Shown: positions 1 through 64,000 of the stretch, piece by piece
How positions within the stretch are numbered: the first letter of the stretch is position 1
How the letters are laid out: the number at the start of each line of letters is the position of its first letter
Source: Microbacterium faecale
GTDB lineage: Bacteria; Actinomycetota; Actinomycetes; Actinomycetales; Microbacteriaceae
Assembly: GCF_014640975.1 (NCBI RefSeq)
Contig: NZ_BMHO01000001.1
Location: 568,166-632,165, forward strand
Direction of reading: 5' to 3'
DNA: 64,000 nucleotides
Notes under the pieces: model-generated
What the model saw: only the letters and a program-made list of their open reading frames with translations
The model's database searches: none
Told to the model about the DNA's origin: nothing
Made by a program: the position numbers and the translations under genes

Positions 1-2
1 CG

Positions 3-77
3 AACATCCTGCAGAAGACCGGATCGCGTGACCGCGTCGCCGCCGTGGTCTGGGCGTACCGCAACGCCATGGCGTAG
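3..77 (+). CDS. LuxR-type response regulator, C-terminal fragment (5' end outside window)
   Basis: Only the last 24 residues are in the window. They read NILQKTGSRDRVAAVVWAYR and then four more residues to a TAG stop. This matches the recognition helix and end of a LuxR/NarL DNA-binding domain, where the usual pattern is a V-x-N-I-L-x-K-T/L-G-x-R-D-R-x-x-A-V-V-x-A-Y run. It is probably the output domain of a two-component response regulator. The receiver domain and any partner kinase lie upstream of position 1 and cannot be judged. Confidence 0.8.
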   Translation, partial: NILQKTGSRDRVAAVVWAYRNAMA

Positions 78-104
78 GCGCCGCCTCCGCCCGCGAGCGC
101 GCGG

Positions 105-944
105 TCAGCCGAAGATCATCGGGAGATCATCCTCGTCGTCGTCCAGGCGGAGTTCGACGACGACCGGCACGTGGTCGCTCGGGCCCTCGCCCTTGCGCTC
201 ATCGCGCTCGATCGAGGCGTTGTCGACGGCGTCCGCGAACGCGGCCGATCCGAGGATGAAGTCGATCCGCAGCCCCTCGTCGCGCGGGAAGCGCAACTGC
301 TTGTAGTCCCAGTAGGTGTATCCGGTGGGGATCCGCGGCCTCACGACGTCGGTGACGCCCGCGTCCACGAGCGCCTGGAACGCGTCGCGTTCGGCGGGGG
401 AGACGTGCGTCGAGACGCCCTCCACGATCGTCGGATCGCCGTTGTCAGCGTCGGTCGGTGCGATGTTGAAGTCGCCCGTGAGAGCGAGCGGCAACTCCGG
501 ATCCGCGGCGAGGGTGGTCGTGACGTACTCTCGCAGCGCGTCGAGGAACGCGAGCTTGTACGTGTAGTGCGGGTCGTCGAGCGAGCGCCCGTTGGGAACG
601 TAAAGGCTCCACAAGCGCACCCCCTCGACGAGCGCGGAGATCGCGCGCGCCTCGAGCGGGGCGTCGTCGCCTTCATACCCCTTCTGGAATCCAGGCATGC
701 CGGGGAAGGAATGCTCGACGTCCTCGAGTGGGAGCCTGCTGGCGATCGCGACGCCGTTCCACTGGTTCAGCCCGTGCGCCTCGACCGTGAAGCCGGCCTC
801 CTCGAAGGGGGCGTAGGGGAACTGCTCGGGCTTGCACTTGATCTCCTGCATGAGGAGCACATCGATGCCGGCACGCTCCGCAAACGCGACGACGCGTTCG
901 ACGCGGGCGCGGACGGAGTTGACGTTCCAGGTGGCGATCCGCAT
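105..944 (-). CDS. xthA: Exodeoxyribonuclease III (AP endonuclease, EEP family)
   Basis: This 279-residue protein has the normal length for the family and belongs to the endonuclease/exonuclease/phosphatase fold. It starts MRIATWNVNSVRAR, giving the first metal-site Asn. It contains MQEIKC with the metal-binding Glu near residue 34, GDFNIAPTD with the catalytic Asp and Asn near residue 158, and a C-terminal SDHVPVVVEL with the catalytic Asp-His. It should cut abasic sites and trim 3' ends in base excision repair in the cytoplasm. It is followed 9 bp upstream, on the same strand, by a small conserved hypothetical gene, so the two may be cotranscribed. Confidence 0.93.
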   Translation of the reverse strand: MRIATWNVNSVRARVERVVAFAERAGIDVLLMQEIKCKPEQFPYAPFEEAGFTVEAHGLNQWNGVAIASRLPLEDVEHSFPGMPGFQKGYEGDDAPLEARAISALVEGVRLWSLYVPNGRSLDDPHYTYKLAFLDALREYVTTTLAADPELPLALTGDFNIAPTDADNGDPTIVEGVSTHVSPAERDAFQALVDAGVTDVVRPRIPTGYTYWDYKQLRFPRDEGLRIDFILGSAAFADAVDNASIERDERKGEGPSDHVPVVVELRLDDDEDDLPMIFG

Positions 945-953
945 GCCCTGAGC

Positions 954-1223
954 CTATCGGCGCGGGTCGCCGCCCCACTTCAGGTTGTCGAAGAGATCCT
1001 CGACCGCCTGCTTGTCATAGGCCTCGGCACGCGGCGCCGTGGGGAAGTCGAACTTCTTGACCAGGTCTGCGAACTGGCGGTTCGAGCGCAGCCGGTCGAC
1101 GATCTTGTCGGTGACCTCGTCGACGGCCCGTCGCGAGTAGCCCTCGCCGGCGAAGAGGCCCGGCTTCTTCAGGGGGTGGGACGCGAGCCAGTCTTCGAGC
1201 GGTTCCAACGCCTTCTTCGCCAT
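954..1223 (-). CDS. Small conserved hypothetical protein (89 aa)
   Basis: I do not recognise this 89-residue protein. It is charged, soluble and helical in character, begins MAKKALEPLEDWLASHPLKK and ends NLKWGGDPRR. No signal peptide, membrane segment or cysteine is present. Its coding character, with GC-rich third positions and a clean start, is like that of its neighbours. It lies just upstream of xthA on the same strand and diverges from pyrE, with a 66-bp shared intergenic region. It is probably a lineage-specific actinobacterial protein, and its function cannot be inferred from sequence alone. Confidence 0.7.
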   Translation of the reverse strand: MAKKALEPLEDWLASHPLKKPGLFAGEGYSRRAVDEVTDKIVDRLRSNRQFADLVKKFDFPTAPRAEAYDKQAVEDLFDNLKWGGDPRR

Positions 1224-1289
1224 GTGCTCAGCCTATAGGGGCCATCGCCCGGCCCCGGCGCGCGAGATCCGCCGCCTTAGACTGGGGCC

Positions 1290-1868
1290 ATGGCGACCGC
1301 ATCCACTCCCGCGCTCGAGTCCGACCGACAGCGCCTCATCGCGCTGATCACCGAAGAGGCCGTCTTCCACGGCGACTTCACGCTCTCGAGCGGCAAGCAG
1401 GCGACGTACTACGTCGACATGCGCAAGCTCACGCTCGACCACCGGGCGGCGCCGGCGATCGGGCGCATCATGAACGATCTCATCGCCGACATCGACGGCA
1501 TTATCGCGGTGGGCGGGCTCACGCTGGGGGCGGATCCGATCGCCAACTCTGTGATGCATGCGACGGCCGACTCGGCGCGCCCGCTCGATGCGTTCGTCGT
1601 GCGCAAGGAACCCAAGGACCATGGGCGGGGCCGCCAGATCGAGGGGGCGGAGGTCGCGGGCAAGCGCGTCGTCGTGCTCGAAGACACCTCGACCACCGGC
1701 CAGTCGGCCCTGAAGGCGGTCGAGGCGCTGCGGAAGGCTGGAGCGGAGGTCGCGGCGGTCGCGGTCATCGTCGACCGTGCGACGGGTGCTCAGGCTGCGA
1801 TCGAGGCCGAGGGCCTCGAGTGGCGCGCCGCGATCGACCTGAACGACCTCGGGCTCGAGCCGCAGTAG
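1290..1868 (+). CDS. pyrE: Orotate phosphoribosyltransferase
   Basis: The 192-residue protein joins orotate to PRPP to form orotidine 5'-phosphate, the penultimate step of de novo UMP synthesis. The PRPP-binding signature is visible as VVLEDTSTTGQSALKAVEAL near residues 128-147, with the paired acidic residues here being Glu-Asp. SSGKQATYYVDMRKL near residues 32-46 and a mid-protein GGLTLGADPIA are typical of PyrE. The length matches the actinobacterial short form. It stands alone rather than with other pyr genes. The ATG start is the first in the frame after a short divergent spacer. Confidence 0.92.
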   Translation: MATASTPALESDRQRLIALITEEAVFHGDFTLSSGKQATYYVDMRKLTLDHRAAPAIGRIMNDLIADIDGIIAVGGLTLGADPIANSVMHATADSARPLDAFVVRKEPKDHGRGRQIEGAEVAGKRVVVLEDTSTTGQSALKAVEALRKAGAEVAAVAVIVDRATGAQAAIEAEGLEWRAAIDLNDLGLEPQ

Positions 1869-1909
1869 CCGCCCGACCGCGGGCCCGCGACCGCCGGTAC
1901 TCTGGCGGC

Positions 1910-2824
1910 ATGACTCGCGTTGCGCTCGCTGTCGACCTCGGCGGCACCAAGATCGAGGCCGGGCTCGTCGACGAGCGCGGGGGAGTGCTCGCCGCGAGTC
2001 GGAACCGCGCCCCGACGGGCCGGCAGGTCACGCCCGACGGCCTGCGGGCGGCGGTCTCGAGCGTCGTGGGGCGGGCGATCGAGCAACTGCCGCACGGCAC
2101 CGAGCTGGTCGGCGCCGGCGTCGGATCCGCGGGACCCGTCGATCTCGTCCGCGGCACAATCCACCCCGTCAACATGCCTCAGGTCGCGGGCTTTCCGCTC
2201 GCGGACGCCGTGCGCGATGCCGTTGTGGTGGACGCGGGCGTGGTCGACGCCCAGGTGACGCTGCGTCACGACGGCGGGGCGCTCGCCCTGGCCGAATCGT
2301 GGCTCGGTGCCACCGCGGGATCCCGTGCCTCGCTGTCGATCGTCGTATCCACCGGCATCGGCGGCGGCATCGTCATCGACGGTCGCCCGATCGGCGGATC
2401 CTCGGGCAACGCCGGCCACCTCGGCCAGACGCACGTGCCCACCGACGGCGGCGAGTTCACCCTCGAGGAGGTCGCCTCGGGGCCGGCGAGCGTGCAGTGG
2501 GCGCAGCTGCACGGCTGGCGCGGATCCACGGGGGAGCAGCTCGCTGAGGACGCGCGTCGCGGCGACCGCGCGGCGCGCGGTGCCATCGAGCGTTCGGCGT
2601 ACGCGGTGGGGCGGGCGCTCGCCGACGCGACCACGCTGCTGGACCTCGATGTGATCGCGATCTCCGGTGGATTCTCGTTTGTCGCCGACGACTACGTCGA
2701 GCTCGTCTCCGCCACGCTCGCCGACTGGGCAGACCTGCCGTATGCACGGGCGACGCGCGTGGTCCGCAGCGGCCTCGGATCCGACGGCCCGCTCGTCGGA
2801 GCGGCTGCGCTGGCGTTCTTCTGA
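1910..2824 (+). CDS. ROK family protein (sugar kinase-like), lacking the zinc motif
   Basis: This is a 304-residue ROK (repressor/ORF/kinase) protein without an N-terminal helix-turn-helix, so it is more likely an enzyme than a repressor. The phosphate-binding loop is DLGGTKIEAGLVD near residues 8-20. A second nucleotide-binding segment, STGIGGGIVIDG, lies near residue 145. The usual Cys-x-Cys-Gly-x-x-Gly-Cys zinc site after the G-N-x-G-H motif is replaced by a cysteine-free stretch (PTDGGEFTLEEV). Some actinobacterial ROK proteins share this feature, so substrate choice is uncertain. The ATG at 1910 fits where family members begin, because the longer open frame upstream is low-complexity arginine-rich sequence. 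Confidence 0.85.
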   Translation: MTRVALAVDLGGTKIEAGLVDERGGVLAASRNRAPTGRQVTPDGLRAAVSSVVGRAIEQLPHGTELVGAGVGSAGPVDLVRGTIHPVNMPQVAGFPLADAVRDAVVVDAGVVDAQVTLRHDGGALALAESWLGATAGSRASLSIVVSTGIGGGIVIDGRPIGGSSGNAGHLGQTHVPTDGGEFTLEEVASGPASVQWAQLHGWRGSTGEQLAEDARRGDRAARGAIERSAYAVGRALADATTLLDLDVIAISGGFSFVADDYVELVSATLADWADLPYARATRVVRSGLGSDGPLVGAAALAFF

Positions 2825-2875
2825 TCCCGGGCGCCGTTGCGGCACACGGGTCAGCGTCGCACGCTAGACGGTATG

Positions 2876-3133
2876 TGAACCGTCCGGGATTCTCTGCCGC
2901 TTCTATGCGGGGAGAACTCTCGGGTGAGAGCTTCCTAGTAGGCGGCTTCGTGTTCGGCACCAACTCGTCCCTGACGCGCGATGGCCGCGACCGCCTGCGC
3001 GTTCGAGGGGTACTCGGCGCGGTGCTCGAGCACAAGCCTGACGGCTCGCTCACGCACCTGCGGATCAATCTTCTTCGGCATGACGCCATCCTTTCGACTC
3101 GAAAGGATGCGGCATCAAGCCCGGGACAGTTCA
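2876..3133 (-). mobile_element. Internally deleted IS3-type insertion sequence remnant
   Basis: The segment is bounded by imperfect terminal inverted repeats. Read inward, one end is TGAACCGTCCGGGATTC (from 2876) and the other, on the minus strand from 3133, is TGAACTGTCCCGGGCTTG. Both begin TGAAC-GTCC and end in the TG...CA dinucleotides common in IS3 ends. Between them only the first part of orfA survives, and no orfB is present. At 258 bp it is MITE-like in size. I see no convincing target-site duplication. It is an old relic rather than an active element. Confidence 0.7.
2935..3081 (-). pseudogene. IS3-family transposase OrfA remnant
   Basis: Translation from the ATG at 3081 gives MPKKIDPQVRERAVRLVLEH and then a run rich in the usual OrfA helix-turn-helix residues up to AVAAIARQ. 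It then decays and stops after 48 residues. The opening is a classic IS3/IS150-group OrfA start, in which MPKKxDPQxRERAVRLV is common. A complete OrfA is about 100 residues and is followed by a frameshifted OrfB integrase. Both the rest of OrfA and all of OrfB are missing, so this is non-functional. Confidence 0.8.
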
Positions 3134-3275
3134 TCACGCCGCCCGCGCCCGGATTACGCCGACGCGGGGGTGTACCCGGTGGCGATCTCGCGCCAGTTCG
3201 CCATCAGCCGGAACGCCTGTGCCGTGTCCTCCGGGCACTCGGCCAAGAATTGATCGGCGTCCGTCTGGCCCCCTG

Positions 3276-3896
3276 GTGCGAGACGGCGCACGCACGTACG
3301 GTGAGAGTCAATCTGACGACGGAGGCGAGGAGGCAAGGCGTGCGAAGACGTTAGGTGTGCTGTTCGCGGTAGCGGCAGGGAGCGTTATCGGTTCGGCGGA
3401 GGCGGGCGCCGCGGCGTCGGCAGACTCGCACGACACATGGGATCCGAGTATCTCCGTCGCCGGTGAAGCTGTTGAGAAATACAGCGAGCCGACGTACGTA
3501 ACCCTCGACGAGCAGACGTATGGGCCGACCGAGGGCGTATCGGTTATCGCTGACGAGGTCGACTTGTCCCCAGCACCAGATTCCGGATACGGAGCGAATG
3601 CCTATTGGGGCTCAAGTTACGCATATAGCACTCATCCGTCATGGGCACATTACGTCGGGTGGGCAAAGGCTGCAGCCAACGTGTATGGGGGTGAACGGAT
3701 CATCGGCGTGTGTTTCACCCACTCGCGCGGTGGAACGTACGTTGTGGATTGGACGTGTTCGAATGCGCAACACCTGACAAACGGCTGGGCTGCGGGGCAT
3801 GAGGTGAGCAAACTGGTCCTGGACTCGCCTGACCCGAACGCGCCTACTACGAAGTTTCACATGCGCACGACCAGGATCGATCCTGATATCTGGTAG
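3276..3896 (+). CDS. Secreted protein of unknown function; start uncertain, possible frameshift
   Basis: The clear part begins with a signal-peptide-like stretch (ARRAKTLGVLFAVAAGSVIG then SAEAGAAASA), followed by about 150 mature residues rich in Tyr, Trp, Gly and Ser. These include GYGANAYWGSSYAYSTHPSW and two cysteines that could form a disulfide. I do not recognise the family. GTG at 3276 is only the first plausible in-frame start and has no ribosome site. A good site (GAGGAGGCAAGGC) lies before GTG at 3340, which reads Met-Arg-Arg-Arg then TAG. One extra base would join that start to the signal peptide, so a frameshift is possible. GC content is clearly lower than in the flanks. A membrane protein gene follows 48 bp downstream. 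Confidence 0.55.
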   Translation: MRDGARTYGESQSDDGGEEARRAKTLGVLFAVAAGSVIGSAEAGAAASADSHDTWDPSISVAGEAVEKYSEPTYVTLDEQTYGPTEGVSVIADEVDLSPAPDSGYGANAYWGSSYAYSTHPSWAHYVGWAKAAANVYGGERIIGVCFTHSRGGTYVVDWTCSNAQHLTNGWAAGHEVSKLVLDSPDPNAPTTKFHMRTTRIDPDIW

Positions 3897-3944
3897 GTCA
3901 TCGTGATGTCAGCCGTGAGTTCACGAATGGGTGACGAGGTCAAC

Positions 3945-4421
3945 ATGTCGGTACGTGCTGGACGCGCCACATCGTTGTGGGTGTCCTGTGTTGCCGCCTG
4001 TGCGGCAATTGCGTTCCTTGCCTTGGAAGCGCTCGTGTTGCCCGAACTCGCACGTACGTTGGCAGCGACGTGGCCCTCGATGTCGTACCTCCGCTGGCCG
4101 TTGTTGATCGCCACGATCGCAACGATGTTGCCACTGCATATCGGATCGGGGATACTCTGCGTCGTCGAATGGCGTGTTTGGCGAGGGATTCGGAGCCGGC
4201 GGACGTCCAGCACGCTCGCAAGTGTCAGTATTCTCAATGCTGCAACAGCAATCTCCGCGCTTGTGCTCCTTATCTGGATAGCGGAGGAGACGCGAGGTCT
4301 CGGCGTACCGCCTGGAATTGGCGGCGCATTCCTTCTTCTCGCTTGCGGTGGGGCCGCGGCCGCGGCCGCGGGTCTGGTCCGGTACGAGCGCGGGCGGGTG
4401 CGGAATTTGAGCGCGGCGTGA
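3945..4421 (+). CDS. Small integral membrane protein, four predicted TM segments
   Basis: This 158-residue hydrophobic protein has four likely membrane helices: near residues 8-30, 45-68, 85-108 and 118-140. It has a short positively charged tail (RYERGRVRNLSAA). I do not recognise a family; a DUF2975-like topology is only a guess. ATG at 3945 is chosen because GACGAGG sits about six bases before it, while the in-frame GTG/ATG at 3903/3906 have no ribosome site. Like the secreted protein gene just upstream it has lower GC than its surroundings, so the two probably arrived together. They could form a secreted product and its membrane partner. Confidence 0.6.
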   Translation: MSVRAGRATSLWVSCVAACAAIAFLALEALVLPELARTLAATWPSMSYLRWPLLIATIATMLPLHIGSGILCVVEWRVWRGIRSRRTSSTLASVSILNAATAISALVLLIWIAEETRGLGVPPGIGGAFLLLACGGAAAAAAGLVRYERGRVRNLSAA

Positions 4422-4509
4422 CGATCAGCGGCGATGGCTCTCATTGTGATCTGCGACGGCTCTGTTAGATGTTATTCCCATGGTGGTTGTGGGCAGCGTG
4501 GGAAGCACG

Positions 4510-4635
4510 CTAGCGGCGCGGCCCGAAGGCATCGTCGTCGTCGCGCCCGTTCTTCATGCGTCGCAGCGCGCGCACGGCCATCACGATCACGGCGACGCAC
4601 GTGAGGCCCATCACGATGAGGAACAGCTCCGGCAT
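4510..4635 (-). CDS. Small single-pass membrane protein (41 aa)
   Basis: The 41-residue product starts MPELFLIVMGLTCVAVIVMA, giving one membrane helix, and continues with a basic then acidic tail (VRALRRMKNGRDDDDAFGPR then R). The pattern of short periplasmic N-terminus, one helix, then Arg-rich and Asp-rich cytoplasmic tail resembles small actinobacterial membrane proteins of unknown role. It is divergent from the SDR gene at 4699 with a 63-bp gap. The compact hydrophobic-to-charged layout and terminal stop support a real gene, although no function can be given. Confidence 0.6.
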   Translation of the reverse strand: MPELFLIVMGLTCVAVIVMAVRALRRMKNGRDDDDAFGPRR

Positions 4636-4698
4636 CTGCCCAGGATAGGCCCAGCGCGCCTGCACGGCGCGACGGTAAACGAGAATAGGCTCAGAGCC

Positions 4699-5685
4699 GT
4701 GAGCACGAGCGCGGGCGGGGCGTGGGATCCGTCTCATCTGCCGCCCCAGGACGGGCGGACGTACCTGGTCACGGGCGCGAACGCCGGGCTCGGCTACTTC
4801 GCATGCGAGCAGCTCGCGCAGGCGGGCGCCCACGTGATCATGAGCGGCCGCCACCCCAACCGGCTCGCCGCCGCCCACGACGCCCTCGAGGCGCGCATTC
4901 CGAGCGCATCCGTCGAGACGCTTCTGCTCGACGTCGCGAACCCCGGATCCGTGCGTGCCGCGGCCGCGAGCGTGCGGGGAGGCCTGTTCGACCGCACCCG
5001 CCTCGACGGCGTGATCTTCAACGCCGGAATCGTGCACCCGCCTCACGCACGCAAGCTCACGCGCGACGGGCGCGAACTGGTCTTCTCGACCAACGCACTC
5101 GGTCACTTCGTGCTCGGAGCCGAGCTGCTCGTGTCGATGTCGAAGGCCGCCGGATCCAGGTGGCGGCCCCGCATGGTGTGGCTCGGCAGCATGTCGACCC
5201 GCATGGGAGCGTATGACCCGCTGGACGTGCAGCTCGAGAAGTCGTACTCGTCGTGGAAGGCGTACGTGCAGTCGAAGGTCGCCGTGCAGGCGCTCGGCTT
5301 CGAAGCTGACGCACGGCTACGTGACGCGGAGGTGCCGGTCGACTCGGTCGTGGCGCACCCCGGGTATTCGATCGGCGGCCGCACCCCGCGCGTGACGGGG
5401 GTCAACGAGCCGAGCAGGTGGAAGCGGATCCGTGACGGCGTGCAGGCGCCGATCGCGCAGAGCAAGCAGTCGGGTGCGGAGACGATCGTGCGCGCGCTGA
5501 TCGACCCGACGATCCAGGGCGGTGAGTACTGGGGGCCGAAGCACATGATGCGCGGTGCCGCCGTACGCCAGCGTCCGTCGGCGACGTCCCTCGACCCCGA
5601 GGTGCGCGCGCGGGTGTGGGCGACCTGCGAGGAGCTTGCGGGCGTCGAATGGCCGTTCCAGAAGGCCGCGCGCGCGGCTCGGTAG
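4699..5685 (+). CDS. SDR family NAD(P)-dependent oxidoreductase
   Basis: This is a 328-residue classical short-chain dehydrogenase resembling retinol or protochlorophyllide reductase-like members. The cofactor loop TGANAGLG lies near residues 24-31. FNAGI replaces the usual NNAG near residue 110. The catalytic Tyr-x-x-x-Lys is YVQSK near residues 188-192. It is longer than the 250-residue norm because of a C-terminal extension with a final Trp-rich stretch. The substrate is unknown. GTG at 4699 gives the usual short lead before the Rossmann fold. The open frame further upstream overlaps the divergent small membrane gene and is not coding. The mntR gene follows 9 bp later, so the two may be cotranscribed. 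Confidence 0.85.
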   Translation: MSTSAGGAWDPSHLPPQDGRTYLVTGANAGLGYFACEQLAQAGAHVIMSGRHPNRLAAAHDALEARIPSASVETLLLDVANPGSVRAAAASVRGGLFDRTRLDGVIFNAGIVHPPHARKLTRDGRELVFSTNALGHFVLGAELLVSMSKAAGSRWRPRMVWLGSMSTRMGAYDPLDVQLEKSYSSWKAYVQSKVAVQALGFEADARLRDAEVPVDSVVAHPGYSIGGRTPRVTGVNEPSRWKRIRDGVQAPIAQSKQSGAETIVRALIDPTIQGGEYWGPKHMMRGAAVRQRPSATSLDPEVRARVWATCEELAGVEWPFQKAARAAR

Positions 5686-5694
5686 CCTAGATCC

Positions 5695-6330
5695 ATGGCC
5701 ACGAGCCCCGCAGCCGACGATTACCTGAAGACGATCTACGCCCACACCGAGTGGCAGGATCAGCCGATCATGCCGTCCGTGCTCGCGGCGCGACTCGGCG
5801 TGGCGCCGTCGAGCGTCACCGAGATGGTCAAGAAGCTCGCGGCCTCGGGGCTGGTGAATCACGAACCGTATCGCGCGGTGACGCTGACGGCGGATGGCCG
5901 CGAACGCGCGGTCTCGATGACCCGACGCCACCGGCTTATTGAGACATGGCTCGTGCGCGAGTTCGCCTACAGCTGGGACGAGGTGCACGACGAGGCGGAG
6001 GTGCTCGAGCACGCCGTCAGCGATCGGATGCTCGAGAAGATCGACGCGCGACTCGGCCGCCCGACCCACGATCCGCACGGTGACGCGATCCCGAGCCGTG
6101 ACGGGACGATCGAGCGCACGCCGTTCGTACTGCTCGCCGATGCCGCGCCCGGGCATGCCGGGGAGGTGCTGCGCGTCAGCGACCGGGATCCGCTGCTGCT
6201 GCGTGCGATCACCGCGAGCGGCATCGACGTCGGCACGCAACTCGTCGTGCGCGACGGGGGAGTGGAGCTCGCGGGCGCCCCCATCGATCTGCCGGACGGC
6301 GCCGCCGAGGTCGTCTGGCTCTCCGCCTGA
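5695..6330 (+). CDS. mntR: Manganese-responsive DtxR/MntR family repressor
   Basis: This 211-residue regulator has a winged helix (residues 5-65), a dimerisation and metal-binding domain (70-140) and a C-terminal SH3-like domain. Metal ligands align with DtxR as His79, Glu105 and His106. The positions that are Met10 and Cys102 in iron-sensing DtxR are Asp9 and Glu102 here. Asp plus Glu at these places is the manganese-selective MntR signature known from Bacillus MntR. The target is probably mntH at 8381-9613, whose promoter carries a near-perfect palindrome. When Mn is plentiful it should repress mntH. Confidence 0.88.
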   Translation: MATSPAADDYLKTIYAHTEWQDQPIMPSVLAARLGVAPSSVTEMVKKLAASGLVNHEPYRAVTLTADGRERAVSMTRRHRLIETWLVREFAYSWDEVHDEAEVLEHAVSDRMLEKIDARLGRPTHDPHGDAIPSRDGTIERTPFVLLADAAPGHAGEVLRVSDRDPLLLRAITASGIDVGTQLVVRDGGVELAGAPIDLPDGAAEVVWLSA

Positions 6331-6394
6331 CCGCCTGACCGCCTGACCGCCCCTGCCTGATCGTCCTGCGCCTGCTCGCGCGCCCGGCGCTCAT

Positions 6395-6455
6395 GTCCGC
6401 AAGTCTCCGACAAGTCCGCAGCTGTTCGCACCGGACTTGTCGGAGACTTGCGGAC
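6395..6455. repeat. R1 palindromic repeat, copy A (61 bp)
   Basis: Two perfect 24-bp arms (left begins GTCCGCAAGTCTCCGACAAG) flank a 13-base loop. This is copy A of four in the window, all of 24+13+24 design. It sits between mntR and the YciI gene, both on the plus strand. As RNA it would form a very stable hairpin and could stop transcription after mntR, but no run of U follows. Confidence 0.85.
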
Positions 6456-6551
6456 TCAGCAATATTCTGCCGCCGCGCTGTCGATTTCCTTCTTCCCCGT
6501 TCGATGCGTCAGTGAGAGGGTCAGAACGGGCCCACCGGAGAGAGGAACATC

Positions 6552-6971
6552 ATGTCCAAGTTCATGCTCATCATGCGCAACAGTGACGAGGCGATCGCGG
6601 AGTACAAGGAAGTGCCGTTCGAGCAGATCATCGAGGCGATGGGGAAGTTCAACGAGTCGATGATGAAGGCTGGCGTCCTGGCAAGTGGTGAGGGCCTGGC
6701 CGAGGCGGCGGAGGGCGTCGTCGTCGATTATTCCGCCACGCCGCCGGTGGCGACCGACGGACCGTACGGCGAGACCAAGGAGCTGTTCAACGGGTTCTGG
6801 ATCCTCGACGTCCCCACGATCGAGGAGGCCACCGAGTGGGCGAAGCGCGCGCCGCTCGGCCCCGGAAACAAGGTCGAGATCCGTCGCGTCACGGGCCCCG
6901 AGGACTTCCCCGCCGACAACGAGTGGATCGAGAAGGAAGCCGAGTGGCGCGAGCAGCTCGGCGACGCGTGA
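6552..6971 (+). CDS. YciI/DGPF-domain protein, partner of ECF42 sigma factor
   Basis: This 139-residue single-domain protein belongs to the YciI-related (DGPF) family. The eponymous motif is seen as TDGPYGETKELFNGFWILD near residues 66-84. A ribosome site (GGAGAGAGG) lies just before the ATG. Genes of this type typically sit beside ECF42-group sigma factors, as here: the sigma gene follows about 80 bp downstream. The domain is a ferredoxin-like fold, and its biochemical role next to ECF42 factors is not settled. One palindromic R1 repeat precedes it and another follows it. Confidence 0.88.
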   Translation: MSKFMLIMRNSDEAIAEYKEVPFEQIIEAMGKFNESMMKAGVLASGEGLAEAAEGVVVDYSATPPVATDGPYGETKELFNGFWILDVPTIEEATEWAKRAPLGPGNKVEIRRVTGPEDFPADNEWIEKEAEWREQLGDA

Positions 6972-6974
6972 CGA

Positions 6975-7035
6975 GTCCGCAAGTCTCCGACAAGTCCGCT
7001 GCGATTCCCGCCGGACTTGTCGGAGACTTGCGGAC
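6975..7035. repeat. R1 palindromic repeat, copy B (61 bp)
   Basis: It has the same 24-bp arms as copy A with a different 13-base loop (CTGCGATTCCCGC). The symmetry extends one more base pair on each side (6974/7036). It lies only 4 bp after the YciI stop and 15 bp before the sigma factor start, so it could lower sigma expression relative to YciI by partial termination or by mRNA structure. Confidence 0.85.
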
Positions 7036-7050
7036 TTGGGAGCGTGAACG

Positions 7051-8316
7051 ATGATGCATGACGCGTCGCCGGACACGGCGTCGGCCCGTCGCCGCGTCGA
7101 AGCGGTGTGGCGCATCGAGTCCGCACGCATCGTCGCCACCCTGACTCGCTTCACCGGCGACTTCGACCTCGCCGAGGATCTCGCGCAGGAGGCGCTCTCC
7201 GCGGCGCTCGAGCAGTGGCCGGCCGACGGGGTGCCGACGAACCCTGGCGCGTGGCTCGTCACCGTCGGCAAGCGTCGCGCTGTCGACGGGTGGCGCCGCG
7301 CCGCAGCGCTCGACGACCGGTACGCCGCCATCGCACGGGAGATGGACGAGGCGACGGGCGAGATCGACTACGACCCCGACGCGATCGACGACGACATCTT
7401 GCGGCTCGTCTTCATCGCCTGTCACCCGGCGCTGTCGCGCGAGGCTCGGATCGCCCTCACGCTGCGCGTCGTCGGCGGGCTCACGACCGACCAGATCGGC
7501 CGGGCGTTCTTCGTTCCAACCTCGACGATCCAACAGCGCATCGTGCGAGCGAAGAAGACGCTCGCCGCCGTCAACGCGCCCTTCGAAGTGCCGCCGCGCG
7601 GGGAGTACGCCGAGCGTCTCGACGGCGTGCTCAGCGTGCTCTATCTCATCTTCAACGAGGGACACGTCGCCAGTTCGGGGGAGGAGTGGATGCGCGTCGG
7701 CCTCGCCCGGGAAGCGATCCGCCTCGTCCGGGTGCTGGCCGAGCTGATCCCGGGCGAGCACGAGGTGCACGGCCTTGCCGCGCTGATGGAACTCACCGCC
7801 GCGCGCTTCCCGGCACGCACCGACCGGGACGGGAACCCGGTGCTGCTGAATGAGCAGGACCGCACGCGCTGGGACGCGACGCTGATCGCGCGAGGTCGGG
7901 CGGCGCTGGCCCGGGCGGACGCCCTGGGGCGCGGCCGCGGCGCGTACGGACTGCAGGCGGCGATCGCCGAGTGCCACGCGGTCGCGGCGACGTTCGACGA
8001 CACTGACTGGGAGCACATCATCGTGCTGTACGAGGCCCTGGGGCGGATCGCCCCCTCGCCGGCCGTCGACCTCAACCGCGCTGCCGCGGTCGCTATGGCG
8101 ACCGGCCCGGCGAGCGCGCTGCGCATCGTCGACGAGATCGCCGCCTCGGGCGCGCTGCGCGGATCCCATCTGCTCCCCTCGGTCCGCGGCGACCTGCTCG
8201 CGCGTCTCGGGCGCGTGGACGAGGCGCGCGACTGCCTGCGCGAGGCGGCGCGCCTTACCGGCAACGAGCGCGAGCGCGACGTGCTGCTCCGCAAAGCGGC
8301 CGACCTCGCGCTCTGA
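7051..8316 (+). CDS. ECF sigma factor, ECF42 group, with C-terminal TPR-like domain
   Basis: The 421-residue protein is far longer than a typical ECF factor. Region sigma2 is visible near residues 15-85 (EDLAQEALSAALEQWP, then VGKRRAVDGWRR). Region sigma4 lies near 130-180 (LTTDQIGRAFFVPTSTIQQR then IVRAKK). About 230 further helical residues follow, resembling the TPR-like C-terminal extension typical of ECF42. The neighbouring YciI/DGPF gene completes the known ECF42 arrangement. Such factors have no cognate anti-sigma factor, and the C-terminal domain is thought to control activity. The ATG pair at 7051 is preceded by GGGAGCG. Confidence 0.9.
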   Translation: MMHDASPDTASARRRVEAVWRIESARIVATLTRFTGDFDLAEDLAQEALSAALEQWPADGVPTNPGAWLVTVGKRRAVDGWRRAAALDDRYAAIAREMDEATGEIDYDPDAIDDDILRLVFIACHPALSREARIALTLRVVGGLTTDQIGRAFFVPTSTIQQRIVRAKKTLAAVNAPFEVPPRGEYAERLDGVLSVLYLIFNEGHVASSGEEWMRVGLAREAIRLVRVLAELIPGEHEVHGLAALMELTAARFPARTDRDGNPVLLNEQDRTRWDATLIARGRAALARADALGRGRGAYGLQAAIAECHAVAATFDDTDWEHIIVLYEALGRIAPSPAVDLNRAAAVAMATGPASALRIVDEIAASGALRGSHLLPSVRGDLLARLGRVDEARDCLREAARLTGNERERDVLLRKAADLAL

Positions 8317-8319
8317 CGA

Positions 8320-8380
8320 GTCCGCAAGTCTCCGACGAGTCCGTTGCGATTCTCGCCGGACTTGTCGGAGACTTACGGAC
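8320..8380. repeat. R1 palindromic repeat, copy C (61 bp)
   Basis: This is the most diverged copy: the left arm has GAC-GAG where others have GAC-AAG, and the right arm has ACTTAC where others have ACTTGC. It fills the 64-bp gap between the convergent ECF42 gene and mntH, abutting the mntH stop codon at 8381. Here it is well placed to act as a bidirectional terminator. Confidence 0.83.
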
Positions 8381-9613
8381 TCATGGCACGAACGTCAACC
8401 AGAGCAGGAGCGCGTTGAGCGCGATGAGGAATGCGCTCGATGCGACGCCGATCGCGGTCGTCCACCAGCGATTGCGGTGCGACCCGAGCGTCCGTGCCTG
8501 CGCCGTGAGCGCGACGAGCGGGATCAGCGCGAACGGGATCCCGAACGACAGCACGACCTGACTGAGGATCAGGGCTTGGGTCGGATCGAACCCCACGGCC
8601 AGCACCACGATCGCCGGCACCATGGTCGCGATGCGCCGGGCGATCAGCGGGATCCGCACCCGCAGCAGCCCCTGCATGATCTCGGATCCGGCGTACGCGC
8701 CCACGGATGTCGAGGCGAGACCCGAGGCGAGCAGCCCGACCGCGAACACCGTCGCGACCAGCGGGCCGAGGTGATCCGCGAGCGCCGCGTGAGCGCCTTC
8801 GAGGCTGTCCGTGCCCGGAACCCCGGGCAGGTTCGCCGCGCCGAGCAGCAGGATCGCGAGGTTCACGGTGCCCGCGATGATCAGCGCGATCGTCACGTCC
8901 CACTTCGTCGCGCGCAGCAGGCGGGGGATCCGCCCCGGCGCCTCGACGTGATCGGCGAAACGGTCGCGGGCGAGCGCGGAGTGCGCATAGATCGCGTGCG
9001 GCATGACCGTCGCACCGAGGATCGACGCGGCGAGCAGCACGGATCCGGAGCCCTCGAACCGCGGCACGAGACCCTCGACGATCGACGCGGGATCCGGGGG
9101 ACCGACGAACACGCCCACGGTGAATCCGATCGTGATGACGGCCATGAGGCCGATGACGACGAATTCGAACGGCTTCGCGCCGCCGTGCGACTGGATCCAG
9201 AGCAGCCCCATCGAGACGACGCCCGTGATGACGCCTCCGGCCACGAGCGGCACGTCGAACAGCAGCCAGAGCGCCACCGCGCCGCCGATGATCTCCGCGA
9301 CGTCGGTTGCCATGGCGACGAGCTCCGCCTGCAGCCAGTACGCGCGCCGCGCCCACGGCGAACGGATCCGCGTGCCGAGCGTCTCCGACAGGCTGCGGCC
9401 CGTGACGACGCCGAGTTTCGCGGAGAGGTACTGAATCAGCCACGCCATCGCGTTGCCGAGCACGACCACCCACACGAGCAGGTATCCGAATTGCGCTCCC
9501 GCCGACATGTTCGTCGCGACGTTGCCCGGATCCAGGTACGCCACGCCCGCCACAAGCGCCGGCCCTAGTAGCCAGGCAGCGCGTGGCTTTTTGGGTGCGT
9601 CGGTGATCGTCAT
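8381..9613 (-). CDS. mntH: Nramp family manganese/divalent metal transporter
   Basis: This 410-residue membrane protein imports Mn2+ (and possibly Fe2+) with protons. It has about 11 membrane helices. The metal-binding helix 1 carries YLDPGNVATN near residue 30, and helix 6 carries MPHAIYAHSAL near residue 205, both hallmark Nramp motifs. The ATG at 9613 gives the N-terminus MTITDAPKKPRAAWLLGPAL; the further upstream in-frame Met would run through the operator and is rejected. A 30-bp palindrome at 9626-9655 just upstream fits MntR control, and mntR itself lies 3 kb away. Confidence 0.95.
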   Translation of the reverse strand: MTITDAPKKPRAAWLLGPALVAGVAYLDPGNVATNMSAGAQFGYLLVWVVVLGNAMAWLIQYLSAKLGVVTGRSLSETLGTRIRSPWARRAYWLQAELVAMATDVAEIIGGAVALWLLFDVPLVAGGVITGVVSMGLLWIQSHGGAKPFEFVVIGLMAVITIGFTVGVFVGPPDPASIVEGLVPRFEGSGSVLLAASILGATVMPHAIYAHSALARDRFADHVEAPGRIPRLLRATKWDVTIALIIAGTVNLAILLLGAANLPGVPGTDSLEGAHAALADHLGPLVATVFAVGLLASGLASTSVGAYAGSEIMQGLLRVRIPLIARRIATMVPAIVVLAVGFDPTQALILSQVVLSFGIPFALIPLVALTAQARTLGSHRNRWWTTAIGVASSAFLIALNALLLWLTFVP

Positions 9614-9625
9614 GACGACAGTGTG

Positions 9626-9655
9626 CCAGATTTTTAGGTGCACCGAAAAATCTGG
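9626..9655. promoter_or_regulatory. Probable MntR operator of mntH
   Basis: This is a 30-bp palindrome with a single mismatched pair (A9636 against G9645). The core reads TTTTTAGGTGCACCGAAAAA. It resembles DtxR/MntR-type boxes with TTAGG-x-x-x-CC-x-AA symmetry. It lies 12 bp upstream of the mntH start codon, so a bound repressor would block the promoter or start site. Confidence 0.85.
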
Positions 9656-9656
9656 A

Positions 9657-9732
9657 GAAGGAGATTCGCGCTTCAGAAGGATCGGATCCGGTCATGCGGT
9701 CCGGCGAGCGCCGAATCTCCTTCCGAAGCGCG
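9657..9732 (+). other. Interleaved inverted repeats before the TrmH-family gene
   Basis: A perfect 12-bp inverted repeat, GAAGGAGATTCG (9657-9668) and CGAATCTCCTTC (9712-9723), is interleaved with an 8-bp one, CGCGCTTC (9667-9674) and GAAGCGCG (9725-9732). The order is A-B-A'-B', so the two stems cannot nest. They would form alternative hairpins or a pseudoknot in the leader of the methyltransferase mRNA. Whether the region is transcribed is not known. Confidence 0.4.
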
Positions 9733-9749
9733 GGTGGCACGATGGGGGA

Positions 9750-10355
9750 GTGACAGGCGAACCGATGCACGGCGTGGGCCCCTGGCCGGGCGAGTGGCCG
9801 GAGGGCGAGTACTTCGACCCCGAGTTGCTCGCGCACGGCGACACCCGAAACGTCGTGGACGCGTACCGCTACTGGACGATGGACGCCATCATCGCCGACC
9901 TCGACACCCGGCGCCATGGGTTCCACGTCGCCATCGAGAACTGGCAGCACGACATGAACATCGGATCCATCGTGCGCAGCGCCAACGCGTTTCTCGCGGA
10001 CACCGTGCACATCGTCGGGCGCAAGCGCTGGAACCGTCGCGGCGCGATGGTCACCGACCGCTACCAGCACGTGATCCACCACCCCGACGTCGCGTCGTTC
10101 CGCGCGTGGATGGATGAGCGCGAGATCCCGATCATCGCCGTCGACAACGTCGGTGAGGCCGTGCCTGTCGATAAGGCCGACCTGCCGGAACGCTGCGTCT
10201 TCCTCTTCGGCCAGGAGGGGCCCGGCCTCTCGGAGGAGGCGCTCGCCGCCGCCGTCGCGCACATCGAGATCACGCAGTACGGTTCGACGCGGTCGATGAA
10301 CGCCTCGGCAGCCGGGGCCGTCGTGATGTACGAGTGGTGCCGCCGCTGGGCGTAA
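9750..10355 (+). CDS. TrmH/SpoU family RNA methyltransferase
   Basis: This 201-residue SPOUT-class enzyme should transfer a methyl group from SAM to a 2'-OH of tRNA or rRNA. Family motif 1 is NIGSIVRSANAF near residue 70. Motif 2 is FLFGQEGPGLSEEAL near residues 151-165. Motif 3 is GSTRSMNASAAGAVVMYEW near 178-196. The trefoil knot region is therefore complete. The start is uncertain: GTG at 9750 is very close to the GGGGGAG stretch, and ATG at 9765 is an alternative. No substrate-binding N-terminal domain is present, as in the short TrmL/TrmH-like members. Confidence 0.87.
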   Translation: MTGEPMHGVGPWPGEWPEGEYFDPELLAHGDTRNVVDAYRYWTMDAIIADLDTRRHGFHVAIENWQHDMNIGSIVRSANAFLADTVHIVGRKRWNRRGAMVTDRYQHVIHHPDVASFRAWMDEREIPIIAVDNVGEAVPVDKADLPERCVFLFGQEGPGLSEEALAAAVAHIEITQYGSTRSMNASAAGAVVMYEWCRRWA

Positions 10356-10512
10356 GGGTCCAGCCCGTCTCTGCGGACGCCTGTTCGCGACTGCAGTCCC
10401 CGAGGCCCGCCGTACGCGGGGCTCTCACCGTTACCCCGCCGCCCGCCACGGTCGAGAGCCGGTGACCGCGGATGCGCGGCGCGGCCGACCCGCTCTTGCG
10501 TGCGTGCATGCC

Positions 10513-10522
10513 TATGTATACA
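10513..10522. promoter_or_regulatory. Putative GntR operator upstream of the transporter operon
   Basis: TATGTATACA contains the 8-bp palindrome TGTATACA. The identical ten-base string occurs at 17148-17157 between the GntR gene and the TcuA-like gene. It lies 47 bp before the transporter start. The 213-bp gap 10356-10568 contains no other clear element apart from GC-rich sequence with short inverted repeats. A shared site fits control by the GntR protein encoded at 16383-17027. Confidence 0.55.
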
Positions 10523-10568
10523 GTCGTATGCAGCGTGGCGAGAGAGCCACAGAAACGAGAGGCGTTCA

Positions 10569-11930
10569 ATGTCGAACAAGACACCCGCGACGACAGCTGG
10601 GCAGGGCTATTCGAAGGCCATGACCCGCAAGGTCGTCCTTGCGTCATTCATCGGTACCGCGATCGAGTGGTACGACTTCTACCTGTACGGCACCGCGTCC
10701 GCGCTGGTGTTCGGCTCGCTCTTCTTCCCTGAGTTCGACCCTCTGGTCGGAACGCTCGCCGCATTCGCGACCTTCGCGGCTGGGTTCCTCGCGCGACCCA
10801 TCGGCGGCATCGTGTTCGGTCACTTCGGAGACCGCGTCGGCCGCAAGAAAATGCTCGTGTACTCGCTCCTCGGCATGGGCAGCGCGACCTTCCTCATCGG
10901 TCTCGTGCCGACGTACGCGGCCATCGGAATCGCCGCGCCGATCATGCTCCTCTTCCTGCGCCTGGTGCAGGGCTTCGCGGTCGGCGGCGAGTGGGCGGGC
11001 GCCGTGCTCATGTCCGTGGAGCACGAGGAGAAGGGAAAGCGCGGTCTCGCCGGTAGCTGGACCCAGGCTGGCAGCCCCGCTGGGCTCCTGCTCTCGACCG
11101 TGGTGTTCGCGCTCGTTGCCCTGCTGCCGGATGACCAGTTCATGAGCTGGGGCTGGCGCATCCCGTTCCTGCTGAGTGCGGCTCTCGTCGCCATCGGCCT
11201 CTTCATCCGCCTCTCGGTTCTTGAGAGTCCCGAGTTCAAGGAGGTCAAGGACGGAGGCGAGCCATCGCGCATGCCGGCGCTCGAAGCGATCCGCAAGCAC
11301 CCGCTGAACATCTTCCTCGCCATCGCGATGTGCCTCGCCCCCTTCGTCTGCTTCTACTACTTCGCGACCTTCAACCTCACCTACGCGACCACCGACCTCG
11401 CCCTCCCGCGTGACTCGATGCTCGTCATCGTCGCAGTCGCCGCGGCGATCGAGATCATCACCATCCCGCTCGCGGCGGCGTGGAGCGACAAGATCGGACG
11501 CGGAAAGGTCTTCCTGCTCGGCACCGCGGCATTCGCGCTGTACGCATACCCGTTCTTCCTCATCAACGAGGCGTTCCCCAGCATCGTCACGATGGCGGTC
11601 ACCGTTGTGATCGGAATCGGCTTCATCCACCCGCTCATGTACGGTCCGATGGCGACGCTCTTCGCCGAGCTCTTCCCTCCGCGGGTGCGGTACTCGGGAG
11701 CGTCGCTCGGCTACTCGATCGGAGCGATCTTTGGTGGCGGGTTCGCGCCCATGATCTTCACGGGGCTGCTCGGTCTGGGGCTCGGCGCGCTCGCGGTCAT
11801 CCCGCCGTACATGATCCTCGTCTCGGTCCTGACCTTCGTCGCGGTGTTCTACGCCACGCGACCGGGCCGCCGGTTCGAAGACGAGGGCCTGGCATCCGGC
11901 CGGACCGCCAACCCCACGGAAGGTCGCTGA
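10569..11930 (+). CDS. MFS transporter, metabolite:H+ symporter (MHS) family
   Basis: The 453-residue, 12-helix transporter has the MHS opening SFIGTAIEWYDFYLYGTASA. The loop 2-3 signature GDRVGRKKML lies near residue 90, and GWRIPFLLS near residue 195. This family includes ProP, ShiA, CitA and the tricarballylate carrier TcuC, so a carboxylate or small organic acid substrate is likely. GAGAGG precedes the ATG at 10569. The stop overlaps the next start (TGATG), marking it as the first gene of a five-gene operon. It imports the compound that the following hydrolase, dehydrogenases and lactonase process. Confidence 0.9.
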   Translation: MSNKTPATTAGQGYSKAMTRKVVLASFIGTAIEWYDFYLYGTASALVFGSLFFPEFDPLVGTLAAFATFAAGFLARPIGGIVFGHFGDRVGRKKMLVYSLLGMGSATFLIGLVPTYAAIGIAAPIMLLFLRLVQGFAVGGEWAGAVLMSVEHEEKGKRGLAGSWTQAGSPAGLLLSTVVFALVALLPDDQFMSWGWRIPFLLSAALVAIGLFIRLSVLESPEFKEVKDGGEPSRMPALEAIRKHPLNIFLAIAMCLAPFVCFYYFATFNLTYATTDLALPRDSMLVIVAVAAAIEIITIPLAAAWSDKIGRGKVFLLGTAAFALYAYPFFLINEAFPSIVTMAVTVVIGIGFIHPLMYGPMATLFAELFPPRVRYSGASLGYSIGAIFGGGFAPMIFTGLLGLGLGALAVIPPYMILVSVLTFVAVFYATRPGRRFEDEGLASGRTANPTEGR

Positions 11931-13180
11931 TGGCCGCGGGTCTCGCCGCGCTCGACGCCGTCGTCGACGGGTGGGTCGAAGCCGCCCGTCGAGACGCGCA
12001 GCTCCAGGCGCTTCGTCGTGCCGCGCACGTTGCCGTGGCATTCAGCGACGGCGAGACCCGCGTCACGGTTGCGGTCTCTCCGGACACGGTCATCCCGTGC
12101 GATGATGCCGAAGTCAGCCTTGTCGCGCCGGCCGACGCGTGGACCCAGCTCCTCTCCCGGCACCCCGCCCCGACCATGCACCACTTTCTCGCGATGAGAA
12201 TGAGGGTCGACGGCACACGTGTCGAGGGTGATGAACTCGTATTCGCCCAGCACGCGGCCATAATCCGCCGGCTTATCGAACTCGCCCGTGAGGTCGTCGA
12301 TGCGCCGGTATCCCGTGCTGCCGACCCCGTCCTCGATCGCCGTGCGATCGTCGGCCGTCACGTTCCCGTCGTCGTCGAGGGGCAGCAGGTCGACCTCTAT
12401 TTCGAGCGCGCCGGAGCGGGGGCTGGCGCGCCGATCGTCGTGCTCCACACGGCGGGGGCCGACGGACGTCAGGCGCATCCGCTCATGTCGGACGCCGACC
12501 TCACCGCGCGACATGAGGTCATCACGTTCGATATGCCTGGTCATGGGCGGTCCGCGGCGCTCGCCGAACCGATCGGTGCGTGGACCCTCACCCCCGACCG
12601 CTATGCCGAAACGATCCTCGCCGTGATCGACGCGCTGGCACTTGACTCGCCGATTTTGCTGGGCGCCTCGATGGCGGGCGAGGCCTGCCTGATGATGGCG
12701 TACCGCGTTCCCGACCGGCTGGGCGGCGTCGTCGCCTGCGAGGCATCGGACTTCGTCCCCGGCCGCGTCACGCCATGGGCAGGAGATCCGCGGGTCAACG
12801 AAATGCTCTTCGTGCCGGAGTGGATCGATGGGCTCATCGCCCCGACCGCGCCTGCGTCGACGCGGGACCTCATTCTGCGCACCTATGCTCAGGGCGGCCA
12901 CCGCACATTCGCCGGTGACATCGACTTCTACTCGGGCGGATGGGATGGTCGTGACATCGTGAGCGAGATCGACACGGCGGTGTGCCCGGTTGTCATGATG
13001 ACGGGCGAGTACGACTACTCCTGCACGCCCGCGATGTCCGAAGCGACGGCGGCGAAGATTCCCGGCGCGCATTTCTGGACGATGCCCGGCATGGGACACT
13101 TCCCCATCTGCGAGCACCCCGAGGCATTCGCGCCTCATCTCGAGCGCGCCCTCACTCTGATCGGAGACACGCGTGGTTGA
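11930..13180 (+). CDS. Alpha/beta hydrolase with an additional N-terminal domain
   Basis: This 416-residue protein has two parts. Residues 1-130 resemble an SCP2-like or similar small alpha/beta domain (AVAFSDGETRVTVAVSPDTV, then FLAMRMRVDG). Residues 145-416 form an alpha/beta hydrolase. The nucleophile elbow is LLGASMAGEA with Ser near 246, so the fifth position is Ala rather than Gly. The Asp is probably in GEYDYSC near 360 and the His in GMGHFP near 388. The extra domain may bind a hydrophobic or CoA-type substrate, but this is inference. Its start overlaps the transporter stop, and its end overlaps the aldehyde dehydrogenase start by 8 bp. Confidence 0.82.
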   Translation: MAAGLAALDAVVDGWVEAARRDAQLQALRRAAHVAVAFSDGETRVTVAVSPDTVIPCDDAEVSLVAPADAWTQLLSRHPAPTMHHFLAMRMRVDGTRVEGDELVFAQHAAIIRRLIELAREVVDAPVSRAADPVLDRRAIVGRHVPVVVEGQQVDLYFERAGAGAGAPIVVLHTAGADGRQAHPLMSDADLTARHEVITFDMPGHGRSAALAEPIGAWTLTPDRYAETILAVIDALALDSPILLGASMAGEACLMMAYRVPDRLGGVVACEASDFVPGRVTPWAGDPRVNEMLFVPEWIDGLIAPTAPASTRDLILRTYAQGGHRTFAGDIDFYSGGWDGRDIVSEIDTAVCPVVMMTGEYDYSCTPAMSEATAAKIPGAHFWTMPGMGHFPICEHPEAFAPHLERALTLIGDTRG

Positions 13181-14660
13181 CATCACCATCCCTGACACCC
13201 GACTGCTCATCGACGGCGCTCGTGTCGCCGCGGAGCCCGGACGGGAACTCGACGTGCATAGCCCGCTCACAGGGAAGGCGCTTGCGCGCGTTCCCGACGC
13301 GACGGCTGAGCAGGCGGCGGCCGCAATCGGCGCTGCTGAGTCCGCCTTCGACGACTGGCGGAGGACGAGCGGTGCCGAGCGCGCACGCCTCCTGCACCGG
13401 CTCGCCGACCTCCTGGAACGTGATGCGGAGGAACTTGCGCATTTGGAGAGTGCCGACAACGGCAAGCTGTTGCGCGAGACGTCAACACAGGCACGTTTCA
13501 CCGTGCGCAACTACCGCTTCTTCGCGGGTGCCGCCGACAAGATCTACGGTCACACGATCCCGCTCGACGCGTGGGAGACGTTCGACTACACGCGCAAGGA
13601 GCCCGTGGGCGTCGCCGTTCTCATCACTGCCTGGAACTCGCCCATGCAGCTGCTGGCGAACAAGCTCGCCCCGGCGCTCGCCGCGGGTTGCACCGTGGTG
13701 ATCAAGCCCAGCGAGATCGCCCCGCTGACCACTCTTCGACTCGCCGACCTCGTCGAGGAGGCCGGCTTCCCACCCGGCGTCGTCAATATCGTCACCGGCG
13801 GCAAGGAAGCGGGTGTCGCGCTGACGACGGACGCACGCGTCGGCCGCATCTCCTTCACGGGCTCGGTGGAGACGGGTCAGGCGATCGCGCGGGCCGCCGC
13901 CGGAGTGCTCGTGCCCGTCACGCTCGAGCTCGGCGGGAAGAGTGCGAACATCGTCTTCGCCGACGCCGACCTCGACCGCGCCGTTCCGGGCGTCGTTGCC
14001 GGCATCTTCGCCGCGGGTGGTCAGACGTGCATCGCGGGCTCGCGTCTGCTCGTGCACGAGTCGATCGCCGAGGATGTCACTGCCAGGGTCGCGGAGATCG
14101 CACGGCAGATCCGCGTGGGCGACCCCGCGCACCCCGACACGCAGATGGGCCCGGTCGCATCGCCCCTGCAACGTGAACGGATCCTCGCCATGATCGATGA
14201 CGCCAAGGCTGACGGCGCGCGGCTCGTCGCCGGGGGAGGCGTACCTGCAGCTGCCGAACTGGCCGACGGCGCCTTCGTCGAGCCGACGATCTTCGCGGAC
14301 GTCGCGCCCGACTCGCGGCTCGCGCAGCAGGAGGTCTTCGGCCCCGTGCTCGCAGTGACGACGTTCCGCACGGACGAGGAAGCCATCGCCATCGCCAATG
14401 GCACTGATTTCGGACTCGCCTCCGGACTCTGGACGAAGGACGTCGCGCGCGCTCATCGTGTGGCCCGCGACCTCGTCGCCGGCACGGTCTGGGTCAACAC
14501 CTACCGCTACTCTGCGGCGCAGGCGCCCTTCGGTGGCGTGAAGCAGTCGGGCTACGGGCGGGAGCGTGGCCTGGAGGCACTCGACGAATACCTGCGTACG
14601 AAGAACGTCTTGATGGATCTCTCGGACGAGATCCGCGATCCGTTCGCGATCAAGGCATAG
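13173..14660 (+). CDS. NAD(P)-dependent aldehyde dehydrogenase
   Basis: This 495-residue member of the ALDH superfamily has the catalytic Glu in TLELGGKSAN near residue 252, the catalytic Cys in GGQTCIAGS near 286, and the oxyanion Asn in ITAWNSP near 153. The GTG start at 13173 overlaps the preceding hydrolase by 8 bp, so translation is coupled. In the operon it probably oxidises the semialdehyde made by the next gene's hydroxyacid dehydrogenase, in the manner of succinate semialdehyde dehydrogenase. The exact substrate is not readable from the sequence. Confidence 0.93.
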   Translation: MVDITIPDTRLLIDGARVAAEPGRELDVHSPLTGKALARVPDATAEQAAAAIGAAESAFDDWRRTSGAERARLLHRLADLLERDAEELAHLESADNGKLLRETSTQARFTVRNYRFFAGAADKIYGHTIPLDAWETFDYTRKEPVGVAVLITAWNSPMQLLANKLAPALAAGCTVVIKPSEIAPLTTLRLADLVEEAGFPPGVVNIVTGGKEAGVALTTDARVGRISFTGSVETGQAIARAAAGVLVPVTLELGGKSANIVFADADLDRAVPGVVAGIFAAGGQTCIAGSRLLVHESIAEDVTARVAEIARQIRVGDPAHPDTQMGPVASPLQRERILAMIDDAKADGARLVAGGGVPAAAELADGAFVEPTIFADVAPDSRLAQQEVFGPVLAVTTFRTDEEAIAIANGTDFGLASGLWTKDVARAHRVARDLVAGTVWVNTYRYSAAQAPFGGVKQSGYGRERGLEALDEYLRTKNVLMDLSDEIRDPFAIKA

Positions 14661-14668
14661 GGGCACAC

Positions 14669-15568
14669 ATGAAAAACCGCATCGCACTCGTCGGGCTCGG
14701 CCAGATGGGCCTTCCCATCGCGACCCGGCTAGCGACCGCCTTCGACGTCGTCGCATTCGATATCAGCGCCGAACGCCGCGCCCTCGCGGCGGAGCACGAT
14801 CGCATCACGGCGACCGACGACCTCGCAGAGCTCGCGGGATCCGCGATCATCGTGCTCTCTCTCCCGAACCCTGCCGTCTCGCGCGGTGTGCTCGAGCAGC
14901 TGGCGCCGAGCCTCGCGGCGGGCACCCTCATCATCGAGACCAGTACGGTGCTGCCCGACGATGTGCGCGAGTCCGAGCGGATCCTCGGCTCGTCCGGTGC
15001 GCGCATCATCGACGCCGCCGTGCTCTCCGGGGTCGGGCAGATGTCGTCCGGAAACGCGACGCTTCTGGTCGGCGGCGATGACCGTGACGTGGACGAAGTG
15101 GCCGACGTGCTCGCCATTATCGGTGGTGCGGGCGTTTCGCGATTCGGCGCTCTGGGAGCAGGCATGGCCGCGAAGGTCGTCAACAACGGCGTCGCGCACG
15201 CCGTCATGGTCGTGCTCGTGGAGGCGTTCGCCATGGCACGCGCCGAAGGCGTGGCGCTTGACGACATCGCCGCCATGCTCGACCGGGAGGACGGCGGACT
15301 GCAGCGACCGCTCAATCACCGGGTGATGCAGCGGATGGCGACCGGTGACTACGAGGGAGGCATGCCGCTCGACGCCGCGCGCAAGGACTCGATGCTGGCC
15401 CTCGCGATGGCGCAACGTTCGGAGACGCCGCTGTTCGCCACGCAGGCGGCGCAGTCGGTGTACGACATCGCGGCCGGACAGGGCTTCGGGCGCGAGGACT
15501 ACTCGGCGCTCGCGAAGCTCTGGGAAGGATGGACGGGCCGCGAACTGAAGTATGGAGCCGACGCATGA
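14669..15568 (+). CDS. Beta-hydroxyacid dehydrogenase (3-hydroxyisobutyrate dehydrogenase-like)
   Basis: This 299-residue NAD(P)-dependent enzyme has the cofactor loop GLGQMGLPIA near residues 9-18. The substrate loop DAAVLSGVGQMSSGNATLLV lies near residue 120, slightly unlike the usual D-A-P-V-S-G-G. The catalytic Lys is in GAGMAAKVVNNG near residue 168. The family includes 3-hydroxyisobutyrate, tartronate semialdehyde and gamma-hydroxybutyrate dehydrogenases. In context it would oxidise the hydroxyacid released by the lactonase and feed the aldehyde dehydrogenase. Its TGA overlaps the lactonase ATG. Confidence 0.9.
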   Translation: MKNRIALVGLGQMGLPIATRLATAFDVVAFDISAERRALAAEHDRITATDDLAELAGSAIIVLSLPNPAVSRGVLEQLAPSLAAGTLIIETSTVLPDDVRESERILGSSGARIIDAAVLSGVGQMSSGNATLLVGGDDRDVDEVADVLAIIGGAGVSRFGALGAGMAAKVVNNGVAHAVMVVLVEAFAMARAEGVALDDIAAMLDREDGGLQRPLNHRVMQRMATGDYEGGMPLDAARKDSMLALAMAQRSETPLFATQAAQSVYDIAAGQGFGREDYSALAKLWEGWTGRELKYGADA

Positions 15569-16419
15569 CGGCGGCCGACGGCGTCTACGCGCTGCGCTAC
15601 GCGTATCGCACCGAATCGTTCAAAGGCGAGCACTTCCACGGCTATGCCGCGGACTGCCACGACCGCTGGCCGATCGACTATTACACCTGGCTGATCGTTC
15701 AGGGCGGTGTGCCGTTCGTGTTCGACACCGGGTTCACGCGAGACGAGGCCGCGGCGCGCGGAGCCCGCACCTATCTCGGCTCGCCGATCGAGCTCCTGCG
15801 CGAGCTCGGCTTCTCGCCGGCGGACGTACCGATCGTCGTCCTCTCGCACCTCCACTACGACCACACCGGTCATCTCGCCGACTACCCGAATGCCCGGATC
15901 CTGGTGCAGCGTTCCGAGCTCGAGTTCTGGGAGGGTCCGTTCTCGCACCGCGGCGCGTATGTGCATCTGCGCCCGCATGATGATCTTCTCGCGCTGCGCG
16001 ACCTCGCCGACGCCGGGCGCGTCGAGCTGCTCGAGGGCGATGCCGAAGTCGCGCCGGGCATCACCGTGCACTTCGTGGGCGGCCACACCGCCGGGACTCA
16101 GGTGATGCGCGTCGAGACGGCGGACGGTCCGATCGTGCTCGCATCGGACGCGTCGCACTTCTACGGCAACGTCGAGGACGACCGGCCGTACGGGGCCGTG
16201 CATCAGCTCGATCGCATGTACGCGGCATTCGACACGCTGCATGAGCTTGCGGGCGAGAACGGCGTCATCGTGCCCGGCCACGACCCGGCCGTGCCCTCGC
16301 GGCACGAACCGCTGGACGACGACCGCATCATCCGGCTGCGGGTCGAGGGCGGCGCTGATCGCGACGCCGGTGCGACAGCCGGTCAGCGCGCGCCGAGCGA
16401 CGCCGCGGTGTCGGAGTAG
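15565..16419 (+). CDS. MBL-fold lactonase (N-acyl homoserine lactonase-like)
   Basis: This 284-residue metallo-beta-lactamase-fold protein has the two-zinc motif SHLHYDHTGH near residues 94-103. A further His is in VGGHTAGTQ near 172, the bridging Asp in ASDASHFY near 195, and a last His in VPGHDPAV near 238. This pattern is that of AttM/AiiA-type lactonases. It probably opens a lactone ring. With the two dehydrogenases before it, the set parallels the BlcABC gamma-butyrolactone pathway. Its 3' end overlaps the convergent GntR gene by 37 bp. Confidence 0.88.
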   Translation: MTAADGVYALRYAYRTESFKGEHFHGYAADCHDRWPIDYYTWLIVQGGVPFVFDTGFTRDEAAARGARTYLGSPIELLRELGFSPADVPIVVLSHLHYDHTGHLADYPNARILVQRSELEFWEGPFSHRGAYVHLRPHDDLLALRDLADAGRVELLEGDAEVAPGITVHFVGGHTAGTQVMRVETADGPIVLASDASHFYGNVEDDRPYGAVHQLDRMYAAFDTLHELAGENGVIVPGHDPAVPSRHEPLDDDRIIRLRVEGGADRDAGATAGQRAPSDAAVSE

Positions 16420-17027
16420 AACTGCACACGGACGTCGCGGGCGGCGACCATGTGCTCCTCGGCGATGCGCGCCGCAGCGTCCCCGTCGCGACGGGCGATC
16501 GCGTCGACCAGCTCCTCGTGCTCCGCGAGGGCAGCCTGCCACCGCTCTTCCACCGCGAGCGTCGTGCGCGCTGTCACGATGAGACTCGAATTGAGTTGCA
16601 GGAGCACGCGCGCGGTCGTCGGGCTGTGCGCGGCTGCCGCGAGCACCTCGTGGAACTCCCGGTTGAGTTCCGCCCTCCGCGGCGCGTTCGGCTCCGTCAA
16701 GTCGACCATCGACTGGTGCACGGTCCGCAACTGCAGGAGGTTCCAGGCGGTGGCACGCTCGGATGCCATGCGAGCGGCAGAGGCTTCCAGCACCTTCAAC
16801 ACGTCGTAGATGTCGAAGACCTCCTCCGGCTGGATCTGCCGGACGAACCTGCCGCGCCGCGTACGCTCGATGAGACGCTCAGATTCGAGTTGCTGCAACG
16901 CCTCCCGCACCGGGGTGCGCGACGTGCCGAAGCGCTCCGCGAGCGCGACCTCCGCCAGGCGCTGCGCTGCGGAAAGCTCCCCGGAGACGATTGCTGCTCG
17001 GATCCGGTCGTACACCGTGTCTGTCAA
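16383..17027 (-). CDS. GntR family transcriptional regulator (FCD type)
   Basis: This 214-residue regulator has a winged helix-turn-helix (residues 3-68, with LAERFGTSRTPVREALQQLE) and a C-terminal FCD ligand-binding domain with metal-type His residues (NREFHEVLAAAAHS, then EEHMVAA). The TTG start at 17027 follows GGGGGCGAGG, a strong ribosome site; the longer frame upstream crosses the promoter and is rejected. It diverges from the TcuA-like gene and converges on the lactonase operon. It probably binds the TGTATACA sites at 10513 and 17148 and responds to a carboxylate intermediate. A paralogue is encoded at 18741. Confidence 0.9.
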   Translation of the reverse strand: MTDTVYDRIRAAIVSGELSAAQRLAEVALAERFGTSRTPVREALQQLESERLIERTRRGRFVRQIQPEEVFDIYDVLKVLEASAARMASERATAWNLLQLRTVHQSMVDLTEPNAPRRAELNREFHEVLAAAAHSPTTARVLLQLNSSLIVTARTTLAVEERWQAALAEHEELVDAIARRDGDAAARIAEEHMVAARDVRVQFYSDTAASLGAR

Positions 17028-17142
17028 GCACCTCGCCCCCTTCCTGGCCCTGCCTCGGGCACCGCGGCCGTTCGCAGTGCCACCTCCCCACGGTACCGGG
17101 CTAGCGCATGACCGCTCGCTCGCGCCACGAACGGAGCATCGC

Positions 17143-17157
17143 ATACATATGTATACA
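17143..17157. promoter_or_regulatory. Putative GntR operator in the gntR/tcuA-like divergent region
   Basis: ATACATATGTATACA contains the perfect 12-bp palindrome ATACATATGTAT and the 8-bp palindrome TGTATACA. The string TATGTATACA is shared with 10513-10522. It lies between the divergent GntR gene and the flavoprotein gene, where a repressor could control both. Confidence 0.55.
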
Positions 17158-17227
17158 ATAGGACTGATGGTGACCTCAGGGGCATCCGACAATGACGGCC
17201 GACGTGCGGCCACGGGAAGGATCGAAG

Positions 17228-18700
17228 ATGACGGATTCCAGCTATGACGTGATCGTGGTCGGCGGCGGTAACGCTGGCTTCGCCGCCGCGCACGCGGCAG
17301 CCGAGCGTGGACGCCGCGTGGTTCTGCTTGAGCGCGGTCAGCGAGACATGTCCGGGGGCAACAGCTTCTACACCGCCGGCGCGACGCGGATCAACCACGG
17401 CGGCTTCGACGATCTCAAAGACATCGTCGACTCGGACGAGCGACACGACCGCACCGAGGTACCGCCGTACTCGTCGGAGGAGTACCTCGCAGACCTCATC
17501 AAGGTGACCGACGGCAAGACCGATCGCGCCATGGCCGAGGTGCTCGTGCACGAGTCGCAGGACGCCGTGCGCTGGCTGCACGGGCTCGGCCTCAAGTACC
17601 GCCTCATGTACGAGCGACAGGCCTACGACCGACCCGACGGCACCTACCTGTTCTGGGGAGGCCTGCACATCGGTAACGTCGGCGGCGGCGAGGGTCTCAT
17701 CGCCGACCACACCGCGGTCGCCGAGAAGCTCGGAACCGAAGTCCGCTACGGCGTCCGTGCGACGTCGCTGGTGGTCGAGGAGGGACGCGTGGTGGGCGTC
17801 CGCGCCACCGACGAGACCACCGAGGACGAGCTGGAACTACGCGCCGAGAGCGTCATCCTCGCCGCGGGCGGCTTCGAAGCGAGTCCGGAGCTGCGCGAGA
17901 AGCACCTCGGTTCGGGATGGTCGAACGCGAAGGTTCGCGGCACGCCCTACAACCTGGGCGACATGATCTCGGCGGCGCTCGCCGTCGGCGCGGCGGAGGG
18001 CGGCGACTGGTCGACATGCCACTCGGTGCAGTGGGATGCCGGCGCCGAGAACAACGAGTCGAACCGCGAGCTCACCAACCGGCTCACGCGCCAGAGCTAC
18101 CCGCTGGGCATGATCGTGAACCGGGAGGGCGAACGCTTCCTGGACGAGGGTGCGGACTTCCGCAACTACACGTACGCGAAGTACGGTCGCGAGATCCTCA
18201 AGCAGCCCGGATCCATTGCCTGGCAGATCTTCGACGCCTCGCTGCGACCGATGCTGCGTACCGAGGAGTACGACATGCCCGGCATCGGCGTGCACCAGGC
18301 GGACACGCTTGACGAGCTCGCAGACGCGATGGGCGTAGAGCGCGCCGCACTGGGCCGTACGGTGGACGCGTTCAATGCATCCATCGACCGCGGCGTCACC
18401 TTCGACCCGACGGTGAAGGACGACCGTCGCGCGGACGTCGTCCCGCCGAAGTCGAACTGGGCGGCGCCCATCGAGACCGGCCCGTTCTACGCCTATCCCG
18501 TGACGTGCGGAATCACCTTCACCTTCGGGGGTGTCAAGGGAGATCTCAACGGTCGGGTGCTCGACCAGCACGGCGAACCGATCCCCGGTCTGTTCGCGTG
18601 CGGCGAGATGCTCGGCGGACTCTTCTCGGGCAACTATCCGGGCGGCTCAGGGCTCGCGGCCGGCATGGTCTTCGGCCGTCGCGCGGGGGCGGCAGCCTGA
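17228..18700 (+). CDS. FAD-dependent oxidoreductase, tricarballylate dehydrogenase (TcuA)-like
   Basis: The 490-residue flavoprotein belongs to the fumarate reductase/succinate dehydrogenase flavoprotein superfamily. The FAD-binding start is YDVIVVGGGNAGFAAAHAAA, followed by GGNSFYTAGATR, which is characteristic of TcuA. A C-terminal CGEMLGGLFSGNYPGGSGLA closes the FAD site. Tricarballylate dehydrogenase makes cis-aconitate in Salmonella, where the operon also has the MHS carrier TcuC and electron transfer protein TcuB. An MHS carrier is present at 10569, but no TcuB is seen. The substrate remains open: another tricarboxylate or an unsaturated acid is possible. ATG at 17228 follows GGGAAGG. 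Confidence 0.82.
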   Translation: MTDSSYDVIVVGGGNAGFAAAHAAAERGRRVVLLERGQRDMSGGNSFYTAGATRINHGGFDDLKDIVDSDERHDRTEVPPYSSEEYLADLIKVTDGKTDRAMAEVLVHESQDAVRWLHGLGLKYRLMYERQAYDRPDGTYLFWGGLHIGNVGGGEGLIADHTAVAEKLGTEVRYGVRATSLVVEEGRVVGVRATDETTEDELELRAESVILAAGGFEASPELREKHLGSGWSNAKVRGTPYNLGDMISAALAVGAAEGGDWSTCHSVQWDAGAENNESNRELTNRLTRQSYPLGMIVNREGERFLDEGADFRNYTYAKYGREILKQPGSIAWQIFDASLRPMLRTEEYDMPGIGVHQADTLDELADAMGVERAALGRTVDAFNASIDRGVTFDPTVKDDRRADVVPPKSNWAAPIETGPFYAYPVTCGITFTFGGVKGDLNGRVLDQHGEPIPGLFACGEMLGGLFSGNYPGGSGLAAGMVFGRRAGAAA

Positions 18701-18740
18701 TCGTCCCGGGGTAGGTTCGTACGAGACCGAGGAGGCCGAG

Positions 18741-19382
18741 ATGGCGACGAGCGTGTACGACGAGATCCGCGAGGCCATCGTGGTCGGCGCCATCGTGCCG
18801 GGGCAGGTGCTGTCCGAGAACCAGCTGGCGACCGACTTCGGCACGTCACGCACCCCCGTGCGCGAGGCGCTGCACCGCCTCGAGATCGAGGACCTCGTCG
18901 AGCGACTGCCGCGCGGGGTGCGCGTCCGCGAGACGAGCCCGGAGGAGATCATCGACATCTACGACGTGCGCATCACCCTCGAGGGTGCTGCCGCGCGGGC
19001 GGCGGCGGAGCGAGCCACCGAGCTCGACCGCCGGCGCCTGCGCGTCGCGCAGGACGCGATGGTCGCCGCCGGGAGCGACCCGCGGCAGCGTGCGGAGACG
19101 AATCGGCACTTCCACGAGGCGATCTGGTCCGCCAGCCACAGCCCGACGCTCGTCGACCTGTTGCATCGATTGAACGTGCATCTCGTGCGCTACCCGACGA
19201 CCACTCTCGAGGGGGACGACCGCTGGACCGCGGTGCTGTCGGAACACGAGGAGCTGCTCGAGGCGATCGAGTCGCGCGACGCACTGCGGGCGCGCCAGAT
19301 TGCCGAAACGCATATGACCGCCGCGCGCGAGGTGCGGATGCAGATGTACGCCGAGCAGGGCGGGCGGCCGACGCGGTCCTGA
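18741..19382 (+). CDS. GntR family transcriptional regulator (FCD type), second copy
   Basis: This 213-residue regulator is a clear paralogue of the one at 16383-17027. The helix-turn-helix is LATDFGTSRTPVREALHRLE, and the FCD domain has matching segments (NRHFHEAIWSASHS and AETHMTAAREV). It lies 40 bp after the TcuA-like gene and is probably cotranscribed. GGAGGCC precedes the ATG. Two related regulators around one catabolic island suggest that they respond to different intermediates or promoters. Confidence 0.9.
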   Translation: MATSVYDEIREAIVVGAIVPGQVLSENQLATDFGTSRTPVREALHRLEIEDLVERLPRGVRVRETSPEEIIDIYDVRITLEGAAARAAAERATELDRRRLRVAQDAMVAAGSDPRQRAETNRHFHEAIWSASHSPTLVDLLHRLNVHLVRYPTTTLEGDDRWTAVLSEHEELLEAIESRDALRARQIAETHMTAAREVRMQMYAEQGGRPTRS

Positions 19383-19392
19383 GCCGACGGCG

Positions 19393-20709
19393 TCAGGCGG
19401 CGTTCTCGAGCCAGGCCGTGCCCTTGACGCGGCGACCGAGGGTCCACCAGCGCATGGCCATCAGCACGCCGAAGAAGGCGAAGGCGACGAAGAACAGGCC
19501 CCAGGATCCGTGGGGGGCGGCCATCAGCACGATCAGCAGGTAGGCGACGAAGGGCACGAGGTTCACGAGGCCGGCGAGCGCGAGGTAGCGCGAGTCGTTG
19601 GCGCCCATGAGCACGCCGTCGAGCACGTAGACGACCCCCGCGATCGGCTGCAGCGCGCCCATCAGGATGAACGCCGGCAGAGTCAGCCATGACATGCCCC
19701 ACTCGCCCGTGAAGGCGACGCCGAGGACGGGGGAGAGGCCGGCGATGACGAGCCCGATGACGACGCCGCTCATCGCGCCCCACGCGACCGTGCGGCGCAG
19801 CACGTAGCGCACGCCGTCTTCGTCGCCGGATCCGAGGTGCTTGCCGATGAGCGCCTGCGCCGCGATCGCGAGCGCGTCGAGCGCGAACGCGGCCGTGGAC
19901 CCGATGGTGAAGACGATCTGCCAGCCCGCGAGCTCCTCGGTGCCGAGCGTCGTGGCGGCCACGACGGTGAGCAGCAGCCCCGCCCGCAGCGCGACCGTGC
20001 GCAGGAAGAGCCAGCCGCCCGTCAGTGCCGTGCCGCGCACGCCGGCCCGCGAGGGAGCCGCGCTGGATCCGTGTTGCCGCACCAGCCGCGCCGCGATCAC
20101 GACGTACGCGACCACCATGCCCCACTGCGCGACGATCGTGCCCGCCGCGGATCCGGCGATGCCCCAGCCGAGACCGTAGATGAACAGCCAGTTCAGCAGG
20201 GCGTTCGCCGCGAAGCCGCAGCCGGCGATCCAGAGGGGGGTGACGGTGTTCTGCAAGCCGCGGAGCAGGCCGGTCGCGGCGAACACGATGAGCATTGCGG
20301 GGATGCCCCACATGCTCAGCCGGAGGTAGATCTCGGCCTGTTCGGCGACGGCGGCGCTCGGGCCGAACAGCGAGATCATCCACGGCGAGAGGAAGTACCC
20401 GACCACCGCGAGCACCCCGCCGATGCCGAGCGCCAGCCACATGCCGTCGATGCCGCGCGAGACGGCGCGAGCGTTGTCCCCGGATCCGAAGAGGCGCGCG
20501 ACCGCGGGAGTGGTCGAGTAGGCGAGGAACACCATCAGGCCGACGAACGTCTGCAGCACGCTGCCCGCGATGCCGAGGCCGGCCAGCGGGGTGACGCCGA
20601 GGTGGCCGATCATCGCCGAGTCGAGCGCGAGGAACAGCGGCTCGACCACGAGCGACCCGAGAGCGGGCACGGCCAGCCTCAGGATGTCTCGATTGAGGCT
20701 GCGGGTCAC
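19393..20709 (-). CDS. MATE family efflux transporter
   Basis: This 438-residue protein has about 12 membrane helices in two six-helix halves, as in the MATE/DinF group. It starts MTRSLNRDILRLAVPALGSL, a typical MATE opening. LFLALDSAMIGHLGVTPLAG lies near residue 25 and carries the conserved D-x-x-M-I-G-x-x-G pattern. It should export cationic drugs or metabolites in exchange for Na+ or H+. It is transcribed away from the M13 peptidase gene, with a 30-bp gap holding both promoters or 5' ends. Confidence 0.93.
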   Translation of the reverse strand: MTRSLNRDILRLAVPALGSLVVEPLFLALDSAMIGHLGVTPLAGLGIAGSVLQTFVGLMVFLAYSTTPAVARLFGSGDNARAVSRGIDGMWLALGIGGVLAVVGYFLSPWMISLFGPSAAVAEQAEIYLRLSMWGIPAMLIVFAATGLLRGLQNTVTPLWIAGCGFAANALLNWLFIYGLGWGIAGSAAGTIVAQWGMVVAYVVIAARLVRQHGSSAAPSRAGVRGTALTGGWLFLRTVALRAGLLLTVVAATTLGTEELAGWQIVFTIGSTAAFALDALAIAAQALIGKHLGSGDEDGVRYVLRRTVAWGAMSGVVIGLVIAGLSPVLGVAFTGEWGMSWLTLPAFILMGALQPIAGVVYVLDGVLMGANDSRYLALAGLVNLVPFVAYLLIVLMAAPHGSWGLFFVAFAFFGVLMAMRWWTLGRRVKGTAWLENAA

Positions 20710-20739
20710 CCGATAAGCCTAGGCTCCTACGATGGAGAG

Positions 20740-22704
20740 ATGACCTCTTCGTCCGGCCTCGCAACCGAGGACTTCTCCACCGACATTCGTCCACAAGACG
20801 ATCTCTACCGCTACGTCAACGGCGCGTGGCTCGATCGCACTGAGATCCCGTCCGACAAGGCGCGGTGGGGATCCTTCCACCAGCTCGCCGAACAGGCCGA
20901 GAAGGACGTTCGGGCGATCGTCGTGGACGCGCAGCGCGCCGATCCGGGCACGCTGGAGCGCCGCGTCGGCGACCTCTTCACGAGCTTCATGGACACCGAG
21001 CGCATTGCGGCGCTCGGTGTCGAGCCGATCCGCGAGCAGCTCGCGGCCGTCGACGAGATCGCCGACGTTCCCTCGCTGCTGCGCACCACGAGCCGCCTCG
21101 ACCGTGCCGGGGTCACTAACGTCATCGGCGCCTTCGTGGAGCCCGACCCGGGCGACCCGACGCGCTACATTCCGTTCCTCGTCCAGGCGGGCATCTCGCT
21201 CCCGGACGAGCAGTATTACCGCGAGGACGGCTTCGCCGAGATCCGTGAAGCCTTCGTCGCGCACGTCGACCGCATGCTGGCGCTCGCCGGGGTGTCGGAT
21301 CCGGCGGACAGCGCCGCGCGGATCATGGCACTCGAGACGACGGTCGCGAAGCACCACTGGGACAACGTCGCGTGCCGCGACGCGGTCGCCACCTACAACC
21401 TCATGACGTGGGCCGAGGTGCAGCAGCTCACGGGCGTCGACCTCACCCCGTGGCTCGACGGGATGCTCCGCGAGGACGTCTCCGCGGAGGGCTTCGCCGA
21501 GGTCAACGTCGCGCAGCCGTCGTTCCTCGCCGGCCTCGGCACTCTCCTCACGCCGCAGCGCCTCGACGACTGGAAGGCCTGGCTGCGCTGGAAGATCGTG
21601 CGCTCCGCCGCGCCGTACCTGACGGACGACCTCGTGGCGGAGAACTTCTCCTTCGTCGGCACGACGCTCGCCGGGGTGCCGGAGAACCGCGTGCGCTGGA
21701 AGCGCGGCATCAGCCTCGTCGAGGCCGCGATGGGCGAAGCCGTCGGCCGCATCTACGTCGAGCGGCACTTCCCGCCGGAGGCGAAGGAAGAGATCGACCG
21801 CCTCGTCACCAACCTCATCGAGGCGTATCGCGCGTCGATCTCGACGCTCGACTGGATGAGCGCCGAAACGCGCGAACGCGCGCTCGACAAGCTCGACCGC
21901 TTCACGCCGAAGGTCGGCTACCCGACCAAGTGGATCGACTACGCCGCGCTGGAGATCGATCCGGAGGACCTCCTCGGCAACGTGCGCCGGGCCAGCGTCT
22001 TCGAGCACGACCGTCAGTTCGCGAAGATCGGACAGCCGATCGACCGCGACGAGTGGCTCATGACGCCGCAGACGGTCAACGCGTACTACCACCCGCTGAT
22101 GAACGAGATCGTGTTCCCCGCGGCGATCCTGCAGTACCCGTTCTTCGACCCGAACCGCGATGCCGCCGCCAACTACGGCGGCATCGGCGCCGTCATCGGT
22201 CACGAGATCGGGCACGGGTTCGACGACCAGGGCTCGCAGTTCGACGGCACCGGTGCGCTCAACAACTGGTGGACCGAGGACGACCGTGCCGCGTTCGAGA
22301 CGCGCACGAAGGTCCTCATCGAACAGTACGACGCGCTGACCCCCGTTGGGCTGGCCGCCGAGCACACCGTCAACGGCGCGCTCACGATTGGTGAGAACAT
22401 CGGCGACCTGGGGGGCATCAGCATCGCGCTGAAGGCCTACGAGTTGTCACTGAACGGTGATGAGGCCCCGGAGATCGACGGACTCACGGGCGTGCAGCGC
22501 GTGCTGCTGTCGTACGCGCAGGTGTGGCAGCAGGCCAGCCGCGACACCGAGACGATCCGTCTGCTCGCGATCGACCCGCATTCGCCGAACGAGTTCCGGT
22601 GCAACCAGATCGTGCGCAACGTCGACGCCTTCTACGAGGCGTTCGGCGTGACCGAGGCGGACGCGCTGTGGCTTCCGAAGGAGGACCGCGTCTCGATCTG
22701 GTGA
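20740..22704 (+). CDS. M13 family zinc metallopeptidase (neprilysin-like)
   Basis: This 654-residue peptidase has the M13 zinc site GHEIGHGFDDQGSQFD near residue 490 and the third ligand in ENIGDLGG near residue 550. The substrate-binding NAYYHPLMNEIVFPAAIL precedes it. The N-terminal peptidase M13 domain begins at DFSTDIRPQDDLYRYVNGAW. There is no signal peptide or membrane anchor, so unlike animal neprilysin this form is probably cytoplasmic, as is common in actinobacteria. It should cleave short peptides. The start at 20740 follows GGAGAG and fits the family's usual N-terminus. Confidence 0.94.
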   Translation: MTSSSGLATEDFSTDIRPQDDLYRYVNGAWLDRTEIPSDKARWGSFHQLAEQAEKDVRAIVVDAQRADPGTLERRVGDLFTSFMDTERIAALGVEPIREQLAAVDEIADVPSLLRTTSRLDRAGVTNVIGAFVEPDPGDPTRYIPFLVQAGISLPDEQYYREDGFAEIREAFVAHVDRMLALAGVSDPADSAARIMALETTVAKHHWDNVACRDAVATYNLMTWAEVQQLTGVDLTPWLDGMLREDVSAEGFAEVNVAQPSFLAGLGTLLTPQRLDDWKAWLRWKIVRSAAPYLTDDLVAENFSFVGTTLAGVPENRVRWKRGISLVEAAMGEAVGRIYVERHFPPEAKEEIDRLVTNLIEAYRASISTLDWMSAETRERALDKLDRFTPKVGYPTKWIDYAALEIDPEDLLGNVRRASVFEHDRQFAKIGQPIDRDEWLMTPQTVNAYYHPLMNEIVFPAAILQYPFFDPNRDAAANYGGIGAVIGHEIGHGFDDQGSQFDGTGALNNWWTEDDRAAFETRTKVLIEQYDALTPVGLAAEHTVNGALTIGENIGDLGGISIALKAYELSLNGDEAPEIDGLTGVQRVLLSYAQVWQQASRDTETIRLLAIDPHSPNEFRCNQIVRNVDAFYEAFGVTEADALWLPKEDRVSIW

Positions 22705-22726
22705 CCCGGGCGCGACGGCGCCGGCG

Positions 22727-23947
22727 TCAGTCGAAGACGTAGCGGTCGCGTCCGACGAACAGCCCGATCACGAGCTGCCCGAGCAGCCCCGCGATGACGT
22801 AGCCGAGCGGCCAGGTCCACGACGCGGTCGCGGCGTGAAGCCAGCCGAAGATCAGCGGTGCCGCGCCGGAGATCACGTAGCCGACCGACTGCGACATGCC
22901 GCTGAGCGCGGACGAGGTGCGGTGGTCGCGGGCGCGGGAGGCCATCAGCGTCAGGGCCATCGCGATCGAGGCGCCGCTCGTCAGGCCTTGCACGAGCAGC
23001 CAGACCACGAGCACGTTTGGCGCGACGATCAGCCCGATTGTGCCGATGACGCCGAACGCGGGCAGCAGCGCGGGGATCCACCGCTCCGCGCGACCGCGCA
23101 GGAGCAGGGGCAGCGTCAGTGATCCGATGACGCCCGTGATCTGGAACAGCATGACGTCGTTGCCGGCCGCGATCTCACTGTGGCCGTGGTCGCGCGCGAA
23201 CGGGGCCGTCCACGTGAGCATGGCGTAGAAGAGGATCGACTGCGTACCCATGTAGAGGCCCACGAGCCACGCCGTGCGGTCGCCCCACACGCTGCGTCGG
23301 ACGACCTCGCTCCGCGGCTGCGGGCGCACGCGCTCCTCCGGGCCGGCCTGCCGCATGTGCCAGATCCACAGCACGCCGGCGATCGGCAACGTGGCGCTCA
23401 TCGCGACGAGCGCGACGCGCCAGCCCGCGGATCCCTCGCCGCCCGAGACGAGGTACGACACCGGCACCACGAGGCTCGAGGCGACCGCGCCGAACCCGGC
23501 GAAGAGCGCGGTGTAGATGCTCGTGACGACGGGAGACCGTCGTCCGAACGAGCGCTTCACGACCGCGGGCATCAGGACGTTGAACATCGCGATCGTCGCG
23601 CCCACGAGGAGAGTTCCGACCCAGAGGCCCACGTCCGCCGCGACGCCGGGCAGCGAGCGGACGACCGTGCCGACGCTGAGCAGGATGATCGCGGCGAGGA
23701 TGACGGGCCGCAACCCGAAGCGCTGGGTGAGCGGATGAGCGACCGACGAGATGATCGACCACGACAGCACCGGCAGCGATGTCAGCAGGCTCAGGACCGA
23801 CAGCGGCTGTCCGGTCGAGGCGCTCATCTGCTCCAGCAGCGGCCCGATTCCGGTGATCGGCGTGCGCATGTTCACGCCGATGAGGCAGATCGCCGCGAGC
23901 AGCAGTGCGAGGGAGATCCGACGGTCGTCGGTGGGGCGATCGGTCAC
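22727..23947 (-). CDS. MFS transporter, CynX/NimT-like
   Basis: This 406-residue, 12-helix transporter begins MTDRPTDDRRISLALLLAAI and then reads LIGVNMRTPITGIGPLLEQM, typical of the cyanate/nitroimidazole (CynX/NimT/YycB) branch of the MFS. It lacks an obvious substrate clue from its neighbours: the M13 peptidase is convergent on its 3' side, and the CydDC gene lies upstream on the same strand. A start codon at 23947 gives the expected lead before helix 1. Confidence 0.88.
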   Translation of the reverse strand: MTDRPTDDRRISLALLLAAICLIGVNMRTPITGIGPLLEQMSASTGQPLSVLSLLTSLPVLSWSIISSVAHPLTQRFGLRPVILAAIILLSVGTVVRSLPGVAADVGLWVGTLLVGATIAMFNVLMPAVVKRSFGRRSPVVTSIYTALFAGFGAVASSLVVPVSYLVSGGEGSAGWRVALVAMSATLPIAGVLWIWHMRQAGPEERVRPQPRSEVVRRSVWGDRTAWLVGLYMGTQSILFYAMLTWTAPFARDHGHSEIAAGNDVMLFQITGVIGSLTLPLLLRGRAERWIPALLPAFGVIGTIGLIVAPNVLVVWLLVQGLTSGASIAMALTLMASRARDHRTSSALSGMSQSVGYVISGAAPLIFGWLHAATASWTWPLGYVIAGLLGQLVIGLFVGRDRYVFD

Positions 23948-24009
23948 GACCGGATGCTACACCTGTCGGAGTCGCGGTCGAGCATCGGACGCCTCGGCGC
24001 TGCGTGCCG

Positions 24010-27000
24010 TCACAGCTCGATGCGGGCGGATCCCCGCGGCGCGCGCACGTCTGTACGGTGCGAGACGAGCACGACGATGCGGTCCTCGGTCGCGGCGCGG
24101 ATATCCGCCATCACCGCCTCCGCGGTCGGCCGGTCGAGATGCGCGGCAGGCTCGTCGAGCAGGATCACGTCGGCGCGATTGAGCAGTGCCCGCGCGACAG
24201 CGAGACGCTGGCGCTCGCCGCCGGACAGCGCGGATCCGCCCGCCCCGACGTGCGTGTCGAGCCCATCGGGAAGCGACGCGACGAGGTCGCTGAGGCCGGC
24301 GCGCGCGAGGGCCGTGAGCATCTCGGCGTCGTCGGGAGCGTCGTCGCGGGCGCGGCCGACGAGGAGGTTGCCGCGGAACGTCGAGTCGAACACATACGCG
24401 TCTTGCGGGCACCAGGCGACGCGGCCGCGCCAGGAGGCCGGATCGAGGTCCGTGAGCGCGACGCCGTCGGCGCGCACGGCGCCCTCCGCCGCTGGCAGGG
24501 CGCCCATGATCACCGACAGCAGGGTGGACTTCCCGGCGCCCGAGCGCCCGGAGACGACGAGCCACTCGCCGGTTCCGACCGATCCCGACAGCCCGGAGAA
24601 GACTGGTTCGGAACGACCGGGGTAGGTGGCGGCGACGCCGTCGATCTCGAGGCGCGTGACGGGGCGGGGCGCAGGCGCGGTGCCGGTCGAGACCGGGCGC
24701 GGCATGGTCAGCAACGGCGCGATACGGCGCGCGACCTCGCGGAGCGCGGGGATCCGGTGGCACGCGACGATGAGTTCATCGAGCGGCTCGACCGCGGCGA
24801 GGGCTAGCAGCGCGACAACGCAGACGAGCTCAGCCGGCGTCGTCGGGGACAGGAGCGGAGCCCAGGCGGCGAGCGCCGAACAGGCGAATACCGCGACCGC
24901 GCTGCCGAGACCCGCGCCGAGCGAGCCCCAGCGTTCCGCGCGAGCGAGCCGGGCGCTGACCTGGTCGAGGCGCGTGACCGCGGGGTGGGCGACGCCGTTC
25001 GCCCGCAGGTCGTCGGCGGAGGTCGCGAGCGCCGCGGTCCCCCGCACGAGCGTCGACCGTTCGTGGATCCGTCGTCGATGCGCACCGCGCGCGACCACGA
25101 TCGCGAGCACGGCACCGATCACGGCTGCCGCGGCGAGGACCCCGCCGACGACGCCCACCAGCTGCGGAACCGTGATCCAGGTCGTCACCGTGATGCCGAG
25201 CACTGCGAGGGCGCCGACGGCGAGCGGCGGGACCGTGCGCGGCAGCAGGTCTCGCAGCTCGTCGGTGAGCGTGACGAGGTAGTCGACGGGGGATCCGCCC
25301 TCGAGCACGCGGCGGGATCCGGCGCCGCGCGCGGCGATCGAGCGCCACAGGCGCCGGCGCAGTCGGTCGGTCACATGGAACGACGCGGCGTGCGTCACGA
25401 GGCGCTCGGCATAGCGCGACACGGCGCGCCCGATGCCGAAGAACCGCACGCCGACGATCGCGACGAGCAGGTACATGATGTACTCCTCGACGCTCGCGCG
25501 CACGATGAGCCATCCGGACACGGCAGTCAGCGCGAGCCCCATCCCGGTCGTCGCGGTGGCGAGCAGGATGCCGAGCGCCCACCGCGCGGTCGTGGGGCGC
25601 AGGAGGCGCAACAGCGCTCGCCACCGGGCCGGACGGTCGGGCTTCAGCGCGTAGTGCTGGGGCCCGCGCAGGCTGGGCAGGCGGAGGGATCCCGAGTCGG
25701 GCGCGTCGGGGAGGCGAATGGAGTCGGTGATCACCGGGATCCCGACGGTCGTCGACGTCGGCTCCTGCCGGGCGCCATCCGCGGGAGAGACGGTGGGCGC
25801 GGCCGGTGCGGCGTGCGGGCTCGACACGGCGACCGCGTCGCTCGGATGCGCTGAGGCCACATCGACGGCGACCGTCCGCTTCGCAAGCGCGAGGGTGGCG
25901 GGCTCGTGTGTCGCCAGGATCACCGTCGCGGCCGATGCGCGGCGACGGATCGCGTCGCGCACGCGCCCCGCCGAGCGTTCGTCGAGGTGCGCGGTCGGTT
26001 CGTCGAGAACGAGGACCCGGGCACCATGGTCGACGCGCACCAGCGCGCGGGCCACGGCGAGGCGCCGCAGCTCTCCCGGGCTCATCTCCGCGATCGACGA
26101 ATGGGCGAGCCGCGCGATGCCCACCTCGCGCAGCGGGGCCTCGGGGTTCTCGGATCCGTACAGCACGAGCTCGTCCCACGGCGTCGCCGTGAAGGCCCGC
26201 GGCACCTGCGGTGCGTAGGCGACGAGCGCGGGATCGATGCCGACGATCCAGCCCGACGAGTCGGCGCCCGGCGGCAGCGTGCCGGCGATCGCGGCCAGCA
26301 GCGTCGACTTGCCGCTGCCCGACGGGCCCGTGACCGCGGTGATCCCACCGATGTCCGCCGACAGTCGGTCGAGGGTCGGCGCCGCACGGTCGGCGTAGCG
26401 CACGCTCAGGTCGTGGATCGTGATGGGGGCCGGCGCATAGTCGGGCACGACGTCGGGCTCATCCGCCCAGGCCGCGCCGGAGGCGATCTCGTCGAGCGTC
26501 GGGAAGTCCTCCGGAGCCTCCGTCCGCTGCGGCTCCGTGCGCACGAGCGGCAGGTCGATGGGGCTCGTGATGTCGGCAACGACCGGCAGCTCGGATCCGC
26601 GCACGTCGCCGCGCCGCGCGCCCGACAGGATGCGGCGCACGCGAGCGAGGGCCGACAGCCCGTTCTGCGAGGAATGGAAGGCGGATCCGACCTGCCGCAG
26701 CGCCGTGAAGCACTCGGGCGCGAGCAGGAGCGCGACGAGCGCGGTCTCGAGCCCGACCGTGTCGTTCATGAGCCGCAGGCCGAGCGCAACCGCGACGATG
26801 GCGACCGAGATCGTCGCGATGAGCTCCAGCGCGAGGGCCGAGAGGAACGAGGTGCGCAGCGTCTGCTGCAGGCGCGTGCGATACTCGCGCTGGATGTCGT
26901 CGAGCGCCCGCGCCTGCTCGTCGGCGCGGTTGAGGCCGACGAGCACGGGCAGGCCGCGCGCGAGCTCGGTGAGGTGGTTCGCGAGGCGGGCGAGGGATCC

Positions 27001-27648
27001 GGTGGCCTCGTCGGTGCGCTCCTGCGTGTGCTTGCCGATGAGCACCATGAACAGCGGCACCAGCGGCACCGTGAGCGCGACGATGAGCGCGCTCAGCCAA
27101 TCGGCGCCGAGGATCCACAGGCCCGCGATGAGCGGGACCGCGACCGCCTGGATGATCGCGGGCAGGCTGGTGGCGTAGTACTCGTCGAGATCGTCAAGGC
27201 CGTCCGCGGCAAGGATCGAGACGGATCCCTCGCCCTCGCGCTCGCGGGCGATCCGCGCCGGGGCGATCGGACGCGGATCGTCGTCGTCCTCCGCGAACTC
27301 CGCGCCCTCCGCGTCGCCGGCGGCGAGGCGATCCCACAGGCGCCCCCGCAGGTCGCGCTTGACGGCAATCGCGATGTTGTGGCCGACGACGCGCGTGCCC
27401 CACACGGCGAGCGCGCGAAGGCCACCACCGATGAGGCCGAGCAGCAGCACCGACCGCGTGTCGAGGTCGCCGGACATGACGCCCGCGATACCCGACGCGA
27501 CGGCGGCGGCGACGAGCACGAGCCCTGCGCCCTTGAGGACGGCGAGCACGCCGAGGCCCACGAGGGCGACCGGCGGCACCGGGCCCAGTGCGGGCCGGGG
27601 CGTCGGTGCCGCGTCCCCTGCGGATGTGTGCCACGGATCGCTGCTCAT
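24010..27648 (-). CDS. cydDC: Fused thiol/heme ABC exporter CydDC
   Basis: At 1212 residues this is CydD and CydC in one polypeptide. Each half has a six-helix exporter domain followed by an ATPase. Half one has Walker A TGPSGSGKSTLL near residue 440, a signature MSPGELRR in place of LSGGQ, and VLVLDEPTAHLDE. Half two has SGRSGAGKSTLL near 1035, LSGGERQR and ILLDEPAAHLDR. The linker is long and Pro/Asp-rich. CydDC is needed to assemble cytochrome bd, whose genes lie upstream on the same strand. Fusion of the two subunits is known in other actinobacteria. Two R2 palindromes separate it from cydB. Confidence 0.93.
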   Translation of the reverse strand: MSSDPWHTSAGDAAPTPRPALGPVPPVALVGLGVLAVLKGAGLVLVAAAVASGIAGVMSGDLDTRSVLLLGLIGGGLRALAVWGTRVVGHNIAIAVKRDLRGRLWDRLAAGDAEGAEFAEDDDDPRPIAPARIAREREGEGSVSILAADGLDDLDEYYATSLPAIIQAVAVPLIAGLWILGADWLSALIVALTVPLVPLFMVLIGKHTQERTDEATGSLARLANHLTELARGLPVLVGLNRADEQARALDDIQREYRTRLQQTLRTSFLSALALELIATISVAIVAVALGLRLMNDTVGLETALVALLLAPECFTALRQVGSAFHSSQNGLSALARVRRILSGARRGDVRGSELPVVADITSPIDLPLVRTEPQRTEAPEDFPTLDEIASGAAWADEPDVVPDYAPAPITIHDLSVRYADRAAPTLDRLSADIGGITAVTGPSGSGKSTLLAAIAGTLPPGADSSGWIVGIDPALVAYAPQVPRAFTATPWDELVLYGSENPEAPLREVGIARLAHSSIAEMSPGELRRLAVARALVRVDHGARVLVLDEPTAHLDERSAGRVRDAIRRRASAATVILATHEPATLALAKRTVAVDVASAHPSDAVAVSSPHAAPAAPTVSPADGARQEPTSTTVGIPVITDSIRLPDAPDSGSLRLPSLRGPQHYALKPDRPARWRALLRLLRPTTARWALGILLATATTGMGLALTAVSGWLIVRASVEEYIMYLLVAIVGVRFFGIGRAVSRYAERLVTHAASFHVTDRLRRRLWRSIAARGAGSRRVLEGGSPVDYLVTLTDELRDLLPRTVPPLAVGALAVLGITVTTWITVPQLVGVVGGVLAAAAVIGAVLAIVVARGAHRRRIHERSTLVRGTAALATSADDLRANGVAHPAVTRLDQVSARLARAERWGSLGAGLGSAVAVFACSALAAWAPLLSPTTPAELVCVVALLALAAVEPLDELIVACHRIPALREVARRIAPLLTMPRPVSTGTAPAPRPVTRLEIDGVAATYPGRSEPVFSGLSGSVGTGEWLVVSGRSGAGKSTLLSVIMGALPAAEGAVRADGVALTDLDPASWRGRVAWCPQDAYVFDSTFRGNLLVGRARDDAPDDAEMLTALARAGLSDLVASLPDGLDTHVGAGGSALSGGERQRLAVARALLNRADVILLDEPAAHLDRPTAEAVMADIRAATEDRIVVLVSHRTDVRAPRGSARIEL

Positions 27649-27689
27649 TGTGTCTCCATGCCTACCCGACGGCCCGTCGCCTCAGCCGA

Positions 27690-27746
27690 TGCCTCGCCAG
27701 ACATTGCACGTCTTGGCCGCCCCGCGCGACAATCTCTGGCGACCCA
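27690..27746. repeat. R2 palindromic repeat, copy 1 (57 bp)
   Basis: It has an imperfect inverted repeat with arms of about 17 bp. The right arm ends CAATCTCTGGCGACCCA. It is one of four copies of exactly 57 bp. It lies between cydB and cydDC and could form a hairpin in the cyd transcript. Confidence 0.75.
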
Positions 27747-27840
27747 TCGAGGGGGGACCCGCCCGCGTGCACACGCGCGCCCGCATGCACACGCGTGCCC
27801 GCGTGACGCCCGCGCCCGCATGACGCCCGTCGCCCCCGAA
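27747..27840. other. GC-rich alternating purine-pyrimidine tract between two R2 repeats
   Basis: This spacer between the two R2 copies is made of short degenerate units such as CGCGCCCGCATGCACACGCG and CCGCGTGACGCC. Much of it alternates purine and pyrimidine, a sequence type able to adopt left-handed DNA. No gene is seen, and it may be decayed repeat sequence. Confidence 0.4.
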
Positions 27841-27897
27841 TGCCTCGCCACAGTTTGCAGGTTTTCGCGCCGTGGGGCTGCAATCTCTGGCGACCCA
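27841..27897. repeat. R2 palindromic repeat, copy 2 (57 bp)
   Basis: Arms of about 20 bp carry a few mismatches. The right arm ends CTGCAATCTCTGGCGACCCA. It lies 2 bp beyond the cydB stop codon at 27900-27902 (minus strand), so its RNA hairpin would follow cydB directly and may attenuate read-through into cydDC. Confidence 0.78.
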
Positions 27898-27899
27898 AA

Positions 27900-28937
27900 T
27901 TATTTCGGGCGCAGGATCGCCGGGACGACGATGTGCGGGTCGGGGATCATGCCGGGCTCGAGGCGCTTGCGGAAGATCCAGTACGACCACGCTTGATAGG
28001 CGATGACCAGCGGCAGCCCGAACGCCGCGACGATCGTCATCACCCCGAGGGTGTAGTCGCTGCTCGACGCGTTCGCGACGGTCAGGCTGTACGCGTCGCT
28101 GAGCGTCGATGGCAGCACGTACGGGAACATGCCCGCGAACACCGCCCCGGCGCCCGCGACGATGAAGCCGACGTACCCGCCGAAGGCCACGCCCTCCCGC
28201 CGGCGCCGGGCCGCGGTCGTCGCGACCGTTGCCGCCACGACCGCGGCGGCGACGAGCGCCCACGACAGCACGGATCCGCCGTGGGCGAGCTGCACCCACA
28301 CCGCCCACGCGGCCGCCGGCAGCAGCAGGAACGGCCCCCACGTGCCGCTGAAACGCCCGGCTCGCGCGCGGATCTCGCCGTCCGTCTTGAGCGCGAGGAA
28401 CGCGGATCCGTGGGCGAGCGCGAAGCAGACGACAGCGAGACCGCCGAGGACCGCGGGAAAGGAGAACCATGCGAACGGACCACCCGAGCGGTCGCCGTTT
28501 CCGTCGAGCGGCAGGCCGGTGGAGGTCAGCGCGAGCATCGCGCCGATGCAGAACGACGCCACGAGGGATCCGACGCCGAGGCTGCGTGTCCAGAACGTCG
28601 CCCACCGCAGCGTGTGCACCTTGCCGCGGAACTCGATCGCCACCGCGCGGGCGATGAGCGCGATGAGCATGATCGTCAGCGGCAGGTACAGCGCGGAGAA
28701 CAGGGAGGCGTACCAGTGGGGGAACGCCGCGAAGATCGCGGCGCCGGCGGTGATCAGCCAGACCTCGTTGCCGTCCCACACGGGTCCGATCGTGTTCAGC
28801 ATCGTGCGCCGGGTCTTCTCGTCGCGCGTGCTGAAGAGCATGTGCATGCCCACGCCGAAGTCGAAGCCCTCGAGCGCGAGGAAGCCGATCCACAGCACCG
28901 CGATGGCGCAGAACCAGACGAGGGGAAGGACGTCCAT
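27900..28937 (-). CDS. cydB: Cytochrome bd ubiquinol/menaquinol oxidase subunit II
   Basis: This subunit (345 residues from the chosen start) has eight or nine membrane helices. Typical features are EGFDFGVGMHML near residue 20 and GPVWDGNEVWLITAG near residue 54. Start choice: the ATG at 28937 follows GGGAGACACC at good spacing and gives MDVLPLVWFCAIAVLW, the normal CydB beginning. The in-frame ATG at 28949 adds only four residues and has no ribosome site. The gene is cotranscribed with cydA, 13 bp upstream. Confidence 0.95.
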   Translation of the reverse strand: MDVLPLVWFCAIAVLWIGFLALEGFDFGVGMHMLFSTRDEKTRRTMLNTIGPVWDGNEVWLITAGAAIFAAFPHWYASLFSALYLPLTIMLIALIARAVAIEFRGKVHTLRWATFWTRSLGVGSLVASFCIGAMLALTSTGLPLDGNGDRSGGPFAWFSFPAVLGGLAVVCFALAHGSAFLALKTDGEIRARAGRFSGTWGPFLLLPAAAWAVWVQLAHGGSVLSWALVAAAVVAATVATTAARRRREGVAFGGYVGFIVAGAGAVFAGMFPYVLPSTLSDAYSLTVANASSSDYTLGVMTIVAAFGLPLVIAYQAWSYWIFRKRLEPGMIPDPHIVVPAILRPK

Positions 28938-28950
28938 GGTGTCTCCCATC

Positions 28951-30519
28951 TCAGTAGGCGAACGCGAGCACGTCGTCGCGCCGGTCGTCGGATCCGTCGG
29001 GGGTCTCGTCGCGCGACAGTTCGGGCATCGCGCTCGCCGCCCCGCCGCGCACGTAGCGGACGAGCAGATACAACTCGAAGACGAGGATCACCGCGTAGAC
29101 GGCGGTGAGCGCGATCACGGAGAAGAGCATCTCGCCCGCCGTCACACCGGGGGAGACGGCGGCCGCGGTGAACATGAACACCCCGTCGATGCCGGACGGA
29201 TCCGGGTTGGGCGCGACGACGAACGGCTGACGTCCGATCTCGGTGAAGATCCAGCCGGCGATGTTCGCCGCGAACGGCGCCACGATGCCGAGGATCGCGA
29301 GACGCATGATCCAGGGCGAGGTCGGAACCGTGCCGCGGCGCGTCAGCCAGAGCGCGACGACACCGCCCGCCGCGACGATTCCGCCGAGGCCGATCATGAG
29401 CCGGAAGCCCCAGTACGTCACCCACATCGTCGGCACGTAGTCGATCGTGCGGCCGGCGTGCTCACCCGCGAGCGCGTCGTCGGGGATCGTCTCGCCGTAC
29501 TGGTCGATGTAGTGAGGCTCGAGGTCGTTGATGCCGGGCATGTCGGCGCCCCACTCGCCCGTGCCGAGGAACCCCAGCACGCCGGGCACTTCGATGAGCG
29601 TGACGACGTCGTCGCAGTCGCCGCCGGGGTCGCCGATCGACAGCACCGAGAAGGATCCGCCCGTGTGGCATGCGGCCTCGGCGGCGGCCATCTTCATCGG
29701 CTGCTGCTCATACATGAGCTTGCCCTGCACGTCACCCGAGACGACCGTTCCGGCGAAGCCGAGGATCGCGATGATCGCGCCGAGGCGGAGCGACCAGATC
29801 CACATGCCGTGGTCGGTGCGGTCGCGCCCGGGCGCGGTGCCGGACCCGACGACAACGTGCCAATCGGATCCGACCGTGTCGATGCCGTCGTGGCGTCGGC
29901 GCCACAGGTGATACCAGCTGATCCCGAGCAGGAACATGCCCGCCACCACGAGCGCGCCGAAGAGCGTGTGCGTGTAGGCGGCGATCGCGGTGCTGTTGCC
30001 GAGCACGGCCCACACGTCGGTCATCACGGGGCGGCCGTCGGGCGCGAGTTCGACGCCGACCGGATGCTGCATCCACGAGTTGGCGACGATGATGAAGTAC
30101 GCGCTGATCCACGAGCCGATCACCGCGATCCACAGCGCGGCGAGGTGCAGGCCCTTGCGGATCCGGCCCCAGCCGAAGATCCACACGCCGAGGAACGTCG
30201 ACTCGACGAAGAATGCGAGCAGTCCCTCGAGCGCGAGCGGGGCGCCGAACACGTCGCCGACGAAGCGCGAGTACTCGCTCCACGCCATGCCGAACTGGAA
30301 CTCCTGCACGAGGCCGGTCGCGACGCCGACGATGAAGTTGATCAGGTAGAGCTTTCCCCAGAACTTCGTGGCACGCAGGTACTTCTCGTCGTCGGTTCTG
30401 ACCCACAGCGTCTGCATCAGGGCGACTGCGGCGCCGAGGCCGATCGTGAGCGGCACCATGAGGAAGTGATAGACGGTCGTGATGCCAAACTGCCACCTGG
30501 CGATGTCGAGGGGATCCAC
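28951..30519 (-). CDS. cydA: Cytochrome bd oxidase subunit I
   Basis: This 522-residue heme-bearing subunit oxidises quinol and reduces O2 with high affinity. The heme b595 His is in YHFLMVPLTIGL near residue 18. The conserved Glu lies in VESTFLGVWIFGW. GRQPFVV lies near residue 430, and the quinol (Q) loop before it is of the short, Gram-positive type. GTG at 30519 is chosen because AAAGGAGCG lies 5 bp upstream and the N-terminus VDPLDIARWQFG is the family norm. Upstream lies a phased operator array and the divergent BlaI repressor, implying regulation by BlaI. Confidence 0.95.
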   Translation of the reverse strand: MDPLDIARWQFGITTVYHFLMVPLTIGLGAAVALMQTLWVRTDDEKYLRATKFWGKLYLINFIVGVATGLVQEFQFGMAWSEYSRFVGDVFGAPLALEGLLAFFVESTFLGVWIFGWGRIRKGLHLAALWIAVIGSWISAYFIIVANSWMQHPVGVELAPDGRPVMTDVWAVLGNSTAIAAYTHTLFGALVVAGMFLLGISWYHLWRRRHDGIDTVGSDWHVVVGSGTAPGRDRTDHGMWIWSLRLGAIIAILGFAGTVVSGDVQGKLMYEQQPMKMAAAEAACHTGGSFSVLSIGDPGGDCDDVVTLIEVPGVLGFLGTGEWGADMPGINDLEPHYIDQYGETIPDDALAGEHAGRTIDYVPTMWVTYWGFRLMIGLGGIVAAGGVVALWLTRRGTVPTSPWIMRLAILGIVAPFAANIAGWIFTEIGRQPFVVAPNPDPSGIDGVFMFTAAAVSPGVTAGEMLFSVIALTAVYAVILVFELYLLVRYVRGGAASAMPELSRDETPDGSDDRRDDVLAFAY

Positions 30520-30530
30520 GAACGCTCCTT

Positions 30531-30633
30531 TTCTACACGACGTAGAAGACTCGCGATCGAGTGTAGACCACATTTCGACAGCGTGTAGAAGTTTTTCGAC
30601 GCGAAGTAGATCTTCCTTCGACACGCGGTAGAA
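30531..30633. promoter_or_regulatory. Phased operator array between cydA and blaI
   Basis: Copies of a 17-bp near-palindrome with consensus TTCKACnnnnnGTAGAA start at 30531, 30574, 30595 and 30617. The first is TTCTACACGACGTAGAA, a perfect palindrome about the central base. A degenerate fifth copy starts at 30552. Spacing is 21, 22, 21 and 22 bp, two DNA turns each, so all sites face the same side of the helix. The array fills the region between cydA and the BlaI-family gene. It lies immediately 5' of the cydA ribosome site. Confidence 0.75.
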
Positions 30634-30685
30634 TCAAAGCAGGACGCCGCGGATCCCACGCGGCCGGAATGCACACGGGGGCAGA

Positions 30686-31036
30686 TTGAACCATCTCGGA
30701 GACCTGGAACGCGGGGTCATGGACGTGCTGTGGGACGCCGACGACGCGCTCACCGCGTATGACATCAAGGACGCGATCGAGGCTATGCGCGGACGCGAGA
30801 TGGCCGCGACGACCGTGCTCACGGTCCTGTCGCGCCTCGAGAAGAAGGGCCTCGTCTCGCCCGACAAGTCCGTGCGCCCGCACCGCTACAGCGCGATCGG
30901 ATCGCGCGCCGAGCACCAGGCAGAGCTCATGCACGAGGTCCTCGGCGGATCCGGCGATCGCACCGCCGTGCTCGCCCGCTTCGTGGGAGGCGTCTCCCCC
31001 GAAGACGCCGCCTACCTTCGCAGCCTCCTCAGCTGA
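30686..31036 (+). CDS. BlaI/MecI/CopY family repressor
   Basis: This 116-residue winged-helix repressor reads NHLGDLERGVMDVLWDADDA at its start and TVLTVLSRLEKKGLVSPDKS in the recognition region, both diagnostic of BlaI/MecI. The TTG start at 30686 follows GGGGGC and gives the full family N-terminus; the internal ATG at 30719 would cut it. In BlaI/MecI systems an M56 membrane protease cleaves the repressor to induce targets. An M56 protein gene follows at 31242. Because the operator array faces cydA, I infer control of cytochrome bd rather than a beta-lactamase. Confidence 0.9.
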   Translation: MNHLGDLERGVMDVLWDADDALTAYDIKDAIEAMRGREMAATTVLTVLSRLEKKGLVSPDKSVRPHRYSAIGSRAEHQAELMHEVLGGSGDRTAVLARFVGGVSPEDAAYLRSLLS

Positions 31037-31141
31037 CCTGCGGGCGCCTCGCTGCGTTGTCCTCGTCGACGCACGCCTGTGCGCCTTCCGCGTCCGCCTT
31101 GCGACGCCCTCCGCAGGCCACCTGAGGTGCGCCCGACCCTA

Positions 31142-31198
31142 TGGGTCGCCAGAGATTCCCACTCTCGGCGCCCCACGTCTGCAAACTCTGGCGACCCA
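31142..31198. repeat. R2 palindromic repeat, copy 3 (57 bp)
   Basis: Perfect outer arms TGGGTCGCCAGAG and CTCTGGCGACCCA pair over 13 bp (14 with the flanking A/T), with a less symmetric centre. It occupies the 205-bp gap between the BlaI gene and the M56 protease gene. Nothing else is seen in that gap. Confidence 0.82.
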
Positions 31199-31241
31199 TT
31201 GATGAGGGGGGATCCACTGTGCGGGTGCGTAGGCTCGTGAC

Positions 31242-31997
31242 ATGTCCTTTCCGGCGCTGATCGCAGCCGTCGCGCTCGCGCTGGTCGCGGTCGTGCTCGC
31301 GTGGCCGGTGCCGATCGTACTGTCGGGCGCCGCATGGCCCGCCCGCGCCCCGGCCCGAGCCCTGCTGCTCTGGCAGGTCGTCGCGCTCGCCGGTGGTCTG
31401 TCGATGGTCGGCGCGCTCTGGCTGCTGGGCGACGCGTTCTTTCCGGCGCATCCGTGGCTCGCGGGGATCCCGGCGTTCGCCCTCGCGCTCTACCTTGTCG
31501 GCCACCTCGTCGTCACGATCGTGCAGTTCGAGCGCCAGCGCCGCCGTCACCTTCAGCTGCTGCTGCTGTTGAGCCAGCCGGATCCCACGCGCAAGCGCAC
31601 CCTCCTGCTCGACGACAGCGCGCCGGTCGCCTACTGCTTGCCGCGGGGCATCGGATCCGTCACCGTGCTGTCGAAGGGGCTGCTCGACACGCTCTCCGAG
31701 GACGAGCTCGACGCCGTGATCGCGCACGAGCGCGCGCACGTCGAGCAGCGTCACGAGGTCCTCCTCGTCTCGTTCCGCGCGTGGCGGCAGGCGCTGCCGT
31801 GGTTCCCGATCGCCGCGAGTGCCGAAAGCGAGGTCGAGGCGCTTGTCGAGATGCTTGCCGACGACCACGCGCGCCGCACGCAGCCCGACGGGGTGCTGGC
31901 GCGCGCCATCCTGCAGGTCGGCCAGGTGCACGGCGGCGAGGGCGGCTCGAGCCGCCGCAACCGACAGGTCGATCGCTTCCGCCGCCTCGCGGGCTGA
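31242..31997 (+). CDS. M56 family (BlaR1-type) membrane metallopeptidase
   Basis: The 251-residue protein has about three membrane helices in the N-terminal third and a cytosolic zinc protease domain with HERAHVEQRHEV near residues 163-174. The third ligand is probably Glu in ESEVEALVEMLADDHARR. It lacks the penicillin-binding sensor domain of BlaR1, so the signal it perceives is unknown. It probably cleaves or destabilises the BlaI-type repressor encoded just upstream. Start ATG at 31242. Confidence 0.88.
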   Translation: MSFPALIAAVALALVAVVLAWPVPIVLSGAAWPARAPARALLLWQVVALAGGLSMVGALWLLGDAFFPAHPWLAGIPAFALALYLVGHLVVTIVQFERQRRRHLQLLLLLSQPDPTRKRTLLLDDSAPVAYCLPRGIGSVTVLSKGLLDTLSEDELDAVIAHERAHVEQRHEVLLVSFRAWRQALPWFPIAASAESEVEALVEMLADDHARRTQPDGVLARAILQVGQVHGGEGGSSRRNRQVDRFRRLAG

Positions 31998-32048
31998 CGC
32001 GCGTCACCTGATGTGAGTCGCGACCCGCTGGCGGGCTAACGTATCGGC

Positions 32049-33005
32049 ATGGCCTCATCCCACCCCGTCATCGTCGTCGGCAGCGTCTCTGCCGACGTCA
32101 CCGCGTTCGCCGATCGCTCGCCCGCCCCCGGAGAGACGATGTTCGGCAACGCCTTCTCGCTGGCCGCCGGCGGCAAGGGCGCCAACCAGGCGATGGCTGC
32201 CGCTCGCGCAGGAGCCGAGACGTTCTTCGTCGCGTGCGTCGGCGACGACCCGTTTGAGGCCATCGTCACCGACGCGCTCACCGAGGCCGGAGTCGAGACG
32301 CGATACGTGCGTCAGATCCCGGGCGAGGGGACAGGCATCGCGCACATCCGCGTGGACGCCACGACGGGCGAGAACTACATCGTCATCGTGCCGCGCGCGA
32401 ACTCACGCCTCAGCCGCGATCACGTCGACGCCGCGATCGACGAGATCGGTGCCGTGGGCGGGGTTCTGCTCACGCAGCTCGAAACGCCGCTCGACGCCGG
32501 GCGGCACGCTCTCGCGCGCGCCCACGAGGCGGGTCTCACGGTGATTCTCGACCCGGCGCCCGCCGCCGCGATGCCCGACGAGGTCTGGCAGACGGTCGAC
32601 ATGGTTACGCCCAACGAGACCGAGGCCGCCGTGCTCACGGGGATCGCCGTCACCGACCGGGCCTCGGCGATCCGCGCGGGCGAGTGGTTCGTCGCCCGTG
32701 GCGTCGCGACCGCACTGATCACGATGGCCGGATCCGGCGCCGTCGCCGTCACCCGCGAGGGCGCCCGGGAGTACGAGCCGTTCGTCGTCGACGCCGTGGA
32801 CACGACCGCCGCGGGCGACGCGTTCGCGGGAGGGTTGGCGTCCGCGCTGGCCTCCGGATCCGATCTCGACGCCGCCGTGCGCCGCGCGATGGCGACCGGC
32901 GCGATCGCGGTCACGCGGGTGGGCGCGGCGCCGAGCATCCCCACGGCCGCCGAGGTCGACGCGTTCCTCGCGGAACACTCCCCAAGACATCCGATCTCTC
33001 GATAA
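32049..33005 (+). CDS. rbsK: Ribokinase (PfkB family sugar kinase)
   Basis: This 318-residue PfkB-family kinase shows the ribokinase opening VVGSVSADVTAFADR, then AAGGKGANQAMAAARAGA near residue 40 and the anion hole with catalytic base DTTAAGDAFAGGLASAL near residues 254-270. It phosphorylates ribose or a related sugar at O5. It lies just upstream of the FadR-type regulator, with only 9 bp between them. Its last codons contain a copy of that regulator's probable operator, so the sugar kinase may be linked with the fuconate genes or may just be a neighbour. Confidence 0.9.
   Translation: MASSHPVIVVGSVSADVTAFADRSPAPGETMFGNAFSLAAGGKGANQAMAAARAGAETFFVACVGDDPFEAIVTDALTEAGVETRYVRQIPGEGTGIAHIRVDATTGENYIVIVPRANSRLSRDHVDAAIDEIGAVGGVLLTQLETPLDAGRHALARAHEAGLTVILDPAPAAAMPDEVWQTVDMVTPNETEAAVLTGIAVTDRASAIRAGEWFVARGVATALITMAGSGAVAVTREGAREYEPFVVDAVDTTAAGDAFAGGLASALASGSDLDAAVRRAMATGAIAVTRVGAAPSIPTAAEVDAFLAEHSPRHPISR
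32985..32999. promoter_or_regulatory. Operator copy 1 of the fuconate-type regulon
   Basis: AGACATCCGATCTCT matches the motif AGACAT-CCG-ATSTMT also found at 34262 and 38313. It lies inside the 3' end of the ribokinase gene, 15 bp upstream of the FadR-type regulator's ATG, where it could serve autoregulation. Confidence 0.65.
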
Positions 33006-33014
33006 GGTCAAGCC

Positions 33015-33689
33015 ATGGCTGTCACGGACGAGGCGATCGCGGGCATCAAGGACATGATCGTGTCGGGCCGGCTCGCCCCCGGCGACCGGCTGCCCCCGGA
33101 GAAGGAGCTCAGCGAGGAGCTCGGTCTGTCCCGCAGCAGCCTGCGCGAGGCGGTCAAGGCGCTCGCCGTGATCCGCGTGCTCGACGTGCGCCGCGGCGAC
33201 GGCACGTACGTGACGAGCCTCGAGCCGAACCTGCTGCTCGAGGCCATGAGCTTCGTGGTCGACCTGCACCGTGACGATTCGGTGCTCGAGATCTTCGCGG
33301 TGCGGCGGATCCTCGAGCCCGCGGCCGCCGAGGCGGCCGCTCACGTGGCGACGGTCGACGACCTCGACGCGCTCGACGGTCTCATCGATGACGTCGTGAG
33401 CGAGCCTGACATTGACGTGCTCGTCGCCCACGACCTCGCCTTCCACGCGCGGATCGCGACGACGACGGGCAACTCCTACCTCGCCGGGCTGCTCGACTCG
33501 ATGTCCGGGCCCACCGTGCGAGCGCGCGTCTGGCGCGGCATCACGGAGGCCGGGGCGACGAATCGGACCATCGACGAGCATCGCGCGATCGTTGGCGCGC
33601 TGCGCCGCGGCGACGCGCCCCTCGCCCACGCCCTTGCCGTCGCCCACGTCGCGGGGATCGAGCAGTGGCTGAAGGGAGCGACCGCCTGA
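33015..33689 (+). CDS. FadR-subfamily GntR regulator of the fuconate cluster
   Basis: This 224-residue regulator has a winged helix at residues 5-68 (LPPEKELSEELGLSRSSLRE then AVKALAVIRVLDVRRGDGTYV). An FCD domain carries ligand/metal His residues (AHDLAFHARIATTTGNSY and NRTIDEHRAIVGALRRGD). The family senses small acids. Three AGACATCCGAT palindromes, before itself and before the two halves of the sugar-acid cluster, make it the probable local repressor, released by a fuconate pathway acid. Its start codon sits 9 bp after the ribokinase stop. Confidence 0.9.
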   Translation: MAVTDEAIAGIKDMIVSGRLAPGDRLPPEKELSEELGLSRSSLREAVKALAVIRVLDVRRGDGTYVTSLEPNLLLEAMSFVVDLHRDDSVLEIFAVRRILEPAAAEAAAHVATVDDLDALDGLIDDVVSEPDIDVLVAHDLAFHARIATTTGNSYLAGLLDSMSGPTVRARVWRGITEAGATNRTIDEHRAIVGALRRGDAPLAHALAVAHVAGIEQWLKGATA

Positions 33690-33719
33690 GGCGGTGGCGG
33701 TCTCAGTGCGCGCGGGAGA

Positions 33720-34115
33720 TCACGCGTTCCAGGGGAATGGGCGGTCGGAGTCGAGGGTCGCATCCTTGCCGACTCCCTCGAGCGAATCGGCGCCCGAGCG
33801 CACGCAGATCCACTTCATCGCCGCCGGGCTGTCCGGCAGGCAGCGAAGCGCCATCATCGTGCCGGGCGCGACGCGGACGACCGTGCCTGCGTTCAGGGGC
33901 ACGATGTCCTCGCCGAGGACGATCTCACCCGTGCCGTCGAGCACGATGTAGAGCTCTTCGGAGTTCGCGTGGGAATGCCAGAACGGCGATTCGCCGCCCG
34001 GTTCGGTGGCGTTGATCGAGAGCCCCGTGTTCTCCGCGCCGAGGTCTCCTTCGAGGAATGCCTTGCCGCTCCAGGAGTCGAGGCGGCCGATCTGGGTGAC
34101 GCTGTATCCACTCAT
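33720..34115 (-). CDS. Cupin domain protein
   Basis: This 131-residue single cupin barrel has the metal motif WHSHANSEELYIVLDGTGEI near residues 47-66 (His-x-His then Glu). The second motif region is APGTMMALRCLPDSPA near residues 84-99, where the expected late His is not obvious. It could be a sugar isomerase-like or dioxygenase-like cupin or a non-enzymatic binding protein. It is transcribed opposite to its neighbours, between the FadR-type regulator and the FAH hydrolase. It has no fuconate operator directly at its promoter, so a role in that pathway is unproven. Confidence 0.85.
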   Translation of the reverse strand: MSGYSVTQIGRLDSWSGKAFLEGDLGAENTGLSINATEPGGESPFWHSHANSEELYIVLDGTGEIVLGEDIVPLNAGTVVRVAPGTMMALRCLPDSPAAMKWICVRSGADSLEGVGKDATLDSDRPFPWNA

Positions 34116-34139
34116 GCCCTCACGCTATCCGACGCCCAT

Positions 34140-34200
34140 GTCCGCAAGTCTCCGACAAGTCCGGCGCGGTTCACAACGGACTTGTCGGAGACTTGCGGAC
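34140..34200. repeat. R1 palindromic repeat, copy D (61 bp)
   Basis: The same perfect 24-bp arms as copies A and B are present, with loop GCGCGGTTCACAA. Unlike the other copies it lies in a divergent promoter region, between the cupin gene (minus) and the FAH hydrolase gene (plus). A terminator role alone cannot therefore explain the family. Confidence 0.85.
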
Positions 34201-34261
34201 TTGGCGCTGGCGCATTGGTTGGCGACGGGTACAGGCCACGCCGGTGGCTGGCTGGTGGTGT

Positions 34262-34276
34262 AGACATCCGATCTAT
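34262..34276. promoter_or_regulatory. Operator copy 2 of the fuconate-type regulon
   Basis: AGACATCCGATCTAT lies 75 bp before the FAH hydrolase start. It shares 13 of 15 bases with copy 1 and the same half-site as the perfect palindrome at 38313. Confidence 0.7.
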
Positions 34277-34351
34277 GGGGGCTCCAAGTGGTAATCTGGG
34301 CGGGGATTGCACCACGCGGTCCGTAAACCTCAGATGTTCGGAGAAGAATTC

Positions 34352-35191
34352 ATGCGACTTGCGCGACGCGGCGCACCGGGCGCGGAGAAGCCCGTTGTTC
34401 TCGAGGGCGACCAGGCCTTCGACCTGACCCCGCTCACCACCGATATCGATGGCGACTTCCTCGAATCGGGCGGAATCGAGCGCGTGCGTGAGGCCCTCGC
34501 CGCCGGATCGCTCCCCGTCGCCGACATAGACGGCACGCGCGTCGGCGCCCCCGTCGCGCGCCCGAGCGCCGTCTACTGCGTCGGCATGAACTACGCGGCG
34601 CACGCCGCCGAATCCGGATCCGCGCCGCCCGAGAACCTCGTGCTGTTCATGAAGGCTCCCAACACCGTGGTCGGACCGTTCGACGACGTGCAGATCCCGC
34701 GCTCGAGCTCGAAGACCGACTGGGAGGTCGAACTCGCCATCGTCATCGGCAAGCGGGCGAGCTACCTCGACAGCCGGGAGCAGTCGATCGACCACATCGC
34801 CGGCTTCACGATCGCGAACGACCTGTCAGAGCGCACGTGGCAGCTCGAGACGTCTGGCGGGCAGTGGGGCAAGGGCAAGTCGGCGCCCGGCTTCTCGCCC
34901 CTTGGCCCCGAGCTCGTCACCCCGGACGAGGTCGACGTGTCGGACCTGCGGCTGCGCAGCTTCGTCAACGGTGAGCCGCGACAGGACTCGCGCACCTCCG
35001 ACCTCATCTTCGACGTGCCCTACATCGTGTGGCATCTCTCGCAGCACCTCACTCTCGAGCCGGGTGACGTGATCATGACAGGCACGCCGGAGGGTGTCGC
35101 CCTCTCGGGTCGCTTCCCCTACCTGAAGGCCGGCGACGTCGTCGAGCTCGACATCGAGGGCCTCGGATCCCAGAAGCAGGTGTTCGCGTGA
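34352..35191 (+). CDS. Fumarylacetoacetate hydrolase family protein (2,4-diketo-3-deoxy-L-fuconate hydrolase-like)
   Basis: This 279-residue FAH-fold enzyme has the metal site in KTDWEVELAIVIGKRA near residues 118-133, the conserved FTIANDLSER near 154, and VIMTGTPEGVALS near 240. Members with this architecture cleave beta-diketo acids. With an SDR that can oxidise 2-keto-3-deoxy-L-fuconate next door and a fuconate dehydratase in the cluster, the best fit is the hydrolase that splits 2,4-diketo-3-deoxy-fuconate to pyruvate and lactate. GGAGAAG precedes the ATG at 34352. The 3' end overlaps the SDR start (GTGA). Confidence 0.85.
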   Translation: MRLARRGAPGAEKPVVLEGDQAFDLTPLTTDIDGDFLESGGIERVREALAAGSLPVADIDGTRVGAPVARPSAVYCVGMNYAAHAAESGSAPPENLVLFMKAPNTVVGPFDDVQIPRSSSKTDWEVELAIVIGKRASYLDSREQSIDHIAGFTIANDLSERTWQLETSGGQWGKGKSAPGFSPLGPELVTPDEVDVSDLRLRSFVNGEPRQDSRTSDLIFDVPYIVWHLSQHLTLEPGDVIMTGTPEGVALSGRFPYLKAGDVVELDIEGLGSQKQVFA

Positions 35192-35940
35192 GCGCTGGCG
35201 GAACGTTCGACGGGCTGAAGGCGATCGTCACCGGCGGCGCGAGCGGGATCGGCGCGGCCATCGTCGAGCGCCTGCGCGCAGAGGGTGCGCAGGTCGCGAT
35301 CTTCGACCGCGAGGTGACCGACGGTCTCGTCGACGCTTACCGTGTGGACGTCACCGATGACCGCACCGTCCGCGAGGGCGTGGCCGCGGTCGCGGAGGAC
35401 TTCGGCGGCATCGACATCGTTGTGAACAACGCCGGCATCGGTGCGCAGGGCACGATCGAGGACAACGACGACGATGAGTGGCACCGCGTCTACGATGTGA
35501 ACGTCGTTGGGGCCGTGCGCGTCTCGCGTGCCGCCCTGCCGCACCTGCGTCAGTCTGCAGCGGCATCGATCGTCAACACGTGCTCGATCGCGGCGACCGC
35601 GGGCCTTCCCGCGCGCGCCCTTTACGGGGCGACGAAGGGCGCGGTTCTGTCGCTGACCCAGCAGATGGCGGCTGATCACCTGCGCGAGGGGATCCGCGTG
35701 AACTGCGTGAACCCCGGAACCGCCGACACACCATGGGTGGGGCGGCTGCTCGACTCGGCTCCGGATCCCGACGCAGAGCGCACGGCGCTCAACGCGCGCC
35801 AGCCGCACGGGCGGCTCGTGCGGGCGGACGAGGTGGCCGACGCGGTCGCGTACCTCGCGAGCCCGCGGGCCGGATCCACGACCGGAACCTCGCTCGCCGT
35901 CGACGGCGGCATGCAGGGCCTGCGCCTGCGTCCGGAGTAG
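35188..35940 (+). CDS. SDR family dehydrogenase (2-keto-3-deoxy-L-fuconate dehydrogenase-like)
   Basis: This 250-residue classical SDR has the cofactor loop TGGASGIGAAIV near residues 13-24, NNAGIGAQG near 82, a catalytic Ser in CSIAATAG near 132, and Tyr-x-x-x-Lys as YGATKGA near 145. It is tightly coupled to the FAH hydrolase by a 4-bp overlap. In non-phosphorylating L-fucose breakdown an SDR oxidises 2-keto-3-deoxy-L-fuconate at C4 with NAD+, giving the FAH substrate. This assignment is by context; SDR sequence alone does not fix the substrate. Confidence 0.87.
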   Translation: MSAGGTFDGLKAIVTGGASGIGAAIVERLRAEGAQVAIFDREVTDGLVDAYRVDVTDDRTVREGVAAVAEDFGGIDIVVNNAGIGAQGTIEDNDDDEWHRVYDVNVVGAVRVSRAALPHLRQSAAASIVNTCSIAATAGLPARALYGATKGAVLSLTQQMAADHLREGIRVNCVNPGTADTPWVGRLLDSAPDPDAERTALNARQPHGRLVRADEVADAVAYLASPRAGSTTGTSLAVDGGMQGLRLRPE

Positions 35941-35954
35941 TCCGCGCGGGAACG

Positions 35955-36011
35955 TGGGTCGCCAGAGTTTGCGGGCGCGCGTGCCGCGTCGCCGCAAACT
36001 TTGGCGACCCA
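35955..36011. repeat. R2 palindromic repeat, copy 4 (57 bp)
   Basis: Arms TGGGTCGCCAGAGTTTGC and GCAAACTTTGGCGACCCA pair over 18 bp with one mismatch. It lies between the convergent SDR (plus) and aldo/keto reductase (minus) genes and could be a bidirectional terminator. Confidence 0.83.
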
Positions 36012-36035
36012 GCGCGTGAGACCAGCGCGTGGGGA

Positions 36036-37010
36036 CTACGCGATGAGCGACTCGGCGGCGAGCTCCGCCCAGAGATCCTCGGGGATCTCCAGGCGCATCC
36101 ACTCGGCGTTCTGGCGGATCTGCGCGGCGCGGCTGCTGCCGGTCACGACCGTGCGCACTGTGGAGATGCGCGTCGTGTACTGCAGCGCCGCCGCCGGCAG
36201 CGGAACACCGTAGGAGCGGCAGACGTCGGCGATGCGGGTCGCCCGGTCGACGAGCTCCCGCGGCGCCTGGCCGTAGTCGTAGCGTGGATTGTCGGCGGGT
36301 TGGTCGCTTGCGAGCAGGCCCGAGTTGAACACCGACGCCGTCACGATGCCCGTCCCCGTGCGCTCGCAGGCCGGAACCGTGTCGGCGAGCGCCGGCTGCT
36401 CGAGCAGTGTGAGCCGACCCGCGACCATCAGGACGTCCAGCCCGCCCGATGCCGCGCCGAGCGCGAGCGCTCCCGCGTCCATGGATCCGAGCCCGGACGC
36501 CCGGACGACACCCTCGCGTTTCAGATCCGCGAGCGCGGCCGTTCCCGACGCGAGGTGGCGTTCGAGATCGCCGGACTGCTCGGGATCGTGCAGGTAGACG
36601 AGGTCGATCGACGTCAGGCCGAGCCGCTCGAGCGACTCCTCGATCGACCGGCGCACGCCGTCCGCGGAAAAGTCCCACTGCCGCTTGACGACGGTGGGCA
36701 CGTGGTAGAAATTCTCGACGTCGAGCTGGTTCTCACCGCCGGGGTTGGGCACGAGCAGCCGCCCGGCCTTCGTCGAGAGAACGAACTCGTCGCGAGGCTT
36801 CGTGCGGAGGAACGCGCCGAGCCGTCGCTCCGAGAGGCCGAGGCCGTAGTGCGGGGCGGTGTCGAAGTAGCGCACGCCGGCGTCCCACGCGGCCTCCAGT
36901 ACGGCAAGCGCGTCGTCATCGGTCACCGGGCGATTCAGGTTGCCGATTCCCGCGGCGCCGAAACCGAACGATGGCAACGCCAGGTCGCTTCGGCGAGAGA
37001 CCTCACCCAC
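36036..37010 (-). CDS. Aldo/keto reductase (L-fucose/D-threo-aldose 1-dehydrogenase-like)
   Basis: This 324-residue TIM-barrel AKR has the catalytic tetrad as Asp and Tyr in [20 protein letters not shown] near residues 47-66, Lys in LSTKAGRLL near 80, and His in VYLHDPEQ near 140. The opening [18 protein letters not shown] and the D-T-A-P-H-Y-G-x-G-x-S-E pattern resemble the galactose/L-fucose dehydrogenase group. It would oxidise L-fucose to its lactone, the first pathway step. GTG at 37010 overlaps the stop of the dehydratase gene by 8 bp, so the two form an operon. Confidence 0.88.
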
Positions 37011-38283
37011 GGAAGGTGTACTCCTCCCGGCTCGCCGCCAGCATCTCCATGCCGTTGCCCGGGGCGGTGGGCGCGTGGTAGACGCCGCCGCTCACGTCGG
37101 TGGGCGTCACGAAGTGCTCGTGGAGGTGATCGACGTACTCGATCACCCGACCTTCCGTCGTGCCGGTGACGGCGATGAAGTCGAACATCGACAGGTGCTG
37201 CACGGCCTCGCAGAGTCCGACGCCGCCTGCGTGGGGACAGACCGGAACGCCGAACTTCGCCGCCAGCAACAGAATCGCGATGTTCTCGTTCACACCGGCG
37301 ACCCGAGTCGCGTCGATCTGCAGCACGCTCAGCGCATTCGCCTGCAGCAGCTGCTTGAACATCACGCGACCGCCGCAGTGCTCGCCGGTCGCCACCGGGA
37401 TCGGCGCCACGCCCTTCGCGATCGCCGCGTGGGCGAGGATGTCGTCCGGGTTCGTCGGTTCTTCGATCCAGGCGATGTCGAACTCGGAGAGGCGCCCCAT
37501 CCACTCGATCGCCTCGTCGACGCCCCATCGCTGGTTCGCGTCCGTGCCGATGCGGATGTCGGGTCCGACGGTCTCACGCGCGAGGCGCATACGTCGGATG
37601 TCATCGTCGACGTCACCGCCGACCTTGAGCTTGATCATGCGGAACCCGTCCGCCACGGCCTCGCGGCACAAGCGCGCGAGCTTCTCGTCCGAGTAGCCGA
37701 GCCAGCCGGGCGTGGTCGTGTACGCGGGATAACCGTGCTCGAGCAACTCGGCCTCGCGCGTGGCGCGGCCCGGCTCGGCAGCACGCAGGATCTGGAGTGC
37801 GTCATCGCGCGTGAGCGCGTCGGTGAGATAGCGGAAGTCGATCAGATCGACGATCTCCTCCGGGCTCATCCGCGCGAGCAGGCGCCACAGCGGAAGACTG
37901 GCGCGCTTCGCCTTCAGGTCCCACATGGCGTTGACGACGGCGCCGATCGCCATGTGCATGACGCCCTTCTCCGGTCCGAGCCAGCGCAACTGCGAGTCGC
38001 CGACGAGTCCGCGCCAGAAGGATCCCATGTCGTCGAGGATCGCCTCCACGTCGCGCCCGACAAGATGCGGCGAGAGGGCGCGGATGGCGGCAGTCTGAAT
38101 GTCGTTGCCGCGCCCGATCGTGAAGACGAAGCCGTGGCCGGAGTGCCCGTCGTCCGCATCGGTGGTGATCTCGACGTATGCCGCCGAGTAGTCGGGGTCG
38201 GCGTTCATCGCATCGGAGCCGTCCAGCTGCTCGGATGTCGGGAAGCGGATGTCGACGGTGTCGACGGTGACGATCGTGCTCAC
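37003..38283 (-). CDS. L-fuconate dehydratase (enolase superfamily)
   Basis: This 426-residue enzyme belongs to the mandelate racemase/muconate lactonizing branch. The Lys-x-Lys base motif is [13 protein letters not shown] near residues 205-217. The metal ligands follow as [15 protein letters not shown] and a GEHCGG segment, with the acid/base His in [11 protein letters not shown]. Length and N-terminal [16 protein letters not shown] agree with the L-fuconate dehydratase family. It converts L-fuconate to 2-keto-3-deoxy-L-fuconate. GTG at 38283 follows GAGGAG and puts the start just downstream of the perfect operator at 38313. Confidence 0.93.
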
Positions 38284-38312
38284 GTGATCTCCTCGGGTTC
38301 TTGTTACAGCGT

Positions 38313-38327
38313 AGACATCCGATGTCT
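38313..38327. promoter_or_regulatory. Operator copy 3 of the fuconate-type regulon (perfect palindrome)
   Basis: AGACATCCGATGTCT has perfect 6-bp half-sites around CCG. It lies 30 bp upstream of the fuconate dehydratase start and is the best of three copies, which helps define the motif AGACAT-n3-ATGTCT. Confidence 0.75.
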
Positions 38328-38363
38328 GTGCGGTCAATCGCGCGACGGGTAACCTTACGAGCG

Positions 38364-39818
38364 ATGAGGATCACACGTCGCACGATGCTGTTGGGCGCGG
38401 GGGCTGGGGCGCTCACCGTCTTGCTGGCGTCGTGCACGCCGACTCCGGCCCCTCCGCCGGAGGAGACGCCCACGCGCGAGCCCACCGTCACGCCGACGCC
38501 TGTGGGGGAGATTCCCGCGGCGGCGGCGTACTTCCGCACGGCGTGGACCACGGATCCCTACGCCTACGGCGCGCGCAGCGTGACGCCCGTGGGTGCGACG
38601 ACCGCTGACCGCGAGACGCTTGCGAACCCGCTCGGCAACCGCGTGTTCTTCGCGGGCGAGGCGACCAGCCAATCGGCGCCCGGCACGATCCGCGGTGCCG
38701 TCGAGTCGGGTGAGCGCGCCGCGCGCGAGGTCTCCGAGGCGATGGGCGAAGGCGAGCGGGTGGCCGTCGTCGGCGCCGGCGCGGCCGGAGCGACCGCGGC
38801 GCGCAGCCTCCTGGAAGCGGGTATCGACGTCACGGTTCTCGAGGCGCGTGATCGCGCCGGCGGCCGTCTGGCGACGCACGATAGCGACGACTGGCCCGTG
38901 CCGCCCCAGGCGGGCGCGTGGCTGCTCGGATCCGACGACACCGAGACGGCATCGCGGATGGCGCTGCTCGGAGTCGGCTCCGTGGCCGTCTCCGGCGTCG
39001 CGGGATTCTCGCGCGACGGCGAGGTCGCGCCCCCGTCGGGGGAGGACATCGCGAGCGCGATCGCCGATGTGAGGGCCGCGTCCTCCGATGTTTCCCTGGC
39101 CGACGCGATGGCAGAGGCGGGCCTCGCCGACTCTGACGAGCACGACGCATTCGTCGCGAGCCTGTCGGCGATGACGGGCATCGATCCCGCCACGGCCTCC
39201 AGCTGGTACGCGCCGACCCTGCCCGACGGATCCTTTGACGCGCTCGCGAGCGACGTGGCACCGTTCGTCGAGGCGCCGCTCGGCGACCTCGACGTGACGT
39301 ACTCGACCACCGTCTCGAACGTCGTCCACGACGATTCCGGCGTGAGCCTGCGCCTGGCGGGCGGCGAGGCGCTGACTTACGACCGCGTGATCGTCACCGT
39401 GCCGCTCGGCGTGCTCAAGGCGGGCGCGATCGAGTTCGACCCGCCGCTGTCTTTTGCCCATCGCGGTGCGATCTCCGCACTCGAGATGGGCGCGATCGAG
39501 TCGATCTGGCTGCGGTACGACGCGCCGTTCTGGGCGACGTCGGCGGCGATCTGGCACGTCGTCGGCCCCGCGCGACCGACGCCGACCCCGGAGCCGACCG
39601 ACGAGGATCCTGCCGCCGAAGACGAGACCGAGGAACCGACCGATCCGACGATTCGCACCTGGATCAATCTGCTCCCGACCACGGGCGAGCCGATCCTCGT
39701 CGGCCTCGTCGGCGGCCCTGCGGCGCGCGTCGTGGCAGAGCTCGACGACGACGCACTGCTGACTCTTGCTGCGGAGTCGCTCATGCCGTTCACGGATCCG
39801 GACGCTGCCGAGGACTGA
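38364..39818 (+). CDS. Tat lipoprotein flavin amine oxidase with apparent circular permutation
   Basis: This 484-residue protein starts [20 protein letters not shown] and then LLASC, a twin-arginine signal plus lipobox (Cys24), so it is exported folded and lipid-anchored. A Pro/Thr-rich linker follows. Residues 55-125 ([17 protein letters not shown], then [20 protein letters not shown] with SGERAA) match what is normally the C-terminal FAD-binding end of monoamine oxidases. The normal N-terminal FAD motif [20 protein letters not shown] with [13 protein letters not shown] comes after it, at residues 133-170. The chain ends where the W-x-x-DP segment would usually begin. An acidic Pro/Glu-rich insert lies near residue 410. 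The substrate is unknown. It is monocistronic. Confidence 0.82.
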
Positions 39819-39831
39819 CAAGCGGCCGCCC

Positions 39832-39897
39832 TCGCCGAGCGTCTCGAAATCTCCCGAGAATCCGCGGGTCCGGCGAGCTTCTCGAGACGCTCGGCGA
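39832..39897. repeat. Long inverted repeat of 66 bp
   Basis: Arms TCGCCGAGCGTCTCGA and TCGAGACGCTCGGCGA pair perfectly over 16 bp around a 34-base centre. The architecture is like the R1/R2 repeats, but the sequence differs and only one copy is present in the window. It follows the amine oxidase gene by 13 bp and may terminate it. Confidence 0.7.
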
Positions 39898-39919
39898 ATT
39901 TCCCGATGCTCGGCAACAC

Positions 39920-39957
39920 GACGTGGCCCGCTCCGCGACAGCGGAGCGGGCCACGTC
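39920..39957. terminator. Strong hairpin terminator after the MetE-like gene
   Basis: Perfect 17-bp arms (GACGTGGCCCGCTCCGC and its complement) enclose a GACA tetraloop. It lies 5 bp beyond the stop codon of the minus-strand MetE-like gene, and can also block read-through from the amine oxidase side. Confidence 0.85.
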
Positions 39958-39962
39958 GCAGA

Positions 39963-41171
39963 TCAGATGCGTGCGCCGGCGATCCGGGCACCCTCGCCGA
40001 GGGAGGCGAGCTTCGCCCACGCGATCTGCTCGTGCACGCGACCGCCGAGCCCGCAGTCGGTCGCGGCGACAACCCGCTCGGGGCCGACGATCCGCGCGAA
40101 GCGTTCGATGCGCTGGGCGACGAGCTCGGGGTGCTCCACGAGGTTCGTCGAATGGCCGACGACGCCGGGCACGAGGACGAGATCGTCGGGGATGAGGTCC
40201 TTGTTCTCCTCCCACACCGTCCACTCGTGCTCGTGGCGGGCGTTGGCGGCCTCGAAAGAGATCTGCCCGACGTTCGCGCCCAGCACCGTCTTCAGGATGT
40301 GCTTCAATTCGATGTCGGTCGCGTGCGGGCCGTGCCATGAGCCCCAGCACAGGTGCAGGCGGATCTGCTCCTTCGGGAGGCCCTTGATCGCCTCGTTGAT
40401 GGCATCGATGCGGAACTGCGTGAAGGCGTTGTAATCCTCGACCGTTGGCTCGGGCTGGATCTGGTCCCAGTTCTCGGCGAGCGACGGGTCGTCGAGCTGC
40501 AGGATGAGGCCCGCGTCGGTGATCGCCTTGTACTCCTCGCGCAGCGCGCGCGCCCAGGCCGTGATGTGCTCGTTCTCGGTCTCATAGAAGCTCGTCGTGA
40601 TGCGGGCCGCGGATCCCGGGGCGATCGCGGTGATGAATCCGCGTTCGTCGTCGCGGAGCGCGCCCGTCAGGTGCGCGACATCGCTGGCGACCTTGTCGTG
40701 CCCCGTGTAGGTGATCTCGCCCGTGTTGGTCGGGAACGCGGTGGCGTTCCGGCCGGTGCCGATGCCGGCGGAGCGGTCCGCGTACGCCTCCGCGAACAGC
40801 TCGCGATCGCGCCGGTCGAGGAACGAGGTCAGCTGAATGTTGCCCGGCGTGCTCTCGACGCGCTCATAGGTGAAGAAGGAGTTGTCGGTCAGCTCGAGTC
40901 CCGACACGCGCTGGAACGAGTAGCCCCACCAGGCGCCGTAGTCGATCGGGTTCGACATGGCCTTGCCGAACTCCCCATCTCCGGGCTGGGTGATGCCGGC
41001 GCGGCGCTGCCGCTCGACGACGTCCGTGACGGCCGCCGCGACGAGCTCGCGGTACTCCGGCGTAGAGGTGAGGGTGAAGCCGTCGTCCTCGAAGGTGCGG
41101 GCTGCGTTGGCCTCGATCAGCTGCGAAGTGCGCGGCAGGCTCCCGGCGGTGGTGGTCTCGATCCGCGTCAT
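39963..41171 (-). CDS. Cobalamin-independent methionine synthase-like protein (MetE C-terminal domain family)
   Basis: This 402-residue single-barrel protein belongs to the UROD/MetE superfamily. It starts MTRIETTTAGSLPRTSQLIE, with T-A-G-S-L-P-R typical of the family. HLCWGSWHGPH near residue 265 and ATDCGLGG near 375 supply the likely zinc-binding His and Cys. It lacks the N-terminal half of true MetE, so it may methylate homocysteine from another donor, or demethylate or transfer thiol-linked groups, as in related coenzyme M transferase-like enzymes. It overlaps the Pr6Pr gene (ATGA) and is the second gene of that pair. Confidence 0.85.
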   Translation of the reverse strand: MTRIETTTAGSLPRTSQLIEANAARTFEDDGFTLTSTPEYRELVAAAVTDVVERQRRAGITQPGDGEFGKAMSNPIDYGAWWGYSFQRVSGLELTDNSFFTYERVESTPGNIQLTSFLDRRDRELFAEAYADRSAGIGTGRNATAFPTNTGEITYTGHDKVASDVAHLTGALRDDERGFITAIAPGSAARITTSFYETENEHITAWARALREEYKAITDAGLILQLDDPSLAENWDQIQPEPTVEDYNAFTQFRIDAINEAIKGLPKEQIRLHLCWGSWHGPHATDIELKHILKTVLGANVGQISFEAANARHEHEWTVWEENKDLIPDDLVLVPGVVGHSTNLVEHPELVAQRIERFARIVGPERVVAATDCGLGGRVHEQIAWAKLASLGEGARIAGARI

Positions 41172-41881
41172 AGCATCTCCTTGGGGTGGGTGGTGATTCG
41201 ACGGTACCGAGCCGGCCACCGCCACCGCATGTCGCGTGACCTCGTGTGACTGTCCGGAACCGTCTCGCGCCAGCGGCTGAGCGCGATGAGGCCGCACGCG
41301 ACGGCGGCGAATACGGACAGCGCGATCACGCACGTGCCGAGGAACTCCGGGATCCCGGAGACCTGCCGCAGGTCGAGGAAGTAGTACGGGTACCAGCCGA
41401 TGTGCGACCCGCGCCACAAAGTGAAGACGCCCCACAGCACGGGATAGAGCAGGACGAAGGCGACGAGGCGCCAGCGCGCCGCGCGCCGGCCGGGTCCGAT
41501 GTTCCACGCGACGATGGCGATCGCCGGCAGGAGGAAGTGCAGAACGTGGTCGGACCAGGGCACGGTCATCGGGACGCCGCGCACGCCCGATTGCCATACC
41601 AGGAGCGCGAACACGAGGCCCGCCGTGATCGTCCAGCTGAGGACGACCGTGCGCGCGTCGGTGAACCACCGCGGATCCTCGTCGCGCCGCATGGCGATCG
41701 CTCCGCCGATGACGGCGATGATCGCGAACGCGATGTTGGATTGGATCGTGAGGTACGCGAAGAAGTTCTGCCCGGCGATGGTCTGGGAGCTCAGGCCCCA
41801 CAGCTGGCGGTGCACGAGGGCAACGACGCACAGCGCTGCGGCTCCGAACCGGACCGCTGCAAACCACTTCCGTGCCGTCAC
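41168..41881 (-). CDS. Pr6Pr family membrane protein
   Basis: The 237-residue protein has six predicted helices (for example FGAAALCVVALVHRQ, YLTIQSNIAFAIIAVIGGAI, VLLYPVLWGVFTLW). The pattern of FFAYLTIQSNI, WSDHVLHFLLP and GWYPYYFLD is typical of the Pr6Pr/FAR-17a-AIG1-like family. The invariant Thr and His of that fold may be in FFAYLTIQSN and DHVLHF. Family members in animals hydrolyse fatty acid esters of hydroxy fatty acids; bacterial roles are unknown. GTG at 41881 is preceded by GGAGGG. Cotranscribed with the MetE-like gene. Confidence 0.85.
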   Translation of the reverse strand: MTARKWFAAVRFGAAALCVVALVHRQLWGLSSQTIAGQNFFAYLTIQSNIAFAIIAVIGGAIAMRRDEDPRWFTDARTVVLSWTITAGLVFALLVWQSGVRGVPMTVPWSDHVLHFLLPAIAIVAWNIGPGRRAARWRLVAFVLLYPVLWGVFTLWRGSHIGWYPYYFLDLRQVSGIPEFLGTCVIALSVFAAVACGLIALSRWRETVPDSHTRSRDMRWRWPARYRRITTHPKEML

Positions 41882-41974
41882 CGACCGCCCTCCCTCTCGG
41901 CGTGCAGTCGAGTCTACGGAGTGCGCCAGCCCGCCTCCCGGCGCGCGGGGGTCGCCGCGCAGAAGGCACTTACT

Positions 41975-41997
41975 GAATATCAATCGGTATGATACTT
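41975..41997. promoter_or_regulatory. Putative operator TATCA-N7-TGATA before the amino-acid-type ABC genes
   Basis: GAATATCA, seven bases, then TGATACTT. It shares both half-sites and spacing with the perfect palindrome at 53923-53945. It lies 46 bp upstream of the binding-protein start. No obvious regulator gene for it is in the window. Confidence 0.6.
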
Positions 41998-42043
41998 TGG
42001 CGATGCGCTGCGGCGCCCCGAACACAAGGATGTGGAGATACCC

Positions 42044-42970
42044 ATGAGACTCAGCAGAATCGCGCCGACGGCTCTCGTCGCGCTGTCGGCCCTCGCGCTC
42101 GCCTCATGTGCGAGCGATGCCTCCTCGGAAACCGGAGGCGACGCGAGCCAGGGCGGCGACGCGAACGGATCCGTCAATACGGACGCGCCGCTGTACGACG
42201 CGCTGCCGGACGACATCAAGGACGCAGGCCAGATCACGATGGCCGGCGACACGCACCCCCCGTACCGGACGATCGAAGCTGACGGTTCGTTCACCGGCAT
42301 CGACCCCGACATCCAGGCGGCTCTGTCCGAGCAGTTCGGCGTGCCGTTCGTCATCGAGACCGCTTCCGGGCTCGACGCCATGCTCACCGGCATGCTGTCC
42401 GGCCGCTACGACGCCTTCAACGGCCCGCTGCGCACGACAGAGGAGCGCGAAGCGGAGTTCGACACCGTCGTGTGGATGACGACCCGCACGTCGTACGTGT
42501 ACCTCACCGAGCGGGAGGACGAGCTGTCGGACCCCGAGGCACTGTGCGGATCGCGCGTGTCGGGCGTGTCCGGATCCGTGTCCGAGTCCCAGCTGGAGCT
42601 CTACGCGCAGTGGTGCGCCGACAACGGCCTCGACGAGCCGACCTTCGTGGGGCTCGCCGACAGCAACGCGACGTTCCTCGCCGTCAACTCCGACCGTGCC
42701 GACTACGCCGCCACGACGCAGGGCGGCGCGATCGACCTGATGGCCGCGGACCCCGACAAGTACGACTATCTCGTGCAGACCGACGAGCAGGGGGCGGGCG
42801 TCGACCAGCTGGCGATCTTCATGCCGAAGGAGTCCGGCCTCGCCGAGCCGATGCTCGAGGCATTCCAGGCGCTGTTCGATAACGGCGAGTACGAGCGGAT
42901 CATGTCCGACTGGGACATCACCGATGTCACCGTCGACGAGCCGGCGCTCAACCCGATGACGAGTGGGTGA
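42044..42970 (+). CDS. ABC transporter substrate-binding lipoprotein (polar amino acid type)
   Basis: This 308-residue family 3 solute-binding protein has a lipoprotein signal (MRLSRIAPTALVALSALALA then SCASD, Cys near residue 21). The mature domain has the SBP_bac_3 opening ITMAGDTHPPYRTIEADGSF, and TGIDPDIQAALSEQFGV. It should deliver an amino acid or small polar acid to the permease and ATPase encoded next. GGAG lies about 6 bp before the ATG at 42044. An AT-rich promoter region with a palindromic operator lies upstream. Confidence 0.9.
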   Translation: MRLSRIAPTALVALSALALASCASDASSETGGDASQGGDANGSVNTDAPLYDALPDDIKDAGQITMAGDTHPPYRTIEADGSFTGIDPDIQAALSEQFGVPFVIETASGLDAMLTGMLSGRYDAFNGPLRTTEEREAEFDTVVWMTTRTSYVYLTEREDELSDPEALCGSRVSGVSGSVSESQLELYAQWCADNGLDEPTFVGLADSNATFLAVNSDRADYAATTQGGAIDLMAADPDKYDYLVQTDEQGAGVDQLAIFMPKESGLAEPMLEAFQALFDNGEYERIMSDWDITDVTVDEPALNPMTSG

Positions 42971-42977
42971 CGCACTG

Positions 42978-43886
42978 ATGACACGCCTGGAGCAGTCGGC
43001 AGGAACGACTGCCCCCGTCGACGTCGCTGCCGCGCGCGCGAGGATCCGGCCCGGTCGGATCCTCGGCGCGGCGATCCTCGCGATCATCGCCCTCAGCGTC
43101 ATCTGGTTCCTCGTCAGCAACGAGCGGTTCGAGTGGGACGTGGTCGGGCAGTACCTCTTCCACCCGAGCGTGCTCGTCGGGCTCGGAATGAGCGTCGCGT
43201 TGACCGCCGTCGGCATGATCCTCGGATCATTGCTCGGCACGTTCCTCGCGGCCGGCCAGCTGAGCGACTTCCTGCCCCTGCGCGTCGCATGCATCACGTT
43301 CGTCGGATTCTTCCGCGGCGTCCCGCCGCTCGTGCAGCTCATCTTCTGGTACAACCTCGCCTACCTGATCCCGCGGATCGAGCTCGGCGTGCCTTTCGGC
43401 CCCGAACTGTTCAGCTGGTCGACCAACGACATCATCACTCCGCTGACCGCCGCCGTCATCGGGCTGTCGCTGCACGAGTCGGCCTACATGGCGGAGATCA
43501 TCCGCGGCGGAATCCTCTCGGTCGGCCAGGACCAGCGGGACGCCGCGGCAGCGATGGGCTTCGGCCGCTGGCGCACGTTCTCGCGCGTCGTGCTGCCGCA
43601 AGCGATGCGCGTGATCTTGCCCCCGGCCGGATCGCAGGTCATCGCGCTGATGAAGGGCACCTCGCTCGTCAGCGTCATCGCGATGGGCGACCTGCTCCAC
43701 TCCGTGCAGGTGATCTATAACCGCACCTACGAAGTCGTCCCCATGCTGCTCGTGGCGGTCGTCTGGTACCTCATCGCTGTGACGTTGCTGACCCTCGTCC
43801 AGCGCCGCGTCGAGGACCACTTCGGCCGCGGTTCGACCCGCACCCCCACCCGGCCCCAGCGGCCGCGATCGAAGGAGGCCGTGTGA
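42978..43886 (+). CDS. ABC transporter permease (amino acid type)
   Basis: This 302-residue permease of the HisM/GlnP type has about five helices. The EAA loop is visible as DAAAAMGFGRWRTFSRVVLP near residues 190-210. The segment FFRGVPPLVQLIFWYN is typical of polar amino acid permeases. The ATG at 42978 is preferred to the in-frame GTG at 42963 because the latter overlaps the binding-protein gene; neither has a strong ribosome site. The 3' end overlaps the ATPase gene by one base (TGATG). Confidence 0.88.
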   Translation: MTRLEQSAGTTAPVDVAAARARIRPGRILGAAILAIIALSVIWFLVSNERFEWDVVGQYLFHPSVLVGLGMSVALTAVGMILGSLLGTFLAAGQLSDFLPLRVACITFVGFFRGVPPLVQLIFWYNLAYLIPRIELGVPFGPELFSWSTNDIITPLTAAVIGLSLHESAYMAEIIRGGILSVGQDQRDAAAAMGFGRWRTFSRVVLPQAMRVILPPAGSQVIALMKGTSLVSVIAMGDLLHSVQVIYNRTYEVVPMLLVAVVWYLIAVTLLTLVQRRVEDHFGRGSTRTPTRPQRPRSKEAV

Positions 43887-44716
43887 TGTCCGCAGATTCG
43901 TCCGGACTCATCGTGCAGCCGAAGGTGACCGACGAGACCCCCGTGATCGAGGTCTCCGACGTGCGCAAGCGCTTCGGTGACCAGAAGGCGCTCGATGGCG
44001 TCTCGATGAGCGTCTACGAAGGCGAGGTCGTCGCGATCCTCGGCCCCAGCGGATCCGGCAAGTCGACGCTCGTGCGATGCATCGACCAGCTCGAGACGAT
44101 CGACGGCGGATCCATGCGCCTCGACGGCGAGCTGCTCGGCTACGAGCGCCTCGGCGGCCACCTGCGGCCGATGACGCCCTCCGGGAAGCAGCGCCAGCAA
44201 CGGCGCATGAGCATGGTGTTCCAGCAGTTCAACCTCTTCCCGCACTGGACGGTGCTGCGGAACATCACCGAGGCCCCCGTGCACGTGCACGGCGCCACGC
44301 CCGCGGCCGCCCGCACGCGCGCGCTCGAGCTGCTCGAGCGCGTGGGCCTCTCGGACAAGGCCGACGCCTACCCGCGCCACCTCTCGGGCGGGCAACAGCA
44401 GCGCGTCGCGATCGTGCGTGCGGTCGCCGTCGACCCCCGGATCCTCCTCTTCGACGAGCCGACGAGCGCGCTCGACCCGGAGCTCGTCGACGAGGTGCTG
44501 CAGACGATGAAGCAGCTCGCGCACACCGGCCGCACGATGGTCGTCGTCACCCACGAACTCGAGTTCGCCCGGAACGTCGCGGACCGCTGCGTGTTCATGG
44601 CGGACGGCCGCGTCGTCGAGGATCGTCCCGCCGACGCCTTCTTCGACGACCCACAATCCGAACGTCTCCGGACATTCCTCGCCCGATCGGGCCGCACCAC
44701 GCAGCGGGAGAGCTGA
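43886..44716 (+). CDS. ABC transporter ATP-binding protein (amino acid type)
   Basis: This 276-residue ATPase has Walker A GPSGSGKSTLVR near residue 52, the signature LSGGQQQRVAIVRA near 167, Walker B ILLFDEPTSALDPE near 188, and the H-loop VVTHELEFA. It closely follows the GlnQ/HisP pattern. GGAGG lies 7 bp before the ATG. It completes a three-gene importer with the two upstream genes. The CoA transferase gene follows after 64 bp. Confidence 0.93.
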   Translation: MSADSSGLIVQPKVTDETPVIEVSDVRKRFGDQKALDGVSMSVYEGEVVAILGPSGSGKSTLVRCIDQLETIDGGSMRLDGELLGYERLGGHLRPMTPSGKQRQQRRMSMVFQQFNLFPHWTVLRNITEAPVHVHGATPAAARTRALELLERVGLSDKADAYPRHLSGGQQQRVAIVRAVAVDPRILLFDEPTSALDPELVDEVLQTMKQLAHTGRTMVVVTHELEFARNVADRCVFMADGRVVEDRPADAFFDDPQSERLRTFLARSGRTTQRES

Positions 44717-44780
44717 TGCCGAGACTCGCGATCGAGTCCGCGCGACGCCGACCTGCCCACCACTCTGTGAAGGAGACGAC

Positions 44781-46016
44781 ATGACCACGAGGCCGCTCGA
44801 AGGAAAAACGGTCATCGACCTGACGACCGCGCTGTCGGGGCCGTACGCGACCCTGCTGCTCGCGGGGCTCGGGGCGCGCGTGATCAAGGTCGAGAACCCC
44901 ACGCGCGGCGGCGACACGTCGCGGAACAACTCGCCGTATGTCACCGAGGGCGGGCTGAGCCTCAGCCGCACCTCCGACGACGACATGTCGGTGTCGATGA
45001 TGCTGCGCGGGCGCGGCAAGGAGTCGATCGCGCTCAATCTGAAGGATCCCGAGCACCGCGACGTGCTGCTCGACCTCATCAAGAGTGCGGACATCGTCGT
45101 CGACAACTACAGCGCGGGTGTCACCAAGCGCCTCGGGATCGACTACGAGACCGTGCGGCCCCTGAACCCGAAGATCGTCTACACGTCGATCAGCGGCTTC
45201 GGCGCGACGGGCGACCACGGCGACCGCAAGGCGATGGACACGATCGTGCAGGCCCTCAGCGGCGTCATGACGACCGCGGGCGAGCCCGGGGAACCCCCCG
45301 TGCGCTTCGGCCTGCCCGTCGGCGACCTCGTCGCCCCGCTCTTCGCCGTCATCGGCACACTTTCCGCAGTCCTCCAGGCGGAGCACACGGGCGAGGGCCA
45401 GCACGTCGACGTCTCGATGCTCGGCGCCCTCACCTCGCTGGTCGCGTGCGAGCCGTTCGATGCGCTCGAGTCGGTCGGCTTCCCGCTTCGTACCGGTGCC
45501 TACGTGCCGCGCCTCGCGCCCTTCGGGACGTTCCGTGCGATCGACGGATGGTTCGCCGTCACGGCCCCGACAGACCAGTTCTCGGCGTCGGTACTGAAGG
45601 CGATCGGGCGCTCCGACCTGCTGGGCGGCGCCGAGTTCGGCAGCCGCGACGCGCGCGTCGCGAACGCCGATCGCCTCCACGGCCTCATCGCGGGATGGGC
45701 CGCCGAGCGCACGCTCAACGAGGCGATGGCCTCGCTGTCCGCCCACGGCGCGCCAGCGGCGCCGGTCCGCTCGACGGCCGAGGCGGTCCGCGACCCCGAC
45801 GTCCAGCAGCGCGGCGAGGTCGTGCCGCTCGTGCACCCGAAGTTCGGTCACTTCGACGGCCTGTACGGCTCCGGTCTGCCCGTCGTGTTCTCCGGCAAGC
45901 CGTCCGATCTGTCGGGGCCGGCGCCGAAGCTCGGCGAGCACACCGACGCGATCCTGCGCGAGCTGGGGTACGACGAGGAGCGCATCGCCAGCCTGCGCCT
46001 GGAGCGCGTGGGATGA
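44781..46016 (+). CDS. Class III CoA transferase (CaiB/BaiF family)
   Basis: This 411-residue enzyme starts MTTRPLEGKTVIDLTTALSG and then PYATLLLAGLGARVIKVE, the standard CaiB/BaiF opening. The catalytic Asp is probably in KAMDTIVQALSGVM near residue 153. It would move CoA from a donor acyl-CoA to a carboxylic acid. Its position right before two 2-hydroxyacyl-CoA dehydratase-like genes parallels the clostridial fldA-fldBC and hadA-hadBC arrangement, where it activates a 2-hydroxyacid derived from an amino acid. AAGGAGA precedes the ATG; the next gene overlaps by 4 bp. Confidence 0.92.
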   Translation: MTTRPLEGKTVIDLTTALSGPYATLLLAGLGARVIKVENPTRGGDTSRNNSPYVTEGGLSLSRTSDDDMSVSMMLRGRGKESIALNLKDPEHRDVLLDLIKSADIVVDNYSAGVTKRLGIDYETVRPLNPKIVYTSISGFGATGDHGDRKAMDTIVQALSGVMTTAGEPGEPPVRFGLPVGDLVAPLFAVIGTLSAVLQAEHTGEGQHVDVSMLGALTSLVACEPFDALESVGFPLRTGAYVPRLAPFGTFRAIDGWFAVTAPTDQFSASVLKAIGRSDLLGGAEFGSRDARVANADRLHGLIAGWAAERTLNEAMASLSAHGAPAAPVRSTAEAVRDPDVQQRGEVVPLVHPKFGHFDGLYGSGLPVVFSGKPSDLSGPAPKLGEHTDAILRELGYDEERIASLRLERVG

Positions 46017-47068
46017 CCACGCGCCGCCACATCGGCATGATCGGCGCCGACGCCCCGCGCCAGATCGTGTTGGCGGCGGGTGCCGTGCCCGTCCGCCTGC
46101 ATGGCGCGTGGCACGGCGAGGTGTCGCGTGACGCGTCGGAGCTGCTCGGAGTCTCCGACGCCGTCGCGCTGCGCCTGCTCGATGAGCTCCTCGGCGGCGC
46201 GCACGACGGACTCGACGGCCTGGTCGTCTGTAACGACTCCGCCGCGAATCTGCGGTTGTTCTACGTTCTGCGCGTCTTGGCTGGTCGCGGGCGCGTGAGG
46301 TTTCCCATCACGCTGCTCGACGCTCCCCGCGGCCTCGGCGCTCCCCGGGAGCGTTTCGTGGCGCGCCAGTACGCGCGACTCGCGGCGTTCTGCTCGTCGC
46401 TCACCGGCGAGCCCGTCGATGCGCACTCCCTTGCGTCCGCCGCGACTCGCGAGCGCGCGCTCGGCGAGGCGTTGGCCAGGCTCCGCGCGCGGCGTGTCGG
46501 CGGCGAGTGCACCGGATCCGCGGCGCTCGCCGCCTATGCCGCCGCGGCGACGCGCGCTCCGGAAGACGCGGTCGCGTTCATCGACGCGGCCTGCACGGCT
46601 CCGGCGGCAGACGCGGCGCCGATCGTCGTGACCGGATCATCGCATCCCGATCACACCGTGTACGACGCCATCGAAGCGACCGGCCTGGTCGTGCGCGCCG
46701 AGGACCACGACGCGGGCGACGCCTCCTGGATCGGCGAGGCCGCCGACGGCTCTTCCCTCGAGGAGGTCTGCGCGTCTCTCGCACGTGAACATGCTCGGCG
46801 GCCTCCGTTGGCTGCGAGGTCGCGATCCCGCGAGCGGGCCGCGGCCCTCGCCGCCGTCGTCTCGCGCGTCGATGCGCGCGGCGTGCTCGCGCTCGCTCGC
46901 GACCTGGACGACGCACCCGCATGGGATCTTGCCGCGCAGCGCACCGCGATGAGCGATGTTGGACTGCCGCTCGAAGAACGCGTGCGCATCGCGCCGGAGA
47001 GCGCCGCCCGTGACGCGTCGGAGGCCGCCATCGCCCTGCGCGCCCGGATCGTGAAGGAGCCTGCATGA
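46013..47068 (+). CDS. 2-hydroxyacyl-CoA dehydratase family protein, small subunit-like
   Basis: This 351-residue protein resembles the HgdB/FldC/BcrC group in layout. The N-terminus is HIGMIGADAPRQIVLAAGAV then PVRLHG, and DGLVVCNDSAANLRLFYVLR lies near residues 66-85. It has five cysteines (VVCND, AFCSS, GECTG, AACTA, EVCAS). I cannot line these up confidently with the three that bind the [4Fe-4S] cluster in known dehydratases. No gene for the ATP-dependent activator is nearby. It is very Ala/Arg-rich. The ATG at 46013 overlaps the CoA transferase stop, and its own stop overlaps the next gene by 4 bp. Confidence 0.7.
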   Translation: MTTRRHIGMIGADAPRQIVLAAGAVPVRLHGAWHGEVSRDASELLGVSDAVALRLLDELLGGAHDGLDGLVVCNDSAANLRLFYVLRVLAGRGRVRFPITLLDAPRGLGAPRERFVARQYARLAAFCSSLTGEPVDAHSLASAATRERALGEALARLRARRVGGECTGSAALAAYAAAATRAPEDAVAFIDAACTAPAADAAPIVVTGSSHPDHTVYDAIEATGLVVRAEDHDAGDASWIGEAADGSSLEEVCASLAREHARRPPLAARSRSRERAAALAAVVSRVDARGVLALARDLDDAPAWDLAAQRTAMSDVGLPLEERVRIAPESAARDASEAAIALRARIVKEPA

Positions 47069-48315
47069 GCACCGAACGCCTGCGCGCCGCCGCTGAGGCG
47101 ACGCGCTTCCAGAAGGCCTGGTTCCAGGACGTGGCCGAGCGCGCCCGCGCGGGAGAGCCGATCGCGATCGTCAACGCCGACGCGCCGCACGAGATCCTGC
47201 GGGCGCTCGACATCCCGTACGTCGTGACGCAATGGTGGTCGTCGATCGTCGCCGCGAAGCGGATGAGCGCAGCCGCACTCGAGCGTGTCGCCGCGCAAGG
47301 CCTGCCCGACTTCAGCCTGCAGTACGACGCCATCCCACTCGGCGAGCAGGATCTCCCGAGTGACGACCGGCCGTGGGGTGGGCTCCCGCAGCCGGCCTTC
47401 GCCATCGCGGAGCGCAGTGGCGACGTGACGCAGAAGATCTTCGAGCAGTGGGGCGAGCGCGACGGAACCGAGACGTTCCTCCTCTCGCGCACGGGCGCGG
47501 ATCCGGTGCCCCCCCGGTGGTGGGAGCTTGTCCCGTATCGATGGGAAGAGGCCTTCGGATCGGACCGCATCGATCTCCTGCAGGACGAGATCGGCGAGCT
47601 GGTGGCCTGGCTCGAGGAGCGCACGGGCCGCACGCTCGACCACGCACGATTGCGGCGGATCCTCGAGCTCGGCAACGAGCAGGCGGGGTGGAACAAGAAG
47701 ACACGAGACGCGATTGCGGCGGCCCGGCCGACGCCGATCGCCGTGAACGACTCGATGCCGGCCGTCATGGTGCCGCAGTGGCATCGCGGAAGCGAATGGG
47801 CGGTGGGCGCGGCGCGTTCCCTCTACGAAGAGGTCGTCGAGCGGATCGACAGCGGCCAGGCGGTCTGCGCGGACGAGCGCGTGCGCCTCATGTGGGTCGG
47901 CCGCGGGCTCTGGTCGGACCTCGACATGTATCGCCGGTTTCAGGACGAGTTCGGTGCGGTGTTCGTGTGGTCGATGTACCTCGCGATCGCCGCGGACGGC
48001 TACGCGCGGCACGGTGACGACGCAATGCGCACGCTCGCGGCGCGCTTCGTCGGCATCACCGACCAGCTCTACGTACCGCCGTGGTCGAGCGAGTGGTACG
48101 TGAAGGAGGCGCTCTCTCACGGCGTCGACGGCGTCGTGCACCTCGTCGCGGACGACACACCGGGCGCTGGTCTCATCACCGAGGCGTTGGAGGAGCAGGG
48201 CATCCCGGTGCTGGAGATCCGCGCCAACAACGCCGACCAACGCTCGAGCGGCGCCGCGCGGATTCCGGAGCGCATCGCGGACTTCCTGCGCACGCGCGTG
48301 TCCGCGCGCCGCTGA
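47065..48315 (+). CDS. 2-hydroxyacyl-CoA dehydratase family protein, large subunit-like, cysteine-poor
   Basis: This 416-residue protein has features of HgdA/FldB-type subunits: GEPIAIVNADAPHEILRALD then IPYVVTQWWSS near the N-terminus, and a C-terminal half with GVDGVVHLVADD followed by EEQGIPVLEIRANNADQRS and an arginine-rich end. Only one cysteine is present (QAVCADE near residue 272). Known dehydratases use three cysteines per subunit to hold the catalytic cluster, so this protein cannot bind it in the usual way. It may be a repurposed member, for example a non-radical CoA ester enzyme. Translationally coupled to the gene before it. Confidence 0.72.
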   Translation: MSTERLRAAAEATRFQKAWFQDVAERARAGEPIAIVNADAPHEILRALDIPYVVTQWWSSIVAAKRMSAAALERVAAQGLPDFSLQYDAIPLGEQDLPSDDRPWGGLPQPAFAIAERSGDVTQKIFEQWGERDGTETFLLSRTGADPVPPRWWELVPYRWEEAFGSDRIDLLQDEIGELVAWLEERTGRTLDHARLRRILELGNEQAGWNKKTRDAIAAARPTPIAVNDSMPAVMVPQWHRGSEWAVGAARSLYEEVVERIDSGQAVCADERVRLMWVGRGLWSDLDMYRRFQDEFGAVFVWSMYLAIAADGYARHGDDAMRTLAARFVGITDQLYVPPWSSEWYVKEALSHGVDGVVHLVADDTPGAGLITEALEEQGIPVLEIRANNADQRSSGAARIPERIADFLRTRVSARR

Positions 48316-48318
48316 CGG

Positions 48319-49524
48319 GTGGGTGTCTTCCGGCCGTTCCGCCAGCGCAGCTTCTCGCTGTTCTTCACGGGGCAGGTCGCGTCGAACGTCGGGCTGTGGT
48401 TTCAGAACCTCGCGCTGCAGCTCGTGGTTCTCGGTGCGACGGGTAGCGCACAGGCGCTGAGCGGCGTCACCGTCGCGCAGTTCCTGCCGATCTTCCTGCT
48501 GGGCGTGCCCGCGGGGCGTCTGGCCGACCGGATCCGTCCCCGCACGATCCTCATCGTCACCTCGATCCTTGCGGCTTGCGTCGCGGTATGCGTCGCGTTC
48601 GTCGTGGCGGGGGATGATCCGCAGCTCTGGCAGATCTACGCGCTCATCGGGGTGTTCGGCACGGTCCAGGCGTTCGAGCGTGTCGCGGGCCAGACGATCA
48701 TCTACGAGCTCGTCGGGCCGAAGACGCACCCGGGAGCGGTGTCGATCAGCACCATCGCGATCGCGGCCGCCCGCTCGGTGGGGCCGGGCCTCGCCGGGCT
48801 CGCATTCCAGGCGCTCGGGGCGCCCGCGTGCATGCTTCTCAACGCGGCCTCCTACCTGCTCGCAGGGACGATGCTGCTCCTGATCCGCCGTCGGGACCTG
48901 CACGCGCGTGTGACGAGGGGATCCGGCCCGGCGGTGCGTCTGACGGACTTCCTGCGCGACAGGTCGATTTCGACGCTCCTCATCGTGAACGTCGTGATCG
49001 CGCTGTTCGCGCTCAACTTCGGCCTCGTGCTGACGTCGATCGTCGATCTCTCGTTCGGCGGTGATGCGGCGAGCGTGGGTTTCGTGCACGCGCTCAACGC
49101 CGTCGGCGCGATCGCAGGCGGGATCCTCGCGGCCGCACGGCCGGCGATCGGCGTGCGCTCCCTCATCGTCGCGCTTGCGGTGTTCAGCGGCGCCCTGTTC
49201 GTCAACGCGGCCGCCCCGACCCTCGGGGTGTTCCTCGCCGTGTCGCCGCTTCTCGGGTTCGGAATCGGCTGCTACCAGGGCGTGCTGAACGCGGCGGCCC
49301 AGTCGTCGGCGCCTCCCGAAGCGATCGGTCGCCTCATGTCGCTCGTGACGCTCGGCAACTTCGGCATGACACCCTTCGGCGCCCTCTTCATGGGGTGGGT
49401 GATCGACGCGTCGTCCGGTCGCGTCTCCCTGCTCGTCGGTGGCCTCACCGCGCTGCTGTGCACGGTGTTCGTCGCGCTCCGGGCGCCGCGTGACGGGGGC
49501 GGCCGCACCGTACCCCACGGGTGA
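48319..49524 (+). CDS. MFS exporter (EntS/DHA3-like)
   Basis: The 401-residue, 12-helix transporter starts MGVFRPFRQRSFSLFFTGQV and continues ASNVGLWFQNLALQLVV, matching the DHA3/EntS branch of exporters. GRLADRIRPRT is the loop 2-3 motif. The GTG at 48319 follows the stop of the dehydratase-like gene by three bases, and the short GACGGGTGG is a weak ribosome site. As the last gene of the operon it may export a product, or relieve build-up of an intermediate, of the CoA pathway. Confidence 0.87.
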   Translation: MGVFRPFRQRSFSLFFTGQVASNVGLWFQNLALQLVVLGATGSAQALSGVTVAQFLPIFLLGVPAGRLADRIRPRTILIVTSILAACVAVCVAFVVAGDDPQLWQIYALIGVFGTVQAFERVAGQTIIYELVGPKTHPGAVSISTIAIAAARSVGPGLAGLAFQALGAPACMLLNAASYLLAGTMLLLIRRRDLHARVTRGSGPAVRLTDFLRDRSISTLLIVNVVIALFALNFGLVLTSIVDLSFGGDAASVGFVHALNAVGAIAGGILAAARPAIGVRSLIVALAVFSGALFVNAAAPTLGVFLAVSPLLGFGIGCYQGVLNAAAQSSAPPEAIGRLMSLVTLGNFGMTPFGALFMGWVIDASSGRVSLLVGGLTALLCTVFVALRAPRDGGGRTVPHG

Positions 49525-49564
49525 GGGAACTCACGCCGAGAGCCCTCTTCCCAAAGCGTGTCAC

Positions 49565-49598
49565 TATAGATTACGATCGCTATGCCATGTGATTTATA
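49565..49598. promoter_or_regulatory. AT-rich promoter region with inverted repeat before the esterase operon
   Basis: TATAGATTA (49565-49573) and TGATTTATA (49590-49598) form an imperfect inverted repeat with a 16-bp spacer. This AT-rich patch stands out from the surrounding GC-rich DNA, 33 bp before the esterase start, and is likely to hold the promoter and perhaps an operator. Confidence 0.4.
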
Positions 49599-49630
49599 AA
49601 CCGGCTCGTCAACGGTGATGAGGAGACAGC

Positions 49631-51172
49631 GTGGAACAGCTCGTGGTGGAGACGGACGCCGGCCGGGTGCGCGGCGTTCGGTGCGGCGAGGCGATGCGAT
49701 TCGCCGGGATCCCGTATGCGGCGCCGGCCGCGGGACGTCACCGTTTCCGTCCGCCGCAGCCCGTGACGCCGTGGTCCGGCGTGCGCGACGCGGACGATTT
49801 CGGACCCGCGGCATTCCAACTGATCCGCCCGGGTCGCGCGAACGACATCGGGCCGATGGGGGACGACAGCCTCGTACTGAACGTCTGGACGCCCGAACAT
49901 TCGGGCTCGAGGCCGGTGCTCTTCTGGATCCACGGCGGTGGATTCGGCCAGGGCGTCGGCCATTCGGATGTCAACGACGGTGCACGGCTCGCGATGGCGG
50001 AGGACGTCGTCGTCGTGAGTGTCAACCATCGGCTCGGGCTGTTCGGATACCTCGATCTTGAGCACGTGGCGGGCGAGCGCTTCGCGGGATCGAGCATCGC
50101 GGGCATGCTCGATCTCGAGCGCGCGCTCGAGTGGGTCCGCGACAACATCGCGGCCTTCGGCGGGGATCCCGAGAACGTGACGATCTTCGGCCACTCCGGC
50201 GGCGGCGGCAAGGTCGCCACACTGATGGCGATGCCGCGCGCGCGGCAACTGTTCCACCGGGCGGTCATCCACGGCGGCCCCCCGTTCGGGTATCGCGACA
50301 TCCCGGCGGCCGCGGACGCCGCCGATCGCCTGATCCGTGAGCTCGGCCTCCGCCCCGACACGATCGACTCCATCGCCGACATCCCCGGCGAACGACTGCT
50401 GGAGGCGCAGGCCGCACTGGGGGTGGGCGCCGTCCCGGGGGTGAACGGCATGCTGTTCGCTCCTGTCGTCGGAACCGAACACTTTCCCGAGCGCCCCGAG
50501 AACGCGTTGGCGTCCGGAGCTGCCGCCGGCATCGACCTCATGGCGGGAACGTCCGTGGACGAGGCTGACTACGTTCTCTTCGCGAATCCGGCCTGGCTGG
50601 AACCCGAGTTCGACATCAGCGCGGCGGATCTCGTGGCCCGCGTCGCGAGTTCGATCGACAGCCCCGACCGTGCCGACGAGCTCGTCGCCGGCTACCGGGC
50701 GCAGGGCGACGCGCGCAACATCGATCTGCTGCGGGACATCATGAGCGACCAGTTCCTCGTGCGCACGCGTCGGCTCGTCGAGGCGAAGATCGGCGGGGAT
50801 GGGAAAGACGCGTTCCTCTATGCGTGCGACGTCAACCACGGCCAGGAGATCGGCGCATTCCACGGTGTGCAGATGCCGTTCTTCTTCGACACCGTGACGG
50901 AGGCCTCCGAGCGGATGCCGATCGCGGCGACTCCGGAGAACCTCGCGCTCGCCGCGGAGGCCCGACACGCGCATGCCGAGTTCGCCCGAACCGGCCGCCC
51001 CGCGCTGCCGGGCGACGCCTGGCGCGCATACGGCCGCGACGACAAAGCGCAGTACGTGTTCGGCGAATCGGGGAGCGCGGTCGTGAACGATCCATACGGC
51101 GATCGGCACGAGCTCTGGCGCGACGTCGTCGCGACCTCGCGCGTGGATCCGTGGGCGCGGCTGTTCGCATGA
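49631..51172 (+). CDS. Type B carboxylesterase/lipase
   Basis: The 513-residue carboxylesterase shows WIHGGGFGQG near residue 100 (oxyanion hole), the nucleophile in IFGHSGGGGKV near residue 189 in place of the usual G-E-S-A-G, and the His in GAFHGVQMPFFF near 415. It has no signal peptide and is likely cytoplasmic. The GTG at 49631 follows GAGGAG. It is the first gene of a long operon with a CapA-like protein, binding proteins and a Dpp-type transporter, and a related esterase lies at 63233-64000 on the other strand. It probably removes an ester from the imported compound. Confidence 0.9.
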   Translation: MEQLVVETDAGRVRGVRCGEAMRFAGIPYAAPAAGRHRFRPPQPVTPWSGVRDADDFGPAAFQLIRPGRANDIGPMGDDSLVLNVWTPEHSGSRPVLFWIHGGGFGQGVGHSDVNDGARLAMAEDVVVVSVNHRLGLFGYLDLEHVAGERFAGSSIAGMLDLERALEWVRDNIAAFGGDPENVTIFGHSGGGGKVATLMAMPRARQLFHRAVIHGGPPFGYRDIPAAADAADRLIRELGLRPDTIDSIADIPGERLLEAQAALGVGAVPGVNGMLFAPVVGTEHFPERPENALASGAAAGIDLMAGTSVDEADYVLFANPAWLEPEFDISAADLVARVASSIDSPDRADELVAGYRAQGDARNIDLLRDIMSDQFLVRTRRLVEAKIGGDGKDAFLYACDVNHGQEIGAFHGVQMPFFFDTVTEASERMPIAATPENLALAAEARHAHAEFARTGRPALPGDAWRAYGRDDKAQYVFGESGSAVVNDPYGDRHELWRDVVATSRVDPWARLFA

Positions 51173-52302
51173 GCACGTTGCGCTCGGCCGAGATGATGTT
51201 CGTCGGGGATCTCATCCTCGGCGCGGACGAGGTGCGAGGGCACTTCGGCGACACCGGCGACACCCTGCGCGGCGCCGATGTTGCGGTGGGGCACGTCGAA
51301 TGGCCGCACACGCGACGCGGCCAGGTGTCCTCCGCCGACCTCCCCGCGCCAGCAGCGCCCCCGGACAACCTCGCTGTCCTCGGCGACGTCGGAATCACCG
51401 TGGCGACGCTCGCCGCGAACCACATCTTCGACCAGGGCCAGAATGGCGTCGAGGACACGGTGAGCACCCTGCGGGAGCTCGGCATCGCGACGACCGGTGC
51501 CGGATCCCACAGCGCCGCCGCGCGCGAGGCGGCGACCGTTGAGCGCGCGGGGTTGAGTATCGGGCTGCTGAGCTACAACGCGGTCGGGCCGCGCGAATCG
51601 TGGGCGACCCCCTCGAAGGCCGGCGCCGCCTACGTGCGGATCCACGCGCATTACGACGTCGAGATGGCGTCGCCGGGGAGCCCTCCGACCGAGTTCACGG
51701 CGATCGACGCCGAGACGCTGAGCGCGATGTGCGCGGACATCCGCGAACTGAAGGAGCGCGTCGACGTCGTGGCGGTGAGCCTGCACAAGGGCCTCGTGTT
51801 CGAGCGCGCTCGGCTCGCTCAGTACGAACGCCCCCTCGCCTATGCGGCGATCGACGCCGGCGCGGACGTCGTGATCGGCCACCACGCTCACATCCTGCGC
51901 GGGGTCGAGGTGTACAAGGGGCGGCCGATCTTCCACGGCGTGAACCACTTCGTCACGGCATACCCGGACTCGGCGAACCCGCAGTCTTCGGCGTCGCGGG
52001 CGCGTACGCGCCCGACCCGGTCGCCGATCCTCTCGCTCGTGGATCCGGATCGCGACGTGCAGAACTTCCCCTTCTCGCGCGACGCACGCCAGACGATGAT
52101 CGCGACCGTCGAGGTCGACGCGAGCGGTGTTGCGCGAGCCGGCTTCGTGCCGTGCTGGATCGACGAGAACGCGCGCACGCACGTCGCGCACGGCGAGCGC
52201 GGCGCCCAGATCGTGCAGTACGTCAGAGACATCACCACCGAGGCAGGGCTCGCCGCAGACATCGAATGGGATGGTGCGCGCGCCGCCTTCTTCACCCGTT
52301 GA
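51169..52302 (+). CDS. CapA family metallophosphatase-like protein
   Basis: This 377-residue PGA_cap/CapA-type protein of the calcineurin-like fold has AEMMFVGDLILG near the start, AANHIFDQG near residue 83, and VIGHHAHILRGVEVYKGRPI then FHG near 235. The Trp usual in the V-x-x-H-W-G motif is Lys (VSLHKG). No signal peptide or membrane anchor is seen, so a role in capsule export is unlikely. It may hydrolyse a peptide or amide bond inside the cell. A paralogue is at 60396-61550, also beside a binding protein. The ATG overlaps the esterase stop. Confidence 0.85.
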   Translation: MSTLRSAEMMFVGDLILGADEVRGHFGDTGDTLRGADVAVGHVEWPHTRRGQVSSADLPAPAAPPDNLAVLGDVGITVATLAANHIFDQGQNGVEDTVSTLRELGIATTGAGSHSAAAREAATVERAGLSIGLLSYNAVGPRESWATPSKAGAAYVRIHAHYDVEMASPGSPPTEFTAIDAETLSAMCADIRELKERVDVVAVSLHKGLVFERARLAQYERPLAYAAIDAGADVVIGHHAHILRGVEVYKGRPIFHGVNHFVTAYPDSANPQSSASRARTRPTRSPILSLVDPDRDVQNFPFSRDARQTMIATVEVDASGVARAGFVPCWIDENARTHVAHGERGAQIVQYVRDITTEAGLAADIEWDGARAAFFTR

Positions 52303-52314
52303 AAGGAAACAAAG

Positions 52315-53898
52315 ATGTTCCACCGTCACACGGGCCGCAGGGCCCTGATCACTGCCGTGCTTGTCACGGGCGGACTTGTCGTCAGCGGATGCGCGGCCGA
52401 CGACGCCCCCGCACCCGATGATCCGGCCGCAGCAGCTGCCGGCGGCGACCTAAATATCCAGTACTTCGGTGATGTCGTCACGCTCGATCCCGCGCTATCC
52501 GGCCAGGGCCCGAGCGCCAACATCATCGCCTTCGCGTACGACCCGCTCATCTACATGACCCCGCAGGGCGACTACATCCCTGACCTCGCCGTCGAGTGGG
52601 GATACGCCGACGACGAGAACACGGTCTTCGAGTTCACCCTTCGCGACGGGGTGACCTTCGCGGGCGGCGCCGACCTCGACGCGGACGCAGCGGTCGCCTC
52701 GATGGAGTATTTCCTTAGCTCGGGAGGCGGAGCCGTCGCGGAGGTCGGCGAGATCGACACGGTCGAGGCGATTGATGACGCCACCGTGCGCATCACGTAC
52801 GCCGAACCGTTCCCCCACGCACCGTGGACGCTGTCGCAGTACATCAAGTTCGGCAGCATCATCGGGCCGGACGGCCTCGAGGATCCCTCAACGCTCTCGA
52901 CCGAGATGGACGGTGCGGGGCAGTACATCTTCAACGCCGACGAATCGGTCTCGAACGCCACCTACGTCTTCGACAGGAACCCCGACTACTGGAACCCCGA
53001 GGCGCAGATGTACGAGCGCGTCACGGTGCAGGCGATCACCGACGAGAACGCCGCCCTGTCGGCGATCCAGACGGGCCAGGTCGACTACACGCTCGGGGCC
53101 CCGGGAACCCTCGACGCCGCGGAGGCCGCCGGAATCGAGGTGCTCCAGGTGCCCTTCTTCAACTGGGGCATTCACATTGCCGACCGCAGTGGCGACCTTG
53201 TGCCGGCGCTCGAGGATCCGCAGGTGCGCGAGGCGATCGCGCTCTCCATCGATCGGCAGGCGATCGTCGACGCGATCGCGCCGAAGACCGCGCAGCCGAG
53301 CAGCCAGATCATGAACGAAGGCGCAATCGGTTTCGTCGACGGCCTCGAGTACCCCTACGACCCGGATCGCGCGCGCGAGCTGCTCGCGGACGCCGGATAC
53401 GCGGACGGATTCTCGATGCCGATCCTCTCGACGAACGCGCTCGACCAGAACGCGATCCGTGCGCAGGCGATCGTGAGCTACCTCGAGGACATCGGCATCG
53501 ACGTCGAGCTGACGGCGGACTCCACGGGTGTGTCGGGATTCGTCGAGAAGGCGCAGTCCGGTGAGTATGCGGCCACGATCTTCCCGATGAGCGGAACGAC
53601 AATGGGTCTGCTGTACCAGACGCTCAGATCGGGTCCGCGCAATCCGTCCGCCACGCTCGATGACGAGATGGAATCCCTGTTCGACGAGTCGGTGACGCTC
53701 GACGACGAGGCGCGCCTTTCCCTGTACGAGCAGATGAGTGAGCGTGCCTATGAGACCGCGTGGCACATCCCGGTCTTCACGGCGAACGACCTGCACTACG
53801 TCGGGTCGGACCTGGCCGGGGTCGAGGTCACGAACCTCAATCCGATCCCGATCACGGTCGCCCCGGACCCGGGCTTCGCCTGGCACCCGGCCGGGTGA
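52315..53898 (+). CDS. ABC transporter substrate-binding lipoprotein (peptide/nickel type)
   Basis: This 527-residue family 5 solute-binding protein has a lipoprotein signal with lipobox VVSGC (Cys near residue 25). The SBP_bac_5 opening is VTLDPALSGQGPSANIIAFA then YDPLIY. FDRNPDYWNPEAQMYERVTV near residue 220 and DPDRARELLADAGYADGFSM near 345 are typical. It shares these segments with the binding proteins at 58676 and 61538. It delivers an oligopeptide-like or other ligand to the Dpp-type permease that follows. GAAAGGAAAC precedes the ATG. Confidence 0.92.
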   Translation: MFHRHTGRRALITAVLVTGGLVVSGCAADDAPAPDDPAAAAAGGDLNIQYFGDVVTLDPALSGQGPSANIIAFAYDPLIYMTPQGDYIPDLAVEWGYADDENTVFEFTLRDGVTFAGGADLDADAAVASMEYFLSSGGGAVAEVGEIDTVEAIDDATVRITYAEPFPHAPWTLSQYIKFGSIIGPDGLEDPSTLSTEMDGAGQYIFNADESVSNATYVFDRNPDYWNPEAQMYERVTVQAITDENAALSAIQTGQVDYTLGAPGTLDAAEAAGIEVLQVPFFNWGIHIADRSGDLVPALEDPQVREAIALSIDRQAIVDAIAPKTAQPSSQIMNEGAIGFVDGLEYPYDPDRARELLADAGYADGFSMPILSTNALDQNAIRAQAIVSYLEDIGIDVELTADSTGVSGFVEKAQSGEYAATIFPMSGTTMGLLYQTLRSGPRNPSATLDDEMESLFDESVTLDDEARLSLYEQMSERAYETAWHIPVFTANDLHYVGSDLAGVEVTNLNPIPITVAPDPGFAWHPAG

Positions 53899-53922
53899 GC
53901 CCGACCCGAAACGGGTCTTGTC

Positions 53923-53945
53923 GAATATCATAGCCAATGATATTC
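53923..53945. promoter_or_regulatory. Palindromic operator GAATATCA-N7-TGATATTC before the permease genes
   Basis: A perfect 8-bp inverted repeat with a seven-base spacer lies in an AT-rich gap 53 bp upstream of the DppB-type permease start. The related site at 41975 suggests one regulator for both ABC systems. It marks an internal promoter within the long gene set. Confidence 0.7.
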
Positions 53946-53998
53946 TTCACAATCAGTTACGACAGTAATTCAACGTGTTTAGCAAAGGAGCTGAGCCG

Positions 53999-54940
53999 AT
54001 GGTCGCGGTCCTCGCGAGGCGTGTGCTCATGGCGATTCCCATCCTGGTGATCGTCTCGGTCGTCATGTTCATCCTGTCCTCGATCGTCCCGGGCGATCAG
54101 GCGCGGACGATCCTGGGAGAGAACGCCACCCCACAGGCGGTCGCCGCGCTGCGTGAGCAGATGGGACTCGATCTGCCGCTCTACCTGCAGTACCTGAACT
54201 GGGCGTGGGACGCGGTGCGCGGCGACCTCGGCGCATCGATCTACAGCGGGCAGTCGGTCGTCACGATCGTCGGTGCGCGCTTCCCCGTCACCGGGTCGCT
54301 CATGCTGCTGGCGACGATCACGATCGCCGTCGTGGGCGGCGGGCTCGGCTTGATGAGCGCGCTGCGCGGTGGCTGGGTCGGTCGCATGCTCGACACGGCC
54401 TCGCTCGTCGGGCTCGCGGTGCCGAGCTTCGCCATCGCGATCCTGCTCGTGTCGGTGTTCGCCGTGACCGTGCGGATCTTTCCCGCGACCGGCTACGTCG
54501 CGTTCTCCGACGACCCCGTCGGATGGCTGTGGGCGCTCGTGCTCCCCGTGTTCGCGCTGAGTCTCGGGGGAACCACGCTCGTCGCCAAGCAGATGCGCGA
54601 CTCGGTGCTCGACGCGCTCAGCCGCGACTACGTGCGGATGATGCGAGCGAACGGGATCCCCGAGCGGTCGATCATCTTCCGGCACGTCGTCAAGAACGCA
54701 TCGATTCCGTCGATGACGATCGTCGGCGTCGGGGCTGTCGCCTGTCTCACGTCGACGGTCTTCGTCGAGAACGTCTTCGTGCTACCGGGGCTCGGCACGC
54801 TCGCGACGCAGTCGACGCTGAACCACGACCTGCCGGTGCTGCTCGGACTCGGCGTCTTCTTCACCCTGATGGTCATCGCGATCAACCTCGTGGTCGACGT
54901 GATGTACGGGGTGCTCAACCCGAAGGTGAGGATCTCATGA
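53999..54940 (+). CDS. ABC transporter permease DppB-like
   Basis: The 313-residue permease has the DppB-type six-helix topology: MVAVLARRVLMAIPILVIVS opening, VPGDQARTILGENATPQAVA and the EAA-like segment YVRMMRANGIPERSIIFRHV near residues 211-230. AAAGGAG precedes the ATG at 53999 by 8 bp. Its stop overlaps the start of the permease-ATPase fusion (ATGA). It forms the membrane channel with that next protein. Confidence 0.92.
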   Translation: MVAVLARRVLMAIPILVIVSVVMFILSSIVPGDQARTILGENATPQAVAALREQMGLDLPLYLQYLNWAWDAVRGDLGASIYSGQSVVTIVGARFPVTGSLMLLATITIAVVGGGLGLMSALRGGWVGRMLDTASLVGLAVPSFAIAILLVSVFAVTVRIFPATGYVAFSDDPVGWLWALVLPVFALSLGGTTLVAKQMRDSVLDALSRDYVRMMRANGIPERSIIFRHVVKNASIPSMTIVGVGAVACLTSTVFVENVFVLPGLGTLATQSTLNHDLPVLLGLGVFFTLMVIAINLVVDVMYGVLNPKVRIS

Positions 54941-56880
54941 CGGCACGTCGGCAGGGTTCGCCCCGCGTCTTCCGCGGCACGGGCCGCAATCTCTTCGCGG
55001 CCACGATCCGCAAGCCCCTCGGCGCGGTCTCGCTCGTCTACCTCGCGATCGTCGTCGCCGCGACCGTCGCGGCGCCGTGGCTCGCGCCCCACGACCCGCT
55101 CCAGCAGCGTCTGGACAGCGTCCGGCTCGGGCCGTCCGCCGAGTTCCTGCTCGGCACGGACGCGCTCGGACGGGACATCCTCAGCCGTCTGCTGCACGGC
55201 GGACAGGAGACGATGATCGGCGTGGCGCAGGCGCTCATCGTCGCCCTCGCGCTCGCGATCCCGCTCGGCATCGCCGCCGGCTTCCTCGGCGGGTGGGTCG
55301 ATCGCCTCGTGATGCGCGTCGTGGACGTGACGATGGCGGTGCCGGGCATCATCGTCACGCTCGCCGTGCTTGCGATCTTCGCCAACAGCATGACGGCGGC
55401 GATGGTCACCTTCGGCGCGCTCGCGAGCGGCGCGGTCATCCGCGTGATCCGCAGCTCGGTGCTCGGCGTGCGCGAGGAGCTCTACATCGACGCGTCGCGC
55501 ACGATCGGTCTGACGAACCCCCAGATCCTCGTGCGGCACGTGCTGCCGCGCACCCTCGGCGTCATCATCGTGCAGACCGCGCTGCTGGCCGCGATCGCCC
55601 TCGGCGTGCAGACGGGTCTCGCCTTCCTCGGCTTCGGTCCGCCGCCGCCCTCGCCGACATGGGGCGGCATGGTCGGCGAGGCCTCCACGATGCTGCAGCT
55701 GCACATGTGGATGATCTTCCCGACAGCGGGCATCATCACGATCACGACGCTGGCGTTCGGTCTGCTCGGCGACGCCGTGCGCGACGCGAACGCCGAGCGA
55801 TTCACCGGCGGACCGCGGGCGCACCACCGCGAAGAGGCCGCGACGCGCACGATCGCGCCCGCCGGATCCCGCGACGAACGGGCGCTGCTGTCGGTGCGCG
55901 GCCTCACGGTCGCGTTCGGAACGCGGACCGCGGAGACCGTCGTCCTCGACGGGGTGGACTTCGACGTCCATCCGGGCGAGACGGTCGGGCTCGTCGGCGA
56001 GTCCGGATCCGGCAAGACGGTCACGGCGCTCGCGGTGCTGGGGCTGCTCGCCGCGGGTGGCCGCATCGTGTCGGGCGAGATCTGGTTCGACGGCGAGGAC
56101 ATCTCCGGATACTCGCGAGCGCAGTACCGCAAGCTCCGCGGCAAGGAGATCGCGCTGATCTCACAAGAGCCGATGGTGGCCCTGGATCCCGCGTTCCGCG
56201 TGGGGTTCCAGGTCGCCGAGGCGGTGCGCTCCCACGAGCGCTGCTCCCCGGCCGCGGCGAAGAAGCGGGCGCTCGAGCTGCTCGCCGACGTGCGCCTGCC
56301 GGATCCGCGCGCGGTGGCGAAGCTCTACCCTCATCAGCTCTCCGGCGGGATGGCGCAGCGCGTGTCGATCGCGATCGCGTTGGCCGGCCGCCCTCGCCTG
56401 CTCGTCGCGGACGAGCCGACGACCGCCCTCGACGTCACGGTGCAGGCCGAGATCCTCGACCTGCTGCGCCAGCTGCAGCGAGACACCGAGATGTCCATCA
56501 TGTTCGTGACGCACGACTGGGGGGTCGTCGCGGACATCTGCGACCGGGCCGTCGTGATGTACGCGGGCCAGGTCGTCGAACGTGCGACCGTGCGCGAGGT
56601 GTTCGCGGATCCGCTGCACCCCTACACGCAGGGCCTGCGGTCGTCGAGTCCGCATCACGCGCGTCGCGGCGAGCCCATGCCGGCGATCGGCGGGATGGTG
56701 CCGCCGCCCACCGACTGGCCGACCGGGTGCCACTTCGCGCCGCGCTGTCCGGTCGCGACGGCGGCCTGCCGCGAGTCGCGCATCGAGGAGCGCGTGTTCG
56801 ACCACGGGCGCACCGGGCGATGCATCCGCATCCCCGCCGAAGGCACACACGAAGGACGAAATGCGGTGATGACGCGATGA
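54937..56880 (+). CDS. Fused DppC-like permease and DppD-like ATPase
   Basis: This 647-residue fusion has residues 1-285 as a DppC permease (LGTDALGRDILSRLLHGGQE near 70, EAA-type YIDASRTIGLTNPQILVRHV near 190). After a linker, residues 305-647 are a DppD ATPase with Walker A GESGSGKTVTALA near 354, signature LSGGMAQR near 468, and Walker B LLVADEPTTALDV near 487. The oligopeptide-specific C-terminal motif CHFAPRCPVATAACRE lies near 598. Such fusions occur in other actinobacteria and fix the stoichiometry of channel and motor. It overlaps both neighbours by 4 bp. Confidence 0.93.
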   Translation: MTARRQGSPRVFRGTGRNLFAATIRKPLGAVSLVYLAIVVAATVAAPWLAPHDPLQQRLDSVRLGPSAEFLLGTDALGRDILSRLLHGGQETMIGVAQALIVALALAIPLGIAAGFLGGWVDRLVMRVVDVTMAVPGIIVTLAVLAIFANSMTAAMVTFGALASGAVIRVIRSSVLGVREELYIDASRTIGLTNPQILVRHVLPRTLGVIIVQTALLAAIALGVQTGLAFLGFGPPPPSPTWGGMVGEASTMLQLHMWMIFPTAGIITITTLAFGLLGDAVRDANAERFTGGPRAHHREEAATRTIAPAGSRDERALLSVRGLTVAFGTRTAETVVLDGVDFDVHPGETVGLVGESGSGKTVTALAVLGLLAAGGRIVSGEIWFDGEDISGYSRAQYRKLRGKEIALISQEPMVALDPAFRVGFQVAEAVRSHERCSPAAAKKRALELLADVRLPDPRAVAKLYPHQLSGGMAQRVSIAIALAGRPRLLVADEPTTALDVTVQAEILDLLRQLQRDTEMSIMFVTHDWGVVADICDRAVVMYAGQVVERATVREVFADPLHPYTQGLRSSSPHHARRGEPMPAIGGMVPPPTDWPTGCHFAPRCPVATAACRESRIEERVFDHGRTGRCIRIPAEGTHEGRNAVMTR

Positions 56881-57731
56881 CGACCCCCCTGCTCGACGTC
56901 GACGACCTCTCGGTCGAGTATCGACGCGGCCGCAAGCGGACGATGGCGGTCCGCGACGTGTCCTTCACGATCGGCGAGGGCGAGACGCTCGGCCTGGTCG
57001 GCGAGTCCGGATCCGGGAAGTCCACGATCGGCAAGGCCATCCTCGGGCTCGTGGCCGCGCACCGCGGCACGATCCGCTTCGCCGGGCGGGACATCACGCA
57101 CCTTCCGCGCACGGAGCGCAACGCCCTCACGAGCGACATCCAGGTCGTGTACCAGGATCCGTACAGCTCGCTCGACCCCACCAAGCCGATCGGCTACACG
57201 TTGGCCGAGCCGATTCAGGTGCACGATCCGGGGCCGCGGGAGCAGGTCGCCGAGCGCGTCCTCGCGATGCTGCGTCGCGTCGGGCTGGGCGAGGACGCGG
57301 CGACGCGATACCCGGCGCAGTTCTCCGGCGGGCAGCGGCAGCGGATCGCCGTCGCCCGCGCGCTGATCCTCTCGCCCAAGCTCGTCGTCTGCGATGAGCC
57401 CGTGAGCGCGCTCGACCTCTCGATCCAGGCCGAGGTCATCAACCTCATGGCGGGGCTGCAGCGCGAGAGCGGCGCGAGCTTCCTGTTCATCTCGCACGAC
57501 CTCTCGATCGTGCACCACATCTCCGACCGCCTCGTCGTGCTGAAGGACGGCCAGATCGTCGAGCAGGGCGACGCAGCCGAGATCTACCGGGCGCCGGAAG
57601 ACGACTACACGAAACGACTCATCGCGGCGGCGCCCGTGCCCGATCCGGACGAGCAGGCACGCCGGAACGCGGCCCGGCTGGGGCAGGCCCCGCGGCGGCA
57701 GAGCGAGGAAACGGTGCTCAGCGCGCCGTGA
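56877..57731 (+). CDS. ABC transporter ATP-binding protein DppF-like
   Basis: This 284-residue ATPase has Walker A GESGSGKSTIGKA near residue 43, YQDPYSSLDPTKPIG near 91 (diagnostic of OppF/DppF), signature FSGGQRQRIAVARA near 146, and Walker B LVVCDEPVSALDL near 167. It pairs with the ATPase half of the upstream fusion. The C-terminal tail is short and Arg-rich, without the cysteine motif. The next gene begins 48 bp later, so it probably belongs to the same transcript. Confidence 0.93.
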   Translation: MTTPLLDVDDLSVEYRRGRKRTMAVRDVSFTIGEGETLGLVGESGSGKSTIGKAILGLVAAHRGTIRFAGRDITHLPRTERNALTSDIQVVYQDPYSSLDPTKPIGYTLAEPIQVHDPGPREQVAERVLAMLRRVGLGEDAATRYPAQFSGGQRQRIAVARALILSPKLVVCDEPVSALDLSIQAEVINLMAGLQRESGASFLFISHDLSIVHHISDRLVVLKDGQIVEQGDAAEIYRAPEDDYTKRLIAAAPVPDPDEQARRNAARLGQAPRRQSEETVLSAP

Positions 57732-57779
57732 CACGGGCGGCGAAGGCAGAGACCGAAGGACACAACGAGAGGGAGAGCT

Positions 57780-58679
57780 GTGCCGATTCAGAAGATCGCT
57801 GACGCGGAGCTGTGGTTCGACGAGTACGGAGACGACGATGCGCGAGAGACCGTCATCTCCTCCGCCATGGGCTTCGCGGGCGTGGGATATCCCGAGGGCC
57901 TCGCCGAGGCGCCGTCCCGGTACAAGGTCTATACCGTGCAGGCGCGGGGCTTCGGGCGCTCGACGCGGCCGACCCGGCCGCCGAGCGAGGGCTGGCTCGC
58001 CCAGTGGGCGGACGACGTCGTGGCCTTCGCCGACGCGCGCGGGATCGACCGCTTCATCTACACCGGAGCCTCGCACGGCGCCGGCATCGGGTGGTACATC
58101 GCGATGCGCCGTCCCGAGCGGCTCAAGGCGTTCGTCTCGGTGGTCGGCGCGCCGCACGACCGGTACGGCGTGACCGATTCCTCCGAGGGGCGCCGCGCGG
58201 TGATCGAGGCGCGCATGAACGGCGACGTCGACACCGTGCGCGGTCAGCTCGAGGTGCTCGGCGGGTGGCTGCACCCGGACGAGACCGAGCGCCGCGCGCG
58301 CCGCGACGCCTTCCTCGACGGCGCCGTCGCGGCGACGATGGAGCGCGACGACGACGAGTCCCGCATCAACCAGGGCATGCCGTTTCCCGAGGCCAAGACG
58401 AACGAGGCGCTCGCCGAGATCCTCAAGCAGGTGCGCGTGCCGACCCTGATGCTCGCCGGGATGCGCGACGGCATCGTGTCGCCGGAGGCCTCGCTGCGCG
58501 CGGTGATGAGCGTGCGCGACGCGAAGGCGGTGTTCTTCGAGAGCGAGGGGCACTTCATGACCCAGGAGGTGCCGGAGCGCCTCATCCGCGAGGTGGCGCT
58601 GTTCGTCGACGAGATCAACGGGCGCGCCGAGCCCACAGCACGTCATGACACAGACCGAACGAAGGTGGACACGATATGA
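57780..58679 (+). CDS. Alpha/beta hydrolase
   Basis: This 299-residue alpha/beta hydrolase has the nucleophile in YTGASHGAGIGW near residue 99, acid Asp in LAGMRDGIVSP near 236, and His in SEGHFMTQE near 258. These positions fit the fold. It lacks a signal peptide. With a binding protein gene overlapping its 3' end and the transporter before it, it likely acts on the imported compound after uptake. GTG at 57780 follows GAGGGAGAG; spacing is short. Substrate unknown. Confidence 0.87.
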   Translation: MPIQKIADAELWFDEYGDDDARETVISSAMGFAGVGYPEGLAEAPSRYKVYTVQARGFGRSTRPTRPPSEGWLAQWADDVVAFADARGIDRFIYTGASHGAGIGWYIAMRRPERLKAFVSVVGAPHDRYGVTDSSEGRRAVIEARMNGDVDTVRGQLEVLGGWLHPDETERRARRDAFLDGAVAATMERDDDESRINQGMPFPEAKTNEALAEILKQVRVPTLMLAGMRDGIVSPEASLRAVMSVRDAKAVFFESEGHFMTQEVPERLIREVALFVDEINGRAEPTARHDTDRTKVDTI

Positions 58680-60289
58680 CGAACAATCGACCGAAGCGAC
58701 CCGGATCGCGCGCCCGCAGAGCAGCGGCGATCGTGACGGCCATCGGAGTGGGCGCGGCGCTCGCCGCCTGCGCGCCCTCCGCTGAGGGAGACTCGGCGCC
58801 GGATCCCGCCGCCGGCGCGAGCGAGCGCGGTGATGAGCTCGCCCTGCAGTTCCGCGGCGCGCCCATGAGTCTCGACCCCGCCCTGCAGGGCACGGCGAGC
58901 GGCTCGATCTTCACGGTGCTCGCCTACGACCCGCTGATCTACAAGGCCCCCGACGGCAGCCTCCAGCCGAACCTCGCGACCGAGTGGGAGTTCACCTCCG
59001 ATGACATGACGACCTTCCAGGTCACGCTGCGGGAGGGGGTGACCTTCGCCGACGGCGAGACGATGGACGCCGAGGCGGTCAAGGCCTCGTTCGAGTACTT
59101 CCTCGAGAAGGGCGGGCCGAACCTGTCCTCGGTCGGGCCGATCGACTCCGTCGAGGTCGTCGACGACCTCACGGTCGCGATCCACTACTCCGAGCCGTTC
59201 TCGGATGCGCCGGCCTCGCTGAACCAGCTGTCGATGATGGGCAACGTCATCGGGCCGGAGGGGCTGGCGGATCCGGACAGCCTGCTGCGGAGCATGGACG
59301 GAGCCGGACAGTACCTCTACAACCCCGACGCGTCCGTGCCCGACTCGGAGTACGTGTACGACCGCAACCCCGACTACTGGAACCCGGACGCGCAGATGTG
59401 GGAGCGCGTCACGGTCCAGATCATCTCGGATCAGAACGCGGTGCTCAACGCGGCCAGTACCGGCCAGATCGACTTCGGTCTCGGATCCGCGCTGATGGCG
59501 GAGGCGGCCGAAGGCGCCGGGCTCGAGATCGCCTCCGTGCCCTTCTACAACTGGGAGCTGCGGCTCGCCGACACCGAGGGCGAGATCAATCCGGCGCTCG
59601 GCGACGAGCGCGTACGGGAGGCGATCGGTCTCGCGATCGACCGCGAGACCATCGTTGAGGCGCTGGGCGGCGAGTACATGGCGGTCAGCGACCAGATGGT
59701 CGTCGAGGGCATCGAGGGCCACAACGCCGACATCGGATGGGAGCACGATCCGGACCGTGCCCGCGACCTGCTCGCCGAGGCGGGGTACGAGGACGGATTC
59801 GAGATGAAGCTGCTCGACAGCGGTCTGCAGGACCCGGATTCGCGCATCGCCCAGGCCGTCTCGAGCAGCCTCTCGGAGGTCGGGATCGAGGTGGATCTCG
59901 TGGTCGACACGGTGAGCATCCCGTCGTTCATCGAGAAGGCGGAGACGCTGGAGTACGAGGCGACGATCTGGGCGTCCAACGGCGACGTCGGGAACACCTA
60001 CCGCGGCTACCGCTCGACCGGATCGATGACGAACCCCTTCGGCTTCGTCGACGACGAGATGGAGTCGCTCTACGCCGAGAGCCTGCGGGTCGCCGGGGAC
60101 GACCGCGACGCCGTCTATCAGGACATGAGCGCGCGCTGGCAGGAGCTGGCGTACTCCATCCCGGTCCTGACGGAGTACTACGTCAACTACATCGGCGCGG
60201 ACGTGACGAACATCAATTCCTCGCCCGCGAACCCGGTCATGCTCCCGGTCGGTCCCCAGCCCGAGTACAACTGGCAGCCGACGAGCTGA
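58676..60289 (+). CDS. ABC transporter substrate-binding lipoprotein (peptide/nickel type), second copy
   Basis: This 537-residue family 5 binding protein has a lipoprotein signal (RRAAAIVTAIGVGAALAAC, Cys near residue 32). It resembles the one at 52315 along its length: MSLDPALQGTASGSIFTVLA then YDPLIY, YDRNPDYWNPDAQMWERVTV and DPDRARDLLAEAGYEDGFEM. Only one set of permease and ATPase genes is present, so both binding proteins may feed the same channel with different ligands. The ATG overlaps the hydrolase stop. Two terminators follow. Confidence 0.92.
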   Translation: MTNNRPKRPGSRARRAAAIVTAIGVGAALAACAPSAEGDSAPDPAAGASERGDELALQFRGAPMSLDPALQGTASGSIFTVLAYDPLIYKAPDGSLQPNLATEWEFTSDDMTTFQVTLREGVTFADGETMDAEAVKASFEYFLEKGGPNLSSVGPIDSVEVVDDLTVAIHYSEPFSDAPASLNQLSMMGNVIGPEGLADPDSLLRSMDGAGQYLYNPDASVPDSEYVYDRNPDYWNPDAQMWERVTVQIISDQNAVLNAASTGQIDFGLGSALMAEAAEGAGLEIASVPFYNWELRLADTEGEINPALGDERVREAIGLAIDRETIVEALGGEYMAVSDQMVVEGIEGHNADIGWEHDPDRARDLLAEAGYEDGFEMKLLDSGLQDPDSRIAQAVSSSLSEVGIEVDLVVDTVSIPSFIEKAETLEYEATIWASNGDVGNTYRGYRSTGSMTNPFGFVDDEMESLYAESLRVAGDDRDAVYQDMSARWQELAYSIPVLTEYYVNYIGADVTNINSSPANPVMLPVGPQPEYNWQPTS

Positions 60290-60294
60290 ACACG

Positions 60295-60329
60295 GCGGTG
60301 GGGCACGGCGAGCGTCCGTGCCCCACCGC
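60295..60329 (+). terminator. Hairpin terminator at the end of the transporter operon
   Basis: Perfect 14-bp arms (GCGGTGGGGCACGG and complement) enclose a seven-base loop. It begins 5 bp after the stop codon of the binding protein gene. Confidence 0.8.
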
Positions 60330-60347
60330 TGTAGTGCGCGGCACCGA

Positions 60348-60387
60348 CGCGAAAGGTCCCGCCGGAACGCCGGCGGGACCTTTCGCG
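60348..60387. terminator. Second, symmetric hairpin terminator between convergent operons
   Basis: Perfect 18-bp arms (CGCGAAAGGTCCCGCCGG and complement) enclose AACG. A-rich and T-rich ends on both strands allow it to work in both directions. It lies between the plus-strand operon and the CapA-like gene on the minus strand. Confidence 0.88.
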
Positions 60388-60395
60388 TGTGCGTC

Positions 60396-61550
60396 TCAGC
60401 GCTGGCGGTCGCCGGGGGTCAGAAATACCTCGTCGCCGTCGACGGTGAAGCCCGTGTCCAGTCCCGCCTCGCGGCTGATGTCGCGCACGTAGTCGACGAC
60501 GCGGTCGAAGCGTGGGTCGCCGGCCGAGAGCGGCTCGGGAACCGCCATGCGGTCGATCATGACGGGCCGGTACCGGACGCGGGAGGCCCCCGCCGCGTCG
60601 AGGTCGCAGTGCACGATCATCGACATCCGCGCATCGGGTGGGAAGTTGAACATCCCGCCGATGTCGGGCTCCCACCCGGGGTGGAGGCTCAGCAGGTGTC
60701 GGAACGACGGCCGCGCGGCGTGCTCGGCGTCCATCGGGAGCTCGATGGCGAAGTTGCCGAGGCTGTGGAAGATGGGCTTGCCCCGATGGAACTCGACGCC
60801 CTTCAGGATGTGTGCGTGGTGGCCGAGCACCATCTCCGCGCCGGCCTCGATCGCGGCCCGTCCGAGCGCCCGCTGGTAATCGGCCAGCTCCGCGCGCGTG
60901 AAGTGGATTCCCCAGTGGCACGACACGATCACGACATCGGCCTTCTCCTTGGCCGCCTCGATGTCGGCCACCATTGCCGCCTCGTCACCGGGGTGCGGCA
61001 CCGTGTACATGCGATGCGGCGTGCCCGGCTGATCGGGTTCGATCGCCTCGTGAAGCGTGAAGGCGCGCAGCGGCGCGATGCCCGCGCGCTCGGCCGTCGC
61101 CCAATAGCTGTCCGGGAGGATGCTGCAATACGCGAGGAAGGCGACGCGGAGGCCGCCTCGTTCGACGATGCGCGGTGCTCGTGCCTCGTCGATGTTGCGC
61201 CCCGTCCCCAGCGGGATGAGCCCCGCGGCCTCGATCGCCTCGACGGTGTCGAGGAACCCTTCGGTGCCCCAGTCGAGCGAGTGGTTCGAGGCCCACGAGA
61301 CGACGTCGAACCCCGCCCGGGCGAACGCCTCAGCCGCATCGGGGTGCGTGCGCGACGTGTGCTTGGTCTGCGGCACACGCGCCCCGCGCTCGGTGAGGGT
61401 CATCTCCAGCTGCATGAACGCGAGGTCGGCCGAGCGGATCTCGTCCGCCGTCTTCTCGAAAAGCGTGTCCACGTCGCGCCGCTCGGGACCGACGTCCCCG
61501 ACCGCGCAGAACCGGACCGTGGGGACGTCTGTGCGCGTCACTTCGACCAC
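60396..61550 (-). CDS. CapA family metallophosphatase-like protein, second copy
   Basis: This 384-residue CapA/PGA_cap protein has RFCAVGDVGPER near the start, WASNHSLDWGTEG near residue 88, VSCHWGIHFTRAEL near 200, and VLGHHAHILKGVEFHRGKPI then FHSLGN near 240. These are complete calcineurin-like metal sites, better preserved than in the copy at 51169 (which has HKG for HWG). Both share an ending with YVRDI-x-x-EAGL. There is no signal peptide. GTG at 61550 overlaps the stop of the binding protein gene by 13 bp, so the two are coupled. Confidence 0.87.
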   Translation of the reverse strand: MVEVTRTDVPTVRFCAVGDVGPERRDVDTLFEKTADEIRSADLAFMQLEMTLTERGARVPQTKHTSRTHPDAAEAFARAGFDVVSWASNHSLDWGTEGFLDTVEAIEAAGLIPLGTGRNIDEARAPRIVERGGLRVAFLAYCSILPDSYWATAERAGIAPLRAFTLHEAIEPDQPGTPHRMYTVPHPGDEAAMVADIEAAKEKADVVIVSCHWGIHFTRAELADYQRALGRAAIEAGAEMVLGHHAHILKGVEFHRGKPIFHSLGNFAIELPMDAEHAARPSFRHLLSLHPGWEPDIGGMFNFPPDARMSMIVHCDLDAAGASRVRYRPVMIDRMAVPEPLSAGDPRFDRVVDYVRDISREAGLDTGFTVDGDEVFLTPGDRQR

Positions 61551-63124
61551 GTGTACTCGCCCTCCACATCGATCGGGCTGTAGAGCGAATTCTCGTCGGT
61601 CACCAGAAAGCCTTCAATTTCGGGATTGACGTAGTAGACGGTCGACTGCACATACAGCGGCGCGAACCAGGCCTCCTCGACGACACGCTCGGAGAGCGCA
61701 CGGTACGCCTCCGCCTGCGCGTCGGGGTCGATCGCGTCCGTCGCCTCGCGCCACAGCTGCGCGATCTGGTCGTCTTCCGACTGGAAGGGGTTCGCGGAGC
61801 CCCCGACGTCCTCGAGCAGCAGCGGCGCGAACTCGGATGCGACAGTGCGCATGCGCTGCATTGCCGCCGGATACTCGCGGCTCGCGACCTTCTCGTCGAA
61901 CGCGGACGTGCTCACCGCGACGGTCTCGAGGTTCACCGAGATCCCCACGTTTGTGAGGTCGCCCATCACGGCTTCGGCGGACGTGCAGTTGCCGACCGTT
62001 TCGGCGCAGATGAGCGTCATCTCGAACCCGTCTGCGTAGCCGGCCTCAGCGAGGAGGTCCTTGGCGGCGTCGACGTCGTGCGCGTAGCGGCCGACGAGGT
62101 CCGGATCATACCCGGGCTGGCCCTCCGCCAGGATCTGCTCCGTCGGGACTCCGTATCCCCCGGGCAGCATCGACTCGGTGATCGCTTCGCGGTCGAGCGC
62201 CATGTTGATCGCCTGACGCACGCGCACATCGCCCAACGCGGGCACGATCTCGCCGCTCCGGTCGAGGAGACCGATCCCGTGCACGGATCCGCCGACCTGC
62301 TCGACCCCGAAGCCTGCGCTCGCCGCCGCGTCGGCCGTCATCGAACTCCCCTGTGCCACGTCGATCTGACCGGTCTGCAGTGCGGCGAGGATCGTGCTCG
62401 ATTCGTTCATCACCTGGACGGTGAGGGTGTCGGCCTTGATCGCATCGGGGTTGTAATAGTCGGGGTTGCGCTCGTACACATAGGTTGTGTCGATGACGCT
62501 CTTCTCGGGCGAGTACACGTACGGTCCGGAGCCCGACGTCGCGTTCTCCAGCGAGTCAGGGTCGTCGATGGCGTCCGGGCTGATGATGAAACCCGCTCCG
62601 CCCGACGCCGTCAGGACGAAGGGCAGGTTCGCGACGGGCTCCGAGAGCTCGATCGTCAGCGCGTAGTCGCCCGTGACCTCGATGTTCTCGAACGCCGCGA
62701 ACCGCGAGCTGAGGTAGAAGTTGCCATCCCGCACGTACTCGAGCGACTTCTGGACGGCGGCCGCGTCGACCTCGCCGCCGTCGGCGAACGTGGCGTCGTC
62801 GCGCAGCGTGATATCGAAACGGAGGTTGTCCCCCTCCGGGTACCCCCATTCAGTCGCGAGGTCGCCGACGATCTCGCCCGTGACGCGTTGCGAGAGGAGG
62901 GTGCTGTAGGCGGGCGTCGCGTATGCGTAGGCCGAGGTTGTGCCTCCGGTGGCCGCCGGGTTCAGCCCGGACAGCGGAGGCCCGGCGAACTGGAACGTGA
63001 TGTCGGTTGCCTCCGCGGTCTGCCCTTCGCTTCCCCCGGCGCCGCAGCCGCTCGCGGCCAGCGCGGCGGAGAGTGTGACAACGAGCGCGAATCCGCGCAG
63101 GACCTTGTTTCGTTCACGCCGCAT
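61538..63124 (-). CDS. ABC transporter substrate-binding lipoprotein (peptide type), third copy
   Basis: This 528-residue family 5 binding protein has a lipoprotein signal (RGFALVVTLSAALAASGCGA, Cys near residue 27). YVYERNPDYYNPDAIKADTL near 215 and DVDAAKDLLAEAGYADGFEM near 350 place it with the other two copies, though it is more distant. No permease or ATPase is next to it on this strand, so it may use the Dpp-type channel of the opposite operon. GGAGATCGCG precedes the ATG. It sits between an esterase gene and a CapA-like gene. Confidence 0.9.
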   Translation of the reverse strand: MRRERNKVLRGFALVVTLSAALAASGCGAGGSEGQTAEATDITFQFAGPPLSGLNPAATGGTTSAYAYATPAYSTLLSQRVTGEIVGDLATEWGYPEGDNLRFDITLRDDATFADGGEVDAAAVQKSLEYVRDGNFYLSSRFAAFENIEVTGDYALTIELSEPVANLPFVLTASGGAGFIISPDAIDDPDSLENATSGSGPYVYSPEKSVIDTTYVYERNPDYYNPDAIKADTLTVQVMNESSTILAALQTGQIDVAQGSSMTADAAASAGFGVEQVGGSVHGIGLLDRSGEIVPALGDVRVRQAINMALDREAITESMLPGGYGVPTEQILAEGQPGYDPDLVGRYAHDVDAAKDLLAEAGYADGFEMTLICAETVGNCTSAEAVMGDLTNVGISVNLETVAVSTSAFDEKVASREYPAAMQRMRTVASEFAPLLLEDVGGSANPFQSEDDQIAQLWREATDAIDPDAQAEAYRALSERVVEEAWFAPLYVQSTVYYVNPEIEGFLVTDENSLYSPIDVEGEYTWSK

Positions 63125-63172
63125 CGCGATCTCCTTTGACGGCAGGTGCGTGGCGACGCGCCTGGGTTATAT

Positions 63173-63190
63173 ATCGTCCATAGAGACGAT
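63173..63190. promoter_or_regulatory. Palindrome in the promoter of the third binding-protein gene
   Basis: ATCGTC, six bases, then GACGAT, in an AT-rich patch (GGTTATATATCG, then CATATTATGG) 49 bp upstream of the ATG at 63124. It is a candidate operator for this minus-strand gene and differs from the TATCA-N7-TGATA sites. Confidence 0.4.
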
Positions 63191-63232
63191 CGACGCGTCA
63201 GGTGTCATATTATGGGCTGGCCCACCGGAGTG

Positions 63233-64000
63233 TCAAGCAGAATGATGTTCCTGTGGCTGCGGCCAGAGCGTGGTCCAGGGATCCGTGCTGGGTGTGACGA
63301 CGATCCCGTCCCACAGGCGCACCCGTTCGTGCCGCGGCGCGCGGGCAGTCTGTAGCGCGTCGTCCTCGATGACGAGCTGGTCGGGCTGGGGTGGCGTGTA
63401 CGGCGCCCATGTCTCGGATGCGCCCAGCTCGTCATGCGCGAATGCGACGAGCTGGGCGCTCAGCGCGGAGGCCACGGCACGCCCCGGTGTGGCCGGCGTG
63501 GTGTTGTTGAAGAAGAGGGGCATCTCGATGCCGTGAAAGGCGCCGTGCGGAGTGTCGTGGGCGGTCTCGCAGAGGTACACCCACGACGGTCGGCCATCCC
63601 CCAGGTGTTTCGCGTCGGCGAGGCGGAGTGACCGGATGCGGAACTGATCGCTCGTGATCGCGAAGAAGTGGTCGACGTTTCCGGCCGCAGGATCGAGTTC
63701 GCGGTACGCGGCGACGAGACCCTCGGCGTCGTCGGGATCGTCGAGGCCGGGCCGCACGCGTGCCACGAGGTCGTCGTCGCTGATCTCGTCGCCGGTCAGA
63801 TAGGCGGGGTGGGCGAAGGCGGCAGCGCGAGACTCGTCGAGCGCGGTGCCCACCATGAGGGCGACGTCGGTTGCGGCCCCGGCCGCGAAAGCCTGGAGCG
63901 GGTCGGCAGGCAACTCCGGCGTGGCGACCGTCGGTGCGAAGCGCATCCCGTCCGGGCCGGGGGCGCCGTGCACGCCGAGATCACGCTGAACGGCCAAGAG
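63233..64000 (-). CDS. Type B carboxylesterase, C-terminal part (5' end outside window)
   Basis: The last 255 residues of a carboxylesterase are present and run off the window end. They carry ALMVGTALDESRAAAFAHPA (the segment with the acidic triad residue), ITSDQFRIRSLRLADAKHLG, and the His in HGAFHGIEMPLFFNNT. They end in LWDGIVVTPSTDPWTTLWP and a short tail. It corresponds to the C-terminal half of the esterase at 49631. It is followed on the same strand by the binding protein and CapA genes. Confidence 0.88.
   Translation of the reverse strand, partial: LLAVQRDLGVHGAPGPDGMRFAPTVATPELPADPLQAFAAGAATDVALMVGTALDESRAAAFAHPAYLTGDEISDDDLVARVRPGLDDPDDAEGLVAAYRELDPAAGNVDHFFAITSDQFRIRSLRLADAKHLGDGRPSWVYLCETAHDTPHGAFHGIEMPLFFNNTTPATPGRAVASALSAQLVAFAHDELGASETWAPYTPPQPDQLVIEDDALQTARAPRHERVRLWDGIVVTPSTDPWTTLWPQPQEHHSA

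Follow-up and report, generated by a model that had tools for sequence, protein, structure and literature searches.

The monoamine oxidases (MAO), polyamine oxidases (PAO) and the histone-demethylase-type proteins LSD1/KDM1A and LSD2/KDM1B share one of the best studied flavoprotein folds, that of the flavin-containing amine oxidase superfamily (PF01593). The FAD site is built from motifs that are not adjacent in the chain; the usual order places the Rossmann FAD motif first and the segment closing the FAD site last. This is the order in the amine oxidase domains of LSD1 and LSD2, where the closing segment is C-terminal, and also in maize PAO, spermine oxidase, MAO-A/B and the Thermoanaerobacterales MAO 8p84. 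In one study, the LSD1 mutation K661A abolished activity, K300M in maize PAO slowed flavin reduction 1400-fold, and Tyr761 of LSD1 is described as a cage residue (PMC3184146). The same arrangement is found in three unpermuted Tat-lipoprotein relatives from Actinomycetota (L062, L063 and L150), which possess both the Lys and the Tyr. Here we describe a natural family that cuts the chain of this fold at another loop, starting from a gene of Microbacterium faecale.

The window, meaning the whole stretch of 64,000 nucleotides analysed, carries this gene on the forward strand at 38364-39818 (stop codon included). It translates into 484 residues with no internal stop, and the product matches the PF01593 profile with 169.8 bits, where 19.8 is the curated cut-off. 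The protein begins with a leader and a linker rich in Pro and Thr. The closing FAD segment comes next (residues 49-125; 38508-38738) and, after a short joint, is followed by the Rossmann FAD motif (residues 130-170; 38751-38873) and the remaining FAD and substrate domains, the core as a whole spanning residues 130-481 (38751-39806); the usual PF01593 order is therefore not the one found here. In a phmmer search against PDB chains the best match was KDM1B (4gu0_A, E 9.2e-29), whose residues 337-377, 534-629 and 699-773 align with residues 131-171, 299-394 and 49-123 of the query, so that the last KDM1B piece comes first in the window protein. Likewise, the PF01593 model positions run 369-442, then 2-40, then 204-364 along the gene, and BLASTP against the unpermuted L062 gave separate core (query 131-454 versus 34-344, 33% identity, E 3e-33) and tail alignments (query 44-123 versus 366-438, 41% identity, E 2e-12). 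LSD1 and LSD2, the best sequence and structure matches among the PDB matches listed, have the core fold and FAD motifs in common with the window protein but keep the closing segment at the opposite end, and the unpermuted MAO and PAO chains are also matched with tail and core as separate pieces.

These alignments bear out the preliminary description, which had read the motifs W61-T-T-D-P-Y-A-Y-G69 and FFAGEATS (95-102) as a closing segment lying ahead of an 18-residue Rossmann motif (133-150), in a chain that ends where that segment would usually start. The Rossmann motif and the GGR that follows are intact, with G137, G139, G142, G166, G167 and R168 invariant in a 70-row alignment. That each part is present once, as was also proposed, agrees with a search for two-tail intermediates: no second tail match above 15 bits occurred among the 384 classified entries (duplicates included) or the 120 further proteins listed for the unpermuted query L064, with 8 of 152 loci left unclassified. 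Duplication followed by partial deletion, the route that the preliminary description suggested, would be one way to such an order, though no two-tailed protein turned up among these entries. The window protein thus has the same parts as its unpermuted homologues, once each and cyclically shifted.

The swapped order is by no means confined to this gene. Homologues were listed with the window protein (120 of 1335 matches) and with L059, a permuted protein only distantly related to it (120 of 3806 matches), as queries, and separate tail and core HMMs found 240 of the 240 listed proteins permuted, both queries counted. An earlier regex pass over the first 120 had called 113 permuted and left 6 undecided, with 1 miscalled from a leader motif. 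The unpermuted L064 as query gave, among the 120 proteins listed of 5704 matches, 119 unpermuted and one permuted (P0355). At E 1e-10, 198 of the 299 genomes of the window's family contain some match; counting through the rows listed, we find 92 genomes in which a single full-length stretch shows the permuted order and another 7 in which two collinear stretches share a frame. A permuted gene is present in 8 of 18 genomes of the genus (one of them in two stretches), while full-length matches occur in 9 of 396 genomes of the phylum, 4 of them outside the family. Among named loci, 41 of the best 80 of 502 are permuted. They belong to Microbacteriaceae, to Acidimicrobiia by title (Acidimicrobiales, Acidimicrobiaceae, Ilumatobacteraceae and Candidatus Microthrix), to several unplaced Actinomycetota, to seven alphaproteobacterial loci including Cochlodiniinecator, Nitratireductor and Nioella strains, and to one Okeania MAG. 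The last, on a contig of Okeania sp. SIO1I7 (L112), groups with the alphaproteobacterial Nitratireductor gene L107 (99/84); since it is a single MAG contig, this may reflect transfer or binning contamination. Permuted proteins are a widespread family and not a single oddity, and both homologues of the same order and unpermuted neighbours in related species, which the preliminary description had proposed to look for, are found; Agromyces fucosus, for example, combines a permuted gene (L087) with an unpermuted one (L130).

Such a distribution bears directly on the possibility that two genes, or rearranged pieces, have been read as one through an assembly or annotation fault. The order is common to all 240 listed proteins, a full-length collinear copy exists in 92 of 299 family genomes, and the 41 permuted loci and the two genes of A. 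fucosus speak against it as well, so that we regard this artefact as next to impossible. On the grounds of sequence and conservation, with 324 distinct permuted proteins set against 166 unpermuted ones and a confident single-chain model, the permutation of the window protein is established. We estimate at nearly 90% (0.88) the probability that the window protein belongs to a circularly permuted family with the fold of the MAO/PAO/LSD1 superfamily. Other Microbacterium entries named "flavin monoamine oxidase family protein" (P0004 and P0005, 69% identical) are permuted too, and their names are silent on this. Among the listed titles and abstract openings of papers on permutation in amine oxidases and flavoproteins, mostly outside subscription papers, none reports an amine oxidase that is permuted, in line with the preliminary description. 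Nor was a permuted member seen in the PDB: among the 60 matches listed for two queries, one the window protein and the other L107 (370 aa of it, lacking the leader and last residues), no best stretch spans tail and core in query order. As a side observation, P0355 is about 55% identical to the permuted L069 and to the unpermuted P0289 alike; L069 and the unpermuted L070 come from genomes under the same genus code.

A structure prediction, suggested along with the permutation, was run with AlphaFold and gave a single confident fold (pLDDT 90.6, pTM 0.87), which strongly predicts that the window protein shares the MAO/PAO/LSD1 fold. Residues 277-739 of LSD1 align with the modelled core; the structure matches come from sequential aligners, Foldseek and VIA-align, and cover the core only. 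In the proposed arrangement the new chain ends would fall at the loop that precedes the closing FAD segment, a short linker would connect the old C-terminal helix with the opening Rossmann strand, and the moved segment would fold back to complete the FAD site. Neither of the outcomes that the preliminary description had named as refuting was seen, but that residues 55-125 pack on the FAD site is a prediction, suggested by the pLDDT, the pTM and a coupling signal that is weak, its correlation being small. The moved segment could instead reach across to another chain and complete the FAD site there, in a domain-swapped dimer, and a monomer prediction is compatible with this. The high pTM for one chain and the very short tail-to-core joint (median gap of 1 residue between HMM matches) nevertheless make such a dimer very unlikely, and we prefer closure within one chain. 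The window protein also has a Pro/Glu/Asp-rich insertion at about residues 404-430, and the core match of the permuted L045 is split by an Ala/Asp-rich insertion at a similar place.

Unlike LSD1 and LSD2, the window protein has a predicted exported-lipoprotein leader. Residues 1-24 (38364-38435, forward strand) include the motif RITRRTMLL with the twin arginines R5-R6 and a lipobox, LLASC24, ending at Cys24; C24 is invariant and R5 and R6 are nearly invariant over 70 rows. Both patterns together occur in 180 of the 240 listed proteins, and the Tat-type lipoprotein signal noted earlier is thus supported at the level of motifs. Within 75 residues before the tail, 91 of 93 permuted loci contain "RR" and 79 a lipobox pattern, a lenient test because the protein may actually start further down than its open reading frame does. 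Permuted members from Alphaproteobacteria have no lipobox match within these 75 residues, and a Tat/lipobox-like leader can be read in the unpermuted L062 and L063, as in the window protein. We predict that the window protein is a Tat-exported, lipid-anchored flavoprotein with a circularly permuted chain, and FAD would be bound before export.

Whether the permuted order arose once, or in several separate events that hit one loop, was approached with three sets of trees. A quick tree of 113 rows, picked by identity from 370 with L067 left out beforehand, required 4 order changes when free, and the 112-row tree, without L067 and L108, required 3. The 59-row tree, without the unpermuted L070, L132, L144, L146 and L148 and the permuted L067 and L108, also required 3, and a single permuted clade appeared in 0% of its 200 bootstrap trees, the bootstrap having not settled. 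Two small unpermuted clades (L062/L150 and L071/L141) sit among the permuted rows at an unresolved fork. While the free trees and the bootstrap point to several origins, a single permuted clade was not rejected in the 112-row set (p-AU 0.427), the starred branches of the 113-row and 59-row trees force just one change, and by reading the tail start and core end fall in about the same place in all groups. We consider repeated origin a possibility that the balance of these results somewhat disfavors.

The permuted proteins differ in their active-site residues. All 166 unpermuted relatives carry the catalytic Lys, as against 153 of 324 permuted proteins; for the cage Tyr the counts are 165 of 166 and 144 of 324. 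Aligned with its relatives, the window protein has Ser380 (codon at 39501-39503) in place of the Lys and Arg71 (codon at 38574-38576) in place of the Tyr, and thereby lacks both residues expected of an amine oxidase and present in LSD1 and LSD2. From the aligned motifs and the usual LSD1 numbering, we take codons 380 and 71 to correspond to LSD1 Lys661 and Tyr761, respectively. The two losses are coupled: of 323 permuted proteins, 159 are without the Lys and show neither Tyr nor Phe at the cage position, 140 have Lys and Tyr, and 24 are in mixed states, one of these being a gap in the truncated L067. The deeper permuted members keep Lys and Tyr as the unpermuted relatives do, and some Microbacteriaceae (Cryobacterium-type loci) retain the Lys, mostly with Phe at the Tyr position. 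The sequences indicate that the catalytic residues did not go with the permutation as such; it was a subsequent change, within the lineage of Microbacteriaceae, that eliminated them.

When the 159 double-loss proteins were compared with 141 Lys-Tyr permuted ones, twelve positions stood out at which a residue found in at least 90% of the Lys-Tyr group occurs in under 25% of the double-loss group. In window numbering, with ancestral residues, these are Thr59, Tyr71, His110, His188, Tyr211, Glu270, Asp291, Gly297, Tyr298, Leu378, Asp379 and Lys380, and for 11 of the 12 the commonest residue is the same in the unpermuted group, position 379 being Asn there. The Microbacteriaceae branch with the window protein has thus lost, besides Lys and Tyr, nine other positions conserved in both other groups. 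It retains the FAD motif residues (70-row alignment), and the double-loss branch has conserved residues of its own such as S328, R330, V446 and L460. A decaying pseudogene was considered and rejected: in 15 Lys-less pairs, none including the window's gene, dN/dS is 0.09-0.36 (Nei-Gojobori, core region only), indicating purifying selection.

Permuted members with Lys and Tyr presumably act as amine oxidases. For the window protein's branch amine oxidation is doubtful, and of the name "amine oxidase" used in the preliminary description, the superfamily fold and the FAD motifs stand whereas the catalytic Lys and cage Tyr are absent; the name is a fold label here because the branch is without these two residues. 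Since Lys, Tyr and nine conserved positions are gone and the FAD motifs kept, we tentatively favor, at somewhat under even odds, that the window protein puts its flavin to a different chemical use on the outer side of the membrane or is a non-catalytic flavoprotein, possibly together with the Pr6Pr protein discussed below. The branch may on the other hand still be an amine or related oxidase in which other residues of a rearranged active site replace Lys and Tyr. Purifying selection in the Lys-less pairs, the kept FAD motifs and the branch-specific residues would suit such an enzyme, but the Lys is universal in the 166 unpermuted relatives, the nine further positions have changed as well, and loss of the Lys is severe in LSD1 and maize PAO (PMC3184146), so that we would sooner bet against it. 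The label "flavin monoamine oxidase", assigned automatically, extends to a branch without residues needed for activity in those two enzymes. With unpermuted sisters and both Lys-keeping and Lys-less branches, the family allows a direct test of whether chain order matters for flavin loading, for Tat export and for catalysis.

A possible partner of the window protein, which we favor as a flavoprotein of other or no chemistry, is a Pr6Pr family membrane protein encoded on the reverse strand at 41168-42025 (NF038065, E 3e-27 for 41168-41959), with six long predicted helices; a fold-match search gave no match that explains it. In total, a Pr6Pr gene lies inside the flank at 63 of 90 distinct permuted loci, mostly directly downstream and convergent. 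These are 63 of the 65 Microbacteriaceae-lineage loci (L100 being titled only Actinomycetota), whereas none was seen at the 25 remaining permuted loci or at the 47 unpermuted ones. In any case, most genomes of the family have a Pr6Pr gene (259 of 299). The two exceptions are L094 and the window's own locus, where the flank was 1.5 kb and the Pr6Pr gene stands further on, behind one methionine-synthase-like gene (PF01717; 39963-41069, reverse strand) that is probably not part of the system. We offer, with a confidence clearly short of even, the wider scenario of an old permuted branch in at least two phyla (Actinomycetota and Pseudomonadota, the cyanobacterial case being one MAG) that kept the catalytic residues, and of a Microbacteriaceae offshoot that became a lipid-anchored flavoprotein without Lys and Tyr, in another redox or sensing role with the Pr6Pr protein. 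Further downstream in the window follows a solute-binding protein gene, and upstream lies a group of genes (34307-38337) whose products are of FAA-hydrolase, short-chain dehydrogenase, aldo/keto reductase and enolase-superfamily type, an assembly that resembles a sugar-acid or fucose-type breakdown cluster.
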